DNA from: a virus
DNA length: 39,593 nt
Virus record (IMG/VR): IMGVR_UViG_3300000117_000054
Span: 1 to 39,593 of that record
Direction: 5' to 3' (one strand)
The position numbers and the translations under genes are program-made. Below the pieces are notes generated by a model. The model was not told the origin of the DNA and did not search any database. It saw only the letters and a program-made list of their open reading frames with translations. This document shows, one piece after another, positions 1 through 39,593 of the stretch; position 1 is the stretch's first letter; each line of letters begins with the position of its first letter.

Positions 1-30
1 CTCTTTCCCTACACGACGCTCTTCCGATCT
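1..30 (+). other. Illumina sequencing adapter (artefact)
   Basis: The first 30 bases equal the 3' part of the standard Illumina read-1 adapter, ending GCTCTTCCGATCT. This is library sequence left on the contig, not phage DNA. It puts the true contig end at base 31, and any reading frame crossing 30/31 is partly artificial. Confidence 0.97.
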
Positions 31-474
31 ATCATGCGATGCTTTAGCGCTTTACTCCAGGTGTAATAATTCGTCACATACGGATTCGTATTGCCGCGTG
101 CGTTTGGGAATGTTTGTGATCGTGGCCGCGCACACCCCGACGTCTGGCTAGTAATTTTGTACTGGTGCCGATGTAAAACGTAACATAAAAAACCCTCATC
201 AAACCCTGCTGACGGATAGGTATTTGTACTGTTGAGATGTGTTTCAATTTTGTGTAAACTTTCGTAACGGGCGCGGTCATTTCCCCGATTAAATTCCCCC
301 ATCCCCAAAAGCCGCTAACAGAGCATATATATATTGGGGCTTCCCTCCACTCCCTACGATTCCCCTCAGACTCATTTTAAGCTATCTACAAGGCCCTACA
401 AGACCCCTCAAATAGGTCTCAAGTATCATTGGGTAGAAGCCTCAAACCAACCCCTCTGGAGGCCCTAAAAAACT
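31..474. other. Stretch without a convincing gene at the contig's left edge
   Basis: I see no supported gene here. Two minus-strand frames are open (99 codons from 308, running into the adapter, and 68 codons from 280). Neither has a clear family signature, and the longer one ends in adapter-derived residues. A TATATATAT tract lies at about 319-333. The segment 330-470 has many CCCT/CCTC runs and stops in all frames. A truncated leftward gene beginning near 308 cannot be excluded. Confidence 0.4.
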
Positions 475-496
475 ATGCATAAAATGCTTAAGGGCT

Positions 497-622
497 ATAT
501 TAATATATTAATAATATTATATATAAGTATTGCGACACGAATAGTCGCACGTTTTACCACCAAATGTCGCGTGGACGACCATGGATTGTCGCGACAAATG
601 GTGTCGTTCGACAATCTTGTCC
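497..622. repeat. AT-rich tract plus palindromic repeat array A (operator or origin-like)
   Basis: An almost pure AT tract (about 497-531) ending TATATAAGTATT is followed by repeated GCGAC-N7-GTCGC-type palindromes. One is at 532-548 (GCGACACGAATAGTCGC). Half-conserved copies end at 570 and 592, giving 22-base steps. An inverted copy lies at 591-607 (GCGACAAATGGTGTCGT), and a degenerate one lies near 608-622. The block TATATAAGTAT-N-GCGACAC and the linker CGTTTTACCACCA recur in array B (28974-29057), so the two loci are related. AT-rich DNA beside iterons about two helical turns apart fits a replication origin or a cooperative operator. The 80-codon plus-strand frame at 475-717 crosses the array and is probably not a gene. 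Confidence 0.75.
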
Positions 623-680
623 TCCTAACGCTCCATAATTCTTGCTATCAAAACAGCCTGCTAACGGGTAAGAAAACGCT

Positions 681-705
681 AAAAAAAAATCCCCCCGAAG
701 GAGGA
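681..705 (-). terminator. Intrinsic terminator ending the leftward block
   Basis: Read on the minus strand, a six-pair stem (TCCTCC/GGGGGA) with a TTCG loop is followed by nine T. It lies just after the last leftward gene (714-788) and separates that transcription from repeat array A. Confidence 0.85.
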
Positions 706-713
706 GAGAAAAG

Positions 714-788
714 CTAGGCACCCATGCCAATCATAAAAGTCAAACCACCTCCGACTAGAAGCCAGAAGAAAAATAATTCGATACCCAT
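714..788 (-). CDS. Single-helix membrane peptide, 24 aa
   Basis: This 24-residue peptide (MGIELFFFWLLV...GMGA) is almost wholly hydrophobic and would form one transmembrane helix. Its ATG lies two bases after the stop of the upstream secreted-protein gene, and GGAG sits eight bases before it. The operon terminator follows at once. Size and shape recall the tiny one-helix proteins of photosynthetic membranes, but no specific family is recognised. It could also be a lysis accessory peptide. Coding status is supported only by spacing, ribosome site and composition. Confidence 0.5.
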   Translation of the reverse strand: MGIELFFFWLLVGGGLTFMIGMGA

Positions 789-790
789 GC

Positions 791-1354
791 TCAAGCTCCA
801 CAATACAACTTGATGTCCCGTGTCTGATCCAACGGTACATTCAATGCTGCAACCGAGAATGCCTCGTACTCCAAAAGCAATACCAGATCAGATGCACCAT
901 TCGCACGATAGATCTCCGTAATACTTGCGACCTGTTCTGATCCTAAGGTGGACTGAGCTAAAGCACTAGGCGACTTGTATACCGGTGTCAATGCATGATC
1001 ATGATTAGTACCAACAGCACAATCCTGAATAAAGTGCTGGGCCTCATGCCGCAACGTATCCAAATCATTGGCCGTCCATTCCACCATCGGACCATTAGGA
1101 GTTCCATTGTCCTGGCAAACAGCTAGTACACGATTACCACCAGAATAGAAGCCCATCATCCCTTCCTTACACCGGTCATGGTTGATTGCAACCTTAACCC
1201 CATTACGCTGGATCGCTTCGACCAATAACACATGGGCCTCACCACTCCCTTCCTTCACACTACTTGCTGTTGGTGTGGCATCTGACGCTGAGGCGAAGCC
1301 GAATGCGGCAAGCCCGGTTAGGGCTAGGGCAGCGATGGTCTTTTTGAGGGACAT
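791..1354 (-). CDS. Secreted HExxH putative zinc metallopeptidase
   Basis: The protein is 187 aa. It starts with MSLKKTIAALALTGLAAFG, a typical signal peptide (positive n-region, hydrophobic core, small residues ASASDA near the likely cleavage site), so export is inferred. Mid-protein the sequence RHEAQHF contains HEAQH, the HExxH zinc-binding motif of gluzincin/metzincin-type peptidases, and several cysteines could form disulphides. The third metal ligand is not identified and no named family is recognised. The start at 1354 is preferred over 1411 because AAAGGAG lies just upstream and the signal peptide begins there. A conserved extended -10 leader precedes it (1361-1389). Possible roles are virion-associated entry or periplasmic remodelling late in infection. 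Confidence 0.75.
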   Translation of the reverse strand: MSLKKTIAALALTGLAAFGFASASDATPTASSVKEGSGEAHVLLVEAIQRNGVKVAINHDRCKEGMMGFYSGGNRVLAVCQDNGTPNGPMVEWTANDLDTLRHEAQHFIQDCAVGTNHDHALTPVYKSPSALAQSTLGSEQVASITEIYRANGASDLVLLLEYEAFSVAALNVPLDQTRDIKLYCGA

Positions 1355-1360
1355 AAGAAA

Positions 1361-1389
1361 CTCCTTTGGTTGATGGGTTGATTGTAGCA
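1361..1389 (-). promoter_or_regulatory. Extended -10 promoter with conserved leader, copy 1
   Basis: Minus strand: TGCTACAAT, then a short leader ending CAACCAAAGGAG directly before the 1354 start codon. All 29 bases are identical to 6160-6188 and differ by one base from the copy at 5908-5937. TGnTACAAT is an extended -10, and no good -35 is visible. The leader also provides the ribosome site. Confidence 0.75.
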
Positions 1390-1398
1390 TGGAATGGA

Positions 1399-1674
1399 TC
1401 AGAAGCACCACTCACTGGCAATGGCATTGGCAAATGCTTCACTGTTGGCGCCGTAAGAACTCCAACTGAAAGGAGCGCAGGTTACGGTGACCTGTTCGGG
1501 ACCATTGGGGCCATACACTGTGATGAAGTCAGGAGCGCTCCAGGAGCCTGATTGAACCACGTCCACGGTAAATCCATTGATGTGGCCCCTTTGGCTCCTT
1601 GTAGAGGCTTCTAGAGGGCTTAGAGAGGCAATGCTGAGTAGGGTTGCAGCTGAGATTACAGAAAAAAGTTTCAT
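1399..1674 (-). CDS. Small secreted protein of unknown function
   Basis: The protein is 91 aa. MKLFSVISAATLLSIASLSPLEA is a signal peptide-like start, so the mature product of about 68 aa is probably periplasmic or exported. The mature part is Ser/Trp rich (SGSWSAPDF, PFSWSSYG) and has two cysteines (TCAPF and the C-terminal EWCF) that could pair. No family is recognised. The start at 1674 is chosen over upstream in-frame codons because the signal peptide begins there and a TGCTACACT extended -10 lies 34 bases upstream. There is no obvious Shine-Dalgarno sequence. It sits before the HExxH protein gene in the same direction. Confidence 0.65.
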   Translation of the reverse strand: MKLFSVISAATLLSIASLSPLEASTRSQRGHINGFTVDVVQSGSWSAPDFITVYGPNGPEQVTVTCAPFSWSSYGANSEAFANAIASEWCF

Positions 1675-1707
1675 AGAGGGTTTTTGGCGAAGGTTTTGAT
1701 TGGGAAA

Positions 1708-1716
1708 AGTGTAGCA
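1708..1716 (-). promoter_or_regulatory. Extended -10 promoter TGCTACACT
   Basis: On the minus strand TGCTACACT lies upstream of the small secreted protein gene. The same nine bases precede the basic-protein gene at 14808-14939, and the form matches the TGnTAnAnT series seen throughout the leftward block. Confidence 0.55.
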
Positions 1717-1720
1717 CGTT

Positions 1721-1936
1721 TTAGAGCTTAAGGATCGGCTTGGTGAACTCGATATCTCCGTAACCGTACTTGGTGAGGAAGATGCCGTTACCGTTGTCGA
1801 TCTCTCCGAACTCAAGACTGTAGTCAGAGTTGGCGATAGCTGTGAAGCCTGGGAACTCATTGGTGGCGTTTTCCCAAAGGAGGGACCAGTTGCCGATGTA
1901 GATGTGGCCGCCTTGGGATGTGATGTTGAAGATCAT
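1721..1936 (-). CDS. Hypothetical protein, 71 aa
   Basis: This is a short acidic protein (MIFNITSQGGHIYIGNW...) with alternating hydrophobic residues suggesting beta structure and Gly/Asn-rich turns. No family is recognised. GGAG lies upstream, and its ATG overlaps the stop of the 1933-2295 gene (ATGA), so translation is probably coupled. It is the last gene of the overlapping run that begins near 5.9 kb. Confidence 0.7.
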   Translation of the reverse strand: MIFNITSQGGHIYIGNWSLLWENATNEFPGFTAIANSDYSLEFGEIDNGNGIFLTKYGYGDIEFTKPILKL

Positions 1937-2295
1937 TTTTTCTCCTTGGTTTGGGTGTTGTACAGCTTGGGACGGATGGAACCAAATCCAGACTTGATTC
2001 CAATCACGCTGACTCCTGAATCGGAGTAGGCGTCAAATATATCACACTTAGTGAAAGCCCTTACGGCATCGCTGGAAACCACACCGTCTGGAAAACGGAA
2101 AGTAACAAGGTGCGCATCAGTCGGCAGGTCACTGCTCAGGTCATTGAGCTCGCTTTCACTGGTTTCAGACATGATGTGCTGAACACCGTAAAGCTGGAGA
2201 GTCGTTGCAAACTCTGGGCTTGGCTCGACATTAAGGTCAAGTGCTGCATCAAGGAAGTGGTTGGCGTTGCAACCGGGGTGGACAAAAGTAGTCAT
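1933..2295 (-). CDS. Hypothetical protein, 120 aa
   Basis: The product begins MTTFVHPGCNANHFLDAALDL and is acidic with mixed helix and strand content. No family is recognised. The ATG at 2295 is preferred over a TTG at 2301 because it overlaps the upstream stop (ATGA) and has GAGG in front. Its 3' end overlaps the start of 1721-1936 in the same way. Confidence 0.72.
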   Translation of the reverse strand: MTTFVHPGCNANHFLDAALDLNVEPSPEFATTLQLYGVQHIMSETSESELNDLSSDLPTDAHLVTFRFPDGVVSSDAVRAFTKCDIFDAYSDSGVSVIGIKSGFGSIRPKLYNTQTKEKK

Positions 2296-2465
2296 GAGCA
2301 ACCTCGGATAACGGAATGGATGCGGCCTGGGTGTAAGGCAAGGGCAGGAACCTCATGCCTTGCAGCCTCAATAGCCTCTGTGACATGCTCTGCTTCAACG
2401 CAGATGTCAATCTTGGCTCCCTCGAAGTTGAGGTAGCGGATCGTGTAGCGGGATGGATCAGTCAT
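2292..2465 (-). CDS. Hypothetical small protein, 57 aa
   Basis: The 57-residue product begins MTDPSRYTIRYLNFEGAKID and contains a probable amphipathic helix (VTEAIEAARHEV). Both ends overlap neighbours by ATGA: its start overlaps the HNH gene stop and its stop overlaps the next start at 2295. This double coupling is the main evidence that it is real. Function is unknown. Confidence 0.7.
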   Translation of the reverse strand: MTDPSRYTIRYLNFEGAKIDICVEAEHVTEAIEAARHEVPALALHPGRIHSVIRGCS

Positions 2466-2953
2466 TGGAGCTCCTTAAATGCGGTCAGATAGGCAGCGTG
2501 GGCTTCCTCAGCTGTTTCAAAGTAGCCGAGACACTTGTGCTTGCCTTCGATCCAAATCGTAGCACGGAAAGGACGGGATCGGCACCTTTTGTCGAAACTG
2601 ACGCCCTTGAAGCCTGTTTCGTTACATGCTGTCGTATTTTGGTGTTGATCCCTAGTGCTGAGCCAGCGCAAATTAAATGGGTGATTGTCTCGGTGGTTAA
2701 GGTTGATATGGTCAACCTGCATGTCTTGACGATCTTCACCCGTCTTCATCTTCTGTATGATGCGGTGAACGGTGTAGTAAACACCGTTAAGGCGAATGCC
2801 CATATATTTACCAGACAGGCAGCCAGCAGGGTCTCCAGCCTTTCTGACATTGCTGTAGGTCGCCTTAGCGTATCGAAGCCCGGTAGGGCTGGTGCTGTCG
2901 ACGTAGAAGCGGTCGAACAACTCCTCTATGCTGGGCATCGATCTGTAGGTCAT
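2462..2953 (-). CDS. HNH homing endonuclease with AP2-type domain
   Basis: The protein is 163 aa. The central part has the HNH core: VHRIIQ, then DHINLNHRDN and NLRWLS, with the His/Asn residues that form the beta-beta-alpha metal site. The C-terminal part (FKGVSFDKR ... GYFETAEEAHAAY) is the AP2-like DNA-binding fold usual in this family. The N-terminal phrase VDSTSPTGLRY recurs in the HNH genes at 16227 and 24065. Such free-standing genes code for site-specific DNA nicking or cutting enzymes that spread themselves. It starts by ATGA overlap with the lyase gene stop and ends the same way, so it is inserted cleanly in the operon. Confidence 0.93.
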   Translation of the reverse strand: MTYRSMPSIEELFDRFYVDSTSPTGLRYAKATYSNVRKAGDPAGCLSGKYMGIRLNGVYYTVHRIIQKMKTGEDRQDMQVDHINLNHRDNHPFNLRWLSTRDQHQNTTACNETGFKGVSFDKRCRSRPFRATIWIEGKHKCLGYFETAEEAHAAYLTAFKELQ

Positions 2954-3369
2954 AGTCTAGTCTCCAGGTATTGTCCTGCAAGAACCAGCTTACCTGTCTC
3001 TATGTTGAAGCCAACAGTTTGCCTGAGACGGAAGAAGTCGTCTTCGCACAACCTCAATTCTTCACGAAAACGGCAACCGTTGTACTGGGTCCTCATCACA
3101 AGGCAGTCTTCATCAATCACTTGGATCTTAGAAGAGTTGGCGCCTTTACCAAAATAATCTCTAGACCGATGCAAGGTGTCGCCCTCAAGAGTTAGCACCA
3201 TCTCTCCACTGGTTTGACCCTTCCAGTCAATGGTGAATCGGCCATGCTCGTCTTCCGTCATGGTGAAGTTTGTGGTCAGGTTCACCGGCTCAAGCTTAGG
3301 AGCGTACAGATAACGCCTCTGGCTGGTCCAGGAGCCGATAGAACGGCGTAGGAAAGTGCGTGCAGTCAT
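2950..3369 (-). CDS. S/U-type (CpcS/CpeS/CpeU-like) phycobiliprotein lyase
   Basis: The protein is 139 aa. Near the N terminus, FLRRSIGSWTSQRRYLYAP matches the family signature (GxWxSQRxYY). Further on come GDTLHRSRDYF, LVMRTQYNG, FREELRL and FRLRQTVGF, ending LVLAGQYLETRL; order and spacing follow the CpcS/CpeS/CpeU lipocalin-like chaperones. Those enzymes bind a linear tetrapyrrole in a beta-barrel and attach it to cysteines of phycocyanin, allophycocyanin or phycoerythrin. This version is shorter than the usual 170-200 aa, mainly between the N-terminal signature and the barrel's second half. A role in maintaining or altering host light harvesting is inferred. It lies inside the overlapping small-gene operon, with ATGA at both ends. 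Confidence 0.78.
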   Translation of the reverse strand: MTARTFLRRSIGSWTSQRRYLYAPKLEPVNLTTNFTMTEDEHGRFTIDWKGQTSGEMVLTLEGDTLHRSRDYFGKGANSSKIQVIDEDCLVMRTQYNGCRFREELRLCEDDFFRLRQTVGFNIETGKLVLAGQYLETRL

Positions 3370-3662
3370 AATGATCCTCCAAAAGCTTTTTCGATGGCCT
3401 CTTTGGCCTGGACGTGTTTCTCGCTGTATTTGTAAGCCTTCATGAAGGCCAACTCAAACAGCTTAGTGGTGGTCAGTGACGTAATTGCCAACATGGTGGG
3501 GTCTTCCAGTTGCCTGTAGACCTCTGGCTGCCAATCAGCCATAACCCTGATGAAGTCTCTGACCATATAGATGGCCTCTTCGTCTGGCATGTTGCCGACC
3601 ATCTCCCGAGCAATCTGCTCGGCGTAGTCAACCATTTCTGAGGGCTCAAATTGTGCGGTCAT
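3366..3662 (-). CDS. Hypothetical helical protein, 98 aa
   Basis: The product begins MTAQFEPSEMVDYAEQIARE and appears entirely alpha-helical with acidic and amphipathic segments. No family is recognised. The start at 3662 overlaps the previous stop (ATGA), which is better supported than the in-frame codon at 3677. It lies directly upstream of the phycobiliprotein lyase gene. Confidence 0.72.
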   Translation of the reverse strand: MTAQFEPSEMVDYAEQIAREMVGNMPDEEAIYMVRDFIRVMADWQPEVYRQLEDPTMLAITSLTTTKLFELAFMKAYKYSEKHVQAKEAIEKAFGGSL

Positions 3663-3862
3663 TTTCTTTGGTAGCAACGTTGTGAAATAGCTGAAGCTTC
3701 CTCGGGTTCAAGGATCCCTTCCCTTACTGCCACGTTAAGCTCGTGGTCCACCTCTCGACAAAGAGCGTCATTACCAAGTTCGTCGGGGGAGACCTCAAAG
3801 GCAACAAGGATGCCAATACTGCAGACAGTAAGGGCCAGTAAGAATCTGTTTAGGGTGCTCAT
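3659..3862 (-). CDS. Small membrane-anchored protein, 67 aa
   Basis: MSTLNRFLLALTVCSIGILVAF forms a single N-terminal hydrophobic segment (about residues 5-22), either an uncleaved anchor or a signal. An acidic helical tail with two cysteines (ALCREVDHEL and SQRCYQRK) follows. Both ends overlap neighbours by ATGA. Family and function are unknown. Confidence 0.7.
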   Translation of the reverse strand: MSTLNRFLLALTVCSIGILVAFEVSPDELGNDALCREVDHELNVAVREGILEPEEASAISQRCYQRK

Positions 3863-3951
3863 CTGATTTGGGACTCCAGGGAGAAAATAATTCCGACGAA
3901 GAGGACTCCGACAGCAATAGCGGAGCCACCTAATGCAATGAATTCAATCAT
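3859..3951 (-). CDS. Single-helix membrane peptide, 30 aa
   Basis: The 30-residue peptide (MIEFIALGGSAIAVGVLFV...) is one transmembrane helix with a short charged tail. ATGA overlaps both the upstream stop at 3948 and the downstream start at 3862, which strongly suggests translation despite its size. No family is recognised. Confidence 0.68.
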   Translation of the reverse strand: MIEFIALGGSAIAVGVLFVGIIFSLESQIR

Positions 3952-4193
3952 AGTAAGCGTTGTGCGATAGCGAAGATGGATGCGGCGATGAAGAAATAGC
4001 TGAGACGTGCCATGTCCTTGGCGTCGGTATGGAGGAAGTAAGGGATCCTCAAGGTCTCGGCAACAAGCTTACCCACTGCGCCCATGATCACATCGCCGGA
4101 AATGATCATAGCCATGTAGGCAACGATGCCAAGGTAGACCGAGTAGTTCTTGAGCTCGTAAGCTTTCCCACGGGTCACGTAACGCTTAATCAT
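3948..4193 (-). CDS. Small membrane protein, 81 aa
   Basis: The product begins MIKRYVTRGKAYELKNYSVYLG. It has two likely membrane segments (LGIVAYMAMIISGDVIMGAV and LSYFFIAASIFAIA) joined by a loop of about 25 residues. The start at 4193 is chosen over 4253 because it lies at the preceding gene's stop. ATGA overlap joins it to the next gene. Function unknown; a holin-like or inner-membrane role is possible but unsupported. Confidence 0.72.
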   Translation of the reverse strand: MIKRYVTRGKAYELKNYSVYLGIVAYMAMIISGDVIMGAVGKLVAETLRIPYFLHTDAKDMARLSYFFIAASIFAIAQRLL

Positions 4194-4470
4194 GGCTGGC
4201 CTCAGCAGAGAGAAGGTCAACAGTGTCGCCTTTGCTTGTAATGCTGACGACACGGCGAGCGTCGAAGCTGCGCCATTGGCCGATCTTAGTGTCTACAACC
4301 CGAAAGATGTTGGGGTCGGAGCACTTGGTACCTGTCCCTTTGACCTCACCATACTGCTTGGGGTTAATGGTGATTTTGCGCTGGGTGCCGTCCTTCTTCT
4401 CAAAGATGACAGAAACAAAAGTAGAGCCAGCGCTCGAAAGGATTTCGTTGATGAGCTGTGCGTTAGTCAT
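4186..4470 (-). CDS. SH3-like beta-barrel phage protein
   Basis: The protein is 94 aa. After a short helix it reads VSVIFEKKDGTQRKITINP ... DTKIGQWRSFDARRVVSI. This is the strand pattern of the small SH3-like barrel proteins common in phages (DUF2693-like), in which a KKDGT hairpin and a WRSF strand are typical. Their function is not established. The start at 4470 is preferred over 4509 because AAGGAGG lies just upstream. A weak TACGAT -10 lies near 4498-4503. Confidence 0.7.
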   Translation of the reverse strand: MTNAQLINEILSSAGSTFVSVIFEKKDGTQRKITINPKQYGEVKGTGTKCSDPNIFRVVDTKIGQWRSFDARRVVSITSKGDTVDLLSAEASHD

Positions 4471-4527
4471 GGCGGGAACCTCCTTGGGTATGTGAGTATC
4501 GTACAGCAAAAGGGAGAGGAAAGCAAG

Positions 4528-4719
4528 CTAAGAGAAATAATCTTGGACAGTTGTGAAGTTGTCTACACATTCCTGATGGTAGAAGTTCAGGTCAATACAG
4601 GCCTTGCGTAGGTCCCGAAGGAATGGGCCAGCACCTCTGTCCGGACCTTGTTCACCCAGATACTCGTCAATGGACTCCTTAAGGCGCTCGTAGCGCTGTT
4701 GCTCATAGTTGGGGTTCAT
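4528..4719 (-). CDS. Hypothetical protein, 63 aa
   Basis: This is a helical, charged protein (MNPNYEQQRYERLKESIDEYL...) with two cysteines in its second half. The start overlaps the upstream stop by ATGA. No family is recognised. It ends a coupled run of five genes, followed by a gap of about 57 bases before the SH3-like gene. Confidence 0.68.
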   Translation of the reverse strand: MNPNYEQQRYERLKESIDEYLGEQGPDRGAGPFLRDLRKACIDLNFYHQECVDNFTTVQDYFS

Positions 4720-4880
4720 AATCTTGTTACCGCTCTGTCGAGACGGTCGAGTAGTTTACTGATGGTCTTGAAATCGTCTGGGTCGAGCTCCCTAACAACA
4801 GCGGCATGGCCAAGAGCGTAAAAGAGAATGTCTAATTCATTCTCATAGATCTTGACGCTTGTGTGCTTGTTCTTGCTCAT
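4716..4880 (-). CDS. Hypothetical small protein, 54 aa
   Basis: The product begins MSKNKHTSVKIYENELDILFY and contains a helical FKTISKLLDRLDRAV segment, a possible dimerisation helix. ATGA overlaps at both ends (4877-4880 and 4716-4719) support translation. No family is recognised. Confidence 0.66.
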   Translation of the reverse strand: MSKNKHTSVKIYENELDILFYALGHAAVVRELDPDDFKTISKLLDRLDRAVTRL

Positions 4881-5029
4881 CGCTTTACATAGCAGGGTTG
4901 GAGGATTCCGCCGTCGCGGTCGTCATCGTCGTCGTCTTGCTCTGCAGAGAGAATGACAGAGGCAACGCCTAAAACAAAGAAGGTGGTGAAGCACTGGGCG
5001 CCATAGTAGAGGAAGTCGTACAGGGTCAT
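4877..5029 (-). CDS. Single-helix membrane peptide with poly-Asp tail, 50 aa
   Basis: MTLYDFLYYGAQCFTTFFVL starts a single membrane helix (about residues 6-28). The helix is followed by EQDDDDDDRDGG, a run of six aspartates, and a short tail ending CYVKR. ATGA overlaps occur at both ends. The acidic tail might bind divalent metal or a basic partner, but no function is known. Confidence 0.68.
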   Translation of the reverse strand: MTLYDFLYYGAQCFTTFFVLGVASVILSAEQDDDDDDRDGGILQPCYVKR

Positions 5030-5190
5030 AAGAGGTTCTGGTTGGTGAGTTGTTTGGCTAGGTTATCACGGAGGCCGTTGATCCGTGCGTCGTCATAGGC
5101 TTGGAAGTGTCCTTGCTTCTCCACTTTTTTGTAGTAATGGAGAGCGTTGATGATAATGGTGTAGTCTTCGACGGTCAGTTCAAAATTCAT
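5026..5190 (-). CDS. Hypothetical small protein, 54 aa
   Basis: The product begins MNFELTVEDYTIIINALHYY and is mostly helical and polar. The stop overlaps the next start by ATGA. The ATG lies six bases after the upstream stop without a strong ribosome site. Function unknown. Confidence 0.66.
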   Translation of the reverse strand: MNFELTVEDYTIIINALHYYKKVEKQGHFQAYDDARINGLRDNLAKQLTNQNLL

Positions 5191-5196
5191 GATTTG

Positions 5197-5457
5197 TTAC
5201 GTTTTTTTGGTTGATTTTGGTTCGACGAAATCGACTTCAGTGCCGTCGACCAGCACCTCAAATCGAACGCCAAAAGCGTCGGCAGTCTCAGCAAAAGCTC
5301 TTGCAATCTGAACCCAGGTGTCATGGACAAGATCCTGGTCCCAAGCGTAATTGCCTTTGGCGCTTTTTTGTTTGATGACCCTTAGCCTTTCGGTTAGCTT
5401 TACAACCGCTGGTGGAAACAAGCGGCTAAAATTTGCGCGTTTGGTCTGCTCGTCCAT
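5197..5457 (-). CDS. Hypothetical protein, 86 aa
   Basis: The product begins MDEQTKRANFSRLFPPAVVK, with a helical middle (LVHDTWVQIARAFAETADAFG) and a strand-rich end (VRFEVLVDGTEVDFVEP) finishing in KSTKKT. No family is recognised. The start codon shares one base with the upstream stop (TAATG), indicating coupling. Confidence 0.7.
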   Translation of the reverse strand: MDEQTKRANFSRLFPPAVVKLTERLRVIKQKSAKGNYAWDQDLVHDTWVQIARAFAETADAFGVRFEVLVDGTEVDFVEPKSTKKT

Positions 5458-5648
5458 TAGTTGTCCTCCTTTTGTTGTGATGGAGCCTCGTAGGCATTTC
5501 TGATGGCCTTGACGGCCTTGTAGGCATCTCTGAAGCGATTCTGAGCTTCGAGCACATCAGGATGGTCATAGCCAAGCTCTTTGATTAGCTCTAGCTCTTT
5601 GCGGCCCAGCTCCGTGAGCCAACTACTTTGAGCAGCCTTGTCATGCAT
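5457..5648 (-). CDS. Hypothetical helical protein, 63 aa
   Basis: This is an all-helical charged protein (MHDKAAQSSWLTELGRKELE...). It starts two bases after the stop of the 5651-5902 gene and ends by TAATG overlap with the next start. No family is recognised. Confidence 0.68.
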   Translation of the reverse strand: MHDKAAQSSWLTELGRKELELIKELGYDHPDVLEAQNRFRDAYKAVKAIRNAYEAPSQQKEDN

Positions 5649-5650
5649 GA

Positions 5651-5902
5651 TTAGTCCTCCAGGGTTGTAGAGATGATGTCGCCAGGTACGCAGTCGAGAA
5701 GGTCAGCAATGTACCTAATCCCTTCTGAATCATACCGACCGAAGTCTAAATCGTCAAGAGTGCAGATGACGTGGTCATAATGGCGGGCTCCAGGGATGAC
5801 AGCAAAGCCTTCATCGCAGGACCAGTGATCCTCAAGAGCGAAGAGGCCCTTGGTGATTCTGCCGTTGTTGTAGGCCTCGATGGTGATTGAGCAGGTGTTC
5901 AT
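5651..5902 (-). CDS. Hypothetical acidic protein, 83 aa
   Basis: The product begins MNTCSITIEAYNNGRITKGLF. It is acidic, with a likely beta-strand first half and a helical end (SEGIRYIADLLDCV). Three cysteines are present. It is the first gene of the long overlapping run to its left and has its own promoter-leader at 5908-5937. No family is recognised. Confidence 0.7.
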   Translation of the reverse strand: MNTCSITIEAYNNGRITKGLFALEDHWSCDEGFAVIPGARHYDHVICTLDDLDFGRYDSEGIRYIADLLDCVPGDIISTTLED

Positions 5903-5907
5903 GGTTA

Positions 5908-5937
5908 CCTCCTTTGGTTGATGGGTTAATTGTAGCA
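5908..5937 (-). promoter_or_regulatory. Extended -10 promoter with conserved leader, copy 2
   Basis: Minus strand TGCTACAAT is followed by the shared leader ending CAACCAAAGGAGG, one base different from copies at 1361-1389 and 6160-6188. Just upstream, 5944-5962 forms a perfect six-pair hairpin (GGGGCC/GGCCCC) without a T run, possibly a weak terminator for the gene above. Confidence 0.72.
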
Positions 5938-5973
5938 GGTGATGGGGCCTTGAGGTGGCCCCGTTTACATTAA

Positions 5974-6153
5974 TTAAAGAGCCCTCAGGTCGTCGATGTC
6001 GATGCAGGCATTGGGGAACTTGTTGCAGTAGCGGGTGTAGGCATCGTCGGCTTCGGCGTAGGTTTCGTAGCTGTTGAGGATCTTGATCTCTTCGCCGTCA
6101 AAGTGTGTGACTACGAAAGGCTTGGTGAGGATGGTGGCGGAAGTGTTGAACAT
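5974..6153 (-). CDS. Hypothetical small protein, 59 aa
   Basis: The product begins MFNTSATILTKPFVVTHFDG and has the pattern of a small alpha/beta protein (SYETYAEADDAYTRYCNKFP). No family is recognised. The start at 6153 is chosen because it follows the conserved leader and its GGAG; upstream in-frame codons lie within the promoter and the previous gene. It is a single-gene unit by position. Confidence 0.7.
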   Translation of the reverse strand: MFNTSATILTKPFVVTHFDGEEIKILNSYETYAEADDAYTRYCNKFPNACIDIDDLRAL

Positions 6154-6159
6154 GGTTGG

Positions 6160-6188
6160 CTCCTTTGGTTGATGGGTTGATTGTAGCA
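6160..6188 (-). promoter_or_regulatory. Extended -10 promoter with conserved leader, copy 3
   Basis: Identical over 29 bases to 1361-1389: TGCTACAAT, leader, CAACCAAAGGAG. A -35-like TAGACA lies 18 bases upstream of the -10 (6204-6209), inside the end of the previous gene. Confidence 0.75.
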
Positions 6189-6190
6189 CG

Positions 6191-6367
6191 TTACCAGTCA
6201 GCTTGTCTAGCTTGAGCCTCTTCCTCAAGAATGAGTACAAGCTCCCAGTGCTCCAGATCATCAATCTCGCCATCTTCTACCAGCTCAAGGGCGACGCAAA
6301 TCTCGCGAAGTTCTTCAGTAGTAGCATCGTCGATTGGATTGGAAATAGGTTCAGCGAAGTTAGCCAT
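6191..6367 (-). CDS. Hypothetical acidic protein, 58 aa
   Basis: The product begins MANFAEPISNPIDDATTEEL and is a strongly acidic helical protein ending EEEAQARQADW. AAAGGAG lies upstream of the ATG, and an extended -10 (TGCAATACT) stands 26 bases above it. A preceding terminator makes this an independent unit. No family is recognised. Confidence 0.68.
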   Translation of the reverse strand: MANFAEPISNPIDDATTEELREICVALELVEDGEIDDLEHWELVLILEEEAQARQADW

Positions 6368-6392
6368 GGGTGATCTCCTTTGGGACTCCTAC

Positions 6393-6401
6393 AGTATTGC
6401 A
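6393..6401 (-). promoter_or_regulatory. Extended -10 promoter TGCAATACT
   Basis: The minus-strand nine bases are identical to those in front of the sigma-factor gene (27813-27821). Here they follow directly on the T run of the terminator at 6403-6431, so the element starts the 6191-6367 gene. Confidence 0.6.
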
Positions 6402-6402
6402 T

Positions 6403-6431
6403 AAAAAAAAGCCCCAGGTCAACCCCAGGGC
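6403..6431 (-). terminator. Intrinsic terminator
   Basis: On the minus strand GCCCTGGG pairs with CCTGGGGC (two wobble pairs) around a short loop, then eight T. It closes the small transcription unit containing the putative 28-aa peptide. Confidence 0.82.
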
Positions 6432-6451
6432 TTGAGTATTTTTGCTCAACT

Positions 6452-6538
6452 TCAGCGTTTACCGGCGAACTTGAGGATTGTTGCAAAGAAAGCGCAGCCA
6501 GCGTAGAGACCGACAGCAGAAAGGAGGCATTCAGTCAT
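6452..6538 (-). CDS. Possible membrane peptide, 28 aa
   Basis: This 28-residue frame (MTECLLSAVGLYAGCAFFAT...KFAGKR) has one hydrophobic helix and a basic C-terminal tail, a shape favoured by inner-membrane peptides. It lies alone between two terminators, which suggests a transcribed unit. No good ribosome site is visible upstream, so translation is uncertain. Confidence 0.38.
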   Translation of the reverse strand: MTECLLSAVGLYAGCAFFATILKFAGKR

Positions 6539-6632
6539 GACGAAAGTTCGACTAATCCCATTTTGCCTTGCTGAAAGCCATAAAAACCTATTTGTTAGTG
6601 ATCCCCGACCACTTTATAGGCAAATTCTCATG

Positions 6633-6657
6633 AAAAAGCCCCAGCAGATGCCAGGGC
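6633..6657 (-). terminator. Intrinsic terminator
   Basis: Minus strand GCCCTGGC/GCTGGGGC stem with an ATCT loop and five T, placed 22 bases after the stop of the YRG-motif gene (6679-6852). Confidence 0.8.
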
Positions 6658-6678
6658 AAGGGTCCGGTTGGTCAGGAA

Positions 6679-6852
6679 TTAGGCGGAATACTTAACGCCC
6701 CGGTACGTTTTAGTAGGAGTGCTAATCCTGGGAGCAGAGTCCCCTGAAGAAGAGTACGGAACTCCCCTGTAGGCTTTAGCCATGAGAAACTGCGCCTCAT
6801 TGAGACGCTGCTTGCGCTGAGTAGAGCGCTTGATCAGGATGAGAGGTGACAT
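6679..6852 (-). CDS. Small protein with two YRGVxYS motifs (DUF4278-like)
   Basis: The 57-residue product begins MSPLILIKRSTQRKQRLNEA, then carries two copies of one motif: AYRGVPYSS (about residues 27-35) and the C-terminal KTYRGVKYSA. The YRG-x-x-Y phrase is the hallmark of the small cyanobacterial DUF4278 proteins, whose function is unknown. The start at 6852 is preferred because GGAGGAC lies just before it; the in-frame ATG four codons up overlaps that site. It has its own promoter and a hairpin leader. The second copy of the motif in one short protein is notable. Confidence 0.65.
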   Translation of the reverse strand: MSPLILIKRSTQRKQRLNEAQFLMAKAYRGVPYSSSGDSAPRISTPTKTYRGVKYSA

Positions 6853-6868
6853 AAAGTCCTCCACAGTG

Positions 6869-6946
6869 CCTGGGCTCCCGTTGCCTAGCCCAGGTCTTAC
6901 TGCGACGGCAGCTAACGCTTACCGTTCAACGTACTCTATTCTACCA
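6869..6946 (-). promoter_or_regulatory. Promoter TGGTAGAAT and hairpin leader
   Basis: On the minus strand TGGTAGAAT (6938-6946) is an extended -10. The inferred leader of about 80 nt contains a perfect eight-pair hairpin, CCTGGGCT/AGCCCAGG (6869-6876 with 6887-6894), with no T run. It ends 17 bases before the start codon at 6852, beside the ribosome site. It could stabilise the mRNA or gate the ribosome site. Confidence 0.5.
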
Positions 6947-6947
6947 G

Positions 6948-7142
6948 CTACAGGTCGACATGAGAACCTGAGTCACGAACTGAAAGAACTTGGCCGCCAA
7001 ATTCAGGCTGCAAGTTGATTGCGTTACGGACGATCTCTTCAGTCAAACCAAAACTGCGTCTGACACCGTCCTTGCAAAGCGCCCACATGAAGCGACTAGG
7101 CTCGACAGTCCATCCTGCTGGAAGGTTGTTTGGGTCAATCAT
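6948..7142 (-). CDS. Hypothetical protein, 64 aa
   Basis: The product begins MIDPNNLPAGWTVEPSRFMW. The N-terminal PAGW..EPSRF and CKDGVRRSFG phrases suggest a small beta-rich domain. No family is recognised. The start overlaps the stop of the zinc-ribbon gene by ATGA. Confidence 0.68.
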   Translation of the reverse strand: MIDPNNLPAGWTVEPSRFMWALCKDGVRRSFGLTEEIVRNAINLQPEFGGQVLSVRDSGSHVDL

Positions 7143-7339
7143 GATGAAGCCTCCAGGGCGAAACGCAAGGTTTTGTACTTGGCCTCAAGCTCTAAGAGCT
7201 GAGTAAGTCTGTCGGCAGAAACCTCTTTGGTAGTCCACCGGTCACCACAGTGCAGGCATTCTCTTCGACGCACGATCCCTAGCTTTGTATGTCGGCTAGA
7301 GATCACGCTGTTGTGTCGATTGCATTGAGCGCAATTCAT
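7139..7339 (-). CDS. NrdR-like zinc-ribbon protein
   Basis: The protein is 66 aa. MNCAQCNRHNSVISSRHTK... continues to RRRECLHCGDRWTTKEV. CxxC at residues 3-6 and a second CxxC about 22 residues later form a zinc ribbon. The order CxxC, (V)I.SR, RRREC..CG.R(W/F)TT.E follows the N-terminal domain of NrdR, the repressor of ribonucleotide reductase genes. The ATP-cone domain of NrdR is absent and replaced by a short helix (RLTQLLELEAKYKTLRFAL). DNA binding is possible. ATGA overlaps at both ends place it in a coupled group. Confidence 0.68.
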   Translation of the reverse strand: MNCAQCNRHNSVISSRHTKLGIVRRRECLHCGDRWTTKEVSADRLTQLLELEAKYKTLRFALEASS

Positions 7340-7575
7340 GAGAACCCCCGCCTCTGCTGGGGTTTGTTGCTTTTGCTGCGCTCTCTTTCTACCGCTCGGC
7401 GAATAGACCTGGAGCTAGCTTTACTTTTTCTCACAGGGCCTTGACCCGTGAGTCGCCGACTCAAGCTTCTATCTTTTATGCCGATAGGCGTGCCGCCTTG
7501 CTGAAAGGCGGAAAACTGTTGAGCGTAAAAGCGCAAGTCTTTAGCGTTGAGGTCATTAGTAGAATTTTCAGTCAT
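7336..7575 (-). CDS. Basic hypothetical protein, 79 aa
   Basis: The N-terminal half (MTENSTNDLNAKDLRFYAQQ) is mixed. The C-terminal half is very rich in Arg, Lys and Ser (RKSKASSRSIRRAVERERSK) and may bind nucleic acid. ATGA overlaps occur at both ends. No family is recognised. Confidence 0.68.
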   Translation of the reverse strand: MTENSTNDLNAKDLRFYAQQFSAFQQGGTPIGIKDRSLSRRLTGQGPVRKSKASSRSIRRAVERERSKSNKPQQRRGFS

Positions 7576-8039
7576 GAGAACACTAAGTCAGTGGGATGAG
7601 AGAGAAGAAGCACGGCTGGGGAGCCTGCGTCAAAAGACTTGCAAGCATCGCCCTTGCCGAGAGCGCAAGAGTTGTCTTCTCGGATGAACGCACGAACACC
7701 CTCGGGGATAAACTTGGCCGTTCCTAGGGCGTCCAGGAGCCCATTCAAACGCTCTCTGGTAGTTCTGGATGGTCGACCCTTGCTGTCATAGAAGTCACCA
7801 GTACGGATCAAGACGCCAGCCACCACTCGTGGGTTGATTGGGCTGAAGATGATCCTCATGATGTCTTTACCGTAAAGGCGAATCACAAGATATGCTGGGC
7901 GCTCACAATGACTACAGCTGTCGGCTTCCACCTCAGTGTTGCCTTGAGTGGTTTTGCTAATAGTGTCTGGCCCGTAGACCATGGCTTGGCGAAGCTTGTC
8001 AACAGCGAACTGGGTTAATTGCCTATTGGAACGTGTCAT
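7572..8039 (-). CDS. Hypothetical protein with CxxC motif, 155 aa
   Basis: The product begins MTRSNRQLTQFAVDKLRQAM. A SCSHCERPAYLVIR segment offers one CxxC pair that could bind zinc with later cysteines (NSCALGKGDACKSF). The middle holds a predicted helical segment rich in Arg. No family is recognised. The stop overlaps the next start by ATGA. Confidence 0.7.
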   Translation of the reverse strand: MTRSNRQLTQFAVDKLRQAMVYGPDTISKTTQGNTEVEADSCSHCERPAYLVIRLYGKDIMRIIFSPINPRVVAGVLIRTGDFYDSKGRPSRTTRERLNGLLDALGTAKFIPEGVRAFIREDNSCALGKGDACKSFDAGSPAVLLLSHPTDLVFS

Positions 8040-8041
8040 GG

Positions 8042-8284
8042 TCAGGAAACCTCCTCGTCGTATGAGCGTAAAATGGAAGCGAGATACTCGGTTGGGGCAT
8101 CTGCATAGGGATACTCTACATCATAGAGTTTGGCCAAGTCGTCGATGAAACGATCGTTAACAATACGGTCGGCGATCTGTTTTCTGATCCACTTACACCT
8201 GTTGCTGTAAGCAGGCATGCGAAGGATGTGTTCTGCCAGGGCGTGGGCAGCATTGGTCATTCTTCGTTGAGAGTCAGGCGTCAT
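8042..8284 (-). CDS. Hypothetical helical protein, 80 aa
   Basis: The product begins MTPDSQRRMTNAAHALAEHI and is largely helical with an acidic C terminus. The ATG at 8284 has AAAGGAG seven bases upstream, inside the end of the preceding gene. The long in-frame extension to 8377 lacks such support. No family is recognised. Confidence 0.68.
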   Translation of the reverse strand: MTPDSQRRMTNAAHALAEHILRMPAYSNRCKWIRKQIADRIVNDRFIDDLAKLYDVEYPYADAPTEYLASILRSYDEEVS

Positions 8285-8408
8285 TGGTCTTCTCCTTTGG
8301 GTAAAGTTTGGCGATGGTCTCGTAATAGCCTGGGGGCTGGAGATCTGGCCTTCTCCTGAAGATATCAGCCCAATCAATGCCCAGGACCTTCTTGTTACTT
8401 TTCGTCAT
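8274..8408 (-). CDS. Hypothetical small protein, 44 aa
   Basis: The product begins MTKSNKKVLGIDWADIFRRR and is basic, with an aromatic PPGYYETIAKLYP segment. The start overlaps the upstream stop by ATGA; its 3' end overlaps the next start by 11 bases and carries that gene's ribosome site. No family is recognised. Confidence 0.65.
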   Translation of the reverse strand: MTKSNKKVLGIDWADIFRRRPDLQPPGYYETIAKLYPKEKTNDA

Positions 8409-8722
8409 AACGCCCCCTTGCCGTACCACCAAAGCTTTTCCTCGGCAGTGAGCCTGTGCTGGTAGAGAGTGAGGACTTGTTCCCACCTAGTTCCAGAAGA
8501 GTCGACGCCGCTAACGAAGTACGAAGGACACCGACGCACAGACAGGTCAGCAACAAAGCGACGACCGATTCGACGCCAAGAAGGTTGCTTGCCTTTCCAC
8601 TGAAGGGAGCACGACGGCCAGGGAAGTTGTTCCCGGTCGTAGAGCCTGCAAACTGGTCCTTGAACTTCATAAAGAAAACTGCCACCAGGGGAACGTAAGC
8701 GTTTGCCGTGAGGATGGATCAC
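8405..8722 (-). CDS. Hypothetical basic protein, 105 aa
   Basis: It starts with GTG at 8722, overlapping the previous stop as GTGA. The product is rich in Arg and Trp (QPSWRRIGRRFV, TRWEQVLTLYQHRL, EKLWWYGKG) and looks like a small beta domain with a helical end. No family is recognised. Confidence 0.66.
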   Translation of the reverse strand: MIHPHGKRLRSPGGSFLYEVQGPVCRLYDREQLPWPSCSLQWKGKQPSWRRIGRRFVADLSVRRCPSYFVSGVDSSGTRWEQVLTLYQHRLTAEEKLWWYGKGAL

Positions 8723-8934
8723 TTGGCCTCCCCTTTGAAATCTGCGAGTTCTACGACCCGACCATTGATCAGGAAGCTTGCGTCGACCAATGCATCTTCA
8801 AACTGAACGACATAATCCAGTGCTTCTTCTGCACTGTCAAGTACCAGCTCCGAGACGGTTTGGCCTTCGTCAAACAGGAACTGTGAAGCGTACTCAGGGT
8901 GGAAGATGAAGCGGGCGATGATTTGATCAGTCAT
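8719..8934 (-). CDS. Hypothetical acidic protein, 71 aa
   Basis: The product begins MTDQIIARFIFHPEYASQFL and is acidic with alternating strand and helix (AEEALDYVVQFEDALVDASF). The start at 8934 follows AAGGAGG. It is the first gene after the portal terminator and heads the coupled group down to 8042. No family is recognised. Confidence 0.7.
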   Translation of the reverse strand: MTDQIIARFIFHPEYASQFLFDEGQTVSELVLDSAEEALDYVVQFEDALVDASFLINGRVVELADFKGEAK

Positions 8935-8963
8935 GGATGACCTCCTTGGTTTGGTATGTACAC

Positions 8964-8972
8964 AGCATAACA
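8964..8972 (-). promoter_or_regulatory. Extended -10 promoter TGTTATGCT
   Basis: Minus strand TGTTATGCT lies 29 bases above the 8934 start codon, directly after the terminator T run at 8975-8979, and is followed by a leader ending CCAAGGAGG like those of the other middle-type units. Confidence 0.55.
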
Positions 8973-8974
8973 TT

Positions 8975-9000
8975 AAAAAGGAGGCTCTTGTCAAGCCCCC
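8975..9000 (-). terminator. Intrinsic terminator after portal gene
   Basis: Minus strand GGGGGCTT pairs with AGAGCCTCC around a short loop, then five T. It lies 24 bases after the portal stop codon. Confidence 0.78.
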
Positions 9001-9024
9001 CTTCTCTAAGTATTTAGACTCAAG

Positions 9025-10629
9025 TTACTTGGCGACTTTCGCTGCCTGTGCCGTCTTATCTTGTTCGGACTTCTCTTTCTTGGGCTTCTCCTCTTTAGGT
9101 CTCTCCTCCGATCCTTGGCCTGGCTCGCTTGGTGCCACGGCTTGGAACTCCTCCGCCCGGTGAAGGTCCTGGCCTAGCTTTTCTTCTGCCAGCTCCGCAT
9201 CGTGCTCTTCCTTCTCGGTCTTCTCCTCCTCAATGCGTTCGATCTCATCGTTAACCACTAGGTCGGGATCGATAACACCACCTCTTTGAAGCTCCTCCAG
9301 GACAGTCCTGCGAGAGATTAACTCATTGGTGTATAGGTTCACCAGTTGAGCCATCTCAGACGCCTCGATAGGCTTGCTGATCAAGGAGTCGTTCACGGCA
9401 AGACCAGACTCTGCAGTGATTGAAGACTGCTCACCGGCATACCAGGCCCACAGGCGCATAAGCGTTGTGAACATGCTGGTCTTGTTTCGGATTAAGGCTG
9501 AAACACTGGAGGCCACCTGAGACGCCCTGAGACTAGCTTCGGTTGCTGTCTTGACGTTTGCCCCATAGAGGAAGTTCAGAGAGCTTCTGTCCATCAATGC
9601 CTCGATGTGCTCGATCTCCTGCTGGTGTCTCTCAAGGCTCTTGCCCGTGGGCTCAGCAAAGAAAAAATCACCGGTATCTCCTGAAAGATCAACAGCGGTG
9701 TTGGGGCCCAGGACCAGGGGAGCTGGGCGGCCATCAGTTCCGATAGGAGCACCCTTTCTAACAGGGACGGGCATAGCACACTTGTGCAGCAACTCAGACA
9801 GGTCTGAACGCATCTGGAAGTGCTGGATAGAAAGATCGGCCAAACCATCCATGGGTAGATCACCCTGAGCGAATCGGGTCGTCGTTGCCCCGTACCAGAC
9901 CAATGGGACGATAGGGATACTGGTCGCCATCTCGTCGATCTTCTGGTTGCTCCAGCGAGAGGTGTCGGACTTAACCAGTCGATACGTTTCAACCTTGCCG
10001 GGCGTCAGGACGTAATAGATTGGCTCTACCTTGCTACCAAACTGACCGTCAGGATTGGGCATGCTGCGAAGCTGTCTAACGGTGACCTGCTCTACCGTCT
10101 CGCGACCCCTCTCGTAGCTGACCTTCCAGTTGATAACGTCGCAACGCCTGACAGAGATGAAGTAGGGATGGCGTCCATCGTTCATCTGGTCAAAGAAGTT
10201 GTCAGCCCCGTTCTCAGGCATCATGTCGACCATCACAAAGGCGCCGCCATCGCGAAGCGCCATCTCGTCAGTTCTGGTCAAGAAGCTCTGCATGCTTGAC
10301 CCCTGCAGATCAACGTTATCCACATTGCTCTCCATGCTTGGTGGAGCATCAATGATCTGGAAACGTCCTAGCAATCCAGCATAGGAACGAATGCTGTCGC
10401 GGTAGATCGGAGTGTATGTCGAGCGATCAAGCCTTGCCTTATAGGCACTGCCAGGTTCTGCAGGCTCTTTGTGCAGGTACTTCTCCTTAGCAGCCCCTAG
10501 GCCGTCGCTATTAAGCAGAGTCCAGCAGTCGTAAGCCTGTTCCAACTGGGGGAGGATCTTGACAAGCTCTGGCCTGTGGTAGCTGACCAATGATGGGTCG
10601 TTGACTGGATGACTGATGCCTTGGTACAT
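9025..10629 (-). CDS. Portal protein (DUF4055-type)
   Basis: The protein is 534 aa and begins MYQGISHPVNDPSLVSYHRP. Overall order and phrases (YKARLDRSTYTPIYRDSIRSYAGLL, GGAFVMVDMM, LPMDGLADLSIQHFQ, then a long helical clip/stem region and a charged Glu/Lys-rich tail) match the DUF4055 portal family. The portal dodecamer forms the vertex through which DNA is packaged by terminase and ejected. The tail after about residue 470 is a highly charged coiled-coil-like stretch ending PKKEKSEQDKTAQ. The ATG at 10629 has GAGAAGG nearby. An upstream ATG at 10691 could extend the N terminus if a -1 shift occurs on a nine-T run. A late-type motif lies at 10705-10720. Confidence 0.85.
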   Translation of the reverse strand: MYQGISHPVNDPSLVSYHRPELVKILPQLEQAYDCWTLLNSDGLGAAKEKYLHKEPAEPGSAYKARLDRSTYTPIYRDSIRSYAGLLGRFQIIDAPPSMESNVDNVDLQGSSMQSFLTRTDEMALRDGGAFVMVDMMPENGADNFFDQMNDGRHPYFISVRRCDVINWKVSYERGRETVEQVTVRQLRSMPNPDGQFGSKVEPIYYVLTPGKVETYRLVKSDTSRWSNQKIDEMATSIPIVPLVWYGATTTRFAQGDLPMDGLADLSIQHFQMRSDLSELLHKCAMPVPVRKGAPIGTDGRPAPLVLGPNTAVDLSGDTGDFFFAEPTGKSLERHQQEIEHIEALMDRSSLNFLYGANVKTATEASLRASQVASSVSALIRNKTSMFTTLMRLWAWYAGEQSSITAESGLAVNDSLISKPIEASEMAQLVNLYTNELISRRTVLEELQRGGVIDPDLVVNDEIERIEEEKTEKEEHDAELAEEKLGQDLHRAEEFQAVAPSEPGQGSEERPKEEKPKKEKSEQDKTAQAAKVAK

Positions 10630-10704
10630 GACCTTCTCGGTAATGGTGGGCGTCGCGCCCGGAACAAAAAAAAAGAATGAAGCAGAAGCATCTCACTTCC
10701 CTTC

Positions 10705-10720
10705 AGTTAGGATGCCTGAG
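10705..10720 (-). promoter_or_regulatory. Late-type motif CTCAGGCATCCTAACT before portal
   Basis: The minus-strand sequence matches the shared form TCGGCATCCTAG found before small terminase, endolysin and tail-fibre genes. It follows directly on the dCTP deaminase terminator's T run. Its distance to the ATG at 10691 is similar to that in the other copies. Confidence 0.5.
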
Positions 10721-10724
10721 TATT

Positions 10725-10745
10725 AAAAAAGCCCCCGAAGGGGCT
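10725..10745 (-). terminator. Intrinsic terminator after dCTP deaminase
   Basis: Minus strand AGCCCC-TTCG-GGGGCT with six T immediately after, five bases beyond the dCTP deaminase stop codon. Confidence 0.88.
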
Positions 10746-10749
10746 GGTC

Positions 10750-11253
10750 TTAACCTTTAGAGGCCACTACCCCTCGGTCTCCTTGATATCTACCTGTGAC
10801 GGCATAGCTGCGCATCGGGACGCCATCAAGCTTAGAGAACCTGAGCTGGCCAATAAGCATGCCCTGGATAAGAGGTAGTCGGTGGTGCCTATTCATGTTG
10901 CACAGCTCCAGGGTCACCTCTCCATGAAAACCTGGATCGATGTAACCAGCCATTAGATGCTCGTACCCCTCCCTTCCTCTGGAGGACTTCAGGTTGAACT
11001 CACATTCCATAGAGTTGGGCACCCTCACGAATTCTTGAGTAGAGGCCAGGACGAATTCACCAGGAGCCATGATATAAGGCTTCTCTGTGATGTCGACAGA
11101 AACCCATCTCTCCTCGCCTCCAATACCTTCCTTCTTGATCATTGCACCAAGCTGAACGTCGTAGCTGGCAGGGTTGACCCGCTCAGGATTGAACGGCTCG
11201 ATCATTCCGCAAGTGCGTGCAAAATGACGGATCTGGTGGTCGACGATGGTCAT
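10750..11253 (-). CDS. dcd: dCTP deaminase
   Basis: The protein is 167 aa, close to the usual 170-190. It shows the trimeric dUTPase/Dcd fold motifs in order: VNPASYDVQLG, then LKSSRGREG (the Ser-Arg phosphate-binding turn), GYIDPGFHGEVTLELCN with the catalytic glutamate, QLRFSKLD, and the C-terminal GRYQGDRGV. Dcd converts dCTP to dUTP and ammonia. In this phage dUMP derived from it can feed ThyX, so the enzyme supplies thymidylate precursors. It forms its own unit between two terminators, downstream of ribonucleotide reductase. AAGGAG lies before the ATG. Confidence 0.93.
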   Translation of the reverse strand: MTIVDHQIRHFARTCGMIEPFNPERVNPASYDVQLGAMIKKEGIGGEERWVSVDITEKPYIMAPGEFVLASTQEFVRVPNSMECEFNLKSSRGREGYEHLMAGYIDPGFHGEVTLELCNMNRHHRLPLIQGMLIGQLRFSKLDGVPMRSYAVTGRYQGDRGVVASKG

Positions 11254-11278
11254 AGTAGTTCTCCTTGATTGAATAGGT

Positions 11279-11298
11279 AAAAGCAGCCCGAAGGCTGC
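11279..11298 (-). terminator. Intrinsic terminator after ribonucleotide reductase
   Basis: Minus strand GCAGCC-TTCG-GGCTGC with only four T, six bases after the reductase stop. The short T run suggests partial read-through into dCTP deaminase. Confidence 0.7.
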
Positions 11299-11304
11299 CC
11301 AGGA

Positions 11305-13623
11305 TCAAAGTCCTTTTTCTCGTTCGTCTGATTCAGCTTTAGCGATGCAACTAGCAGAAGTACAACCGGCAACGCTTTCGATGCTCCAGTCAGAGGAATC
11401 GTACTTGTTCAGCAGCTCAAGGAAACTGACATCAGGGTCAACTGTAATCTCTTGAATTGCCACTAGGTCGTCGTACTTCTCCTTGGAGATGGGCTCCATT
11501 GGCAAACGAGGAAAGGTACCACCGTCAACGTCAAACCGAGCGAGCAAAGCTGCTGAGATGTAGCCACCGTTGTCCTGGATGTTCTCATGAATGAGCTTAG
11601 AGAGGGTCTCGATCTCGTTTTCGCGGAGTTCGATAGTAGCCGACGTGTTGTGATCGGTAAAGGAATTCTGCACGTTGATATACAACCCCCACTGAGCCTC
11701 TACAGGGAGCTGAGAAAGGTCGAACTGATCACAGCCAGGCACGTTAGCCCAGCTTACTTCTGTTGGGATCTCCACCAGGACTTCTTGGACCCGAGGATCA
11801 CTAATGTCGTCAAGAAGATTGCCTTCCTCGTCACGTGCTGATTGAGCTGGGATGACGCTGTAGCCGTACTCGATGAGAGCTGGTACCAAAGGATCATTGA
11901 CGCCAAGGGTGATACGACGGATAAAACGCTGGGCTTTAGGTGCATGCCAGCCAGAGGAGGCGCCGGTAAGCAAGGACTTGGTGCCAGCAGGTTGAACAGT
12001 GGTGATGCGACTTGGAACGCGGATCCCATGCTTTTCACAATAATCCTTGACACCTGCATGAGCAGCCCTACGCCAGCGGGACAGGAAATGACGTTCCTGT
12101 GCTTCGTACATATCTTTTGCACGCTTGCCCTGGCGGCCTTCCATCATCCATTTCAGCCAATCGTAGCCACCAGAATGAACCATGAAATCAAAAAAGCCAG
12201 TGAAAGAAACACCAACGATCGGATCGATCTCCCGACTGTAGCGGTACCTTTCGTGGACGAATTCATGCTGTAGTAGCGCAGCGACCTGGAGTCCAGCGGC
12301 ATAAAACGCGGCGTCTTGGGCTTCATAATCACTCGGGTCAATAGTGTTCAGGTGGACTTCAGCCAGGTTGCAGTGGAAGTCACGGCCAATGATTTCGCCA
12401 CAGGGATTCAAGCCGTAGCGATCCATGCGGTGCTCAAGCTCACGAGGAGCAATGTCTCCAGCCTGGCCGATCAGGTACCTTTCAGCAGCCTTGCGACCTT
12501 GACTGGTGTAAAGCTTCAGGAAGTTCCGCTTCTTGGCTTCAGTGTTAAGCAGGTCAACATTAGCCCGTGCGACAGCCTCAGGAACGTACTGAATAGCACC
12601 TTCGCCAGAGTTGAATTGACTCCTTACGGCATCCTGTACCTCCTTAAGGCTTGGCTTACTGTGGTAGCAGCGCGTGTGGTTGGCCATGCGAAGGGCTTCC
12701 TTTTTTGGATCAACCCTCCAGTTGCCTTCTGAGTCCTGGCTATAGAGCCCCATCTTGGCGGTAGCAGCCTCTGAGTCGCCCTGAGAGAACTGACGCATGC
12801 CAGCGGACCGACGAATGTTACCAGCAACAATACAGGTAGCAGCTTCATCGATTAAAAGGCAGGCTTCGACAGAGGTAAGCTGGCGACCCTTTGCTCCGTT
12901 AAGGATGTCGATCACCTTCCCGAACATACTGGGAAGCTTGACGGGGTTAGCTGTGCCACCAAAACCCTTCAAACGCTTACCGCTTGGGCGGACTTCTGAC
13001 AGGTCGACGTAAACGTGACAGTCAGTATTCCTTAAGACACTGGTTGCCTGGTAAAGGAGCGCCATGTAAGCGTCCTTCCAGCCCTTACGAGAGTCCCCAA
13101 CACGGATGTGGAGTTCATGGTCATCCCAGATGCATTTGGTCTCTTCTAGGCCTGGCTCGGTACCAGTTTCAGAAACAGTTTCCAGAGTGAGAGTCCTTGT
13201 GACCGGAGGCAGTTTACAGATTACGTTCTGCTCCAGGACCGCTCCAGTGCCAGATCCCTGCATAGCAAGGTCCACCAGGAGACCGAAGGCCTGCAGGTCC
13301 TTAATATGAGTTGATGTGCAGTTGTAATAGCCAGAAAAGTTCTCGGGCTTCTTGCTCCAGTCAGTACCAGCCACCCAGAAGGCACGGCCAGAAGGAAATG
13401 CCCGTTGGGCCAAAGCTTGCTCCCTTACAAGCGTATACTCCTCTTGAGTGTAGCCACCAATCTCCGCAATATCATTAACAGTCCGAAGCATTGCTTCTTG
13501 GAAATTCTCCCTTGTGCCGTCCTCTTTGCGGCGGCTGTACGTCCGCATCATAACCACCTCGGCACTGGGTGCTGAGTCTCGAAACGGCTTGGACTCTGTG
13601 GGCTGGAATTCAAAAATGCTCAT
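11305..13623 (-). CDS. Adenosylcobalamin-dependent (class II) ribonucleotide reductase
   Basis: The protein is 772 aa and resembles the monomeric ribonucleoside-triphosphate reductase of Lactobacillus leichmannii. Visible residues are C102 (SGYYNCTST) and C418 (FHCNLAEV), the reducible pair. LNPCGE gives N406, the thiyl-radical Cys408 and Glu410. C754/C759 (GCTSASC) form the C-terminal shuttle. QPAGTKS follows later in the barrel. It reduces ribonucleotides without oxygen or a second subunit but needs coenzyme B12-type cobalamin, presumably from the host. The ATG at 13623 (MSIFEFQPTE) is chosen because it overlaps the HNH stop by 14 bases; the longer frame to 13725 lies inside the HNH gene. 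Confidence 0.93.
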   Translation of the reverse strand: MSIFEFQPTESKPFRDSAPSAEVVMMRTYSRRKEDGTRENFQEAMLRTVNDIAEIGGYTQEEYTLVREQALAQRAFPSGRAFWVAGTDWSKKPENFSGYYNCTSTHIKDLQAFGLLVDLAMQGSGTGAVLEQNVICKLPPVTRTLTLETVSETGTEPGLEETKCIWDDHELHIRVGDSRKGWKDAYMALLYQATSVLRNTDCHVYVDLSEVRPSGKRLKGFGGTANPVKLPSMFGKVIDILNGAKGRQLTSVEACLLIDEAATCIVAGNIRRSAGMRQFSQGDSEAATAKMGLYSQDSEGNWRVDPKKEALRMANHTRCYHSKPSLKEVQDAVRSQFNSGEGAIQYVPEAVARANVDLLNTEAKKRNFLKLYTSQGRKAAERYLIGQAGDIAPRELEHRMDRYGLNPCGEIIGRDFHCNLAEVHLNTIDPSDYEAQDAAFYAAGLQVAALLQHEFVHERYRYSREIDPIVGVSFTGFFDFMVHSGGYDWLKWMMEGRQGKRAKDMYEAQERHFLSRWRRAAHAGVKDYCEKHGIRVPSRITTVQPAGTKSLLTGASSGWHAPKAQRFIRRITLGVNDPLVPALIEYGYSVIPAQSARDEEGNLLDDISDPRVQEVLVEIPTEVSWANVPGCDQFDLSQLPVEAQWGLYINVQNSFTDHNTSATIELRENEIETLSKLIHENIQDNGGYISAALLARFDVDGGTFPRLPMEPISKEKYDDLVAIQEITVDPDVSFLELLNKYDSSDWSIESVAGCTSASCIAKAESDEREKGL

Positions 13624-14146
13624 TAGTGGTTTCTCGGTAAAGTTTGCAGACTGCGGCATGCGCCTCTTCAGGAGTGCCGAAGGTCGGGGTCCAGTGGAGG
13701 ACTCCCATGTGTGTGAACTGGCCATGATAACGGCCAGAAGGCGAGCCGTCGCGTTGCTTGTGCTCTACGACGCCCTTGAGGCCCGTGCGGTTTTCCGCCT
13801 CGGACATCTGGATCTTAGCATGGTGACGTCGATGATCGCCACGCTTTTCGTAGACAAGATTACTAAAACTGTTGTTCAGCTTGTTCTCGTCTATGTGGTG
13901 GACGTCCATCGGGTAATCGAAATGATTTGCCGTGAAAGCAGCTATCACCATGCGATGGACTAATCCAAGTTTGTTGATCGTGCTGGGATTAACCGTGCAA
14001 TGTCCACTAGCATTCTGACGCTGCTTCAGGACGCGGCCAGAGATCTTGCGACGGTTGCCCAAAGAGCACCTGTCGAAGGTTCTGATCACGCCGTCTGCAG
14101 AGGCATAGTACTCGGGGACACCCTTGATGGGCAGGAATAAGTCCAT
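13610..14146 (-). CDS. HNH homing endonuclease with NUMOD4 and AP2-type domains
   Basis: The protein is 178 aa. The N terminus, IKGVPEYYASADGVIRTF, is a NUMOD4-like DNA-binding motif. The HNH core follows: VHRMVIAAF, DVHHIDENKLNNSFSNL. The C-terminal TGLKGVVEHK ... FGTPEEAHAAV is AP2-like. The gene sits directly 5' of ribonucleotide reductase and overlaps its start by 14 bases, so the two are co-transcribed. Free-standing homing enzymes often lie next to the conserved gene they target; here the reductase gene in related phages is the obvious candidate. No intron is seen in the reductase itself. Confidence 0.92.
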   Translation of the reverse strand: MDLFLPIKGVPEYYASADGVIRTFDRCSLGNRRKISGRVLKQRQNASGHCTVNPSTINKLGLVHRMVIAAFTANHFDYPMDVHHIDENKLNNSFSNLVYEKRGDHRRHHAKIQMSEAENRTGLKGVVEHKQRDGSPSGRYHGQFTHMGVLHWTPTFGTPEEAHAAVCKLYRETTNEHF

Positions 14147-14186
14147 TACATTCGCGTAGGGAAAGGTTACCTAGTCAGCTTACAGT

Positions 14187-14208
14187 AAAAAGAGGGCTCT
14201 AAGCCCTC
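14187..14208 (-). terminator. Intrinsic terminator
   Basis: A perfect seven-pair stem GAGGGCT/AGCCCTC with a TAG loop, followed by five T on the minus strand, 25 bases after the stop of the 48-aa gene. Confidence 0.88.
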
Positions 14209-14232
14209 CCTTGTAACAATTTTGAAACTGCT

Positions 14233-14379
14233 TTACTCGGTAGCAACAACCTTGATAATCAGGCATCCAGGATACTGTCTCCTGGTCAGCTCGATGGCTG
14301 TCTCAATGTCCGGGCAGAAGTGAAGAAGATGCGAGGCGGTGTCTTCGCTCATTCTTCTGTAGGTAACGTCGTAGCGCAT
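14233..14379 (-). CDS. Hypothetical small protein, 48 aa
   Basis: The product begins MRYDVTYRRMSEDTASHLLH and reads as strand-helix-strand (AIELTRRQYPGCLIIKVV), a compact alpha/beta fold. Its ATG is two bases after the stop of 14382-14573. CTGGAGAAC supplies a ribosome site. No family is recognised. Confidence 0.66.
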   Translation of the reverse strand: MRYDVTYRRMSEDTASHLLHFCPDIETAIELTRRQYPGCLIIKVVATE

Positions 14380-14381
14380 GA

Positions 14382-14573
14382 TCAGTTCTCCAGGGTAGCG
14401 TTAGAAACACGGATCCAGTTCTGAAAGTTCTCAGACTGGTCGAAGGCGCGGCAAGCCGCGTAAGCAGATGTTGCTTGAACAGAGAACTGCCGGAACCAGT
14501 CACCTCTGTAGTAACGGGCAACGACGCGGAAATTCTGTTCCTTAGCTGTAAAGCGACGGAAGAAATTGAACAT
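14382..14573 (-). CDS. Hypothetical small basic protein, 63 aa
   Basis: The product begins MFNFFRRFTAKEQNFRVVAR and follows a strand-helix-strand pattern (QFSVQATSAYAACRAFDQ ... WIRVSNATLEN) like its neighbour at 14233. CCAAGGAGG precedes the start by seven bases and the unit has a TGCTACAAT promoter. No family is recognised. Confidence 0.68.
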   Translation of the reverse strand: MFNFFRRFTAKEQNFRVVARYYRGDWFRQFSVQATSAYAACRAFDQSENFQNWIRVSNATLEN

Positions 14574-14603
14574 TGTGTAGGCCTCCTTGGTGTGTACGAA
14601 AAA

Positions 14604-14612
14604 ATTGTAGCA
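14604..14612 (-). promoter_or_regulatory. Extended -10 promoter TGCTACAAT
   Basis: Minus strand TGCTACAAT, the same nine bases as the three leader copies, but with a different leader of about 30 bases that still ends CCAAGGAGG before the 14573 start. Confidence 0.65.
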
Positions 14613-14613
14613 G

Positions 14614-14763
14614 TTAGCTGGCGGATTCGGGAGCAGGTTTACGATCCCTAAAGAATTGAATCTGCTGAGAGGCCATTGGAGACGAGTCGATCTCCTGGTA
14701 ATTGGACTCGTAAGGGCTACTGCTTTTACAAGAGCAGCTGTTGCAGGGAGTTTTGCAGGTCAT
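14614..14763 (-). CDS. Cys-rich small protein, 49 aa
   Basis: The product begins MTCKTPCNSCSCKSSSPYES: four cysteines in ten residues (CxxxCxxCxC), able to bind a metal ion or cluster. The remainder is polar with no clear fold. An in-frame ATG at 14811 would add 16 residues and overlaps the previous stop (ATGATG); that start is equally possible by operon layout. I prefer 14763 because the cysteine cluster follows it directly, though no ribosome site is seen there. Confidence 0.55.
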   Translation of the reverse strand: MTCKTPCNSCSCKSSSPYESNYQEIDSSPMASQQIQFFRDRKPAPESAS

Positions 14764-14807
14764 AGTGTTCAGGCGATAGTTGAGTCGACTAAGGCAAAAG
14801 CCTGGCA

Positions 14808-14939
14808 TCATTTGCCTTGGCCCCGGTAAGGCTTCTTGGACTTCTTCTTGAAGGAGCCACGTTTGCGTAAGCCGTCACCAATTGAGGTGCGTTTCTTTGG
14901 ACCGCCTTGAAAATCGTCAATCTTAGAGTAGAAAGCCAT
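14808..14939 (-). CDS. Highly basic small protein, 43 aa
   Basis: The product begins MAFYSKIDDFQGGPKKRTSI and ends KRGSFKKKSKKPYRGQGK: about a third Lys/Arg and probably disordered, so nucleic-acid binding is likely. It resembles in composition the basic-protein cluster at 36.1-37.2 kb. A TGCTACACT extended -10 lies 27 bases upstream. Confidence 0.62.
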   Translation of the reverse strand: MAFYSKIDDFQGGPKKRTSIGDGLRKRGSFKKKSKKPYRGQGK

Positions 14940-14965
14940 AGGAAGAAGGGGTGAAGTACTTGTTC

Positions 14966-14974
14966 AGTGTAGCA
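14966..14974 (-). promoter_or_regulatory. Extended -10 promoter TGCTACACT
   Basis: Minus strand TGCTACACT, identical to the element at 1708-1716, near the end of the upstream membrane-protein gene's coding region and in front of the 43-aa basic protein. Confidence 0.55.
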
Positions 14975-14976
14975 GG

Positions 14977-15216
14977 TCAGGGTTGTTCCCTGTCCCAAAG
15001 GTTTACAAAAGCAAACGGAGGAGGGCTGGGCCAACCAGCCTCTTTGCTGAGTTTAGTCAATTGCCTGTGCATCCGCCAAGCCATAAACTTCATACGGTAG
15101 TTGATGTAGAAGATCTGAATCTTTAAGCTGGTTGCTGTGAGGACGGCAGCCGTTTCCTCTGGCCAGATCAGAAGCGCTGCGATGATGGCGCCACAAAGAA
15201 AATAAGTGCCTTGCAT
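14977..15216 (-). CDS. Small membrane-anchored protein, 79 aa
   Basis: MQGTYFLCGAIIAALLIW gives an N-terminal membrane helix (about residues 4-18, possibly to 32). A basic amphipathic middle (INYRMKFMAWRMHRQLTKL) and a Pro-rich end (SPPPFAFVNLWDREQ) follow. The ATG at 15216 is two bases after the upstream stop with CGGAG in front; a GTG at 15225 is an alternative. Lying two genes below a secreted muramidase, it might take part in lysis, but this is only a positional guess. Confidence 0.66.
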   Translation of the reverse strand: MQGTYFLCGAIIAALLIWPEETAAVLTATSLKIQIFYINYRMKFMAWRMHRQLTKLSKEAGWPSPPPFAFVNLWDREQP

Positions 15217-15218
15217 AG

Positions 15219-15404
15219 TTACCACTCCGGGTTATGGAATACGTGCAGAAGAACAGCATCTGTTGGGATGAGTTCAGCGGCAGAAAGAGTTGCTCTGGTT
15301 TTGTCGCGAGCCAAAAGGTCAAGGTTGTAGGTCTTTTGGTTGGACTCCCTGTAGACGGCTCTGTAAAGCTTCATAGGTGCGTACCCTGGGGACATGTCAA
15401 TCAT
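15219..15404 (-). CDS. Hypothetical protein, 61 aa
   Basis: The product begins MIDMSPGYAPMKLYRAVYRE and shows a strand-helix-strand layout (TYNLDLLARDKTRATLSAAEL ... AVLLHVFHNPEW). The ATG at 15404 overlaps the muramidase stop (ATGA) and is preferred to 15428. No family is recognised. Confidence 0.68.
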   Translation of the reverse strand: MIDMSPGYAPMKLYRAVYRESNQKTYNLDLLARDKTRATLSAAELIPTDAVLLHVFHNPEW

Positions 15405-16057
15405 GGCAGAGCACCCCTCTCTTGCCAAGTCTCCTTAATACTTCTTAACACTTTGGCTGCCTCGACTCTCGTGATGTGAGCTCGATTGCCACCAACATGG
15501 TCGTAGTACCCTCGGCCATAGCTGTATTCAACGGAAGCCCACTCGCGGGCCAGTGCCCTCAGAGCTGCCCCGATGTTGTCATGACTACCTTGTAGATAGG
15601 AGAAGATGATTGGCCTCTTGTAGAGGACTAGGGCCGCCATCAGGCGATCCTGAATCTCTGGGGTGAACTTGTCTGAGTACGAGACAGAAGAGCTGTCAAT
15701 GGCGAAACGAAGCGTCTTAGGGATGAACTGGTACCGGCCAACGGCATACAGCCAGTCTCTTTGCATGTCTATGACCTGTGCCACGGTAAATCCAGCAAAA
15801 GAGCTACCTGTGAGGCCCTTGATACCTTGAGGGGTGTCACCGGCCCAGCCTCTATTGACTGAGTCGTAGTTTCCTTCGCCCTTAGCCAGGAGATCGGCCA
15901 GAGGCTTTAGCTGGACGTGGATCGGGTCTGAATACTCCGGGTTAACGCAATACGATCCCGGTGAGGCCTCTGTTGCTTGAATGGGTAAAGAAAAGGCCCC
16001 TAATCCACCTAGCGCTGAAGCGAGGAGGGTAGGAGCCAGAAGTCTTCGACAGATCAT
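15401..16057 (-). CDS. Secreted lysozyme-like muramidase
   Basis: The protein is 218 aa. MICRRLLAPTLLASALGG starts a signal peptide running to about SLPIQATEA. The body resembles lysozyme-superfamily enzymes: LLAKGEGNYDSVNRG with a candidate catalytic Glu, later AVGRYQFIPKTL and the FTPEIQDRLMAALVLY helix. Such enzymes cut the glycan strands of peptidoglycan. With a signal peptide it would reach the periplasm without a holin, or be part of the virion. It differs from the GH24 endolysin at 32446. It is followed by two small coupled genes and preceded by glutaredoxin three bases away. Confidence 0.74.
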   Translation of the reverse strand: MICRRLLAPTLLASALGGLGAFSLPIQATEASPGSYCVNPEYSDPIHVQLKPLADLLAKGEGNYDSVNRGWAGDTPQGIKGLTGSSFAGFTVAQVIDMQRDWLYAVGRYQFIPKTLRFAIDSSSVSYSDKFTPEIQDRLMAALVLYKRPIIFSYLQGSHDNIGAALRALAREWASVEYSYGRGYYDHVGGNRAHITRVEAAKVLRSIKETWQERGALP

Positions 16058-16060
16058 AAG

Positions 16061-16258
16061 TTAAGAGTTTCGTAGGAACCTGGCGAGTTCGGTGAAGCCA
16101 CCGACGGGTTCGCCATCGATCTCAATATACGGTACAGTTTTCCATAATGCACTCTTTTCGTTAACTTCTATGTACTGGATCCCCTTCAAATCCAGTAGCT
16201 TCTTGGCCTTAACGCACCAAGGACAATCAGGAAGGGTGTTGATAATTGCGTTTGGCAT
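16061..16258 (-). CDS. Glutaredoxin
   Basis: The protein is 65 aa, shorter than the usual 80-100. The active site CPWC (residues 12-15) follows the strand MPNAIINTLPD. TVPYIEIDGEPVGGFTEL gives the cis-proline TVP loop and the GG glutathione-binding turn. It transfers electrons from glutathione to disulphides. In this phage the natural client is the C-terminal cysteine pair of the ribonucleotide reductase. Its start lies inside the 3' end of the upstream HNH gene (32-base overlap). Confidence 0.9.
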   Translation of the reverse strand: MPNAIINTLPDCPWCVKAKKLLDLKGIQYIEVNEKSALWKTVPYIEIDGEPVGGFTELARFLRNS

Positions 16259-16676
16259 CGATAGCCTCCTGTAGTGTTTTGTAAGTTTTGCTCCAGCTAC
16301 CGGTCTTGTGGAAACGATAGCCGCCAGTAGTATTCTGGTGAATGCCCTGAGGTAGGCCGTTGGCCTTAGGCTCGAATACCCTGTTCTTCATGTTAACCGA
16401 ATGGTCGCACCAGCGCAAGTTGTCCAGGCTGTTGTTGTGGCCATTCCTGTCCAGATGGTCGACAAATAGGGGATTTTGCCCATTCATCTTAATCATGATG
16501 ACGCGGTGGACGTAGTGGGTCTTACCTTCCCACTTGCAGGCCCAGTACCTGGTAGTTTTCCAGCCAACCGGCTTACCCTTTCTGCGACGAGGACCGCCAT
16601 CGCTGGCCCACACCAGGCCCGAAGGCGAGGTGGAGTCAACGACGACGGCGTCGAGTAGGCTCTGCGGGATGATCAT
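16227..16676 (-). CDS. HNH homing endonuclease
   Basis: The protein is 149 aa. The VDSTSPSGLVW phrase near the N terminus is shared with the HNH genes at 2462 and 24065. The HNH core is HYVHRVIMIKMNG, FVDHLDRNGHNNSLDNLRW. The C-terminal half (GLPQGIHQNTTGGYRF ... TLQEAIDAKRNY) is AP2-like but shortened. The ATG overlaps the metallophosphatase stop (ATGA) and the 3' end covers the start of glutaredoxin, so the insertion lies between two host-like genes of the same unit. Confidence 0.9.
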   Translation of the reverse strand: MIIPQSLLDAVVVDSTSPSGLVWASDGGPRRRKGKPVGWKTTRYWACKWEGKTHYVHRVIMIKMNGQNPLFVDHLDRNGHNNSLDNLRWCDHSVNMKNRVFEPKANGLPQGIHQNTTGGYRFHKTGSWSKTYKTLQEAIDAKRNYQHPS

Positions 16677-17944
16677 ATGATCACCTGAACAATTGTCTGA
16701 GGCTCTCGCATTGCGAGATGAGCTTTATCAGCGGATTTCGCATTGTAGGCGGCAAGCTTAGAGATAATTTCATAGCCTTCCACTCCATCCACATTTTGAA
16801 GGTCAGCCTTGAAGCCATCGAGGCCTTGAGGCGTGACCACATGAATGTTCTGCGCACTTTTCGAGATGAAGCCCAATGCTTCCTCAGAATAGGCGTTAGA
16901 ACCCACGAGACTGGCGTTGCGAGAAACGTAGTCAGAGATAACCGTCGCATGGATGTGACCGCAGAGGATGTGCGTAACATTGACTCCCTTGGCAGCGTAC
17001 TTGCCAATCATAGCTTGGACTTTTTTCTGATCCGTAGCTGAGACCTGATGGCCGTGTAGTCCTAGGAAGGTTTCGTTGTGGATTGAGAAGATAGCCTCGT
17101 TGGCCTGGAAGTCATGGAAGCGCATGCCTTTGTCTTCTGTGGCGTCAAACAGAGCTTGAAGCATTGCGTAGATGGTGAAGTCGTAGCTATCGGTAGCTAC
17201 CACGTCAACCCAGCCAAGGTTCTCTTTTGCCCGAGATTCGTTACCTGCGACACCAAAGCAATCGATAAAGAAATCAGACCTGAGGTCCATCAGGAACTGC
17301 TTGTATAAGTGAGTGGCAAGGATGGTGGCGCGTGCGCGGTTGGTGCTCATGGCCAGTAGCTCGTCAAGTCGACGGTCGCTGTTCATCAGGTCACCACCGA
17401 AGAAGACAACGACACGCTCAACGCCGTAAGCCTTGCCAAGCAACTTAGCTTTTTGAGCTAAAAGTGCCAGACGTTTTGCTCCGACCTCAAAGTCAAATCG
17501 ATTGGTCGGCAGGTTGACCAGCTCATTCCAGTGGTTATCACTGAGATGTACCACCAATGCAGCAGCATTTGGATCGAGTGGACCAGTGCGGCGAGGACAA
17601 TCAGCAAGAGCTCTGCCATGAGTCGAAAGTTCAGCCAGAATCGCTTCATTGTAAGCTGTAACGGCGTTTTCGATTCGGGCATGTTCACGGAAGGCTTTTC
17701 CTGCGATGCGGTTTTGGTCAGATAGCCGTTGGTTGGCTTTGGCTAGTTGAACGTTTGCTTCGACTGTTTCATGGTCTATCTGAGGACCAGTTAGCTCTGT
17801 CTTGATGTAGGCACGAAGCTGATTGGGTTTTGCCAAGTACGGATGGCGACGATGAAGCTCTGTAGCTGCGCCAAGGTAAGAGCCATACTCTTCGTATAGC
17901 TCTGCGACCTCATCACGCAAATGGCTGATTGGAGTCATGCTCAT
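16673..17944 (-). CDS. Calcineurin-like metallophosphoesterase
   Basis: The protein is 423 aa. The N-terminal third is helical (helix-turn-helix-like start, then a coiled stretch). The catalytic part shows the motifs in order: VVHLSDNHWN (D-x-H), FFGGDLMN (GD), GVAGNESR (GN, with Glu where GNH is usual), FLGLHGH and ILCGHIHA (GH-x-H). Two metal ions are expected. Phage relatives are usually called metallophosphatases; substrate unknown, with DNA-end or nucleotide hydrolysis possible. The Glu in place of His in the third motif is worth checking. It begins inside the last 32 bases of primase. Confidence 0.84.
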   Translation of the reverse strand: MSMTPISHLRDEVAELYEEYGSYLGAATELHRRHPYLAKPNQLRAYIKTELTGPQIDHETVEANVQLAKANQRLSDQNRIAGKAFREHARIENAVTAYNEAILAELSTHGRALADCPRRTGPLDPNAAALVVHLSDNHWNELVNLPTNRFDFEVGAKRLALLAQKAKLLGKAYGVERVVVFFGGDLMNSDRRLDELLAMSTNRARATILATHLYKQFLMDLRSDFFIDCFGVAGNESRAKENLGWVDVVATDSYDFTIYAMLQALFDATEDKGMRFHDFQANEAIFSIHNETFLGLHGHQVSATDQKKVQAMIGKYAAKGVNVTHILCGHIHATVISDYVSRNASLVGSNAYSEEALGFISKSAQNIHVVTPQGLDGFKADLQNVDGVEGYEIISKLAAYNAKSADKAHLAMREPQTIVQVII

Positions 17945-19553
17945 AGAGTTCGGGGGCTATATCCTTCAGCAGTATATCAGTGCAATGACGAAGAACGCCT
18001 GGGCTGTCATTAATGTAAACATTGGGCTGAATAACAGTGCGTAACTGTTGCAAGAAGAACGGTTCGGCTGCTGCTACGACGGCCATGATGCTGTGTGGAG
18101 TCAGGTCCGTGGCACAGTGCTGGTCGAGCTCCTCAAGACGCTTCACAAGCCATCTGAGGGGTGGGTGAGTTACTTTGCTCAGCAAGGGGCGTAACTGGTC
18201 CCGATGCTGAGGGCAGTGGACGAAGATCCGCAATGTGCGTCGCTCTGCGGTTGTGCGGGTCTTGACAGGACTGGGCGGCTTCCACTGGCGCTCCTCTACC
18301 TCAACAGTACGATTAGCCCAAGACTTGACGACGTCTTTGGCCTCTTTGTCGCTCTGGGACAGGACGCGAGCAACCTTGTCGATGTAATGGGCACGTACCG
18401 CGTTAGAGCGCAAGCCGTCAATCACTTTACGCAGGGCGTTCTCCACCTCTGTGACGTGAGCGCTATTGTTCTTGTCTAGATCACCTGCCCAGAAATCGAT
18501 TACCCAGTCAAGCCAAGGAATAGCACTGGCTACTAGGTTATGAAATTCCATTGAGCCACTCTCGCGGCAGATCTCGTCGGGGTCTTTGCCCGCAGGGAGC
18601 TGAGCAACGTTGATCTGAATCTCGCCTTTCTGAGCCATTGAACCAGCGGCGGAGATGAATTGCTGAACTGCTTTCTTACCTCCTTCATCGCCATCGAAGC
18701 AAAGAACGAAGTTGTCCGCAGCTCTAGCTAGACGTTGAAGGATGATTGGATCAGGGGCTCCAGTGCCCTGCATAGCAACTACGTTAGCGATACCATGCTG
18801 CCACAAGGAGACCACATCTAAGTGACCCTCCACAAAGATCAAGGAGCCTGTCATGCGTGCAGCTTCTTTGGCTCGTACCTCGTTAAATACCAGCTGCTTC
18901 TTATGGAACAAGTCACCATCGGCGCTGTTCTTGTACTTGGCAGGCTGCTCCTCTTTGCTCTTTGTAGCGCGGCCAGTCCAGCCCACCAGCTCGTTTCGGT
19001 GGTTCAAGATGGGCACGGTAATACGCCCAGCGAAGTAGCCAGAAGAAGCAAAGCCCAGTCCGAACTCCTTGCTGGCGGCGGCGGTTAATCCGCGATCTTT
19101 CAGGATCTGACGAATGCGCCCAGCTTTAGGGTCACGCAGGTTTTTCCGATATAACTGCTGCTCGTGCTCCAGGTGTCTCAGAGACTCCATGCGCAGAGCC
19201 TTTCGCCTGGCCTGCTCTTCCTGGCTGATGCCGTCGGTTTCCAGCTCGATCCCCAGGATAGATGCTGCCAGGTTCGCTGCATCGACAAAGTCCAGCCCCT
19301 TAACCTGCTTGGCATACGCGATAGCGTCTCCACCGTTTCTGCAGACATGGCAAAAACAGAAGCCCTTGTCGTCATTAATGGTAAGCGAAGGGTTGCTGTC
19401 TTCGTGCCATACGCACTGAGTGACGAACTCTCGACCTACCTTTTTGAGACTGCCCCCTAGCTCCTCAACAATCTTTGAGACGGGGGCGGATTTGAGCTTA
19501 TCAATCGAGGCTTGTGCAATTGCCATAGAAGTACGTGGGGTAGTTAGCCCCAT
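17913..19553 (-). CDS. DnaG-type DNA primase
   Basis: The protein is 546 aa. The N-terminal zinc-binding domain shows CVWH (C47, H50) and CHVC (C68, C71), the CHC2 type. The catalytic TOPRIM part has FVEGHLDVVSL and CFDGDEGGKKAVQ (Glu and DxD metal ligands), following a primase core (LKDRGLTAAASKEFGLGFA). It makes RNA primers for replication and should work with the DnaB-like helicase encoded at 29973. The C-terminal region past about residue 430 is helical and could bind helicase. Start uncertain: 19553 has GGTAGG close by, while 19526 (MAIAQAS) lacks a site. Confidence 0.92.
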   Translation of the reverse strand: MGLTTPRTSMAIAQASIDKLKSAPVSKIVEELGGSLKKVGREFVTQCVWHEDSNPSLTINDDKGFCFCHVCRNGGDAIAYAKQVKGLDFVDAANLAASILGIELETDGISQEEQARRKALRMESLRHLEHEQQLYRKNLRDPKAGRIRQILKDRGLTAAASKEFGLGFASSGYFAGRITVPILNHRNELVGWTGRATKSKEEQPAKYKNSADGDLFHKKQLVFNEVRAKEAARMTGSLIFVEGHLDVVSLWQHGIANVVAMQGTGAPDPIILQRLARAADNFVLCFDGDEGGKKAVQQFISAAGSMAQKGEIQINVAQLPAGKDPDEICRESGSMEFHNLVASAIPWLDWVIDFWAGDLDKNNSAHVTEVENALRKVIDGLRSNAVRAHYIDKVARVLSQSDKEAKDVVKSWANRTVEVEERQWKPPSPVKTRTTAERRTLRIFVHCPQHRDQLRPLLSKVTHPPLRWLVKRLEELDQHCATDLTPHSIMAVVAAAEPFFLQQLRTVIQPNVYINDSPGVLRHCTDILLKDIAPELYEHDSNQPFA

Positions 19554-19562
19554 CCTACCATG

Positions 19563-20264
19563 CTAGAACAGCGACCCTTGCAACCGACCTCCTCCTAAAT
19601 CACTCCAGCCGTCAATTAGGTCTATCTCACTCTCTTCCCAGTTTGTCGTATTGCACCCAGCAGTCAGAAGAAACTCGTCAACGCCTTGTTTTGGGATCAA
19701 GTTACCGGTGCCGCTTAGATAGATCTCAAGACTATCGCAAAAGTCATCGCTATCAAGAGCGTCTAGAGCGTCCGTGGCTGCCTTGAGATACATACCAGAG
19801 AAATTGACCTCGTTAGGCTCTAGCGATTCCGTCGGATTAGCCTGCTCCTTGAGCTCCAGGGGTGGACCAGAGCATACCTTTCGTACTTCCAGCCACTCTT
19901 CCTTAGTGATCCCTAAGGATGAAGCCACTTCTAGGTCCGTAGAGCCCTTATAGAGCAACTTGCGTCCTTTGACCCAACGCTCGCGCATCTTGTGACTTAA
20001 CCGAACAGCGTATGTTCTGTCACGCACCCAATGCAATAGCTCACCACGAATAGTTGGCACAGCAAGGGAGCTGAACTTCATTGCCTTACCTGTCACAGGG
20101 TGAGGCCTGTCAGGATCGTACCTGTAAGCAGCCTTACAAAGGCCTTCAAAAGCCACTGACTCCAAGGTGGCGTAGTCAATCCCAGTACTCCGCTGCATCC
20201 GCCACGCTTCACGTCTCGCCAGGTTTAAATTATTGGCAGCCATCTCCTGCTGCTCCGTGTTCAT
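19563..20264 (-). CDS. Sigma-70-family factor, short type
   Basis: The protein is 233 aa. Region 2 is visible: LNLARREAWRMQ, DYATLESVAFEGLCKAAYRYD, then FSSLAVPTIRGELLHWVRD, followed by a region 3-like helix (RLSHKMRERWVKG) and DLEVASSLGITKEEW (helix-turn-helix). No clear region 4 follows; the C-terminal 90 residues are acidic. Such factors redirect host RNA polymerase. Its gene lies at the structural-gene/primase boundary, and it is one of two sigma-like proteins here. The ATG at 20264 is preferred; a GTG at 20363 would overlap terminase by 47 bases. A TGGTAGACT extended -10 is at 20314-20322. Confidence 0.82.
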   Translation of the reverse strand: MNTEQQEMAANNLNLARREAWRMQRSTGIDYATLESVAFEGLCKAAYRYDPDRPHPVTGKAMKFSSLAVPTIRGELLHWVRDRTYAVRLSHKMRERWVKGRKLLYKGSTDLEVASSLGITKEEWLEVRKVCSGPPLELKEQANPTESLEPNEVNFSGMYLKAATDALDALDSDDFCDSLEIYLSGTGNLIPKQGVDEFLLTAGCNTTNWEESEIDLIDGWSDLGGGRLQGSLF

Positions 20265-20313
20265 CGTAAATTTTGTTGGCTTTCGTGCCACGGCGTTACA
20301 TAAAGCTACAGAC

Positions 20314-20322
20314 AGTCTACCA
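20314..20322 (-). promoter_or_regulatory. Extended -10 promoter TGGTAGACT
   Basis: Minus strand TGGTAGACT overlaps the last codons of large terminase and lies 50 bases before the sigma-factor start, allowing separate expression of that gene. Confidence 0.45.
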
Positions 20323-21834
20323 GCTGTTATACCTAGCCACATTTGGTAGAACCCTGTCGCCACGCCCCCAAGTAACGGAAGTCATCTGAGGAGCAGTGCG
20401 CTGGCTGCAGTAGTTAATCGCCATCGTCAAGGCGTCAACCATATCGTCGTTCTTAGAAGCAGGGAACAGGGCGAATTCATTCAGGAATGCATCTAACCAT
20501 GAGGCGCTAGCGGGTAAGTAGACGTTACCAGCTTCCACCAAGGGGACAATACCTGCAGCGCGAGAGGTCTTGGACTTTTCTGGCTTGAAGCCGATAAGTC
20601 CCGGCACCCTCTTCTGCATCATTTGGTACACAGCATATCCCGATGCCGCAAGCTCGATTACGGTACCTGATAACGCATGGCGCTGGTAAAGCCTGGCGAT
20701 CATCGCCATCGTGCCGACCACATCCAGCTTCTCCCTGACGAGATCAAGAACATAGAATCTATTGCCGGACTGACCCACCACAATGCCAACCACATAGTCA
20801 CTTTTCTTGGTATCGGTAAAGGTACAGTCAACGCTAAGCATAAGTCGCTGAAATTCCGGCAGATCTTCATCCCAGTTGTAATACTGCCACCACTCAGGAG
20901 CAAACATGTTTCCACCCTCAGGAGCGGGCCTCTGTTGGTAAAGGGAAGCAAAATCCCTAGATCCAACGGCCTCTCGGATTCGTTCAAGGGCATCTGTGTC
21001 GTAACGCTGAGGGCAGAGCGCTTCGCCCACAGTCTCGCGCCAATCACTAACCGTGGGACAATGTGCTGGTAGGAGGGGGCGGTCACCTTCATCCTCGTAC
21101 AAAGCCGGGAGATCAACGACGGTCCAGTTTTCACGGCCTTTTTCTGAAACATTGTGCTCATTCTCCAGTAGCTGCCCGATCATGTCATTTTCTGACCATC
21201 GGGTCTGAATCACCACAATAGCACCTACGTGAGGCTCTAGACGTGTGTACAGGGTGGATGTATACCAGTCGTTGAGCTTCTCCATCATCCGGTCTGATTC
21301 TGCGTCTTCGCGGTTCTTGACGGGGTCATCGATAATGAGAAGATGGCCAGAGCGGCCAGTGACGGCACCGCCCACACCGGCAGCCCAGAGGCCACCGCCG
21401 CCTTCAGTTCCCCACGCGTTAACGGCTTTAGATGATTCATTCAGGAGGCCACCGCCTTCTTTGAAGAACTCTCGCGCCTTCCTGGAGAAACCTTCTGCCA
21501 GTTCTGCGGAATAAGACGAGATACCGACATAGCGCTCTGGATGGGCGAGCAGGTAAGCAGCGGGAAGGAGTTGCGACGCAAGAAGCGATTTCCCGTGCCT
21601 CGGTGGGACCTGGAGGATGAGGCGGTTGCATTTACCATCAATTACTCTTTGCAGTTGCTCAATGACGGTTGCATGGAACTTGTAGAACTTATAGGAAGGC
21701 ATGACCTTCTTTATAAACTTCCACAGTACAACTCGTTCCGCGTTCTTAGCGGTTTTCTTCTTCTTGACTTCTTTGAGTAAGTCTTGGCCTGAAGCGGCGT
21801 AATCTAGATAATCGTTGCCTAGTTTCGTTGACAT
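20317..21834 (-). CDS. Terminase large subunit
   Basis: The protein is 505 aa. The ATPase half shows the Walker A-type loop QVPPRHGKSLLASQ and Walker B LLIIDDPV, with the coupling QTRWSEND downstream. The nuclease half begins at LSVDCTFTDTKKSDY (first catalytic Asp), with later acidic residues in KNDDMVDALTMAINY. It cuts and pumps phage DNA into proheads through the portal. Its start shares TAATG with the small-subunit stop. Sigma factor and primase follow in the same direction, an unusual mix of packaging and replication genes in one unit. Confidence 0.94.
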   Translation of the reverse strand: MSTKLGNDYLDYAASGQDLLKEVKKKKTAKNAERVVLWKFIKKVMPSYKFYKFHATVIEQLQRVIDGKCNRLILQVPPRHGKSLLASQLLPAAYLLAHPERYVGISSYSAELAEGFSRKAREFFKEGGGLLNESSKAVNAWGTEGGGGLWAAGVGGAVTGRSGHLLIIDDPVKNREDAESDRMMEKLNDWYTSTLYTRLEPHVGAIVVIQTRWSENDMIGQLLENEHNVSEKGRENWTVVDLPALYEDEGDRPLLPAHCPTVSDWRETVGEALCPQRYDTDALERIREAVGSRDFASLYQQRPAPEGGNMFAPEWWQYYNWDEDLPEFQRLMLSVDCTFTDTKKSDYVVGIVVGQSGNRFYVLDLVREKLDVVGTMAMIARLYQRHALSGTVIELAASGYAVYQMMQKRVPGLIGFKPEKSKTSRAAGIVPLVEAGNVYLPASASWLDAFLNEFALFPASKNDDMVDALTMAINYCSQRTAPQMTSVTWGRGDRVLPNVARYNSW

Positions 21835-22460
21835 TATTCTTCAACAGGGATCTGGTATGCTTCGTCGTCAGCTTCGTCCATGATTTCGACCTGAACCTCT
21901 TCCAGCTCCTGGTCAACAACCTGCATAAGCTGACCAACTCCCAAGGCTGTAGCCCATGACTGGCGACCGGAGTCGGAGATGTTTGCAGCTGCACGCATAA
22001 GACCGCTGACCAGGCCCATGGGAATCTTTTCTCCTTCAGCTTCGGCCTCGATGATCCGCTTCTGAATGATCCTCATTAGGTCGGCAGATGTCTCCATCAT
22101 CATCTTCGCCTGTGCCTCGTTGGCCTGGCGATACTCTTCGATAGATTCTCTTTGACGCTTCCTTTCGATCTTGCTTGACTCGCGCATTGCAAGAGCCATG
22201 TTCTTGGTGTCCCAAGAAGCTGCACGCTTGTCCCAATTGTACTTTTTAGCCCACTCCGAGACAGTCTCAATCCTACCGCCACGCTCTTCGCAGACAGCAG
22301 TCAGAGTACGCTTGCCGTACAGGTAAATCTGGAAGGCATTGAACTGGTCATTGTTCTCGTGTCGCCCAGCGTCATTGACTTTATAGCCACGCTGGAACTC
22401 CCAAATGTTTCGGTCCCGTTTTACCTCGGACTTCCATTCCCTGAATACGCCGTCACCCAC
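21834..22460 (-). CDS. Probable terminase small subunit
   Basis: The protein is 208 aa from a GTG at 22460. Near residues 43-75 it reads AFQIYLYGKRTLTAVCEE ... TVSEWAKKYNWDKRAASWD, the helix-turn-helix pattern of terminase small subunits that recognise packaging sites. Long helices (RKRQRESIEEYRQANEAQ) for oligomerisation and an acidic C terminus follow. An ATG at 22529 is rejected because a terminator (22499-22518) and a late-type motif lie between it and the body. Direct coupling to large terminase supports the call. Confidence 0.78.
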   Translation of the reverse strand: MGDGVFREWKSEVKRDRNIWEFQRGYKVNDAGRHENNDQFNAFQIYLYGKRTLTAVCEERGGRIETVSEWAKKYNWDKRAASWDTKNMALAMRESSKIERKRQRESIEEYRQANEAQAKMMMETSADLMRIIQKRIIEAEAEGEKIPMGLVSGLMRAAANISDSGRQSWATALGVGQLMQVVDQELEEVQVEIMDEADDEAYQIPVEE

Positions 22461-22479
22461 TAGAATCTCTCTGTGTCGG

Positions 22480-22494
22480 GCTAGTATGCCGAAG
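22480..22494 (-). promoter_or_regulatory. Late-type motif CTTCGGCATACTAGC before small terminase
   Basis: Minus strand CTTCGGCATACTAGC lies between the ThyX terminator and the GTG start at 22460, 19 bases above it. It matches the motif before portal, endolysin and tail-fibre genes. Confidence 0.5.
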
Positions 22495-22498
22495 CAAT

Positions 22499-22518
22499 AA
22501 AAAAGGCCCCGAAGGGCC
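22499..22518 (-). terminator. Terminator hairpin beside thyX
   Basis: Minus strand GGCCC-TTCG-GGGCC with six T after it, 24 bases beyond the thyX stop. It separates nucleotide metabolism from the packaging genes. Confidence 0.88.
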
Positions 22519-22541
22519 AAAAAGTTCATTACTAAAAAATA

Positions 22542-23189
22542 TTAAGTAAAGGCTGCTTCGTAGACATTTGGCAACTGTTTCTCAAGGATGTCCTTAATCT
22601 CGTTGGCAATCAGACGGTGCTCCAGCTGTGTTTCAATGCCACAACGAATCTGGCAGTAATGCAAAAATGATCGGATCGTTCCCGCCATGTAAAGACGGGT
22701 TGGAGTCCCCAGTGGAAGGATGGAACGAGCACATTCCTTGGCCACCCCGTGCTCAAGCATGTTGTGGTACAGGTCCTGAGCACCTAGGTAGAGCTCTTCG
22801 ATGTAGCGGTTGTAGCGGGCCACCAGTTCGGGAGGGAGGTCGTCATGGCTGGCCTGCTTGTTCTTAGCATCTTGGCTGCGCAGGTGAGGCAAGCCCATTG
22901 CAGGCAGGTCGTCAACAGAGCTGTAGCGCTGGGAGAACTCTTGGAAAGAGAAGCTCCGGTGGCGCAGGATCTGAGCTGCTACTGCACGAGTGGTATTGAT
23001 CTCGACCTGCATACTGGCCATCTCAAAGGGAGACCAGTGCTTATGCTTGATCAGGTACTTGATCAGCCTTGGAGCGGTGTCCAGGTTGTCCTGGTTCTTC
23101 GGGTTACTGACCCTGGCCATGTACACGATTTGCTTCTCAGCATCGGGTGTAATTGAAACCAGGTGAGCGTTGTGGATTTCTTTGTTCAT
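22542..23189 (-). CDS. thyX: Flavin-dependent thymidylate synthase ThyX
   Basis: The protein is 215 aa, usual for the family. The signature RHRxxSxxExSxRY is present at residues 76-89 (RHRSFSFQEFSQRY, with Gln where Asn is common). HWSPFEMASMQVEI and the C-terminal EFQ-like RCGIETQLEHRLIANEI region also fit. ThyX methylates dUMP to dTMP using FAD, NADPH and methylene-tetrahydrofolate. With dCTP deaminase and class II reductase it makes the phage partly independent of host dTTP supply. Its start shares TAATG with the RecE-like nuclease stop. Confidence 0.95.
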   Translation of the reverse strand: MNKEIHNAHLVSITPDAEKQIVYMARVSNPKNQDNLDTAPRLIKYLIKHKHWSPFEMASMQVEINTTRAVAAQILRHRSFSFQEFSQRYSSVDDLPAMGLPHLRSQDAKNKQASHDDLPPELVARYNRYIEELYLGAQDLYHNMLEHGVAKECARSILPLGTPTRLYMAGTIRSFLHYCQIRCGIETQLEHRLIANEIKDILEKQLPNVYEAAFT

Positions 23190-24037
23190 TAGAAAAGGTC
23201 CTCCTCGTGGGCTTGGGGCTCCTCCACTCTAACACGGTTGTACCAACCTGGGTAGTCAAGGGAGTGGATTCGAGGCTCACGGTTAGGCCACTCGCCAGAA
23301 GCTTCGCATTCGGCATAGATTTTCAAGGCTTTCTCGCACTTGTACATACCTTCGGACAGCATATCTGGTGTGACATCAAAAAGATCCACCGTATATGGTG
23401 CCTTGCGCTCGATAGCAGCGAAGATAAACTTAAATTCTTTGCCAAACGCAACCTCCGCAGCCTTGGCGTAGTAAGCGGCCTGGAAGTCATAGCCCAGTCC
23501 AACTACCTTCTTGGCAAATAGCTCAGGATCAACGCTGTCTGTGGTCTTAAGATCAAGGACGATACCCTCCTCTATTAAGACGCTATCCAGGCGGGCCTTA
23601 CAGCGCACTCCCATCCAGTCCCAGTAGATAGAGACTTCATTGCGCTTGATGTACTCTGAATCGGTTCCTGAGTACCACTGAAGGCGTCTTAATGACTCCG
23701 CCATTCCTTGCACGCTGTTCCAGGGATCATCCTTGCCTCCAGAATTCAGCACCTTCTTACGACCAACGCTAGCTTTCCACTCCTTTCCTTGCTTGGTGGC
23801 TAAAGACAAGCCATCGGGTTTCTTAATGTATGCCCCATTAAAGGCTTCTTCCCCATCCAGGACCAGGCAGTGAGCTGCTGTACCCATCTCCATTGCAGGG
23901 GTTGGGATCATCTTGAACTTCAAAGCCGCCTGGTAATGCGCGGGACTGTCTAAGATCTTCTTCAGGCTAGATTGATTGACTCCAGCCTCTTTTCGGTAGG
24001 CAAAGTCGCTCTGATTGTAGGCGATTTCAGCAGTCAC
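23189..24037 (-). CDS. RecE-like PD-(D/E)XK exonuclease
   Basis: The protein is 282 aa. The N terminus has GVNQSSLKKILDSPAHYQAAL, followed by the MGTAAHCLVL metal-site motif. The core GVRCKARLDSVLIEEGIVLDLKTT gives the D...DxK nuclease residues, and GYDFQAAYYAKA supplies the Q-x-x-x-Y motif. These are the marks of the RecE/exodeoxyribonuclease VIII family (DUF3799), which resects one strand of DNA ends. A matching annealing protein is encoded at 27880 and SSB at 26585, so a phage recombination pathway is likely. The gene sits just upstream of thyX with TAATG overlap. Confidence 0.88.
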   Translation of the reverse strand: MTAEIAYNQSDFAYRKEAGVNQSSLKKILDSPAHYQAALKFKMIPTPAMEMGTAAHCLVLDGEEAFNGAYIKKPDGLSLATKQGKEWKASVGRKKVLNSGGKDDPWNSVQGMAESLRRLQWYSGTDSEYIKRNEVSIYWDWMGVRCKARLDSVLIEEGIVLDLKTTDSVDPELFAKKVVGLGYDFQAAYYAKAAEVAFGKEFKFIFAAIERKAPYTVDLFDVTPDMLSEGMYKCEKALKIYAECEASGEWPNREPRIHSLDYPGWYNRVRVEEPQAHEEDLF

Positions 24038-24064
24038 AGGTAGCTAGGCATATTGCTCATTCTA

Positions 24065-24622
24065 TCAGAATGGGTCGACCTCCAGGCGAAGGGCTAGTGC
24101 TTGACAATAGGCCTCTAATTCTGTGCCGAAACTGCCAACATGGATCAACCTGCGCTCTGTCGGATGCTGGAAACGTGAAACCCAGCGATCAGCCCTCTTG
24201 CAGTACGTGACAAACTTGTGTTGCGAATACTTCTTGGTGCTCTCCACCCTCCGATGGAATTGCTGGCGAGAATTGGTAGCAGGTTCCAGGTTCTCTAGTC
24301 TGTTGTTGGTGGTATCCCAATCCAGGTGGTTAATAGTCAAAGGATAGCAATCCTTCTTGGTTGCCAGCAGCCACACTATGCGATGAGCTGGAACACGTTT
24401 CCCCATGATCTGCACCCGATAGTAGCCGTTGGGCTCCAGTCCTCCAGCGTCTTTTCCTGCTCTGGAGGGTCTTGTCGGGTGGGACCTCCATCGAACACCT
24501 GAGGGGCTGGATGCATCCACTACCAGGTGGGTGAAAACGAAGTCCTTGATTGCGGGCGACAACGGCTTTATACGTCCAGCTCGACCTGCCCTTCGTCCAG
24601 AGGAATGATGCGGATAATCCAT
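24065..24622 (-). CDS. HNH homing endonuclease
   Basis: The protein is 185 aa if started at 24622. It contains VDASSPSGVRWRS (the shared N-terminal phrase), PAHRIVWLLATKKD, TINHLDWDTTNNRLENLE (HNH core with Asn-His) and a C-terminal AP2-like part (SQHKFVTYCKRADRW ... VGSFGTELEAYCQ). The ATG at 24622 overlaps the RusA gene by 55 bases; a TTG at 24562, after the RusA stop, is an alternative start that still keeps the whole domain. It separates RusA from the RecE-like nuclease, two recombination genes. Confidence 0.88.
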   Translation of the reverse strand: MDYPHHSSGRRAGRAGRIKPLSPAIKDFVFTHLVVDASSPSGVRWRSHPTRPSRAGKDAGGLEPNGYYRVQIMGKRVPAHRIVWLLATKKDCYPLTINHLDWDTTNNRLENLEPATNSRQQFHRRVESTKKYSQHKFVTYCKRADRWVSRFQHPTERRLIHVGSFGTELEAYCQALALRLEVDPF

Positions 24623-24942
24623 TTCGATAACGCTTTAGGAGCTTTCTTCCAGGTTACCAGCAGCTCTGGGATAATAGAGACTCTGTCGTCCACCCATAAC
24701 ACTTTGTTAACAGTATCCATTAGAGCCCCCGCAATATTGTCAATATCAGCCCTTCCTTCTCCGTATAGCTCCATTTCAACGCGAAGAGGGCCCTCTAAGG
24801 GGCCCCCATCATACTGCTCTTTGATCTTCTCAAGCAGCTCCTTTTGGTTTTTCTTATAAATAGCGGGCATGAAAGTGCCCTTGGATGTTACCCGAGGCCT
24901 GGCTTTGGCGAATAACGGGTGTAGAATCTCAAGTGTAATCAT
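24568..24942 (-). CDS. rusA: RusA-type Holliday junction resolvase
   Basis: The protein is 124 aa. It shows the RusA pattern: HPLFAKARPRVTSKGTFMP near the N terminus, then GRADIDNIAGALMDTVNKV and LWVDDRVS, where the DxDN and DD aspartates bind the catalytic metal. RusA dimers cut four-way junctions symmetrically, resolving recombination and branched replication intermediates before packaging. The ATG at 24942 lies inside the end of the upstream membrane-peptide gene. Confidence 0.93.
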   Translation of the reverse strand: MITLEILHPLFAKARPRVTSKGTFMPAIYKKNQKELLEKIKEQYDGGPLEGPLRVEMELYGEGRADIDNIAGALMDTVNKVLWVDDRVSIIPELLVTWKKAPKALSKWIIRIIPLDEGQVELDV

Positions 24943-25033
24943 CAACCAGGAATGCCAGTACCGCTATGATGCCAAGGATCCCAAAAGAGATCCCCAGCAG
25001 CTGCAGTAGAGGCAAGACTGCAAGACAGATCAC
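24929..25033 (-). CDS. Hydrophobic membrane peptide, 34 aa
   Basis: A GTG-initiated frame encodes MICLAVLPLLQLLGISFG followed by ILGIIAVLAFLVDDYT, essentially one long membrane helix. Its GTG overlaps the upstream stop as GTGA and its end overlaps the RusA start by 14 bases. Besides aiding translation of rusA by coupling, a function in the membrane is possible. Family unknown. Confidence 0.55.
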   Translation of the reverse strand: MICLAVLPLLQLLGISFGILGIIAVLAFLVDDYT

Positions 25034-25575
25034 TCGCAACCTCCTCCGTCTTCTTTCAAGACGCAAGTGTTTCCATTAGCCTTAACTCCCAGCAGGAAGC
25101 CGCGCTTTTCAATCACCTTGACGATCTCTTCAGGATCTGCATCAACGATGTTCCGATTGCGAAGGATTTCGCTGATCTCCTCTTCTGATAGCTCGACAGG
25201 ACCGAGGGAAGGATCCCACGTGTACTCGTCATCGAAATCCCAACCATCAAGAGGCTGGTCGTCAACATCACGACTTGCGCCGTAATAGAAGGGCTCTTCG
25301 TAGCCTCGTATCGCATTGTCAATCATGCTTTCTACGATGTCTTCGTAAGTGGCCTCAAAGGGCACTGGTGGCTCCAAAGACTGGATCTCCCTGTCGATGT
25401 ACCACCTAGCCTTTTTCAGGTCTTCCAGCTGATTCTGCTTGCGGCCTGCGCGACTTATATATTTGCAGGCGTTTCCAGTGTTGTAGTTGAGCTCCCAGTC
25501 CTCAATAACGTCAATAGGCTCGTAAGAGCGGCCTTCAGCGTAGTGAGCAGGGCTGTTGATTGGGTCGTGGGTCAT
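25030..25575 (-). CDS. DUF3310-containing protein
   Basis: The protein is 181 aa. The N-terminal 65 residues (DPINSPAHYAEG, EPIDVIEDWELNYNTGNACKYISRAGRK, EDLKKARWYIDREI) match DUF3310, a short helical domain common in phages and sometimes loosely named nucleotide kinase. The rest is acidic (YEDIVESMIDNAIRGYEEP, LSEEEISEILRNRNIV) and ends in a strand-rich part with GGGCE. Biochemical role unknown; its neighbours are DNA-metabolism genes. Confidence 0.85.
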   Translation of the reverse strand: MTHDPINSPAHYAEGRSYEPIDVIEDWELNYNTGNACKYISRAGRKQNQLEDLKKARWYIDREIQSLEPPVPFEATYEDIVESMIDNAIRGYEEPFYYGASRDVDDQPLDGWDFDDEYTWDPSLGPVELSEEEISEILRNRNIVDADPEEIVKVIEKRGFLLGVKANGNTCVLKEDGGGCE

Positions 25576-25826
25576 TTGGAAGAGTCCTCCTTAATGTTTC
25601 GGTTGTCTCGACAGCAGACTGTTTTCTTCCGTCGATCAAGATAAACGGTGATCCCGCTTGATTTCCATTCTACCACTTTGCCTTTGTCCCAGCCAGCTCC
25701 GCAAAATACCTTAACCCTGGTGCCCTTGCGCATAGATCTCATAGGCAAAGGTTCCTGTTGATACCACTCAGCCGCTTTCAGGGCAGAAGCTTTGTACTTG
25801 ATCGTTCCATCTCTAAGAACTTGCAT
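25572..25826 (-). CDS. Hypothetical protein with KOW/SH3-like segment, 84 aa
   Basis: After a helical start (MQVLRDGTIKYKASALKAAE) the segment KGTRVKVFCGAGWDKGKVVEW ... GITVYLDRRKKTVCC resembles a KOW/SH3-like barrel. A basic tail with cysteines follows. The stop overlaps the DUF3310 start by ATGA. Function unknown. Confidence 0.68.
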   Translation of the reverse strand: MQVLRDGTIKYKASALKAAEWYQQEPLPMRSMRKGTRVKVFCGAGWDKGKVVEWKSSGITVYLDRRKKTVCCRDNRNIKEDSSK

Positions 25827-26080
25827 CAGTTTGGCTCCCTTGTCTTACAGGTAAAGTCGTCTTTAGCAAAAATCATGGCGCGATCGGTGTGATTACGCCA
25901 GATCCTCTCCGCTTCGCTCCAGTTCACAGGCTTAGTTTTCTCCATGTTTGGCCATAGCAAGACCACAAACTCTCCAGCTCTTTTGTCAGAGCCTTCTTCA
26001 GTTTGCTCTTTTGCCCACAGCTCGTGCTCCCTAGCCTGTCTCTTTTGCTTAGCCCTGCGGCTTTTACCATGTCTAGCCAT
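25826..26080 (-). CDS. Hypothetical basic protein, 84 aa
   Basis: The N terminus is very basic (MARHGKSRRAKQKRQAREHE). The remainder is neutral with several Trp (FVVLLWPNMEKTKPVNWSEA). It starts by TAATG overlap with the 26080 gene and ends by TGATG overlap. No family is recognised. Confidence 0.68.
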   Translation of the reverse strand: MARHGKSRRAKQKRQAREHELWAKEQTEEGSDKRAGEFVVLLWPNMEKTKPVNWSEAERIWRNHTDRAMIFAKDDFTCKTREPN

Positions 26081-26502
26081 TAGTTGCTCTCCCTTTCAAG
26101 GATGTAATGAGCCGGGAGACTGCCATCGATACCGGCAACAGCTTTTATGACTGTAGGCAAGTGCTTGTCTGAGGAGCTTAACACCCAAAGATCCTCAGTT
26201 CCCAATCGAAGCAAGCCCTCGGCCACCATGTCGCCAAGAACCTCCTGCACAAGCCACTCCAGTCGGGTCCTATTGTCTTCTAGGTCCAGATCGTCAGACC
26301 AGCCAGCAAACAGCTCAGAAGAGCCGCACAGAGGGGTTATAGCTCCTACGGCCTCATGGGTGCGAATCGCTCCTCGGTAGAGCAGTATTGCCCAAACGAA
26401 CGGGCGAACATCTGCTGTGGTCAGTTCTGGAGTTTCGTCGAACAGTAATCCAAGGCTGCCTGGTGCGATCTCAGCCTGGTCAATAGTAAAGCCAAAAGTC
26501 AT
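26080..26502 (-). CDS. Hypothetical protein, 140 aa
   Basis: The product begins MTFGFTIDQAEIAPGSLGLL and is acidic, with a predicted winged-helix-like middle (RLEWLVQEVLGDMVAEGLLRL). No family is recognised. It heads the unit that runs through RusA and the RecE-like nuclease to ThyX, with a promoter and AAGGAGG directly upstream. Confidence 0.7.
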   Translation of the reverse strand: MTFGFTIDQAEIAPGSLGLLFDETPELTTADVRPFVWAILLYRGAIRTHEAVGAITPLCGSSELFAGWSDDLDLEDNRTRLEWLVQEVLGDMVAEGLLRLGTEDLWVLSSSDKHLPTVIKAVAGIDGSLPAHYILERESN

Positions 26503-26529
26503 GGGGAAACCTCCTTGGTTGATGCATCC

Positions 26530-26538
26530 ATTCTAACC
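26530..26538 (-). promoter_or_regulatory. Extended -10-like promoter GGTTAGAAT
   Basis: Minus strand ATGGTTAGAAT follows directly on the T run of the SSB terminator and is followed by a leader ending CAACCAAGGAGG, as in the other middle-type units. It drives the RusA/RecE/ThyX group. Confidence 0.55.
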
Positions 26539-26540
26539 AT

Positions 26541-26566
26541 AAAAAAAGCCCCCCGTAAAGGGAGGC
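26541..26566 (-). terminator. Intrinsic terminator after SSB
   Basis: Minus strand GCCTCCC pairs with GGGGGGC around TTTAC, then seven T, 18 bases after the SSB stop. Confidence 0.88.
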
Positions 26567-26584
26567 TGAAACATTCTGTAAAGA

Positions 26585-26941
26585 TCAGAACAAAGAATCC
26601 CCGCCACCAGCCGGACTATCCCGACGGTCCTCTAAGAAGGTAACCGAGGCGTTCTTTATATCCAGGTACAATTTTTCGTTGTACTCGCGCTGGACCAGTT
26701 GTCCGCGAACTGCTAGACGGTCTCCACGGCGAAGGCGGTCGGCAACGATGTCTGCTGCCTTACCATTCACTTCGACAGTGTAGAATTGGCCCTTACGGTC
26801 TTCTCCCTCCTTCACGTAGAAGTATTCGGAGTCGACCATGTTGAACTTGGCGATCTTGCCACCGTTACCGAATTCACGGACGGTTACAGCCTCAGTACCC
26901 TCTTTTGCGGTTACTTTTCCTGCGGTTGTGATAGCAGCCAT
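26585..26941 (-). CDS. ssb: Single-stranded DNA-binding protein
   Basis: The protein is 118 aa and forms an OB-fold: AGKVTAKEGTEAVTVREF, KIAKFNMVDSEYF, GQFYTVEVNGKAADIVADRLRRGDRLAVRGQLVQREYN and LYLDIKNASVTFL. The C-terminal tip is GGGDSLF, a reduced form of the usual acidic DDDIPF tail that docks partner proteins. It protects single strands in replication and recombination. Its promoter (TGATATACT) overlaps the end of the sigma gene, two bases separating stop and start. Confidence 0.9.
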   Translation of the reverse strand: MAAITTAGKVTAKEGTEAVTVREFGNGGKIAKFNMVDSEYFYVKEGEDRKGQFYTVEVNGKAADIVADRLRRGDRLAVRGQLVQREYNEKLYLDIKNASVTFLEDRRDSPAGGGDSLF

Positions 26942-26943
26942 TG

Positions 26944-27783
26944 TCAGTTCCTCGTAGAGGTAGTGTTGTTATTCAGTATATCAGCTTCCTTGTTCTTAAC
27001 TGCGATCTTCATAACACGGACAGCTTCCTGGTAAAGGTTCTGGCAGTGCTTAGGGCTGAGGGATAACTTGGCCGCTACGATCGACATGCGACCGCGACGA
27101 GCATAGCTAACTACAACCTCTTGAGAGCGTGGATTGATGTCACATTCGACCATTAGCTCGCGGAGCATACGCTCACCTCTTTTTTCATCGACTGGCTCAC
27201 TCTTATAGAGCAGGTTGTCCTCGCCTATAAGCTCAGAAAAGGGTGTGTCTTCTTCTGAATTGATCTTGCGGTCAAGGGAAGCGATGTCCAGGGTTCGAGC
27301 TGCAGCAGTTAAAGCCTCCAAGCCAATCCGTCCGTTCTTCGAGGTACTGGGACGGCCATTGCGCCTACGGTAAAGAACTTCGGTCATAGTGTTCTCGGGC
27401 ACATAAATCGCTCTGTCGTTGCAGTTGTGCCAGCGAGTTATGGACTGGAATATCCAGCTGTATGCGTAAGTAGCAAAGGTGAAGCCGCGAGTTGCGTCAA
27501 ACTTCTCTGCCGCACGACGAAGGCCGATATAGCCCTGCTGGAGTAAGTCGTTAGTGACTTCGGAGCGCATACTGAAGCCAGTACGCTTAGCTAGGTACCT
27601 GCGCACTACATTAGGAACCAGTCGTAAGTTGTGCTCTGAAATCTTGTTAACTATCTTGAGATACTCTTTAGAGCCAGGTGTCAGGGAGTCGCGCTTCTTG
27701 GCAAGGCGAAGCATCTCAGAAGCTGGTAGAAGAGGGTAGCGCCCTGCGGCATTCAACCAGGCTTGGATTGGATCAGTAGTCAT
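26944..27783 (-). CDS. Sigma-70-family factor, cyanobacterial-like
   Basis: The protein is 279 aa. It begins MTTDPIQAWLNAAGRYPLLP, a region 1.2-like start as in cyanobacterial sigma factors. Region 2 follows: EHNLRLVPNVVRRYL, NDLLQQGYIGLRRAAEKFD, TFATYAYSWIFQSITR. A divergent region 3 and a C-terminal helix-turn-helix (MSIVAAKLSLSPKHCQNLYQEAVRVM) replacing region 4 complete it. It can redirect host polymerase to phage promoters. Start 27783 is chosen over 27822 because GAGGAC precedes it and the longer frame begins inside the promoter. Confidence 0.9.
   Translation of the reverse strand: MTTDPIQAWLNAAGRYPLLPASEMLRLAKKRDSLTPGSKEYLKIVNKISEHNLRLVPNVVRRYLAKRTGFSMRSEVTNDLLQQGYIGLRRAAEKFDATRGFTFATYAYSWIFQSITRWHNCNDRAIYVPENTMTEVLYRRRNGRPSTSKNGRIGLEALTAAARTLDIASLDRKINSEEDTPFSELIGEDNLLYKSEPVDEKRGERMLRELMVECDINPRSQEVVVSYARRGRMSIVAAKLSLSPKHCQNLYQEAVRVMKIAVKNKEADILNNNTTSTRN
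26975..26983 (-). promoter_or_regulatory. Extended -10 promoter TGATATACT for SSB
   Basis: Minus strand TGATATACT lies in the last codons of the sigma gene, 34 bases above the SSB start codon, giving SSB separate transcription. Confidence 0.5.
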
Positions 27784-27812
27784 TGGCGGGTCCTCGTGAA
27801 GGTCATGTACAG

Positions 27813-27821
27813 AGTATTGCA
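27813..27821 (-). promoter_or_regulatory. Extended -10 promoter TGCAATACT for sigma factor
   Basis: Minus strand TGCAATACT, identical to 6393-6401, sits between the terminator of the annealing-protein gene and the sigma start 30 bases downstream. Confidence 0.6.
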
Positions 27822-27824
27822 TAG

Positions 27825-27850
27825 AAAAGCGCCCTAGTCAACTAGGACGC
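27825..27850 (-). terminator. Intrinsic terminator after annealing-protein gene
   Basis: Minus strand GCG-T-CCTAGT paired with ACTAGG-G-CGC around TG, ten pairs including a wobble, then four T and C. It separates the annealing protein unit from the sigma factor. Confidence 0.82.
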
Positions 27851-27879
27851 CATTAAAGAATTCTAAGAATCCTGTGAGA

Positions 27880-28620
27880 TCACCACTGCTCACCCTCGTC
27901 GGACTCTTCTTTAGGGGCAAACTTGGCATTGAGTCCTTCGACTTCGGCTGCTGTTTTGTTTCCGACGGTCTTAACTCCTTTAGCAAAGTCGCCCTTAATG
28001 AGTCCAAGGAGTCCTTCGACTGCGTAAGTGGTGAAGCCTTTTTCAAGGGCTGCTTCGCGAAAGTTGGCCTCCGTTACCTCAGAAGTGCCACCAGAAGCCG
28101 CTGCAGGGGCCACCACTGGAGCAGCCAGGGCACGCCGCTCCTCCTGTGTCACGACTTTGGGCTTTGCGGGCGGTGCCTTTGGGGCAGACTCGGGGGCAGA
28201 GTCGGGGGCAGAGTAGCCGGACTCCATGGGCAGCTTGGCCCACAGCTCATAAGCCAGGCCAAAGTGCATAGCAGCTGCCATACACATGCCACGACGTTGG
28301 GTGTCAGTTACGTCGCGAGCGGTGATCTTATCGAATGGAATAGCGTTGTTGCGGTGGTCCATCACTGCTTGAGGCAATGCAGGAGTCGCAGTGCCGCTCT
28401 CCATGTGCTGGAAACGGATCAGCAGGTAAGCGCCAACAGGAGCCCTGTGGAGCAAGCTGCCGTCCTCTGCAGGAACGTAGTCAACCAACCAGCCCGGTGC
28501 GTGAGTGCGCAGCAGGTTCATGGTGCGAGACCAGTTGATGTACGCCGCTTGGAATTTGCCTGTGCCGATCTTTTCGACCAGGTCTTTGGTAGCGACGCCT
28601 GCAAGGTTGGGGAAATTCAT
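27880..28620 (-). CDS. Probable single-strand annealing protein (DUF1071/Sak3-like)
   Basis: The protein is 246 aa. Residues 25-115 (INWSRTMNLLRTHAPGWLVDY, GAYLLIRFQHM, ARDVTDTQRRGMCMAAAMHFGLAYELWAK) resemble the DUF1071 family of phage annealing proteins, in which the D-x-x-RR-x-x-x-A-A helix and FGLGYELW end are typical. A Pro/Ala-rich linker (APDSAPESAPKAPPAKPK) and a helical C-terminal domain follow, ending EESDEGEQW, an acidic SSB-like tip. With RecE-like nuclease, SSB and RusA it would anneal complementary strands. GAGGAC precedes the start. Confidence 0.78.
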   Translation of the reverse strand: MNFPNLAGVATKDLVEKIGTGKFQAAYINWSRTMNLLRTHAPGWLVDYVPAEDGSLLHRAPVGAYLLIRFQHMESGTATPALPQAVMDHRNNAIPFDKITARDVTDTQRRGMCMAAAMHFGLAYELWAKLPMESGYSAPDSAPESAPKAPPAKPKVVTQEERRALAAPVVAPAAASGGTSEVTEANFREAALEKGFTTYAVEGLLGLIKGDFAKGVKTVGNKTAAEVEGLNAKFAPKEESDEGEQW

Positions 28621-28642
28621 GTTCGAGTCCTCGGGGAAGGTG

Positions 28643-28909
28643 TTATTCGTTCAGTTTAACACGGTGCTTGCTTTTTCGCCAGCGCCTGTAGTCATCCGGG
28701 TTGTCTTTGACCCAGTGGTACCTGTAGACCTCCAACATCCAGCGAGGACCAAGAGTGCCACCGAGGAACGACCAGGCCTTCACGGCGGCGTCTTCGTACC
28801 ACAGGTAGAGGCGCCCTAAAGCCTTGCCGTTTTCCTCGTAGCTCTGACGCAACTTAGGACATTGCGTGAAGCCCTTGGGAGGTGTAAATCGTCGTTTCCG
28901 TCCAGCCAT
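28643..28909 (-). CDS. Hypothetical basic protein, 88 aa
   Basis: The product begins MAGRKRRFTPPKGFTQCPKL and is basic and aromatic (LYLWYEDAAVKAWSFLGG, EVYRYHWVKD, YRRWRKSKHRVK), probably nucleic-acid binding. It is the first gene leftward from array B, with GAGGAAGAGG upstream, and is expected to be expressed early. No family is recognised. Confidence 0.72.
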   Translation of the reverse strand: MAGRKRRFTPPKGFTQCPKLRQSYEENGKALGRLYLWYEDAAVKAWSFLGGTLGPRWMLEVYRYHWVKDNPDDYRRWRKSKHRVKLNE

Positions 28910-28941
28910 GGCTTAAGGTTCCAAAGCCTCTTCCTCGCGTT

Positions 28942-28970
28942 ACTTATATTAAAACATATGGTATATAAGT
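28942..28970. promoter_or_regulatory. Divergent promoter region with mirrored ACTTATAT/ATATAAGT boxes
   Basis: ACTTATAT (28942-28949) and ATATAAGT (28963-28970) form an eight-base inverted repeat 13 bases apart in AT-rich DNA. Each arm offers a -10-like TATAAG facing its own side: leftward to 28909 and rightward across array B to the initiator gene. Confidence 0.55.
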
Positions 28971-28973
28971 ATA

Positions 28974-29057
28974 GCGACACCATTTGTCGCTCGTTTTACC
29001 ACCATTTGTCGTTTGCGTGCGACACCATTTGTCGTTTGGTGCGACACCATTTGTCGC
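28974..29057. repeat. Palindromic repeat array B (iterons or operators)
   Basis: There are four copies of ACCATTTGTCG starting at 28979, 29001, 29024 and 29046 (spacing 22, 23, 22). Copies 1 and 4 are perfect 17-base palindromic units GCGACACCATTTGTCGC (GCGACA-N5-TGTCGC); copy 3 ends T and copy 2 has a degenerate left arm. Copies stand two helical turns apart, so a dimeric protein would bind one DNA face. The array lies between the AT-rich promoter region and the winged-helix gene, which fits autoregulation, origin function, or both. Confidence 0.88.
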
Positions 29058-29088
29058 GCATGTGGTAGGATGTGAGTACTTCGCCCCC

Positions 29089-29970
29089 ATGCCGATGAAA
29101 CCTTTTTGCTTCGCCACTCCACCCCTTTCAAACAACTTCACCCAAGTCCCTAACGCGGTCATTTTTCACGAGACTTTGACCGATCGCGACAAGGTGATTT
29201 GGATGTCCCTGTGTAGCCTTTGCAAGCAAGGCGAATCCAACCTATTTGTGAGCATAGCGGAAGTGGCTACTGAGCTTGGCCTGCCTGCTCGCAACCTGCA
29301 GCGCTCAATCAAAGCGTTAGCAGAAAATGGATTCATAGTAAAACTTGACAGAGGAGCCCGATACCAGCTCAAGATTGATTCGTCTGACCCAGCCAAGGCA
29401 GTCGAAGAGAAAGAGCGGAAGCTGTCGGGTCGCCAGCAATTGCGCCAAGGACTGGTAGAGACTTGGAACAACAAGAAGCCTGAAAACTTCCCTACGATGC
29501 GTGGTCTGCTACCTGAAGCAAGGCTTGATGTCTTAATGCAGCATGCTGCAATGGTGGAGTGCGAAGACCTGAATGAATACCTGGGCAAGATCCTGCTCGC
29601 ATGCAAGATGAATGACTGGTACAAAAAGTTCCCGCAGACATTTGACAACATCTTTGGAGTAGGGACCCCTAGCCCTAAGAAGTTCGAGAAGACCCAGAAG
29701 ATGCACCAAGAAGCCAAGGGAGACAAAGCAGAGGCGGCGGGCTTCGACAGGAACAACGATGCTTCTTGGCTTGAGTGGTTCGCAAGCAAAGGACATGAGC
29801 TCTCTAAAGTGGAACGTGTCACCATGGAACGCTTTGAGGCCTGGAAGCACGAGACCGACGTAGCCGCTGAAAACACGCTTTACATCTATAGCGACGAAGA
29901 GGGTAACGTGGTACACTGGACCTACAAAGAGCACCAGGCTGGTGTCTCGTACCTCCCCACTGCTAACTGA
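29089..29970 (+). CDS. Winged-helix replication-initiator-like protein
   Basis: The protein is 293 aa from ATG 29089 (MPMKPFCFATPPLSNNF); ATG 29095 is also possible. Residues 15-90 (FTQVPNAVIFH, RDKVIWMSLCSLCKQGE, VSIAEVATELGLPARNLQRSIKALAENGFIVK) form the winged helix seen in phage initiator/regulator proteins, which often sit before a DnaB-like helicase. The C-terminal 200 residues are helical, without a named domain. It is the obvious candidate to bind array B just upstream. The 35 residues of open frame before 29089 are encoded by the repeats themselves and are not taken as coding. Confidence 0.8.
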   Translation: MPMKPFCFATPPLSNNFTQVPNAVIFHETLTDRDKVIWMSLCSLCKQGESNLFVSIAEVATELGLPARNLQRSIKALAENGFIVKLDRGARYQLKIDSSDPAKAVEEKERKLSGRQQLRQGLVETWNNKKPENFPTMRGLLPEARLDVLMQHAAMVECEDLNEYLGKILLACKMNDWYKKFPQTFDNIFGVGTPSPKKFEKTQKMHQEAKGDKAEAAGFDRNNDASWLEWFASKGHELSKVERVTMERFEAWKHETDVAAENTLYIYSDEEGNVVHWTYKEHQAGVSYLPTAN

Positions 29971-29972
29971 TT

Positions 29973-31676
29973 ATGAATTTCCCCCCACACATCCAGAATG
30001 CAGTTGACCTCGGACTGTTGGAAGCCCAGGACGGCAAGATCGCTGGTGTCGGCAAAGAAGAGGCTGAATCAGTATTCGGCCTTGTCCGCCTGATCGAAAA
30101 GATTCAACCCACTACCAAGTTTGAGGGCGACGACACCACAGACCAAGAAGCAATCGTCCTGTGCCGTGTTCTTGGCAGCCCTTCTGGTTTAGCCCGTGAG
30201 CTGTGGTCTGACCTGCGTATTGCAGTCGGTGTTAGCCATGGCCAATCCCTGCCACGTCAGTTGTGGTCTAACGATGCATTCCGCTCTATCGGTGGTTTGA
30301 TCGACCGGATCTTCAACGGCGAAGCCGATGGTGCTTCGATGATTAGTAAGCAACACCTGATCACAGCTTTTCCAAACAACACCACCAAGTTTTGCTCCAA
30401 ACTAGAGTTTGAGCAAACAGTCTCCGATCTAACGGATGACGATGCTATGGACCGCTACGGCGACTCTGATTCAGAGTGGGGCATTGCCCTTGACCTGCTG
30501 CGTCAAGCTCGCGCTCGTGCCAACTTCCTGGAAGCACAGCACCTTGCAAGCCAGTCCATCAAGTCTGATGCCAAATTAGAGAAAGCTATTGAAGCGCAAC
30601 AACAGGAGCTAATGCGCTGCCTGGGTATGCTCCGAGGTTCTGTCGGCAACGAAGGTAACGCGACTGATGCTGTCGAAGACTTGATCAACCCCCGTGACGG
30701 CAAGATCGCCTTTATTGATCAGATCATGAGTGCTCGTGAGCAATCTGCTCCCGTTAGTACTGGCATCCCTGCGATGGACCTGGACATGGAGGGTGGAGTA
30801 CGTCGCTCAGGCGAATCAGCTGGTGGCCGATTATTTACCCTTGCTGCACGCACAGGTGTTGGTAAAACTGTCTTGGGTGTCTACGCTGCGGTGAACCTGG
30901 CCCATGGCGGACTCAAGGTTGGCTTCATCTCTGCCGAGCTTGACAAGACAGCTATCTATGCTCGTATCTGGGCTGCAGCCACTCAGGTAGCAAACGACAA
31001 CCACCACTGGGCCGCCGTCGGATCAATCGAGTCTCCAGATTCTTCTCGCGAGACTGTCTCTGGCAACATCATGATGGCAGCTAATGCCATCCAAGAGAAC
31101 GGCGGCAAGTTGCTCGTTGAAGACCCTTGGGGCGCTGACGTGGACTCAGTGATCAATAGTTTGCGTTCAATGAAGGCTAAGAACCCTGACCTGCGCGTTG
31201 CTATCGTTGACCACTTCCACGTATTAGCTCGTCACAAAGGGGCCCCTACTTCGGAAGCCGCAATGCTAGAAGATCGGGCGTACAAGCTAATGAGTTGTGC
31301 TAAGCAGTTGGAGATTGACCTGATCGTTCTAGCTCAGATGAATCGAGTCGGCATGGACTCAGTTGGCAAAGAGCAATCTCCTACACTCGACCAAATCCGA
31401 GGCACTGATGCCTTGTCCCATGTCAGTCACGCCGTTTGGATTGTCCGCAAAGAAATGGTGGACGAAAACGGCGAAAAGAAATGGAAGGGCAACCTTGAGT
31501 TCTGGCACGTCAAAACCCGTGGCCGTCAGGCCGTATGGAACGGCTCCAAGGTCGAAGGTGTGCGCGGTTTCTTGGACAAGTCCGTGCTATCCATGGACTA
31601 CGCTTACAGCGCTGTCAAGAAGGGCGGCGACATGACTGCAGTCCTGGTTTCACGCCTCAAAGAGCAAAAGCGGTAA
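29973..31676 (+). CDS. DnaB-like replicative helicase
   Basis: The protein is 567 aa. The RecA-like motor shows Walker A at AARTGVGKTVLG (about residue 290), FISAELDKTAIYAR, Walker B at LRVAIVDHFHVLAR, and VLAQMNRVGMDS with GTDALSHVSHAVW (sensor-like), in DnaB order. The N-terminal 250 residues are helical and divergent. It unwinds DNA 5' to 3' at the fork as a hexamer and should pair with the phage primase. It starts two bases after the initiator stop, so the two are co-expressed. Confidence 0.9.
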   Translation: MNFPPHIQNAVDLGLLEAQDGKIAGVGKEEAESVFGLVRLIEKIQPTTKFEGDDTTDQEAIVLCRVLGSPSGLARELWSDLRIAVGVSHGQSLPRQLWSNDAFRSIGGLIDRIFNGEADGASMISKQHLITAFPNNTTKFCSKLEFEQTVSDLTDDDAMDRYGDSDSEWGIALDLLRQARARANFLEAQHLASQSIKSDAKLEKAIEAQQQELMRCLGMLRGSVGNEGNATDAVEDLINPRDGKIAFIDQIMSAREQSAPVSTGIPAMDLDMEGGVRRSGESAGGRLFTLAARTGVGKTVLGVYAAVNLAHGGLKVGFISAELDKTAIYARIWAAATQVANDNHHWAAVGSIESPDSSRETVSGNIMMAANAIQENGGKLLVEDPWGADVDSVINSLRSMKAKNPDLRVAIVDHFHVLARHKGAPTSEAAMLEDRAYKLMSCAKQLEIDLIVLAQMNRVGMDSVGKEQSPTLDQIRGTDALSHVSHAVWIVRKEMVDENGEKKWKGNLEFWHVKTRGRQAVWNGSKVEGVRGFLDKSVLSMDYAYSAVKKGGDMTAVLVSRLKEQKR

Positions 31677-31698
31677 ACTTAGATATAGCGGTAAAGTC

Positions 31699-32103
31699 AT
31701 GAAGAACTTCCTTTTTCAAGTCGTGGCGCAAGTCTCGGCTTTTTTTATTCAGCTCAACCAACGTGTTGCAATCACCCTGAATAGCTGGATTGGCCGAACT
31801 GCCTATGTACTCATGGCTATCATAGACAGACAGAAGCTAGCTCTTTATGAGCAGATAGCTGTAACGGAAGGTGACCAGGAGCTGGTTCTCCAGCAGACGG
31901 AGCTCAATCTTTTAAACGCAGCCAGTCAGGTCCGTGACCATGCCCAAGCAACAGACGAGTGGACTCCTCAGCACACCGAAGCGATCAACGCTATTGCTGA
32001 GTCATTGATGCTCCAGTTCGGCTGGGAGGAAGACAATGTCAACCAATACCTTAAGGAAGTGGTCGAATCTATCGATGGTCTGGAGTTTGACCTCGAAGAG
32101 TGA
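31699..32103 (+). CDS. Hypothetical protein with hydrophobic N terminus, 134 aa
   Basis: The product begins MKNFLFQVVAQVSAFFIQLN, a hydrophobic stretch interrupted by Gln, followed by TAYVLMAIIDRQKLALYEQI and an acidic helical C terminus ending EFDLEE. Membrane association is possible. No family is recognised. It is the last gene of the rightward replication unit, before a terminator. Confidence 0.7.
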   Translation: MKNFLFQVVAQVSAFFIQLNQRVAITLNSWIGRTAYVLMAIIDRQKLALYEQIAVTEGDQELVLQQTELNLLNAASQVRDHAQATDEWTPQHTEAINAIAESLMLQFGWEEDNVNQYLKEVVESIDGLEFDLEE

Positions 32104-32146
32104 TAAAATGAGGTGAGGGCCGTGGGGGCTTTCGGGGAACAGAGAA

Positions 32147-32168
32147 GGGGCCTACGGGTCCCTTTTTT
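32147..32168 (+). terminator. Intrinsic terminator ending the rightward replication unit
   Basis: Plus strand GGGGCC-TACG-GGTCCC (one G-T pair) followed by six T, 44 bases after the 32103 stop and just before the convergent 32174 gene. Confidence 0.85.
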
Positions 32169-32173
32169 GATGC

Positions 32174-32404
32174 CTAGTGAATTCCGCGCTCTACTGCGTC
32201 CTTGATGCCAGACATCTTCAAGAAAAGACCAATGGTCGGCCCATCCTCAAAGATTGGGCGAACATACGCCATGATCTCTCCGTCTTCTCTGAGGTGAAAG
32301 GTAGGAGGAATAGCTCCACCAGTAGTTTGAAGGGTGCCGTTTGCCCAGAAATAGCCAGGAAGCCAGCTCAGCACAGCTTGGGAGGTTTTGGGATCAAAAG
32401 TCAT
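32174..32404 (-). CDS. Hypothetical protein, 76 aa
   Basis: The product begins MTFDPKTSQAVLSWLPGYFW and appears to be a small beta-rich protein (FHLREDGEIMAYVRPIFEDG). The start at 32404 has AGGA upstream and is preferred to 32467, which overlaps the endolysin gene. No family is recognised. Confidence 0.68.
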   Translation of the reverse strand: MTFDPKTSQAVLSWLPGYFWANGTLQTTGGAIPPTFHLREDGEIMAYVRPIFEDGPTIGLFLKMSGIKDAVERGIH

Positions 32405-32445
32405 TGTCCTGTCATAATCAAGGGTAGAGTACCGAGAAAATTGAC

Positions 32446-33594
32446 TTATTTGACTTCCATATACCACCCGTCATGGTTATTCGCGATAAGCCAGCGCTTC
32501 ATTAGATTCTTTCTGCTGTACCTTTGATTCTTGCCATCAGTGGGGCCAGACTTGGGATAGCCGCCACCAACCAGCGAAAGCTCTCCGAATGGGTCGTGAA
32601 CGTGGAAGAACTCATCATCATGGCCGATCAGGCAAATCCAATGACCTCCTCCAGATGGACTGTCAATCCCTCCGTGGTGCAGGATGCCGATCGGAACCGG
32701 AAAACCTTTGTCTAGTTGGTCGATCAGGTCTTGCTCGCTACCATCTGTATGGAAGTCAACAGTGAATCCTAAAGACTCAGCTGCAGCCACTTGGGCTTCA
32801 GAAGAAACGCTGTCCCCAAACTTGAAGACTTCATTGAGGTACCAGTCGTCATCTCCAAGGATTGCATCAGGGTTCACGTAATCCAAAGCCATTGCCATCG
32901 AACTGGAGAAGCACATGCGCTCACCGTGGCCTGTCTTCGAGTCCCTTTGCCAAAAATACGGCACATCCAGTGGAAATCCTACGTCAATCGCCTCAGAAGG
33001 GCTCTCAGAGCCTCTGTAAGCGCGTTTAAACACTTCCAGGACTATTGGGTCAATCGCTGCTTCCAGGCCTCTCCAGGCCTCTAGCTGGTGAGGTAGGCCT
33101 TTGTCGTATTTTGCAGCATCTTCCAGGAATGACTTTGGCGCCGAGCCGACAGGAGTACAGGCAAGCTCCACTTCTGCATCACGCCTCCTAACAAGTCCAG
33201 GCATTGGGCCATTGCCACCGTTGACCCATTTAGGCAGCTCTTCCTTGAATACAGAGCATTTCGCTTCGCCTGCGTTTAACCTTTTTCTGAGCGTCGAGTC
33301 CTCAAGAGCAAACCAACCACAGTTGTAAGCAAAACTAACTAGAGCGTCGAACTCGTATTGGTTTAGCTCAACAGTGATCAGCGTATTCACGGCCTCCTCA
33401 AACCTTGCAAGGTCTTTTTTTAATAACGCTCCAGCTTGTTCAATATTGATTACAAGTCCAGGCTTGACTTCTGGTCCGGTATGACCATAGCCAATCGTCC
33501 AGGGATCGCCCCTTGTTCCTGGGTCAGGATAGGCAGTTAACTCTAAACCCTCAAACTCTTTAATAAGGTCAAGACCAGCAGGAGAAGTCTTCAT
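32446..33594 (-). CDS. Two-domain endolysin: GH24 muramidase plus C39-like cysteine peptidase
   Basis: The protein is 382 aa. Residues 1-145 are a T4-type lysozyme domain: IKEFEGLELTAYPDPG ... WTIGYGHT with catalytic Glu15, Asp24 and Thr33, and QYEFDALVSFAYNCG. Residues 205-382 resemble C39-like papain-fold peptidases (DVPYFWQRDS): Cys228 in GERMCFSSSMAM, His318 in GGGHWICLIGHDD, and Asp334 in HVHDPFG form the likely catalytic triad. One protein could thus cut both the glycan strand and the peptide links of peptidoglycan. No signal peptide is seen, so release would need a holin. A late-type motif overlaps the upstream gene's stop. Confidence 0.88.
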   Translation of the reverse strand: MKTSPAGLDLIKEFEGLELTAYPDPGTRGDPWTIGYGHTGPEVKPGLVINIEQAGALLKKDLARFEEAVNTLITVELNQYEFDALVSFAYNCGWFALEDSTLRKRLNAGEAKCSVFKEELPKWVNGGNGPMPGLVRRRDAEVELACTPVGSAPKSFLEDAAKYDKGLPHQLEAWRGLEAAIDPIVLEVFKRAYRGSESPSEAIDVGFPLDVPYFWQRDSKTGHGERMCFSSSMAMALDYVNPDAILGDDDWYLNEVFKFGDSVSSEAQVAAAESLGFTVDFHTDGSEQDLIDQLDKGFPVPIGILHHGGIDSPSGGGHWICLIGHDDEFFHVHDPFGELSLVGGGYPKSGPTDGKNQRYSRKNLMKRWLIANNHDGWYMEVK

Positions 33595-33610
33595 AGCGTC
33601 TTAGCAGTCA

Positions 33611-33625
33611 GCTAGGATGCCGATC
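33611..33625 (-). promoter_or_regulatory. Late-type motif GATCGGCATCCTAGC before endolysin
   Basis: Minus strand GATCGGCATCCTAGC, 16 bases above the endolysin start and overlapping the tail-gene stop. The core TCGGCATCCTAGC is identical to that at 34768-34782. Confidence 0.6.
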
Positions 33626-34751
33626 AGCTCCAGGTAACGTTCAAGCTTGTTAATGCATCCGTAAGAAGCACCCAAGAGCCGTTTTGGCGGACGTAGTAAT
33701 TACCATCTTCTGGGGCTTCCTCCACGCCAGGATCTGGCGCCGACTTGGTGAACAGGAACTCGTAGAGCTTGGCATTCTGGTAATCGGGCTCTAGACCAGC
33801 CGTCTCTACATGGGCAACATTGATCTCGAAGCCGCCAGCGGTCTCCGTGTAGCTGTTGATGTTATATAGATGCGCCTGAGACAGGTCTTCACCGAGGGCT
33901 ACATAGATACGGTCATAGCCCTGACCTAGTAGGTCGCGCAGCAGGACCTCGACATCGTTACCTCTACTGGTTTCGTTGCTAACATGAAAAACGGTAACAA
34001 GCTCACCGTCAGCAGAATCGGTATGGAAGTGGCCGCTATTGGGTTCTTCGGTGTGATCATGGGGATGGTAGGTCCAGCCAATGGTTGAACCCACGCCAGT
34101 ACTGCCGCCACCAGTAGCGCTAACAGCAGACCCACCAGCGGACATGGTCTGACGGACAAACAGGTTTGTCCACTTGGAGCCATCCCAGGTGAGAACCTGA
34201 CCCTTCTCCATGGGCAGGATTGACTGGTCGACGTCTTTTAGGTCGAACAATTCGGCATCAGTGGCCACCAGGTCCTTGCTATCGCGACCATCAACGCCGT
34301 CACGACCGTCTTGGCCGTCTTTCCCAGCCCTGCCGCTGGTCACGAGCAGCATTTGGTCCTGTACGTCCTCTACAAGGCTCTGGAAGCGCTCTTCGTACTG
34401 TGTCAGGTCTACTTGTGCCGTTTTGGCTTCAGAGGCCTCTGGGGCTTCCTGGGTGTTATCTGAACGAAACTCGGTCGTAGTGGCCGTAGTCATCAAGCCA
34501 CGGACTATCTGTACGCGAGGCAGTAAGCGCTGTAGCTCGGCAACAACCAGGTCGTCCTCCTCGTCAGCCTCGATCCAGATCTGCCAGGTCGCCTCAAACT
34601 CCTGCAGGCTAGGAAAACGATTAACATGAATATGAATCCCCTCTCGCCCCGACAAAACGGCCTTGCCGTCAACGATCCTAAGAGTGGCCGACAGGCGGAT
34701 AATTTCGCTGCCACCGAGGATTCTAAGGATATCGGCGGAGGAAAGGATCAT
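33624..34751 (-). CDS. Tail-fibre/appendage-like structural protein
   Basis: The protein is 375 aa. An N-terminal globular part (to about residue 95) is followed by a short collagen-like run of G-x-x repeats, GKDGQDGRDGVDGRDSKD (about 146-163). Then comes DLKDVDQSILPMEKGQVLTWDGSKWTNL, a phrase very common in cyanophage fibre and appendage proteins. A Gly/Ser-rich link (SAGGSAVSATGGGSTGVG), a His-rich strand (GWTYHPHDHTEEPNSGHFH) and a C-terminal adhesin-like part follow. A host-contacting virion role is inferred. A late-type motif and AGGAG lie directly upstream. Confidence 0.78.
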   Translation of the reverse strand: MILSSADILRILGGSEIIRLSATLRIVDGKAVLSGREGIHIHVNRFPSLQEFEATWQIWIEADEEDDLVVAELQRLLPRVQIVRGLMTTATTTEFRSDNTQEAPEASEAKTAQVDLTQYEERFQSLVEDVQDQMLLVTSGRAGKDGQDGRDGVDGRDSKDLVATDAELFDLKDVDQSILPMEKGQVLTWDGSKWTNLFVRQTMSAGGSAVSATGGGSTGVGSTIGWTYHPHDHTEEPNSGHFHTDSADGELVTVFHVSNETSRGNDVEVLLRDLLGQGYDRIYVALGEDLSQAHLYNINSYTETAGGFEINVAHVETAGLEPDYQNAKLYEFLFTKSAPDPGVEEAPEDGNYYVRQNGSWVLLTDALTSLNVTWS

Positions 34752-34767
34752 AGCTTTTCTGTCTCCT

Positions 34768-34782
34768 GCTAGGATGCCGACG
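34768..34782 (-). promoter_or_regulatory. Late-type motif CGTCGGCATCCTAGC before tail-fibre gene
   Basis: Minus strand CGTCGGCATCCTAGC, 16 bases above the 34751 start. TATAAT lies further upstream on the same strand (about 34788-34793), so the motif may act with or just after a -10. Confidence 0.6.
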
Positions 34783-34813
34783 TAGGTATTATAGAGCAGT
34801 ATTCATTAAAACC

Positions 34814-34963
34814 ATGGAAGTCACCGTTATTCTGGGTCTTGCACTTTTCATTGCTTCCGAAGTCCTTCCCTTTACCCCGCTTGCAGGTAACGGCCTTGTA
34901 GACGCCATTATTAAAGCACTTCGCGTTGCTTTCCCTCACGCTTCTGATACTGACAAGAAGTGA
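34814..34963 (+). CDS. Small membrane protein, holin-like candidate, 49 aa
   Basis: MEVTVILGLALFIASEVLPF is a membrane helix; GNGLVDAIIKALRVAFPH is an amphipathic helix, and the end is charged (SDTDKK). The size and layout suit very small phage holins or the short membrane proteins frequent in cyanophages. It is divergent from the endolysin/tail unit, so the holin idea rests only on shape and nearness. TATTAT at about 34788 could be its -10. Confidence 0.58.
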   Translation: MEVTVILGLALFIASEVLPFTPLAGNGLVDAIIKALRVAFPHASDTDKK

Positions 34964-34969
34964 TACAAT
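34961..34969 (+). promoter_or_regulatory. Extended -10 promoter TGATACAAT before HNH gene
   Basis: Plus strand TGATACAAT starts in the stop codon of the 34814 gene. Transcription would begin near 34976, exactly at the ATG of the HNH gene, suggesting a leaderless message. Confidence 0.5.
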
Positions 34970-34975
34970 GAGCGC

Positions 34976-35455
34976 ATGAGACGCTCTTTACCCACTCAAG
35001 AGCGCCTTCGGGCGCTTTTTTCGTACCAGGATGGTCAGCTATTCTGGAAGACTGGCAGCGGCAAGGCCATGGCTGGAGACCCTGTTGGCCACCTGACTAG
35101 GCAGGGCTACATTAAGACTGGCCTAGACTATGCCGAGTACCAAGTTCACAGACTGGTATGGAAGTGGCACTATGGAACAGAGCCAGACGTGCTTGATCAC
35201 GTAAACGGCATACGTCACGACAACAGAATTGAAAACCTTGAGCCCGTAACCAATCGAGAAAACATCAATAGGGGCTTTGACCGTCGGTCTGAGCTACCTC
35301 GCGGAGTCCGAAAGGTTCGCGAAAAATACCAAGCAAGAATATACGCAGATGGCAAGCGTCTTTATCTTGGCCTCTACGGAACCATAGAGGAAGCTGCAGC
35401 CGCTTACAATGACGCCCTCCGAAAAGCTGCAAGGGTTGACTGTAGAGATAATTAG
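34976..35455 (+). CDS. HNH homing endonuclease with internal terminator
   Basis: The protein is 159 aa. LPTQERLRALFSYQDGQLFWK is the usual N-terminal module. HRLVWKWHYG, DVLDHVNGIRHDNRIENLEP is the HNH core (His, Asn, His-like residues), and GVRKVREKYQAR ... YLGLYGTIEEAAAAYN is AP2-like. Codons 9-15 (ERLRALF) are also a strong terminator hairpin (35002-35021). The promoter places the start at or near the ATG. It is the only HNH gene here on the plus strand and lacks the VDSTSP phrase of the others. Confidence 0.9.
   Translation: MRRSLPTQERLRALFSYQDGQLFWKTGSGKAMAGDPVGHLTRQGYIKTGLDYAEYQVHRLVWKWHYGTEPDVLDHVNGIRHDNRIENLEPVTNRENINRGFDRRSELPRGVRKVREKYQARIYADGKRLYLGLYGTIEEAAAAYNDALRKAARVDCRDN
35002..35021 (+). 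terminator. Terminator hairpin inside the HNH coding sequence
   Basis: Plus strand GCGCC-TTCG-GGCGC plus six T. It would end transcripts from the 34814 gene and also those from the HNH gene's own promoter after about 45 nt. CGCTC at 34982-34986 can pair with GAGCG at 35000-35004, which overlaps the terminator's left arm, so an alternative fold is possible. Confidence 0.8.
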
Positions 35456-35705
35456 GCTTCTTTGGGATCATGGGTACTATCGCGACAACCCATGGCTTAA
35501 CAGGATCTACGATAACTGGTTTTCTTACTGGGTCGACTACAAGACCAAACAATCAATGGATGAAGTAGACCGACAGATAGAGGGAATGTTCCTAGAGTCG
35601 GAGATCGATCCACCAGTATTCTCCGAAGACCTTGAAGGCGAAACACCCTTAGGTGGTAAAATGGAGCTACGAGCACCGTGGCTAGATGACGAAGACAACG
35701 ATTGA
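35409..35705 (+). CDS. Hypothetical acidic protein, 98 aa
   Basis: The product begins MTPSEKLQGLTVEIIRLLWD, has an aromatic middle (WLNRIYDNWFSYWVDYK) and an acidic end (WLDDEDND). Its ATG lies 47 bases inside the HNH gene's end. No family is recognised. It overlaps the next gene by 20 bases. Confidence 0.65.
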   Translation: MTPSEKLQGLTVEIIRLLWDHGYYRDNPWLNRIYDNWFSYWVDYKTKQSMDEVDRQIEGMFLESEIDPPVFSEDLEGETPLGGKMELRAPWLDDEDND

Positions 35706-35883
35706 AGACGCCCTCACAATCCTCTTCCGAGGGCAGTCGAATGTTAAAGTGATGGCCAACGACGTTGGAATCTCTTTGGAAGAAATGCAACAGCTGTTCC
35801 GAGATTACACAGCAAAAACCCCCATAGACCCAGACGTCTGGAAAGGAGACATCGAACTGTCCTGGCCCTACAGCGGAAACTAG
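35686..35883 (+). CDS. Small helix-turn-helix-like protein, 65 aa
   Basis: The product begins MTKTTIEDALTILFRGQSNV and contains KVMANDVGISLEEMQQLFRDY, a helix-turn-helix-like pattern with Gly at the turn, followed by TPIDPDVWKGDIELSWPY. It may bind DNA as a small regulator. No target is visible. It is followed after one base by a membrane-protein gene. Confidence 0.66.
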   Translation: MTKTTIEDALTILFRGQSNVKVMANDVGISLEEMQQLFRDYTAKTPIDPDVWKGDIELSWPYSGN

Positions 35884-35884
35884 A

Positions 35885-36121
35885 ATGAAGTACCAGACAA
35901 CGTGGCATGACCAACTCCGCCACCTAGCAAACATCTGTTTCATTGGCACCTATCTGTTCTTTGACAGGGGAATGGTACTACAAGGAGCCTGCTGCACTGT
36001 TGTAGGGGAGCTGCTTCTTTCTCCAAGCGCAATCAAGCACCGAAGCTGGAGCACTGTTATCGTGGGAGGTATATTCCTATTTCTTGCCCTTGGAACAATT
36101 ACAAGATCCCTTCTTGGTTGA
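35885..36121 (+). CDS. Small membrane protein, 78 aa
   Basis: The product begins MKYQTTWHDQLRHLANICFI with membrane segments near residues 15-25, 29-45 (MVLQGACCTVVGELLL) and 57-75 (TVIVGGIFLFLALGTI). Function unknown. Its last 45 bases are opposite the 3' end of the 36077-36190 gene on the other strand. Confidence 0.66.
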   Translation: MKYQTTWHDQLRHLANICFIGTYLFFDRGMVLQGACCTVVGELLLSPSAIKHRSWSTVIVGGIFLFLALGTITRSLLG

Positions 36122-36190
36122 TTTCTTAGCTCCCTTCTTGGGGGCTTTCTTTTTGCTTGTAGCTCTAGCCGTTGAAAGTGGTAAAGGCAT
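36077..36190 (-). CDS. Lys-rich basic peptide, 37 aa
   Basis: The product begins MPLPLSTARATSKKKAPKKG and continues AKKSTKKGSCNCSKGKK: about 40% Lys with a CxC pair. It is like histone-tail or ribosomal-type disordered proteins and like its neighbours at 36411-37212. It lies two bases after the stop of 36193-36417. It overlaps antisense to the end of 35885-36121. Confidence 0.55.
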   Translation of the reverse strand: MPLPLSTARATSKKKAPKKGAKKSTKKGSCNCSKGKK

Positions 36191-36192
36191 GG

Positions 36193-36417
36193 TTACTTAC
36201 CGTTGATGGGAGCCATTAAGGCTAGTATAATTGCAATGTATGTTTCAGCTGCTCTTTGAAGTATGCCTGTGCTATTAGTGCATTGCTCAGGTATGCTTTC
36301 GCGACCCCTAAGGATAAGAGTTCTGCAGCCAGCAGCTCCTAGGCCCAGGAATGAAAGATGGAATACCATCAAAAAAGCAAGCATTCCAAAGGCCCAAGTA
36401 GCTTTGTTTCTCAACAT
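36193..36417 (-). CDS. Small membrane protein, 74 aa
   Basis: The product begins MLRNKATWAFGMLAFLMVFH; there are two membrane segments (FGMLAFLMVFHLSFLGLGAAG and TYIAIILALMAPI) flanking a polar loop with two cysteines. The ATG overlaps the upstream stop by seven bases. Function unknown. Confidence 0.65.
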   Translation of the reverse strand: MLRNKATWAFGMLAFLMVFHLSFLGLGAAGCRTLILRGRESIPEQCTNSTGILQRAAETYIAIILALMAPINGK

Positions 36418-36677
36418 TTCCAACGCCTGCGAGCAGCTTTGCCACGCTCACCAGTCCAGCTCTTGCTCCTTGCGCAGAAGGACTTGCGCCTTTTAGCATC
36501 TTTGCTACCAGGCTTGACGCGACCCGTAACTGGAGCCTTCAGGTTGCTCCCCGTAGCACTATTATACTTCTTGCGGCCCTTGGCGGTAAGCCCACCTCCC
36601 TGTTTTACTGAGCGCTTTTCGCCCCTGCCTACAGATAGGTTGGGGCCTTTTTTGCGAGTTCGCTTCTTAGCTGCCAT
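36411..36677 (-). CDS. Basic protein, DUF6321-like, 88 aa
   Basis: The product begins MAAKKRTRKKGPNLSVGRGE. The segment KQGGGLTAKGRKKYNSATGSN, then LKAPVT ... DAKRRKSFCARS, is a conserved phage pattern (GLTxKGRxxYxxATGSNLKAP ... RRKSFCAR) of unknown function, which I associate with DUF6321. Net charge is strongly positive. Its start shares a base with the upstream stop. Possible roles are DNA condensation in the capsid or binding of host nucleic acid. Confidence 0.72.
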   Translation of the reverse strand: MAAKKRTRKKGPNLSVGRGEKRSVKQGGGLTAKGRKKYNSATGSNLKAPVTGRVKPGSKDAKRRKSFCARSKSWTGERGKAARRRWKC

Positions 36678-36886
36678 TACTTTTTCTTCTTTTTGAGAAA
36701 AGCAGGCATCTTCTTGTCGCCTTTTTTAGCAGCGGGCTTTTTGCCAACGGGCTTTTTAGCTGTCTTAGCAGCTTTCTTGAATGCAGAAGCCTTAGGAGCG
36801 CCTTTAGCACCAGGCTTACGCATTTCTTCCTTAGAGCCAGAAGCGATGCGCTTCTTCTTGGCGTTGATGTTTTTGTAGAGTGACAT
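36677..36886 (-). CDS. Lys-rich basic protein, 69 aa
   Basis: The product begins MSLYKNINAKKKRIASGSKE and ends PAFLKKKKK, with AKTAKKPVGKKPAAKKGDKK between, resembling the Lys/Ala/Pro tails of histone H1-like bacterial proteins. LYKNINAKKKRI...GS.E.MRKPG.KGAP is a phrase seen in phage small basic proteins. It is coupled to both neighbours by one-base stop/start overlaps. Confidence 0.72.
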   Translation of the reverse strand: MSLYKNINAKKKRIASGSKEEMRKPGAKGAPKASAFKKAAKTAKKPVGKKPAAKKGDKKMPAFLKKKKK

Positions 36887-37212
36887 TAGCTTTTCTTTTT
36901 AGAACGAGGCTTGTAGCCTGGCTTAGACTTCCGTTTTGCTCCACCTTCTGCTAGGCGAGCATTCTTGCCGTGTCCGTTCCTGGCTCTGTTCTTGCTAGCA
37001 TTCTCCAGCTTAAACTTTCCACCCTTTGCATGACTGACGTCGGGACCGCCTTTACCCATGATACCCCGTGCCCGTCGCTCTTTCGCTAGCTCAGCACGGT
37101 ACTTTTTGCGACCAGGCTTTGCATTCCGTTTTTTGTCGTAGGCAAGCTTCTTCTTGTAGGATTCGGGATTACTTGCGTAAAAACTAGCAGTGCTTCTCTT
37201 CTTGGCGGCCAT
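36886..37212 (-). CDS. Basic phage protein, 108 aa
   Basis: The product begins MAAKKRSTASFYASNPESYK. It carries KKLAYDKKRNAKPGRKKYRAE, then GKGGPDVSHAKGGKF and ASKNRARNGHGKNA, a pattern recurrent in marine and freshwater phages (Y-x-x-K-x-x-Y-D ... DVSH ... KNRARN). Function unknown; the composition suggests nucleic-acid binding, perhaps as a virion component. It is the first gene of the basic-protein cluster. Confidence 0.74.
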   Translation of the reverse strand: MAAKKRSTASFYASNPESYKKKLAYDKKRNAKPGRKKYRAELAKERRARGIMGKGGPDVSHAKGGKFKLENASKNRARNGHGKNARLAEGGAKRKSKPGYKPRSKKKS

Positions 37213-37277
37213 AATTTTACGTCGTGACTTTTTAGGTTGCCGTTTTCAGTAGACTATCGTATAGGTAGCAGCTTAAA

Positions 37278-37901
37278 ATGCTTAACAACAACAACAAGCC
37301 CAAGGTGTTCAAGCCTGCTGTTAACTGGAAGTCTCAGGTAGCATCCGCCTATCTTAAGGTCCCTAAGTCATGGAGGGAAGGGATCTGGCGCGTATGTATA
37401 GGACTTACCGCGATAAGCTCGCTAATGCTTGGCTTCGTTATATGGCAAAGGCCTGAACTCTTAATGGGGCTGCCCAGAGACAGGAGAAGTCCTGTAGAGG
37501 TGATGAGTATACACCCAGAGGTAAAGGAACAGTTGTACGAACTGATGCAAGAATATTTTTACAGGAACAGGCCTTACGGGCTTATGTTCGTCTCCTGGGA
37601 AGAAATACAGTCTTTCGTGGGATTATGGGTGCGGCCAGCTGATCAGTTTCCAGGTAAGTCGGGGCTTCATAGCATTACGGCAGATATGAGAGTCCTTGGA
37701 GGACCTTTTCTCTTTGGTGAATGCGCTCACACCGAGTCAATGGCAATGCCTGGTAGGATCATGGTCGCCTGCCCAGTTATTAACGAATACGACGTATGGG
37801 GATACGTTGCAGCTATCGTAGAGAATGACCCAGAAGTGATATCAGAAACGCTGAGGTTACTTAGCTTCTTGGCTCACAGGGCGACCGAGATCATCTACTA
37901 A
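37278..37901 (+). CDS. Membrane-anchored protein of unknown function, 207 aa
   Basis: The product begins MLNNNNKPKVFKPAVNWKSQ, with one membrane helix at about residues 37-58 (IWRVCIGLTAISSLMLGFVIW). A soluble domain of about 150 aa follows with alternating strands and helices (VKEQLYELMQEYFYRN, SWEEIQSFVGLWVRP, MVACPVINEYDVWGYVAAIV). The second half vaguely recalls a small ligand-binding domain, but I cannot name it. It has its own short unit between two minus-strand groups. Confidence 0.7.
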   Translation: MLNNNNKPKVFKPAVNWKSQVASAYLKVPKSWREGIWRVCIGLTAISSLMLGFVIWQRPELLMGLPRDRRSPVEVMSIHPEVKEQLYELMQEYFYRNRPYGLMFVSWEEIQSFVGLWVRPADQFPGKSGLHSITADMRVLGGPFLFGECAHTESMAMPGRIMVACPVINEYDVWGYVAAIVENDPEVISETLRLLSFLAHRATEIIY

Positions 37902-38030
37902 GTGGTAGTTAGAGGGGTCGTTTACAAAGTTTTCGTAACTGGCATCTCCGCCAAACCTTTCAGCAGCTCCTGTCAAGCTACCGACGAGCAGACAGCTTGC
38001 AACGACACACGCGGCAATAGGGACGTTCAT
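37857..38030 (-). CDS. Small secreted or membrane-anchored protein, 57 aa
   Basis: MNVPIAACVVASCLLVGSLTGA is a signal peptide or anchor; SCLLVGS is not a proper lipobox. The remaining 35 residues are acidic and polar. GGAGGTGA lies upstream of the ATG, and the start shares a base with the previous stop (TGATG). Its 3' end is antisense to the last 45 bases of 37278-37901. Confidence 0.6.
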   Translation of the reverse strand: MNVPIAACVVASCLLVGSLTGAAERFGGDASYENFVNDPSNYHLVDDLGRPVSQEAK

Positions 38031-38206
38031 CACAGGTCACCTCCATCTTTATTTTTTTGGCCAGGCTCGTAGCCAACTCCACCGATCCCAGTAACAGGAT
38101 CCGCAATCCCCTGCTCGGTTATCGTAACGGGAATGCTGGCGTTGACGTCCGCATCAATGTTGACACCATCGATGAATCGAGGGCCGGTTGTGTAGGTAGC
38201 TTCCAT
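38030..38206 (-). CDS. Hypothetical small protein, 58 aa
   Basis: The product begins MEATYTTGPRFIDGVNIDAD and is strand-rich and acidic (VNASIPVTITEQGIADPVTG) with a Gly-rich polar end. No family is recognised. Translation is coupled to 37857-38030. A TATAAG-type -10 may lie at about 38232-38240. Confidence 0.6.
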   Translation of the reverse strand: MEATYTTGPRFIDGVNIDADVNASIPVTITEQGIADPVTGIGGVGYEPGQKNKDGGDL

Positions 38207-38292
38207 GGTTGGTTGGTAAAGGGTTAGCCCTCTTATACCTTAGAGTTCCCTGAGAAAAACGAGAACACTAGGAAAAAGGGCATCGGTTGTAA

Positions 38293-38646
38293 CTAGTGAG
38301 ACAATTCAATCTCTTTGCAGAGGTTGAGGATTTCTGCTTTAGGGAGAGCGTTCTTTAGATCATGTCCCAAGTCAAGCGCCCAGTCAAGAAGCTCGGCTTT
38401 GGTCATGCTGTCAAGGTCTCCATCTTCAGCTTGAGGCTCTTGCAGGGCATCCGTAGAGTCATAGGCAGTAGTGCCAGCTTCGACGATAATCTCAGGCTGC
38501 TTTTCAATTGGCTTGCGAGCTTCAGCCTTTTCACCTTCCTCGACAAAACCAGCTTCGCGAAGCTCTCTTGCCTGAATCGTGTAGTACGCCGTACGACGCT
38601 CGCTACCTCGAACAAAATATGTCGGCAGCTTCTTGAGGTGTGCCAT
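38293..38646 (-). CDS. Hypothetical protein with C-terminal SAP/Rho-N-like helices, 117 aa
   Basis: The N-terminal part reads MAHLKKLPTYFVRGSERRTA, then YYTIQARELREAGFVEEGE. A Glu/Ala/Pro-rich linker follows. The last 37 residues (MTKAELLDWALDLGHDLKNA, LPKAEILNLCKEIE) resemble the helix-extension-helix of SAP or Rho-N-type domains. It is often seen near head genes in phages, so a connector or structural role is possible. The ATG follows immediately on the T run of a hairpin, with no room for a ribosome site. Confidence 0.7.
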   Translation of the reverse strand: MAHLKKLPTYFVRGSERRTAYYTIQARELREAGFVEEGEKAEARKPIEKQPEIIVEAGTTAYDSTDALQEPQAEDGDLDSMTKAELLDWALDLGHDLKNALPKAEILNLCKEIELSH

Positions 38647-38671
38647 AAAAAAAGGGGCCTATAAAGACCCC
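38647..38671 (-). terminator. Terminator-like hairpin touching the next start codon
   Basis: Minus strand GGGGTCT pairs with AGGCCCC around TTAT, then seven T that run directly into ATG of the 38293 gene. It should end transcripts of the structural gene to the right, yet it lies between a late-type motif and the next start. Confidence 0.75.
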
Positions 38672-38685
38672 ATAGTTTGCCGAAT
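38672..38685 (-). promoter_or_regulatory. Late-type motif ATTCGGCAAACTAT
   Basis: Minus strand ATTCGGCAAACTAT matches the TCGGCAnnCTA core of the other late-type motifs. It sits between the stop of the partial structural gene and the hairpin leading into the 38293 gene. Confidence 0.4.
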
Positions 38686-38698
38686 GTTGGGAATTCGA

Positions 38699-39593
38699 TC
38701 AGCGTGGGAACTTCTGCAGGTGCTCCTGCAGGATGCTGATCAGCTCGTTGACGACATCTCCCTCACCCAGTGCCAGTGCGGGACTGGTAGGGGCAGGAAC
38801 CTCGAAAGCGACCGTAGCCAAGCCAGAGGCCAGGCCTTCACTTGTAGCCCACTCAGCCATAGCCTCAACGTCAACGTGGTTCCAGTTACCACCGTCGGGG
38901 TTGCTGTAGGTCACCTGACTGCCAGACTGGTAGACAACCTCGGAAGGATCCAGGGTAAAGGTGCCCTCAAAGCCCTCGGCAGAGCCAGGAACGTTGAACG
39001 TAATGGTACGAGACTGGCTAGCCCAGTCCAGAGCAGCGTTGGGTTGGTTGTTGGAATCGAAGTAAAATTCCATCTGTCCCAGGCTAGTGCCCTGACCCCA
39101 GAAACGCAGCCCGGTAATACCGTAATCAGCGCGAGTCTGGCTACTGGTGGGAATGTTGGCGCGAGTGTCGCTAGTGCCACCAGCCCGATAGCCGGAGTAG
39201 TAAGGGTTGAAGTCCAGGACTTCACCACCACCGGAGACAGGGAGAGTTAGTGCCTGAAGCTGTGCCAAGCAAACCTCGACAGAGCCAGCAGTGGCAGCGT
39301 TCAGCGCAGGGCCAAACAGGGCCATCTTAGCACCGATCTCCTCGACGGTCATGTCCAGGCTATGGAAATATCCACGAGCAAGGAACTCGACGCGATCCAG
39401 TCCAGTTTCGTCTGCAGTGACGATAGGCAGGGTTGCGTCTGCACGCTCTTGAAGCGTCATGCCAGTGTAGTCGATAAATACACGGGACCAGCGGGCTTGA
39501 GAAGCTTCGTTGTCGCTCAGCTCAACGTTGTAGCCCAGGCCAGAAGGCTCGGTGTCAGAATATAGCCAATAGCCGTTGCCAGAAGCAAGGATA
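38699..39593 (-). CDS. Partial structural-type protein (5' end beyond the window)
   Basis: The frame is open to base 39593 and reads in from the edge (YSDTEPSGLGYNVELSDNEA), so at least 298 residues are encoded and the start is missing. The segment around VDVEAMAEWATSEGLASGLA and many Thr/Ser/Gly-rich strands suggest a virion protein. The C terminus reads NELISILQEHLQKFPR. No family is recognised. An internal ATG at 39460 is not needed as a start. It precedes the 38293 gene and lies where head or tail genes would be expected to continue. Confidence 0.75.
   Translation of the reverse strand, partial: ILASGNGYWLYSDTEPSGLGYNVELSDNEASQARWSRVFIDYTGMTLQERADATLPIVTADETGLDRVEFLARGYFHSLDMTVEEIGAKMALFGPALNAATAGSVEVCLAQLQALTLPVSGGGEVLDFNPYYSGYRAGGTSDTRANIPTSSQTRADYGITGLRFWGQGTSLGQMEFYFDSNNQPNAALDWASQSRTITFNVPGSAEGFEGTFTLDPSEVVYQSGSQVTYSNPDGGNWNHVDVEAMAEWATSEGLASGLATVAFEVPAPTSPALALGEGDVVNELISILQEHLQKFPR

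Follow-up and report, generated by a model that had tools for sequence, protein, structure and literature searches.

Lyases of the S type are already known from cyanophages, both through GenBank annotations and through the description in 2023 of a phage-specific cpcV clade in T4-like cluster C phages and in S-CBWM1 (PMC10665884). This clade does not group with host cpcV, and among T4-like phages cpcV was then known from cluster C alone, besides S-CBWM1 (PMC10665884). A literature search returned no biochemical test of any phage S-type member. The DNA analyzed here, a 39,593-nucleotide stretch referred to as the window, comes from a viral record of 43,774 bases, and its first-pass annotation had singled out an S/U-type lyase as a less familiar phage gene. 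That gene is not new, being annotated in S-CRES1 to S-CRES3, S-CREM2 and S-CBWM1 and described in PMC10665884. The S-CRES-like phages extend the range given in PMC10665884, although GenBank already annotates the gene there; the papers searched did not mention it. A siphophage lineage thereby joins the cyanophages with an S-type lyase. Most likely, it is an auxiliary metabolic gene carried by a Synechococcus siphophage akin to S-CRES1, and it encodes a compact CpeS-family bilin-handling lipocalin.

The window phage and its lyase gene

The window phage is related to S-CRES1, with identities of 83% for the portal, 75% for the class II ribonucleotide reductase (RNR) and 62% for the dUTPase, and with many small genes collinear. 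S-CRES phages are named as siphophages, and because of this kinship and naming we call the window phage a siphophage. The virus infects marine or estuarine cyanobacteria. A phycobilisome-bearing host, as proposed at first pass, agrees with our results, a Synechococcus host being likely. Misassembly of host DNA into a phage contig was ruled out, as genes for terminase, RNR and ThyX lie within the window; it is further countered by the portal and RNR identities to S-CRES1 and by neighboring genes that are syntenic with other phage contigs. Elsewhere in the window (32446-33594), a predicted endolysin joins a lysozyme domain to a C39-like peptidase domain.

The lyase gene lies on the minus strand (2950..3369), where an intact reading frame of 139 amino acids runs from an ATG at 3369 to a stop that ends at 2950. 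A strong GGAGG ribosome-binding site stands immediately 5′ of the ATG, within a Shine-Dalgarno region at 3370..3382 of the same strand (GGAGGATCATT). ATGA overlaps join the gene to both of its flanking genes on the minus strand, a 103-amino-acid gene upstream (3366..3677) and an HNH endonuclease gene directly behind (2462..2953); together with the ribosome-binding site, these overlaps indicate that the lyase gene belongs to a translationally coupled run. The upstream gene, which had no Pfam match, is kept in that place in the loci L010, L011, L012 and L033. The HNH gene (PF13392, E value of 2.8e-9) is a probable free-standing homing endonuclease and, among the loci compared, sits between the lyase and the next small gene only in the window; synteny comparison found it absent from this place in S-CRES1 and in L010 to L012. 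The gene at 1933..2301 (minus strand) is kept in order downstream of the lyase in S-CRES1 and in L010 to L016. In L010 to L012 the lyase is found between the same two neighbors, the 103-amino-acid gene and the gene at 1933-2301, and its position is thus stable in the S-CRES1-like lineage.

Two further observations were made on this gene content. The 39.6-kb window contains five genes of the HNH_3 type, probably for free-standing homing endonucleases, some of which include NUMOD4 or AP2-like parts (2462-2953, 13610-14146, 16227-16676, 24065-24622 and 34976-35455). In addition, a small WYL_2-like (Sm-like barrel) protein, whose Pfam score was below the cut-off, is encoded at 4186-4509, and its gene is kept near the lyase in ten related loci.

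Family assignment

The 139-amino-acid protein almost certainly belongs to the S-type (CpeS-like) lyase family. It matched Pfam CpeS (PF09367) with 38 bits against a curated cut-off of 23.3 (E value of 1.9e-9); 21 of 21 phage homologues matched the same family. The best-matching stretch covered profile positions 97-169, the C-terminal half, and the weakness of the N-terminal half is probably due to a missing internal segment. Searches of PHROGs and NCBIfam with the protein gave no match. The protein contains every motif quoted in the first-pass annotation, and the 21 phage homologues show no variation at most of the motif residues; with the profile match and the fold described below, the proposal of an S/U-type lyase family protein in a cyanophage is borne out. 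A chance reading frame or look-alike was ruled out by the Pfam match, the fold and the conservation. Comparison with the nearest measurable relatives, L011 and L012, gave dN/dS values of 0.13 to 0.14 with dS near saturation, and with that reservation the gene is under purifying selection.

The T-type family (PF06206, CpeT/CpcT) had no match in the window record, and the Pfam scan of the lyase returned CpeS alone, which rules out a T-type identity. As a separate observation, adjacent CpeT-family matches occur in a phage record that also carries an S-type lyase (L028; G011:C1:28918-29782), so that both lyase types may be present in one phage.

Predicted fold and pocket residues

AlphaFold2, run on 21 sequences comprising the window protein and phage loci, yielded a model (pLDDT 96, pTM 0.85) with an N-terminal helix and ten strands that span residues 12-138. 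A Foldseek search of the PDB with this model returned CpcS/Ycf58 (3bdr; E value of 2.1e-8, TM 0.77) as the top match and the S-type lyase CPES (4tq2; E value of 1.5e-7, TM 0.78) as the second. By sequence, a PDB search with the single lyase sequence gave no useful match, and a profile search reached 4tq2 (E value of 5e-4). We therefore predict with confidence a 10-strand antiparallel lipocalin-like barrel whose nearest solved relatives are CpcS and CPES, in line with the barrel that the first-pass annotation had expected. Neither outcome that it had named as refuting, a missing HMM match or a different fold, was observed.

Eleven residues (G12, W14, S16, R18, W49, R68, Y72, Y96, E103, R114 and R116) are identical in all rows of an alignment with host lyases, and E136 and R138 are nearly so, the CPES row of this alignment stopping short of both. 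W49, R114, R116 and E136 are invariant in the 21 phage members and align with W69, R148, R150 and E170 of a Pseudanabaena lyase and with W84, R161, R163 and E183 of the 4tq2 chain. The latter we take to be the bilin-binding Trp69, Arg146, Arg148 and Glu168 of CPES, and the four pocket residues are presumed to function as in the CpcS1 and CPES literature. The phage signatures RRY, REExR, RxRQT and GQYxExR are likewise invariant or nearly so.

Other features of classical CpcS/CpeS were absent from the phage proteins in the alignment. The classical His (H21) is not found, position 21 being Leu; the second Trp (W75) falls in a gap; and a segment of about 20 amino acids between strands 2 and 3 (residues ~44-63), which we take to be helical in the solved structures, is also a gap. 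The phage members range from 139 to 169 amino acids, and all lack this internal segment together with loops. Recent truncation of a host gene was ruled out, as the compact form is common to 27 phage-type members. The first-pass description of a protein shortened to 139 amino acids thus holds insofar as the protein is compact; the shortening is no recent truncation and consists of internal loop and helix losses common to the phage clade. The comparison shows a gene maintained by selection, its pocket unchanged and its exterior reduced.

Phage homologues and cellular relatives

A tblastn search of phage records identified 15 records with the gene, all from Synechococcus phages. S-CRES1 and S-CRES2 (57% identity) and S-CRES3 (50%), with genomes of 71 to 74 kb, carry the annotation "S-type phycobiliprotein lyase," the homologues in S-CREM2 (40%) and S-CBWM1 (40%) are annotated cpcV, and those of S-H34, S-N03, S-B68 and four MW02 phages are hypothetical proteins. 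The annotated start of S-CRES1 gp54 (L003:20073; gene at L003:19980-20423) drops the conserved GSWxSxRRY, and the true ATG is probably L003:19980. In IMG/VR, a profile scan retrieved 23 loci, of which the nearest were 69 to 70% identical; L002, from the first viral scan, was discarded as a spurious short match within a terminase gene. A profile scan of genomes gave one contig (L033; DGOV01000074.1, 82,066 bases), from the MAG "Proteobacteria bacterium UBA4457." This contig carries psbA beside the phage-type S-type lyase, and its genes are syntenic with the window phage, which indicates that binning placed cyanophage DNA in a proteobacterial genome.

Host proteins for comparison were taken from cyanobacterial plasmids, a small cellular sample. 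The 27 phage-type rows, among them the MAG contig, all fell into a single clade with support of 99/96 (100/100 in a reduced set), which includes the proteins of S-CREM2, S-H34, S-N03, S-B68 and S-CBWM1 and stands apart from host lyases. The clade is maintained across siphophages, T4-like cluster C phages and S-CBWM1. The match to CpcS/CpeS/CpeU lyases that had been proposed for the window protein holds at the level of the family; it does not extend to a grouping with the sampled classical CpcS/CpeS-like host proteins, whose His and second Trp are absent.

The nearest sampled cellular group consists of a third S/U paralogue of Kovacikia minuta and Pseudanabaena PCC 7367. These CpcU/CpcV-like proteins share RRYY, RxRQT and GQYLExR with the phage proteins and have, like them, a short loop where classical lyases carry an insert; the Kovacikia protein is 28% identical to that of the window. 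Unlike the phage proteins, they retain the ~20-amino-acid segment. The group is without the classical His, yet its members are named phycobiliprotein lyases, and NCBIfam holds no model for it. A paralogue that lacks the His but keeps the segment suggests that the His was probably lost before the phage clade arose and that loss of the segment is phage specific. With a small cellular sample and long branches between the groups, we treat this view of the origin as a lead.

Possible roles during infection

The low dN/dS, the conserved position and the invariant pocket together argue for what is probably a working protein, and a role in the bilin loading of phycobiliproteins is likely; the same role was proposed for phage homologues by the authors of PMC10665884. 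During infection, the compact lipocalin would take up host-made phycobilin non-covalently inside its barrel, where the invariant Arg, Glu and Trp would hold the bilin and its propionates. The bilin would then be handed to freshly synthesized subunits of the host phycobiliproteins, probably at Cys-84-type sites, and the antenna would stay charged during phage replication. The partial window record, the S-CRES1 and S-CRES3 genome records and 12 related viral records (several partial) yielded no bilin reductase and no heme oxygenase, so that the bilin would have to come from the host. Matches to psbA were present in 6 of 16 records and hli-like matches in 3, one or both occurring in 7 of the 16, in keeping with a photosynthesis-supporting strategy.

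Against this reading we count the missing helical insert, H21 and W75, and a nearest sampled cellular group that is itself a paralogue; some S/U homologues do not act as lyases (reviewed in PMC2327270). Whether the phage protein is a stand-alone transferase is finely balanced, and we lean slightly against it. That it serves as a bilin carrier, a compact barrel that would hold bilin tightly, shield it and pass it on to a host lyase, is a real possibility, if one we would not expect to prevail. PhiCpeT, the T-type protein of cyanophage P-HM1, is reportedly compact and binds PEB with no transfer by itself; the phage S-type proteins are compact in the same way and have lost the helix, loops and His/Trp of classical S-type lyases while retaining the pocket residues. 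However, it is a supposition that the lost segment is required for transfer, and the cellular paralogue group that lacks the same His is still named phycobiliprotein lyase. A broader proposal is that the phage S-type clade forms a functional class of its own, in which a minimal barrel, lacking both the His and the helical segment, acts as bilin carrier or modifier of host lyases and is no autonomous ligase; we consider this rather unlikely. If true, phage proteins of the S and T types would have reached a compact bilin-reservoir function independently.

A non-autonomous, CpcU-like partner that forms a heterodimer with host CpcS and alters its speed or substrate choice has a precedent in Synechococcus 7002, where CpcS requires CpcU (PMC2327270, PMC6273044). 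The cellular paralogues with which the phage proteins group do form a class separate from classical S proteins, one that may be CpcU, CpcV or another, and we regard this explanation as unlikely. It is very improbable that the protein is a lipocalin-like protein that has departed from bilin chemistry for some other phage function. Its identity to classical lyases is 20 to 25% by sequence alignment, and Foldseek places the barrel also in nitrobindins and fatty-acid-binding proteins; however, it is CpcS and CPES in particular that match the fold best, the Trp, two Arg and Glu of the bilin pocket are invariant, and the isolated phages that carry the gene are exclusively Synechococcus phages. Retaining the reading of a bilin-handling protein in phycobiliprotein loading, we note that the gene makes a mechanistic question testable, namely, whether phage lyases ligate pigment or merely feed host enzymes.

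Comparison with known systems

The closest described counterparts are those of S-CRES1, S-CRES2 and S-CRES3 (OQ587939-41), which belong to the same phage lineage and encode the same compact protein at 50 to 57% identity; S-CRES1 also has the same downstream neighbor genes. The window copy differs from these in being followed directly by an inserted HNH endonuclease gene. The cpcV proteins of T4-like cluster C phages (S-CREM2, S-H34, S-N03 and S-B68) and of S-CBWM1 fall in the same phage-only clade and share its motifs and size class, but they are 38 to 41% identical to the window protein and come from myoviruses with another gene neighborhood. T-type CpeT/CpcT proteins (PF06206) are likewise phage phycobilin lyases with a lipocalin-like barrel, of a different Pfam family. 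Classical CpcS (3bdr) and the cryptophyte CPES (4tq2) share with the phage protein the 10-strand barrel, the GxWxSxR start and the W/R/R/E pocket, whereas the phage protein is without their ~20-amino-acid segment, two loops, H21 and W75 and is 17 to 19% identical to them in structural alignments.
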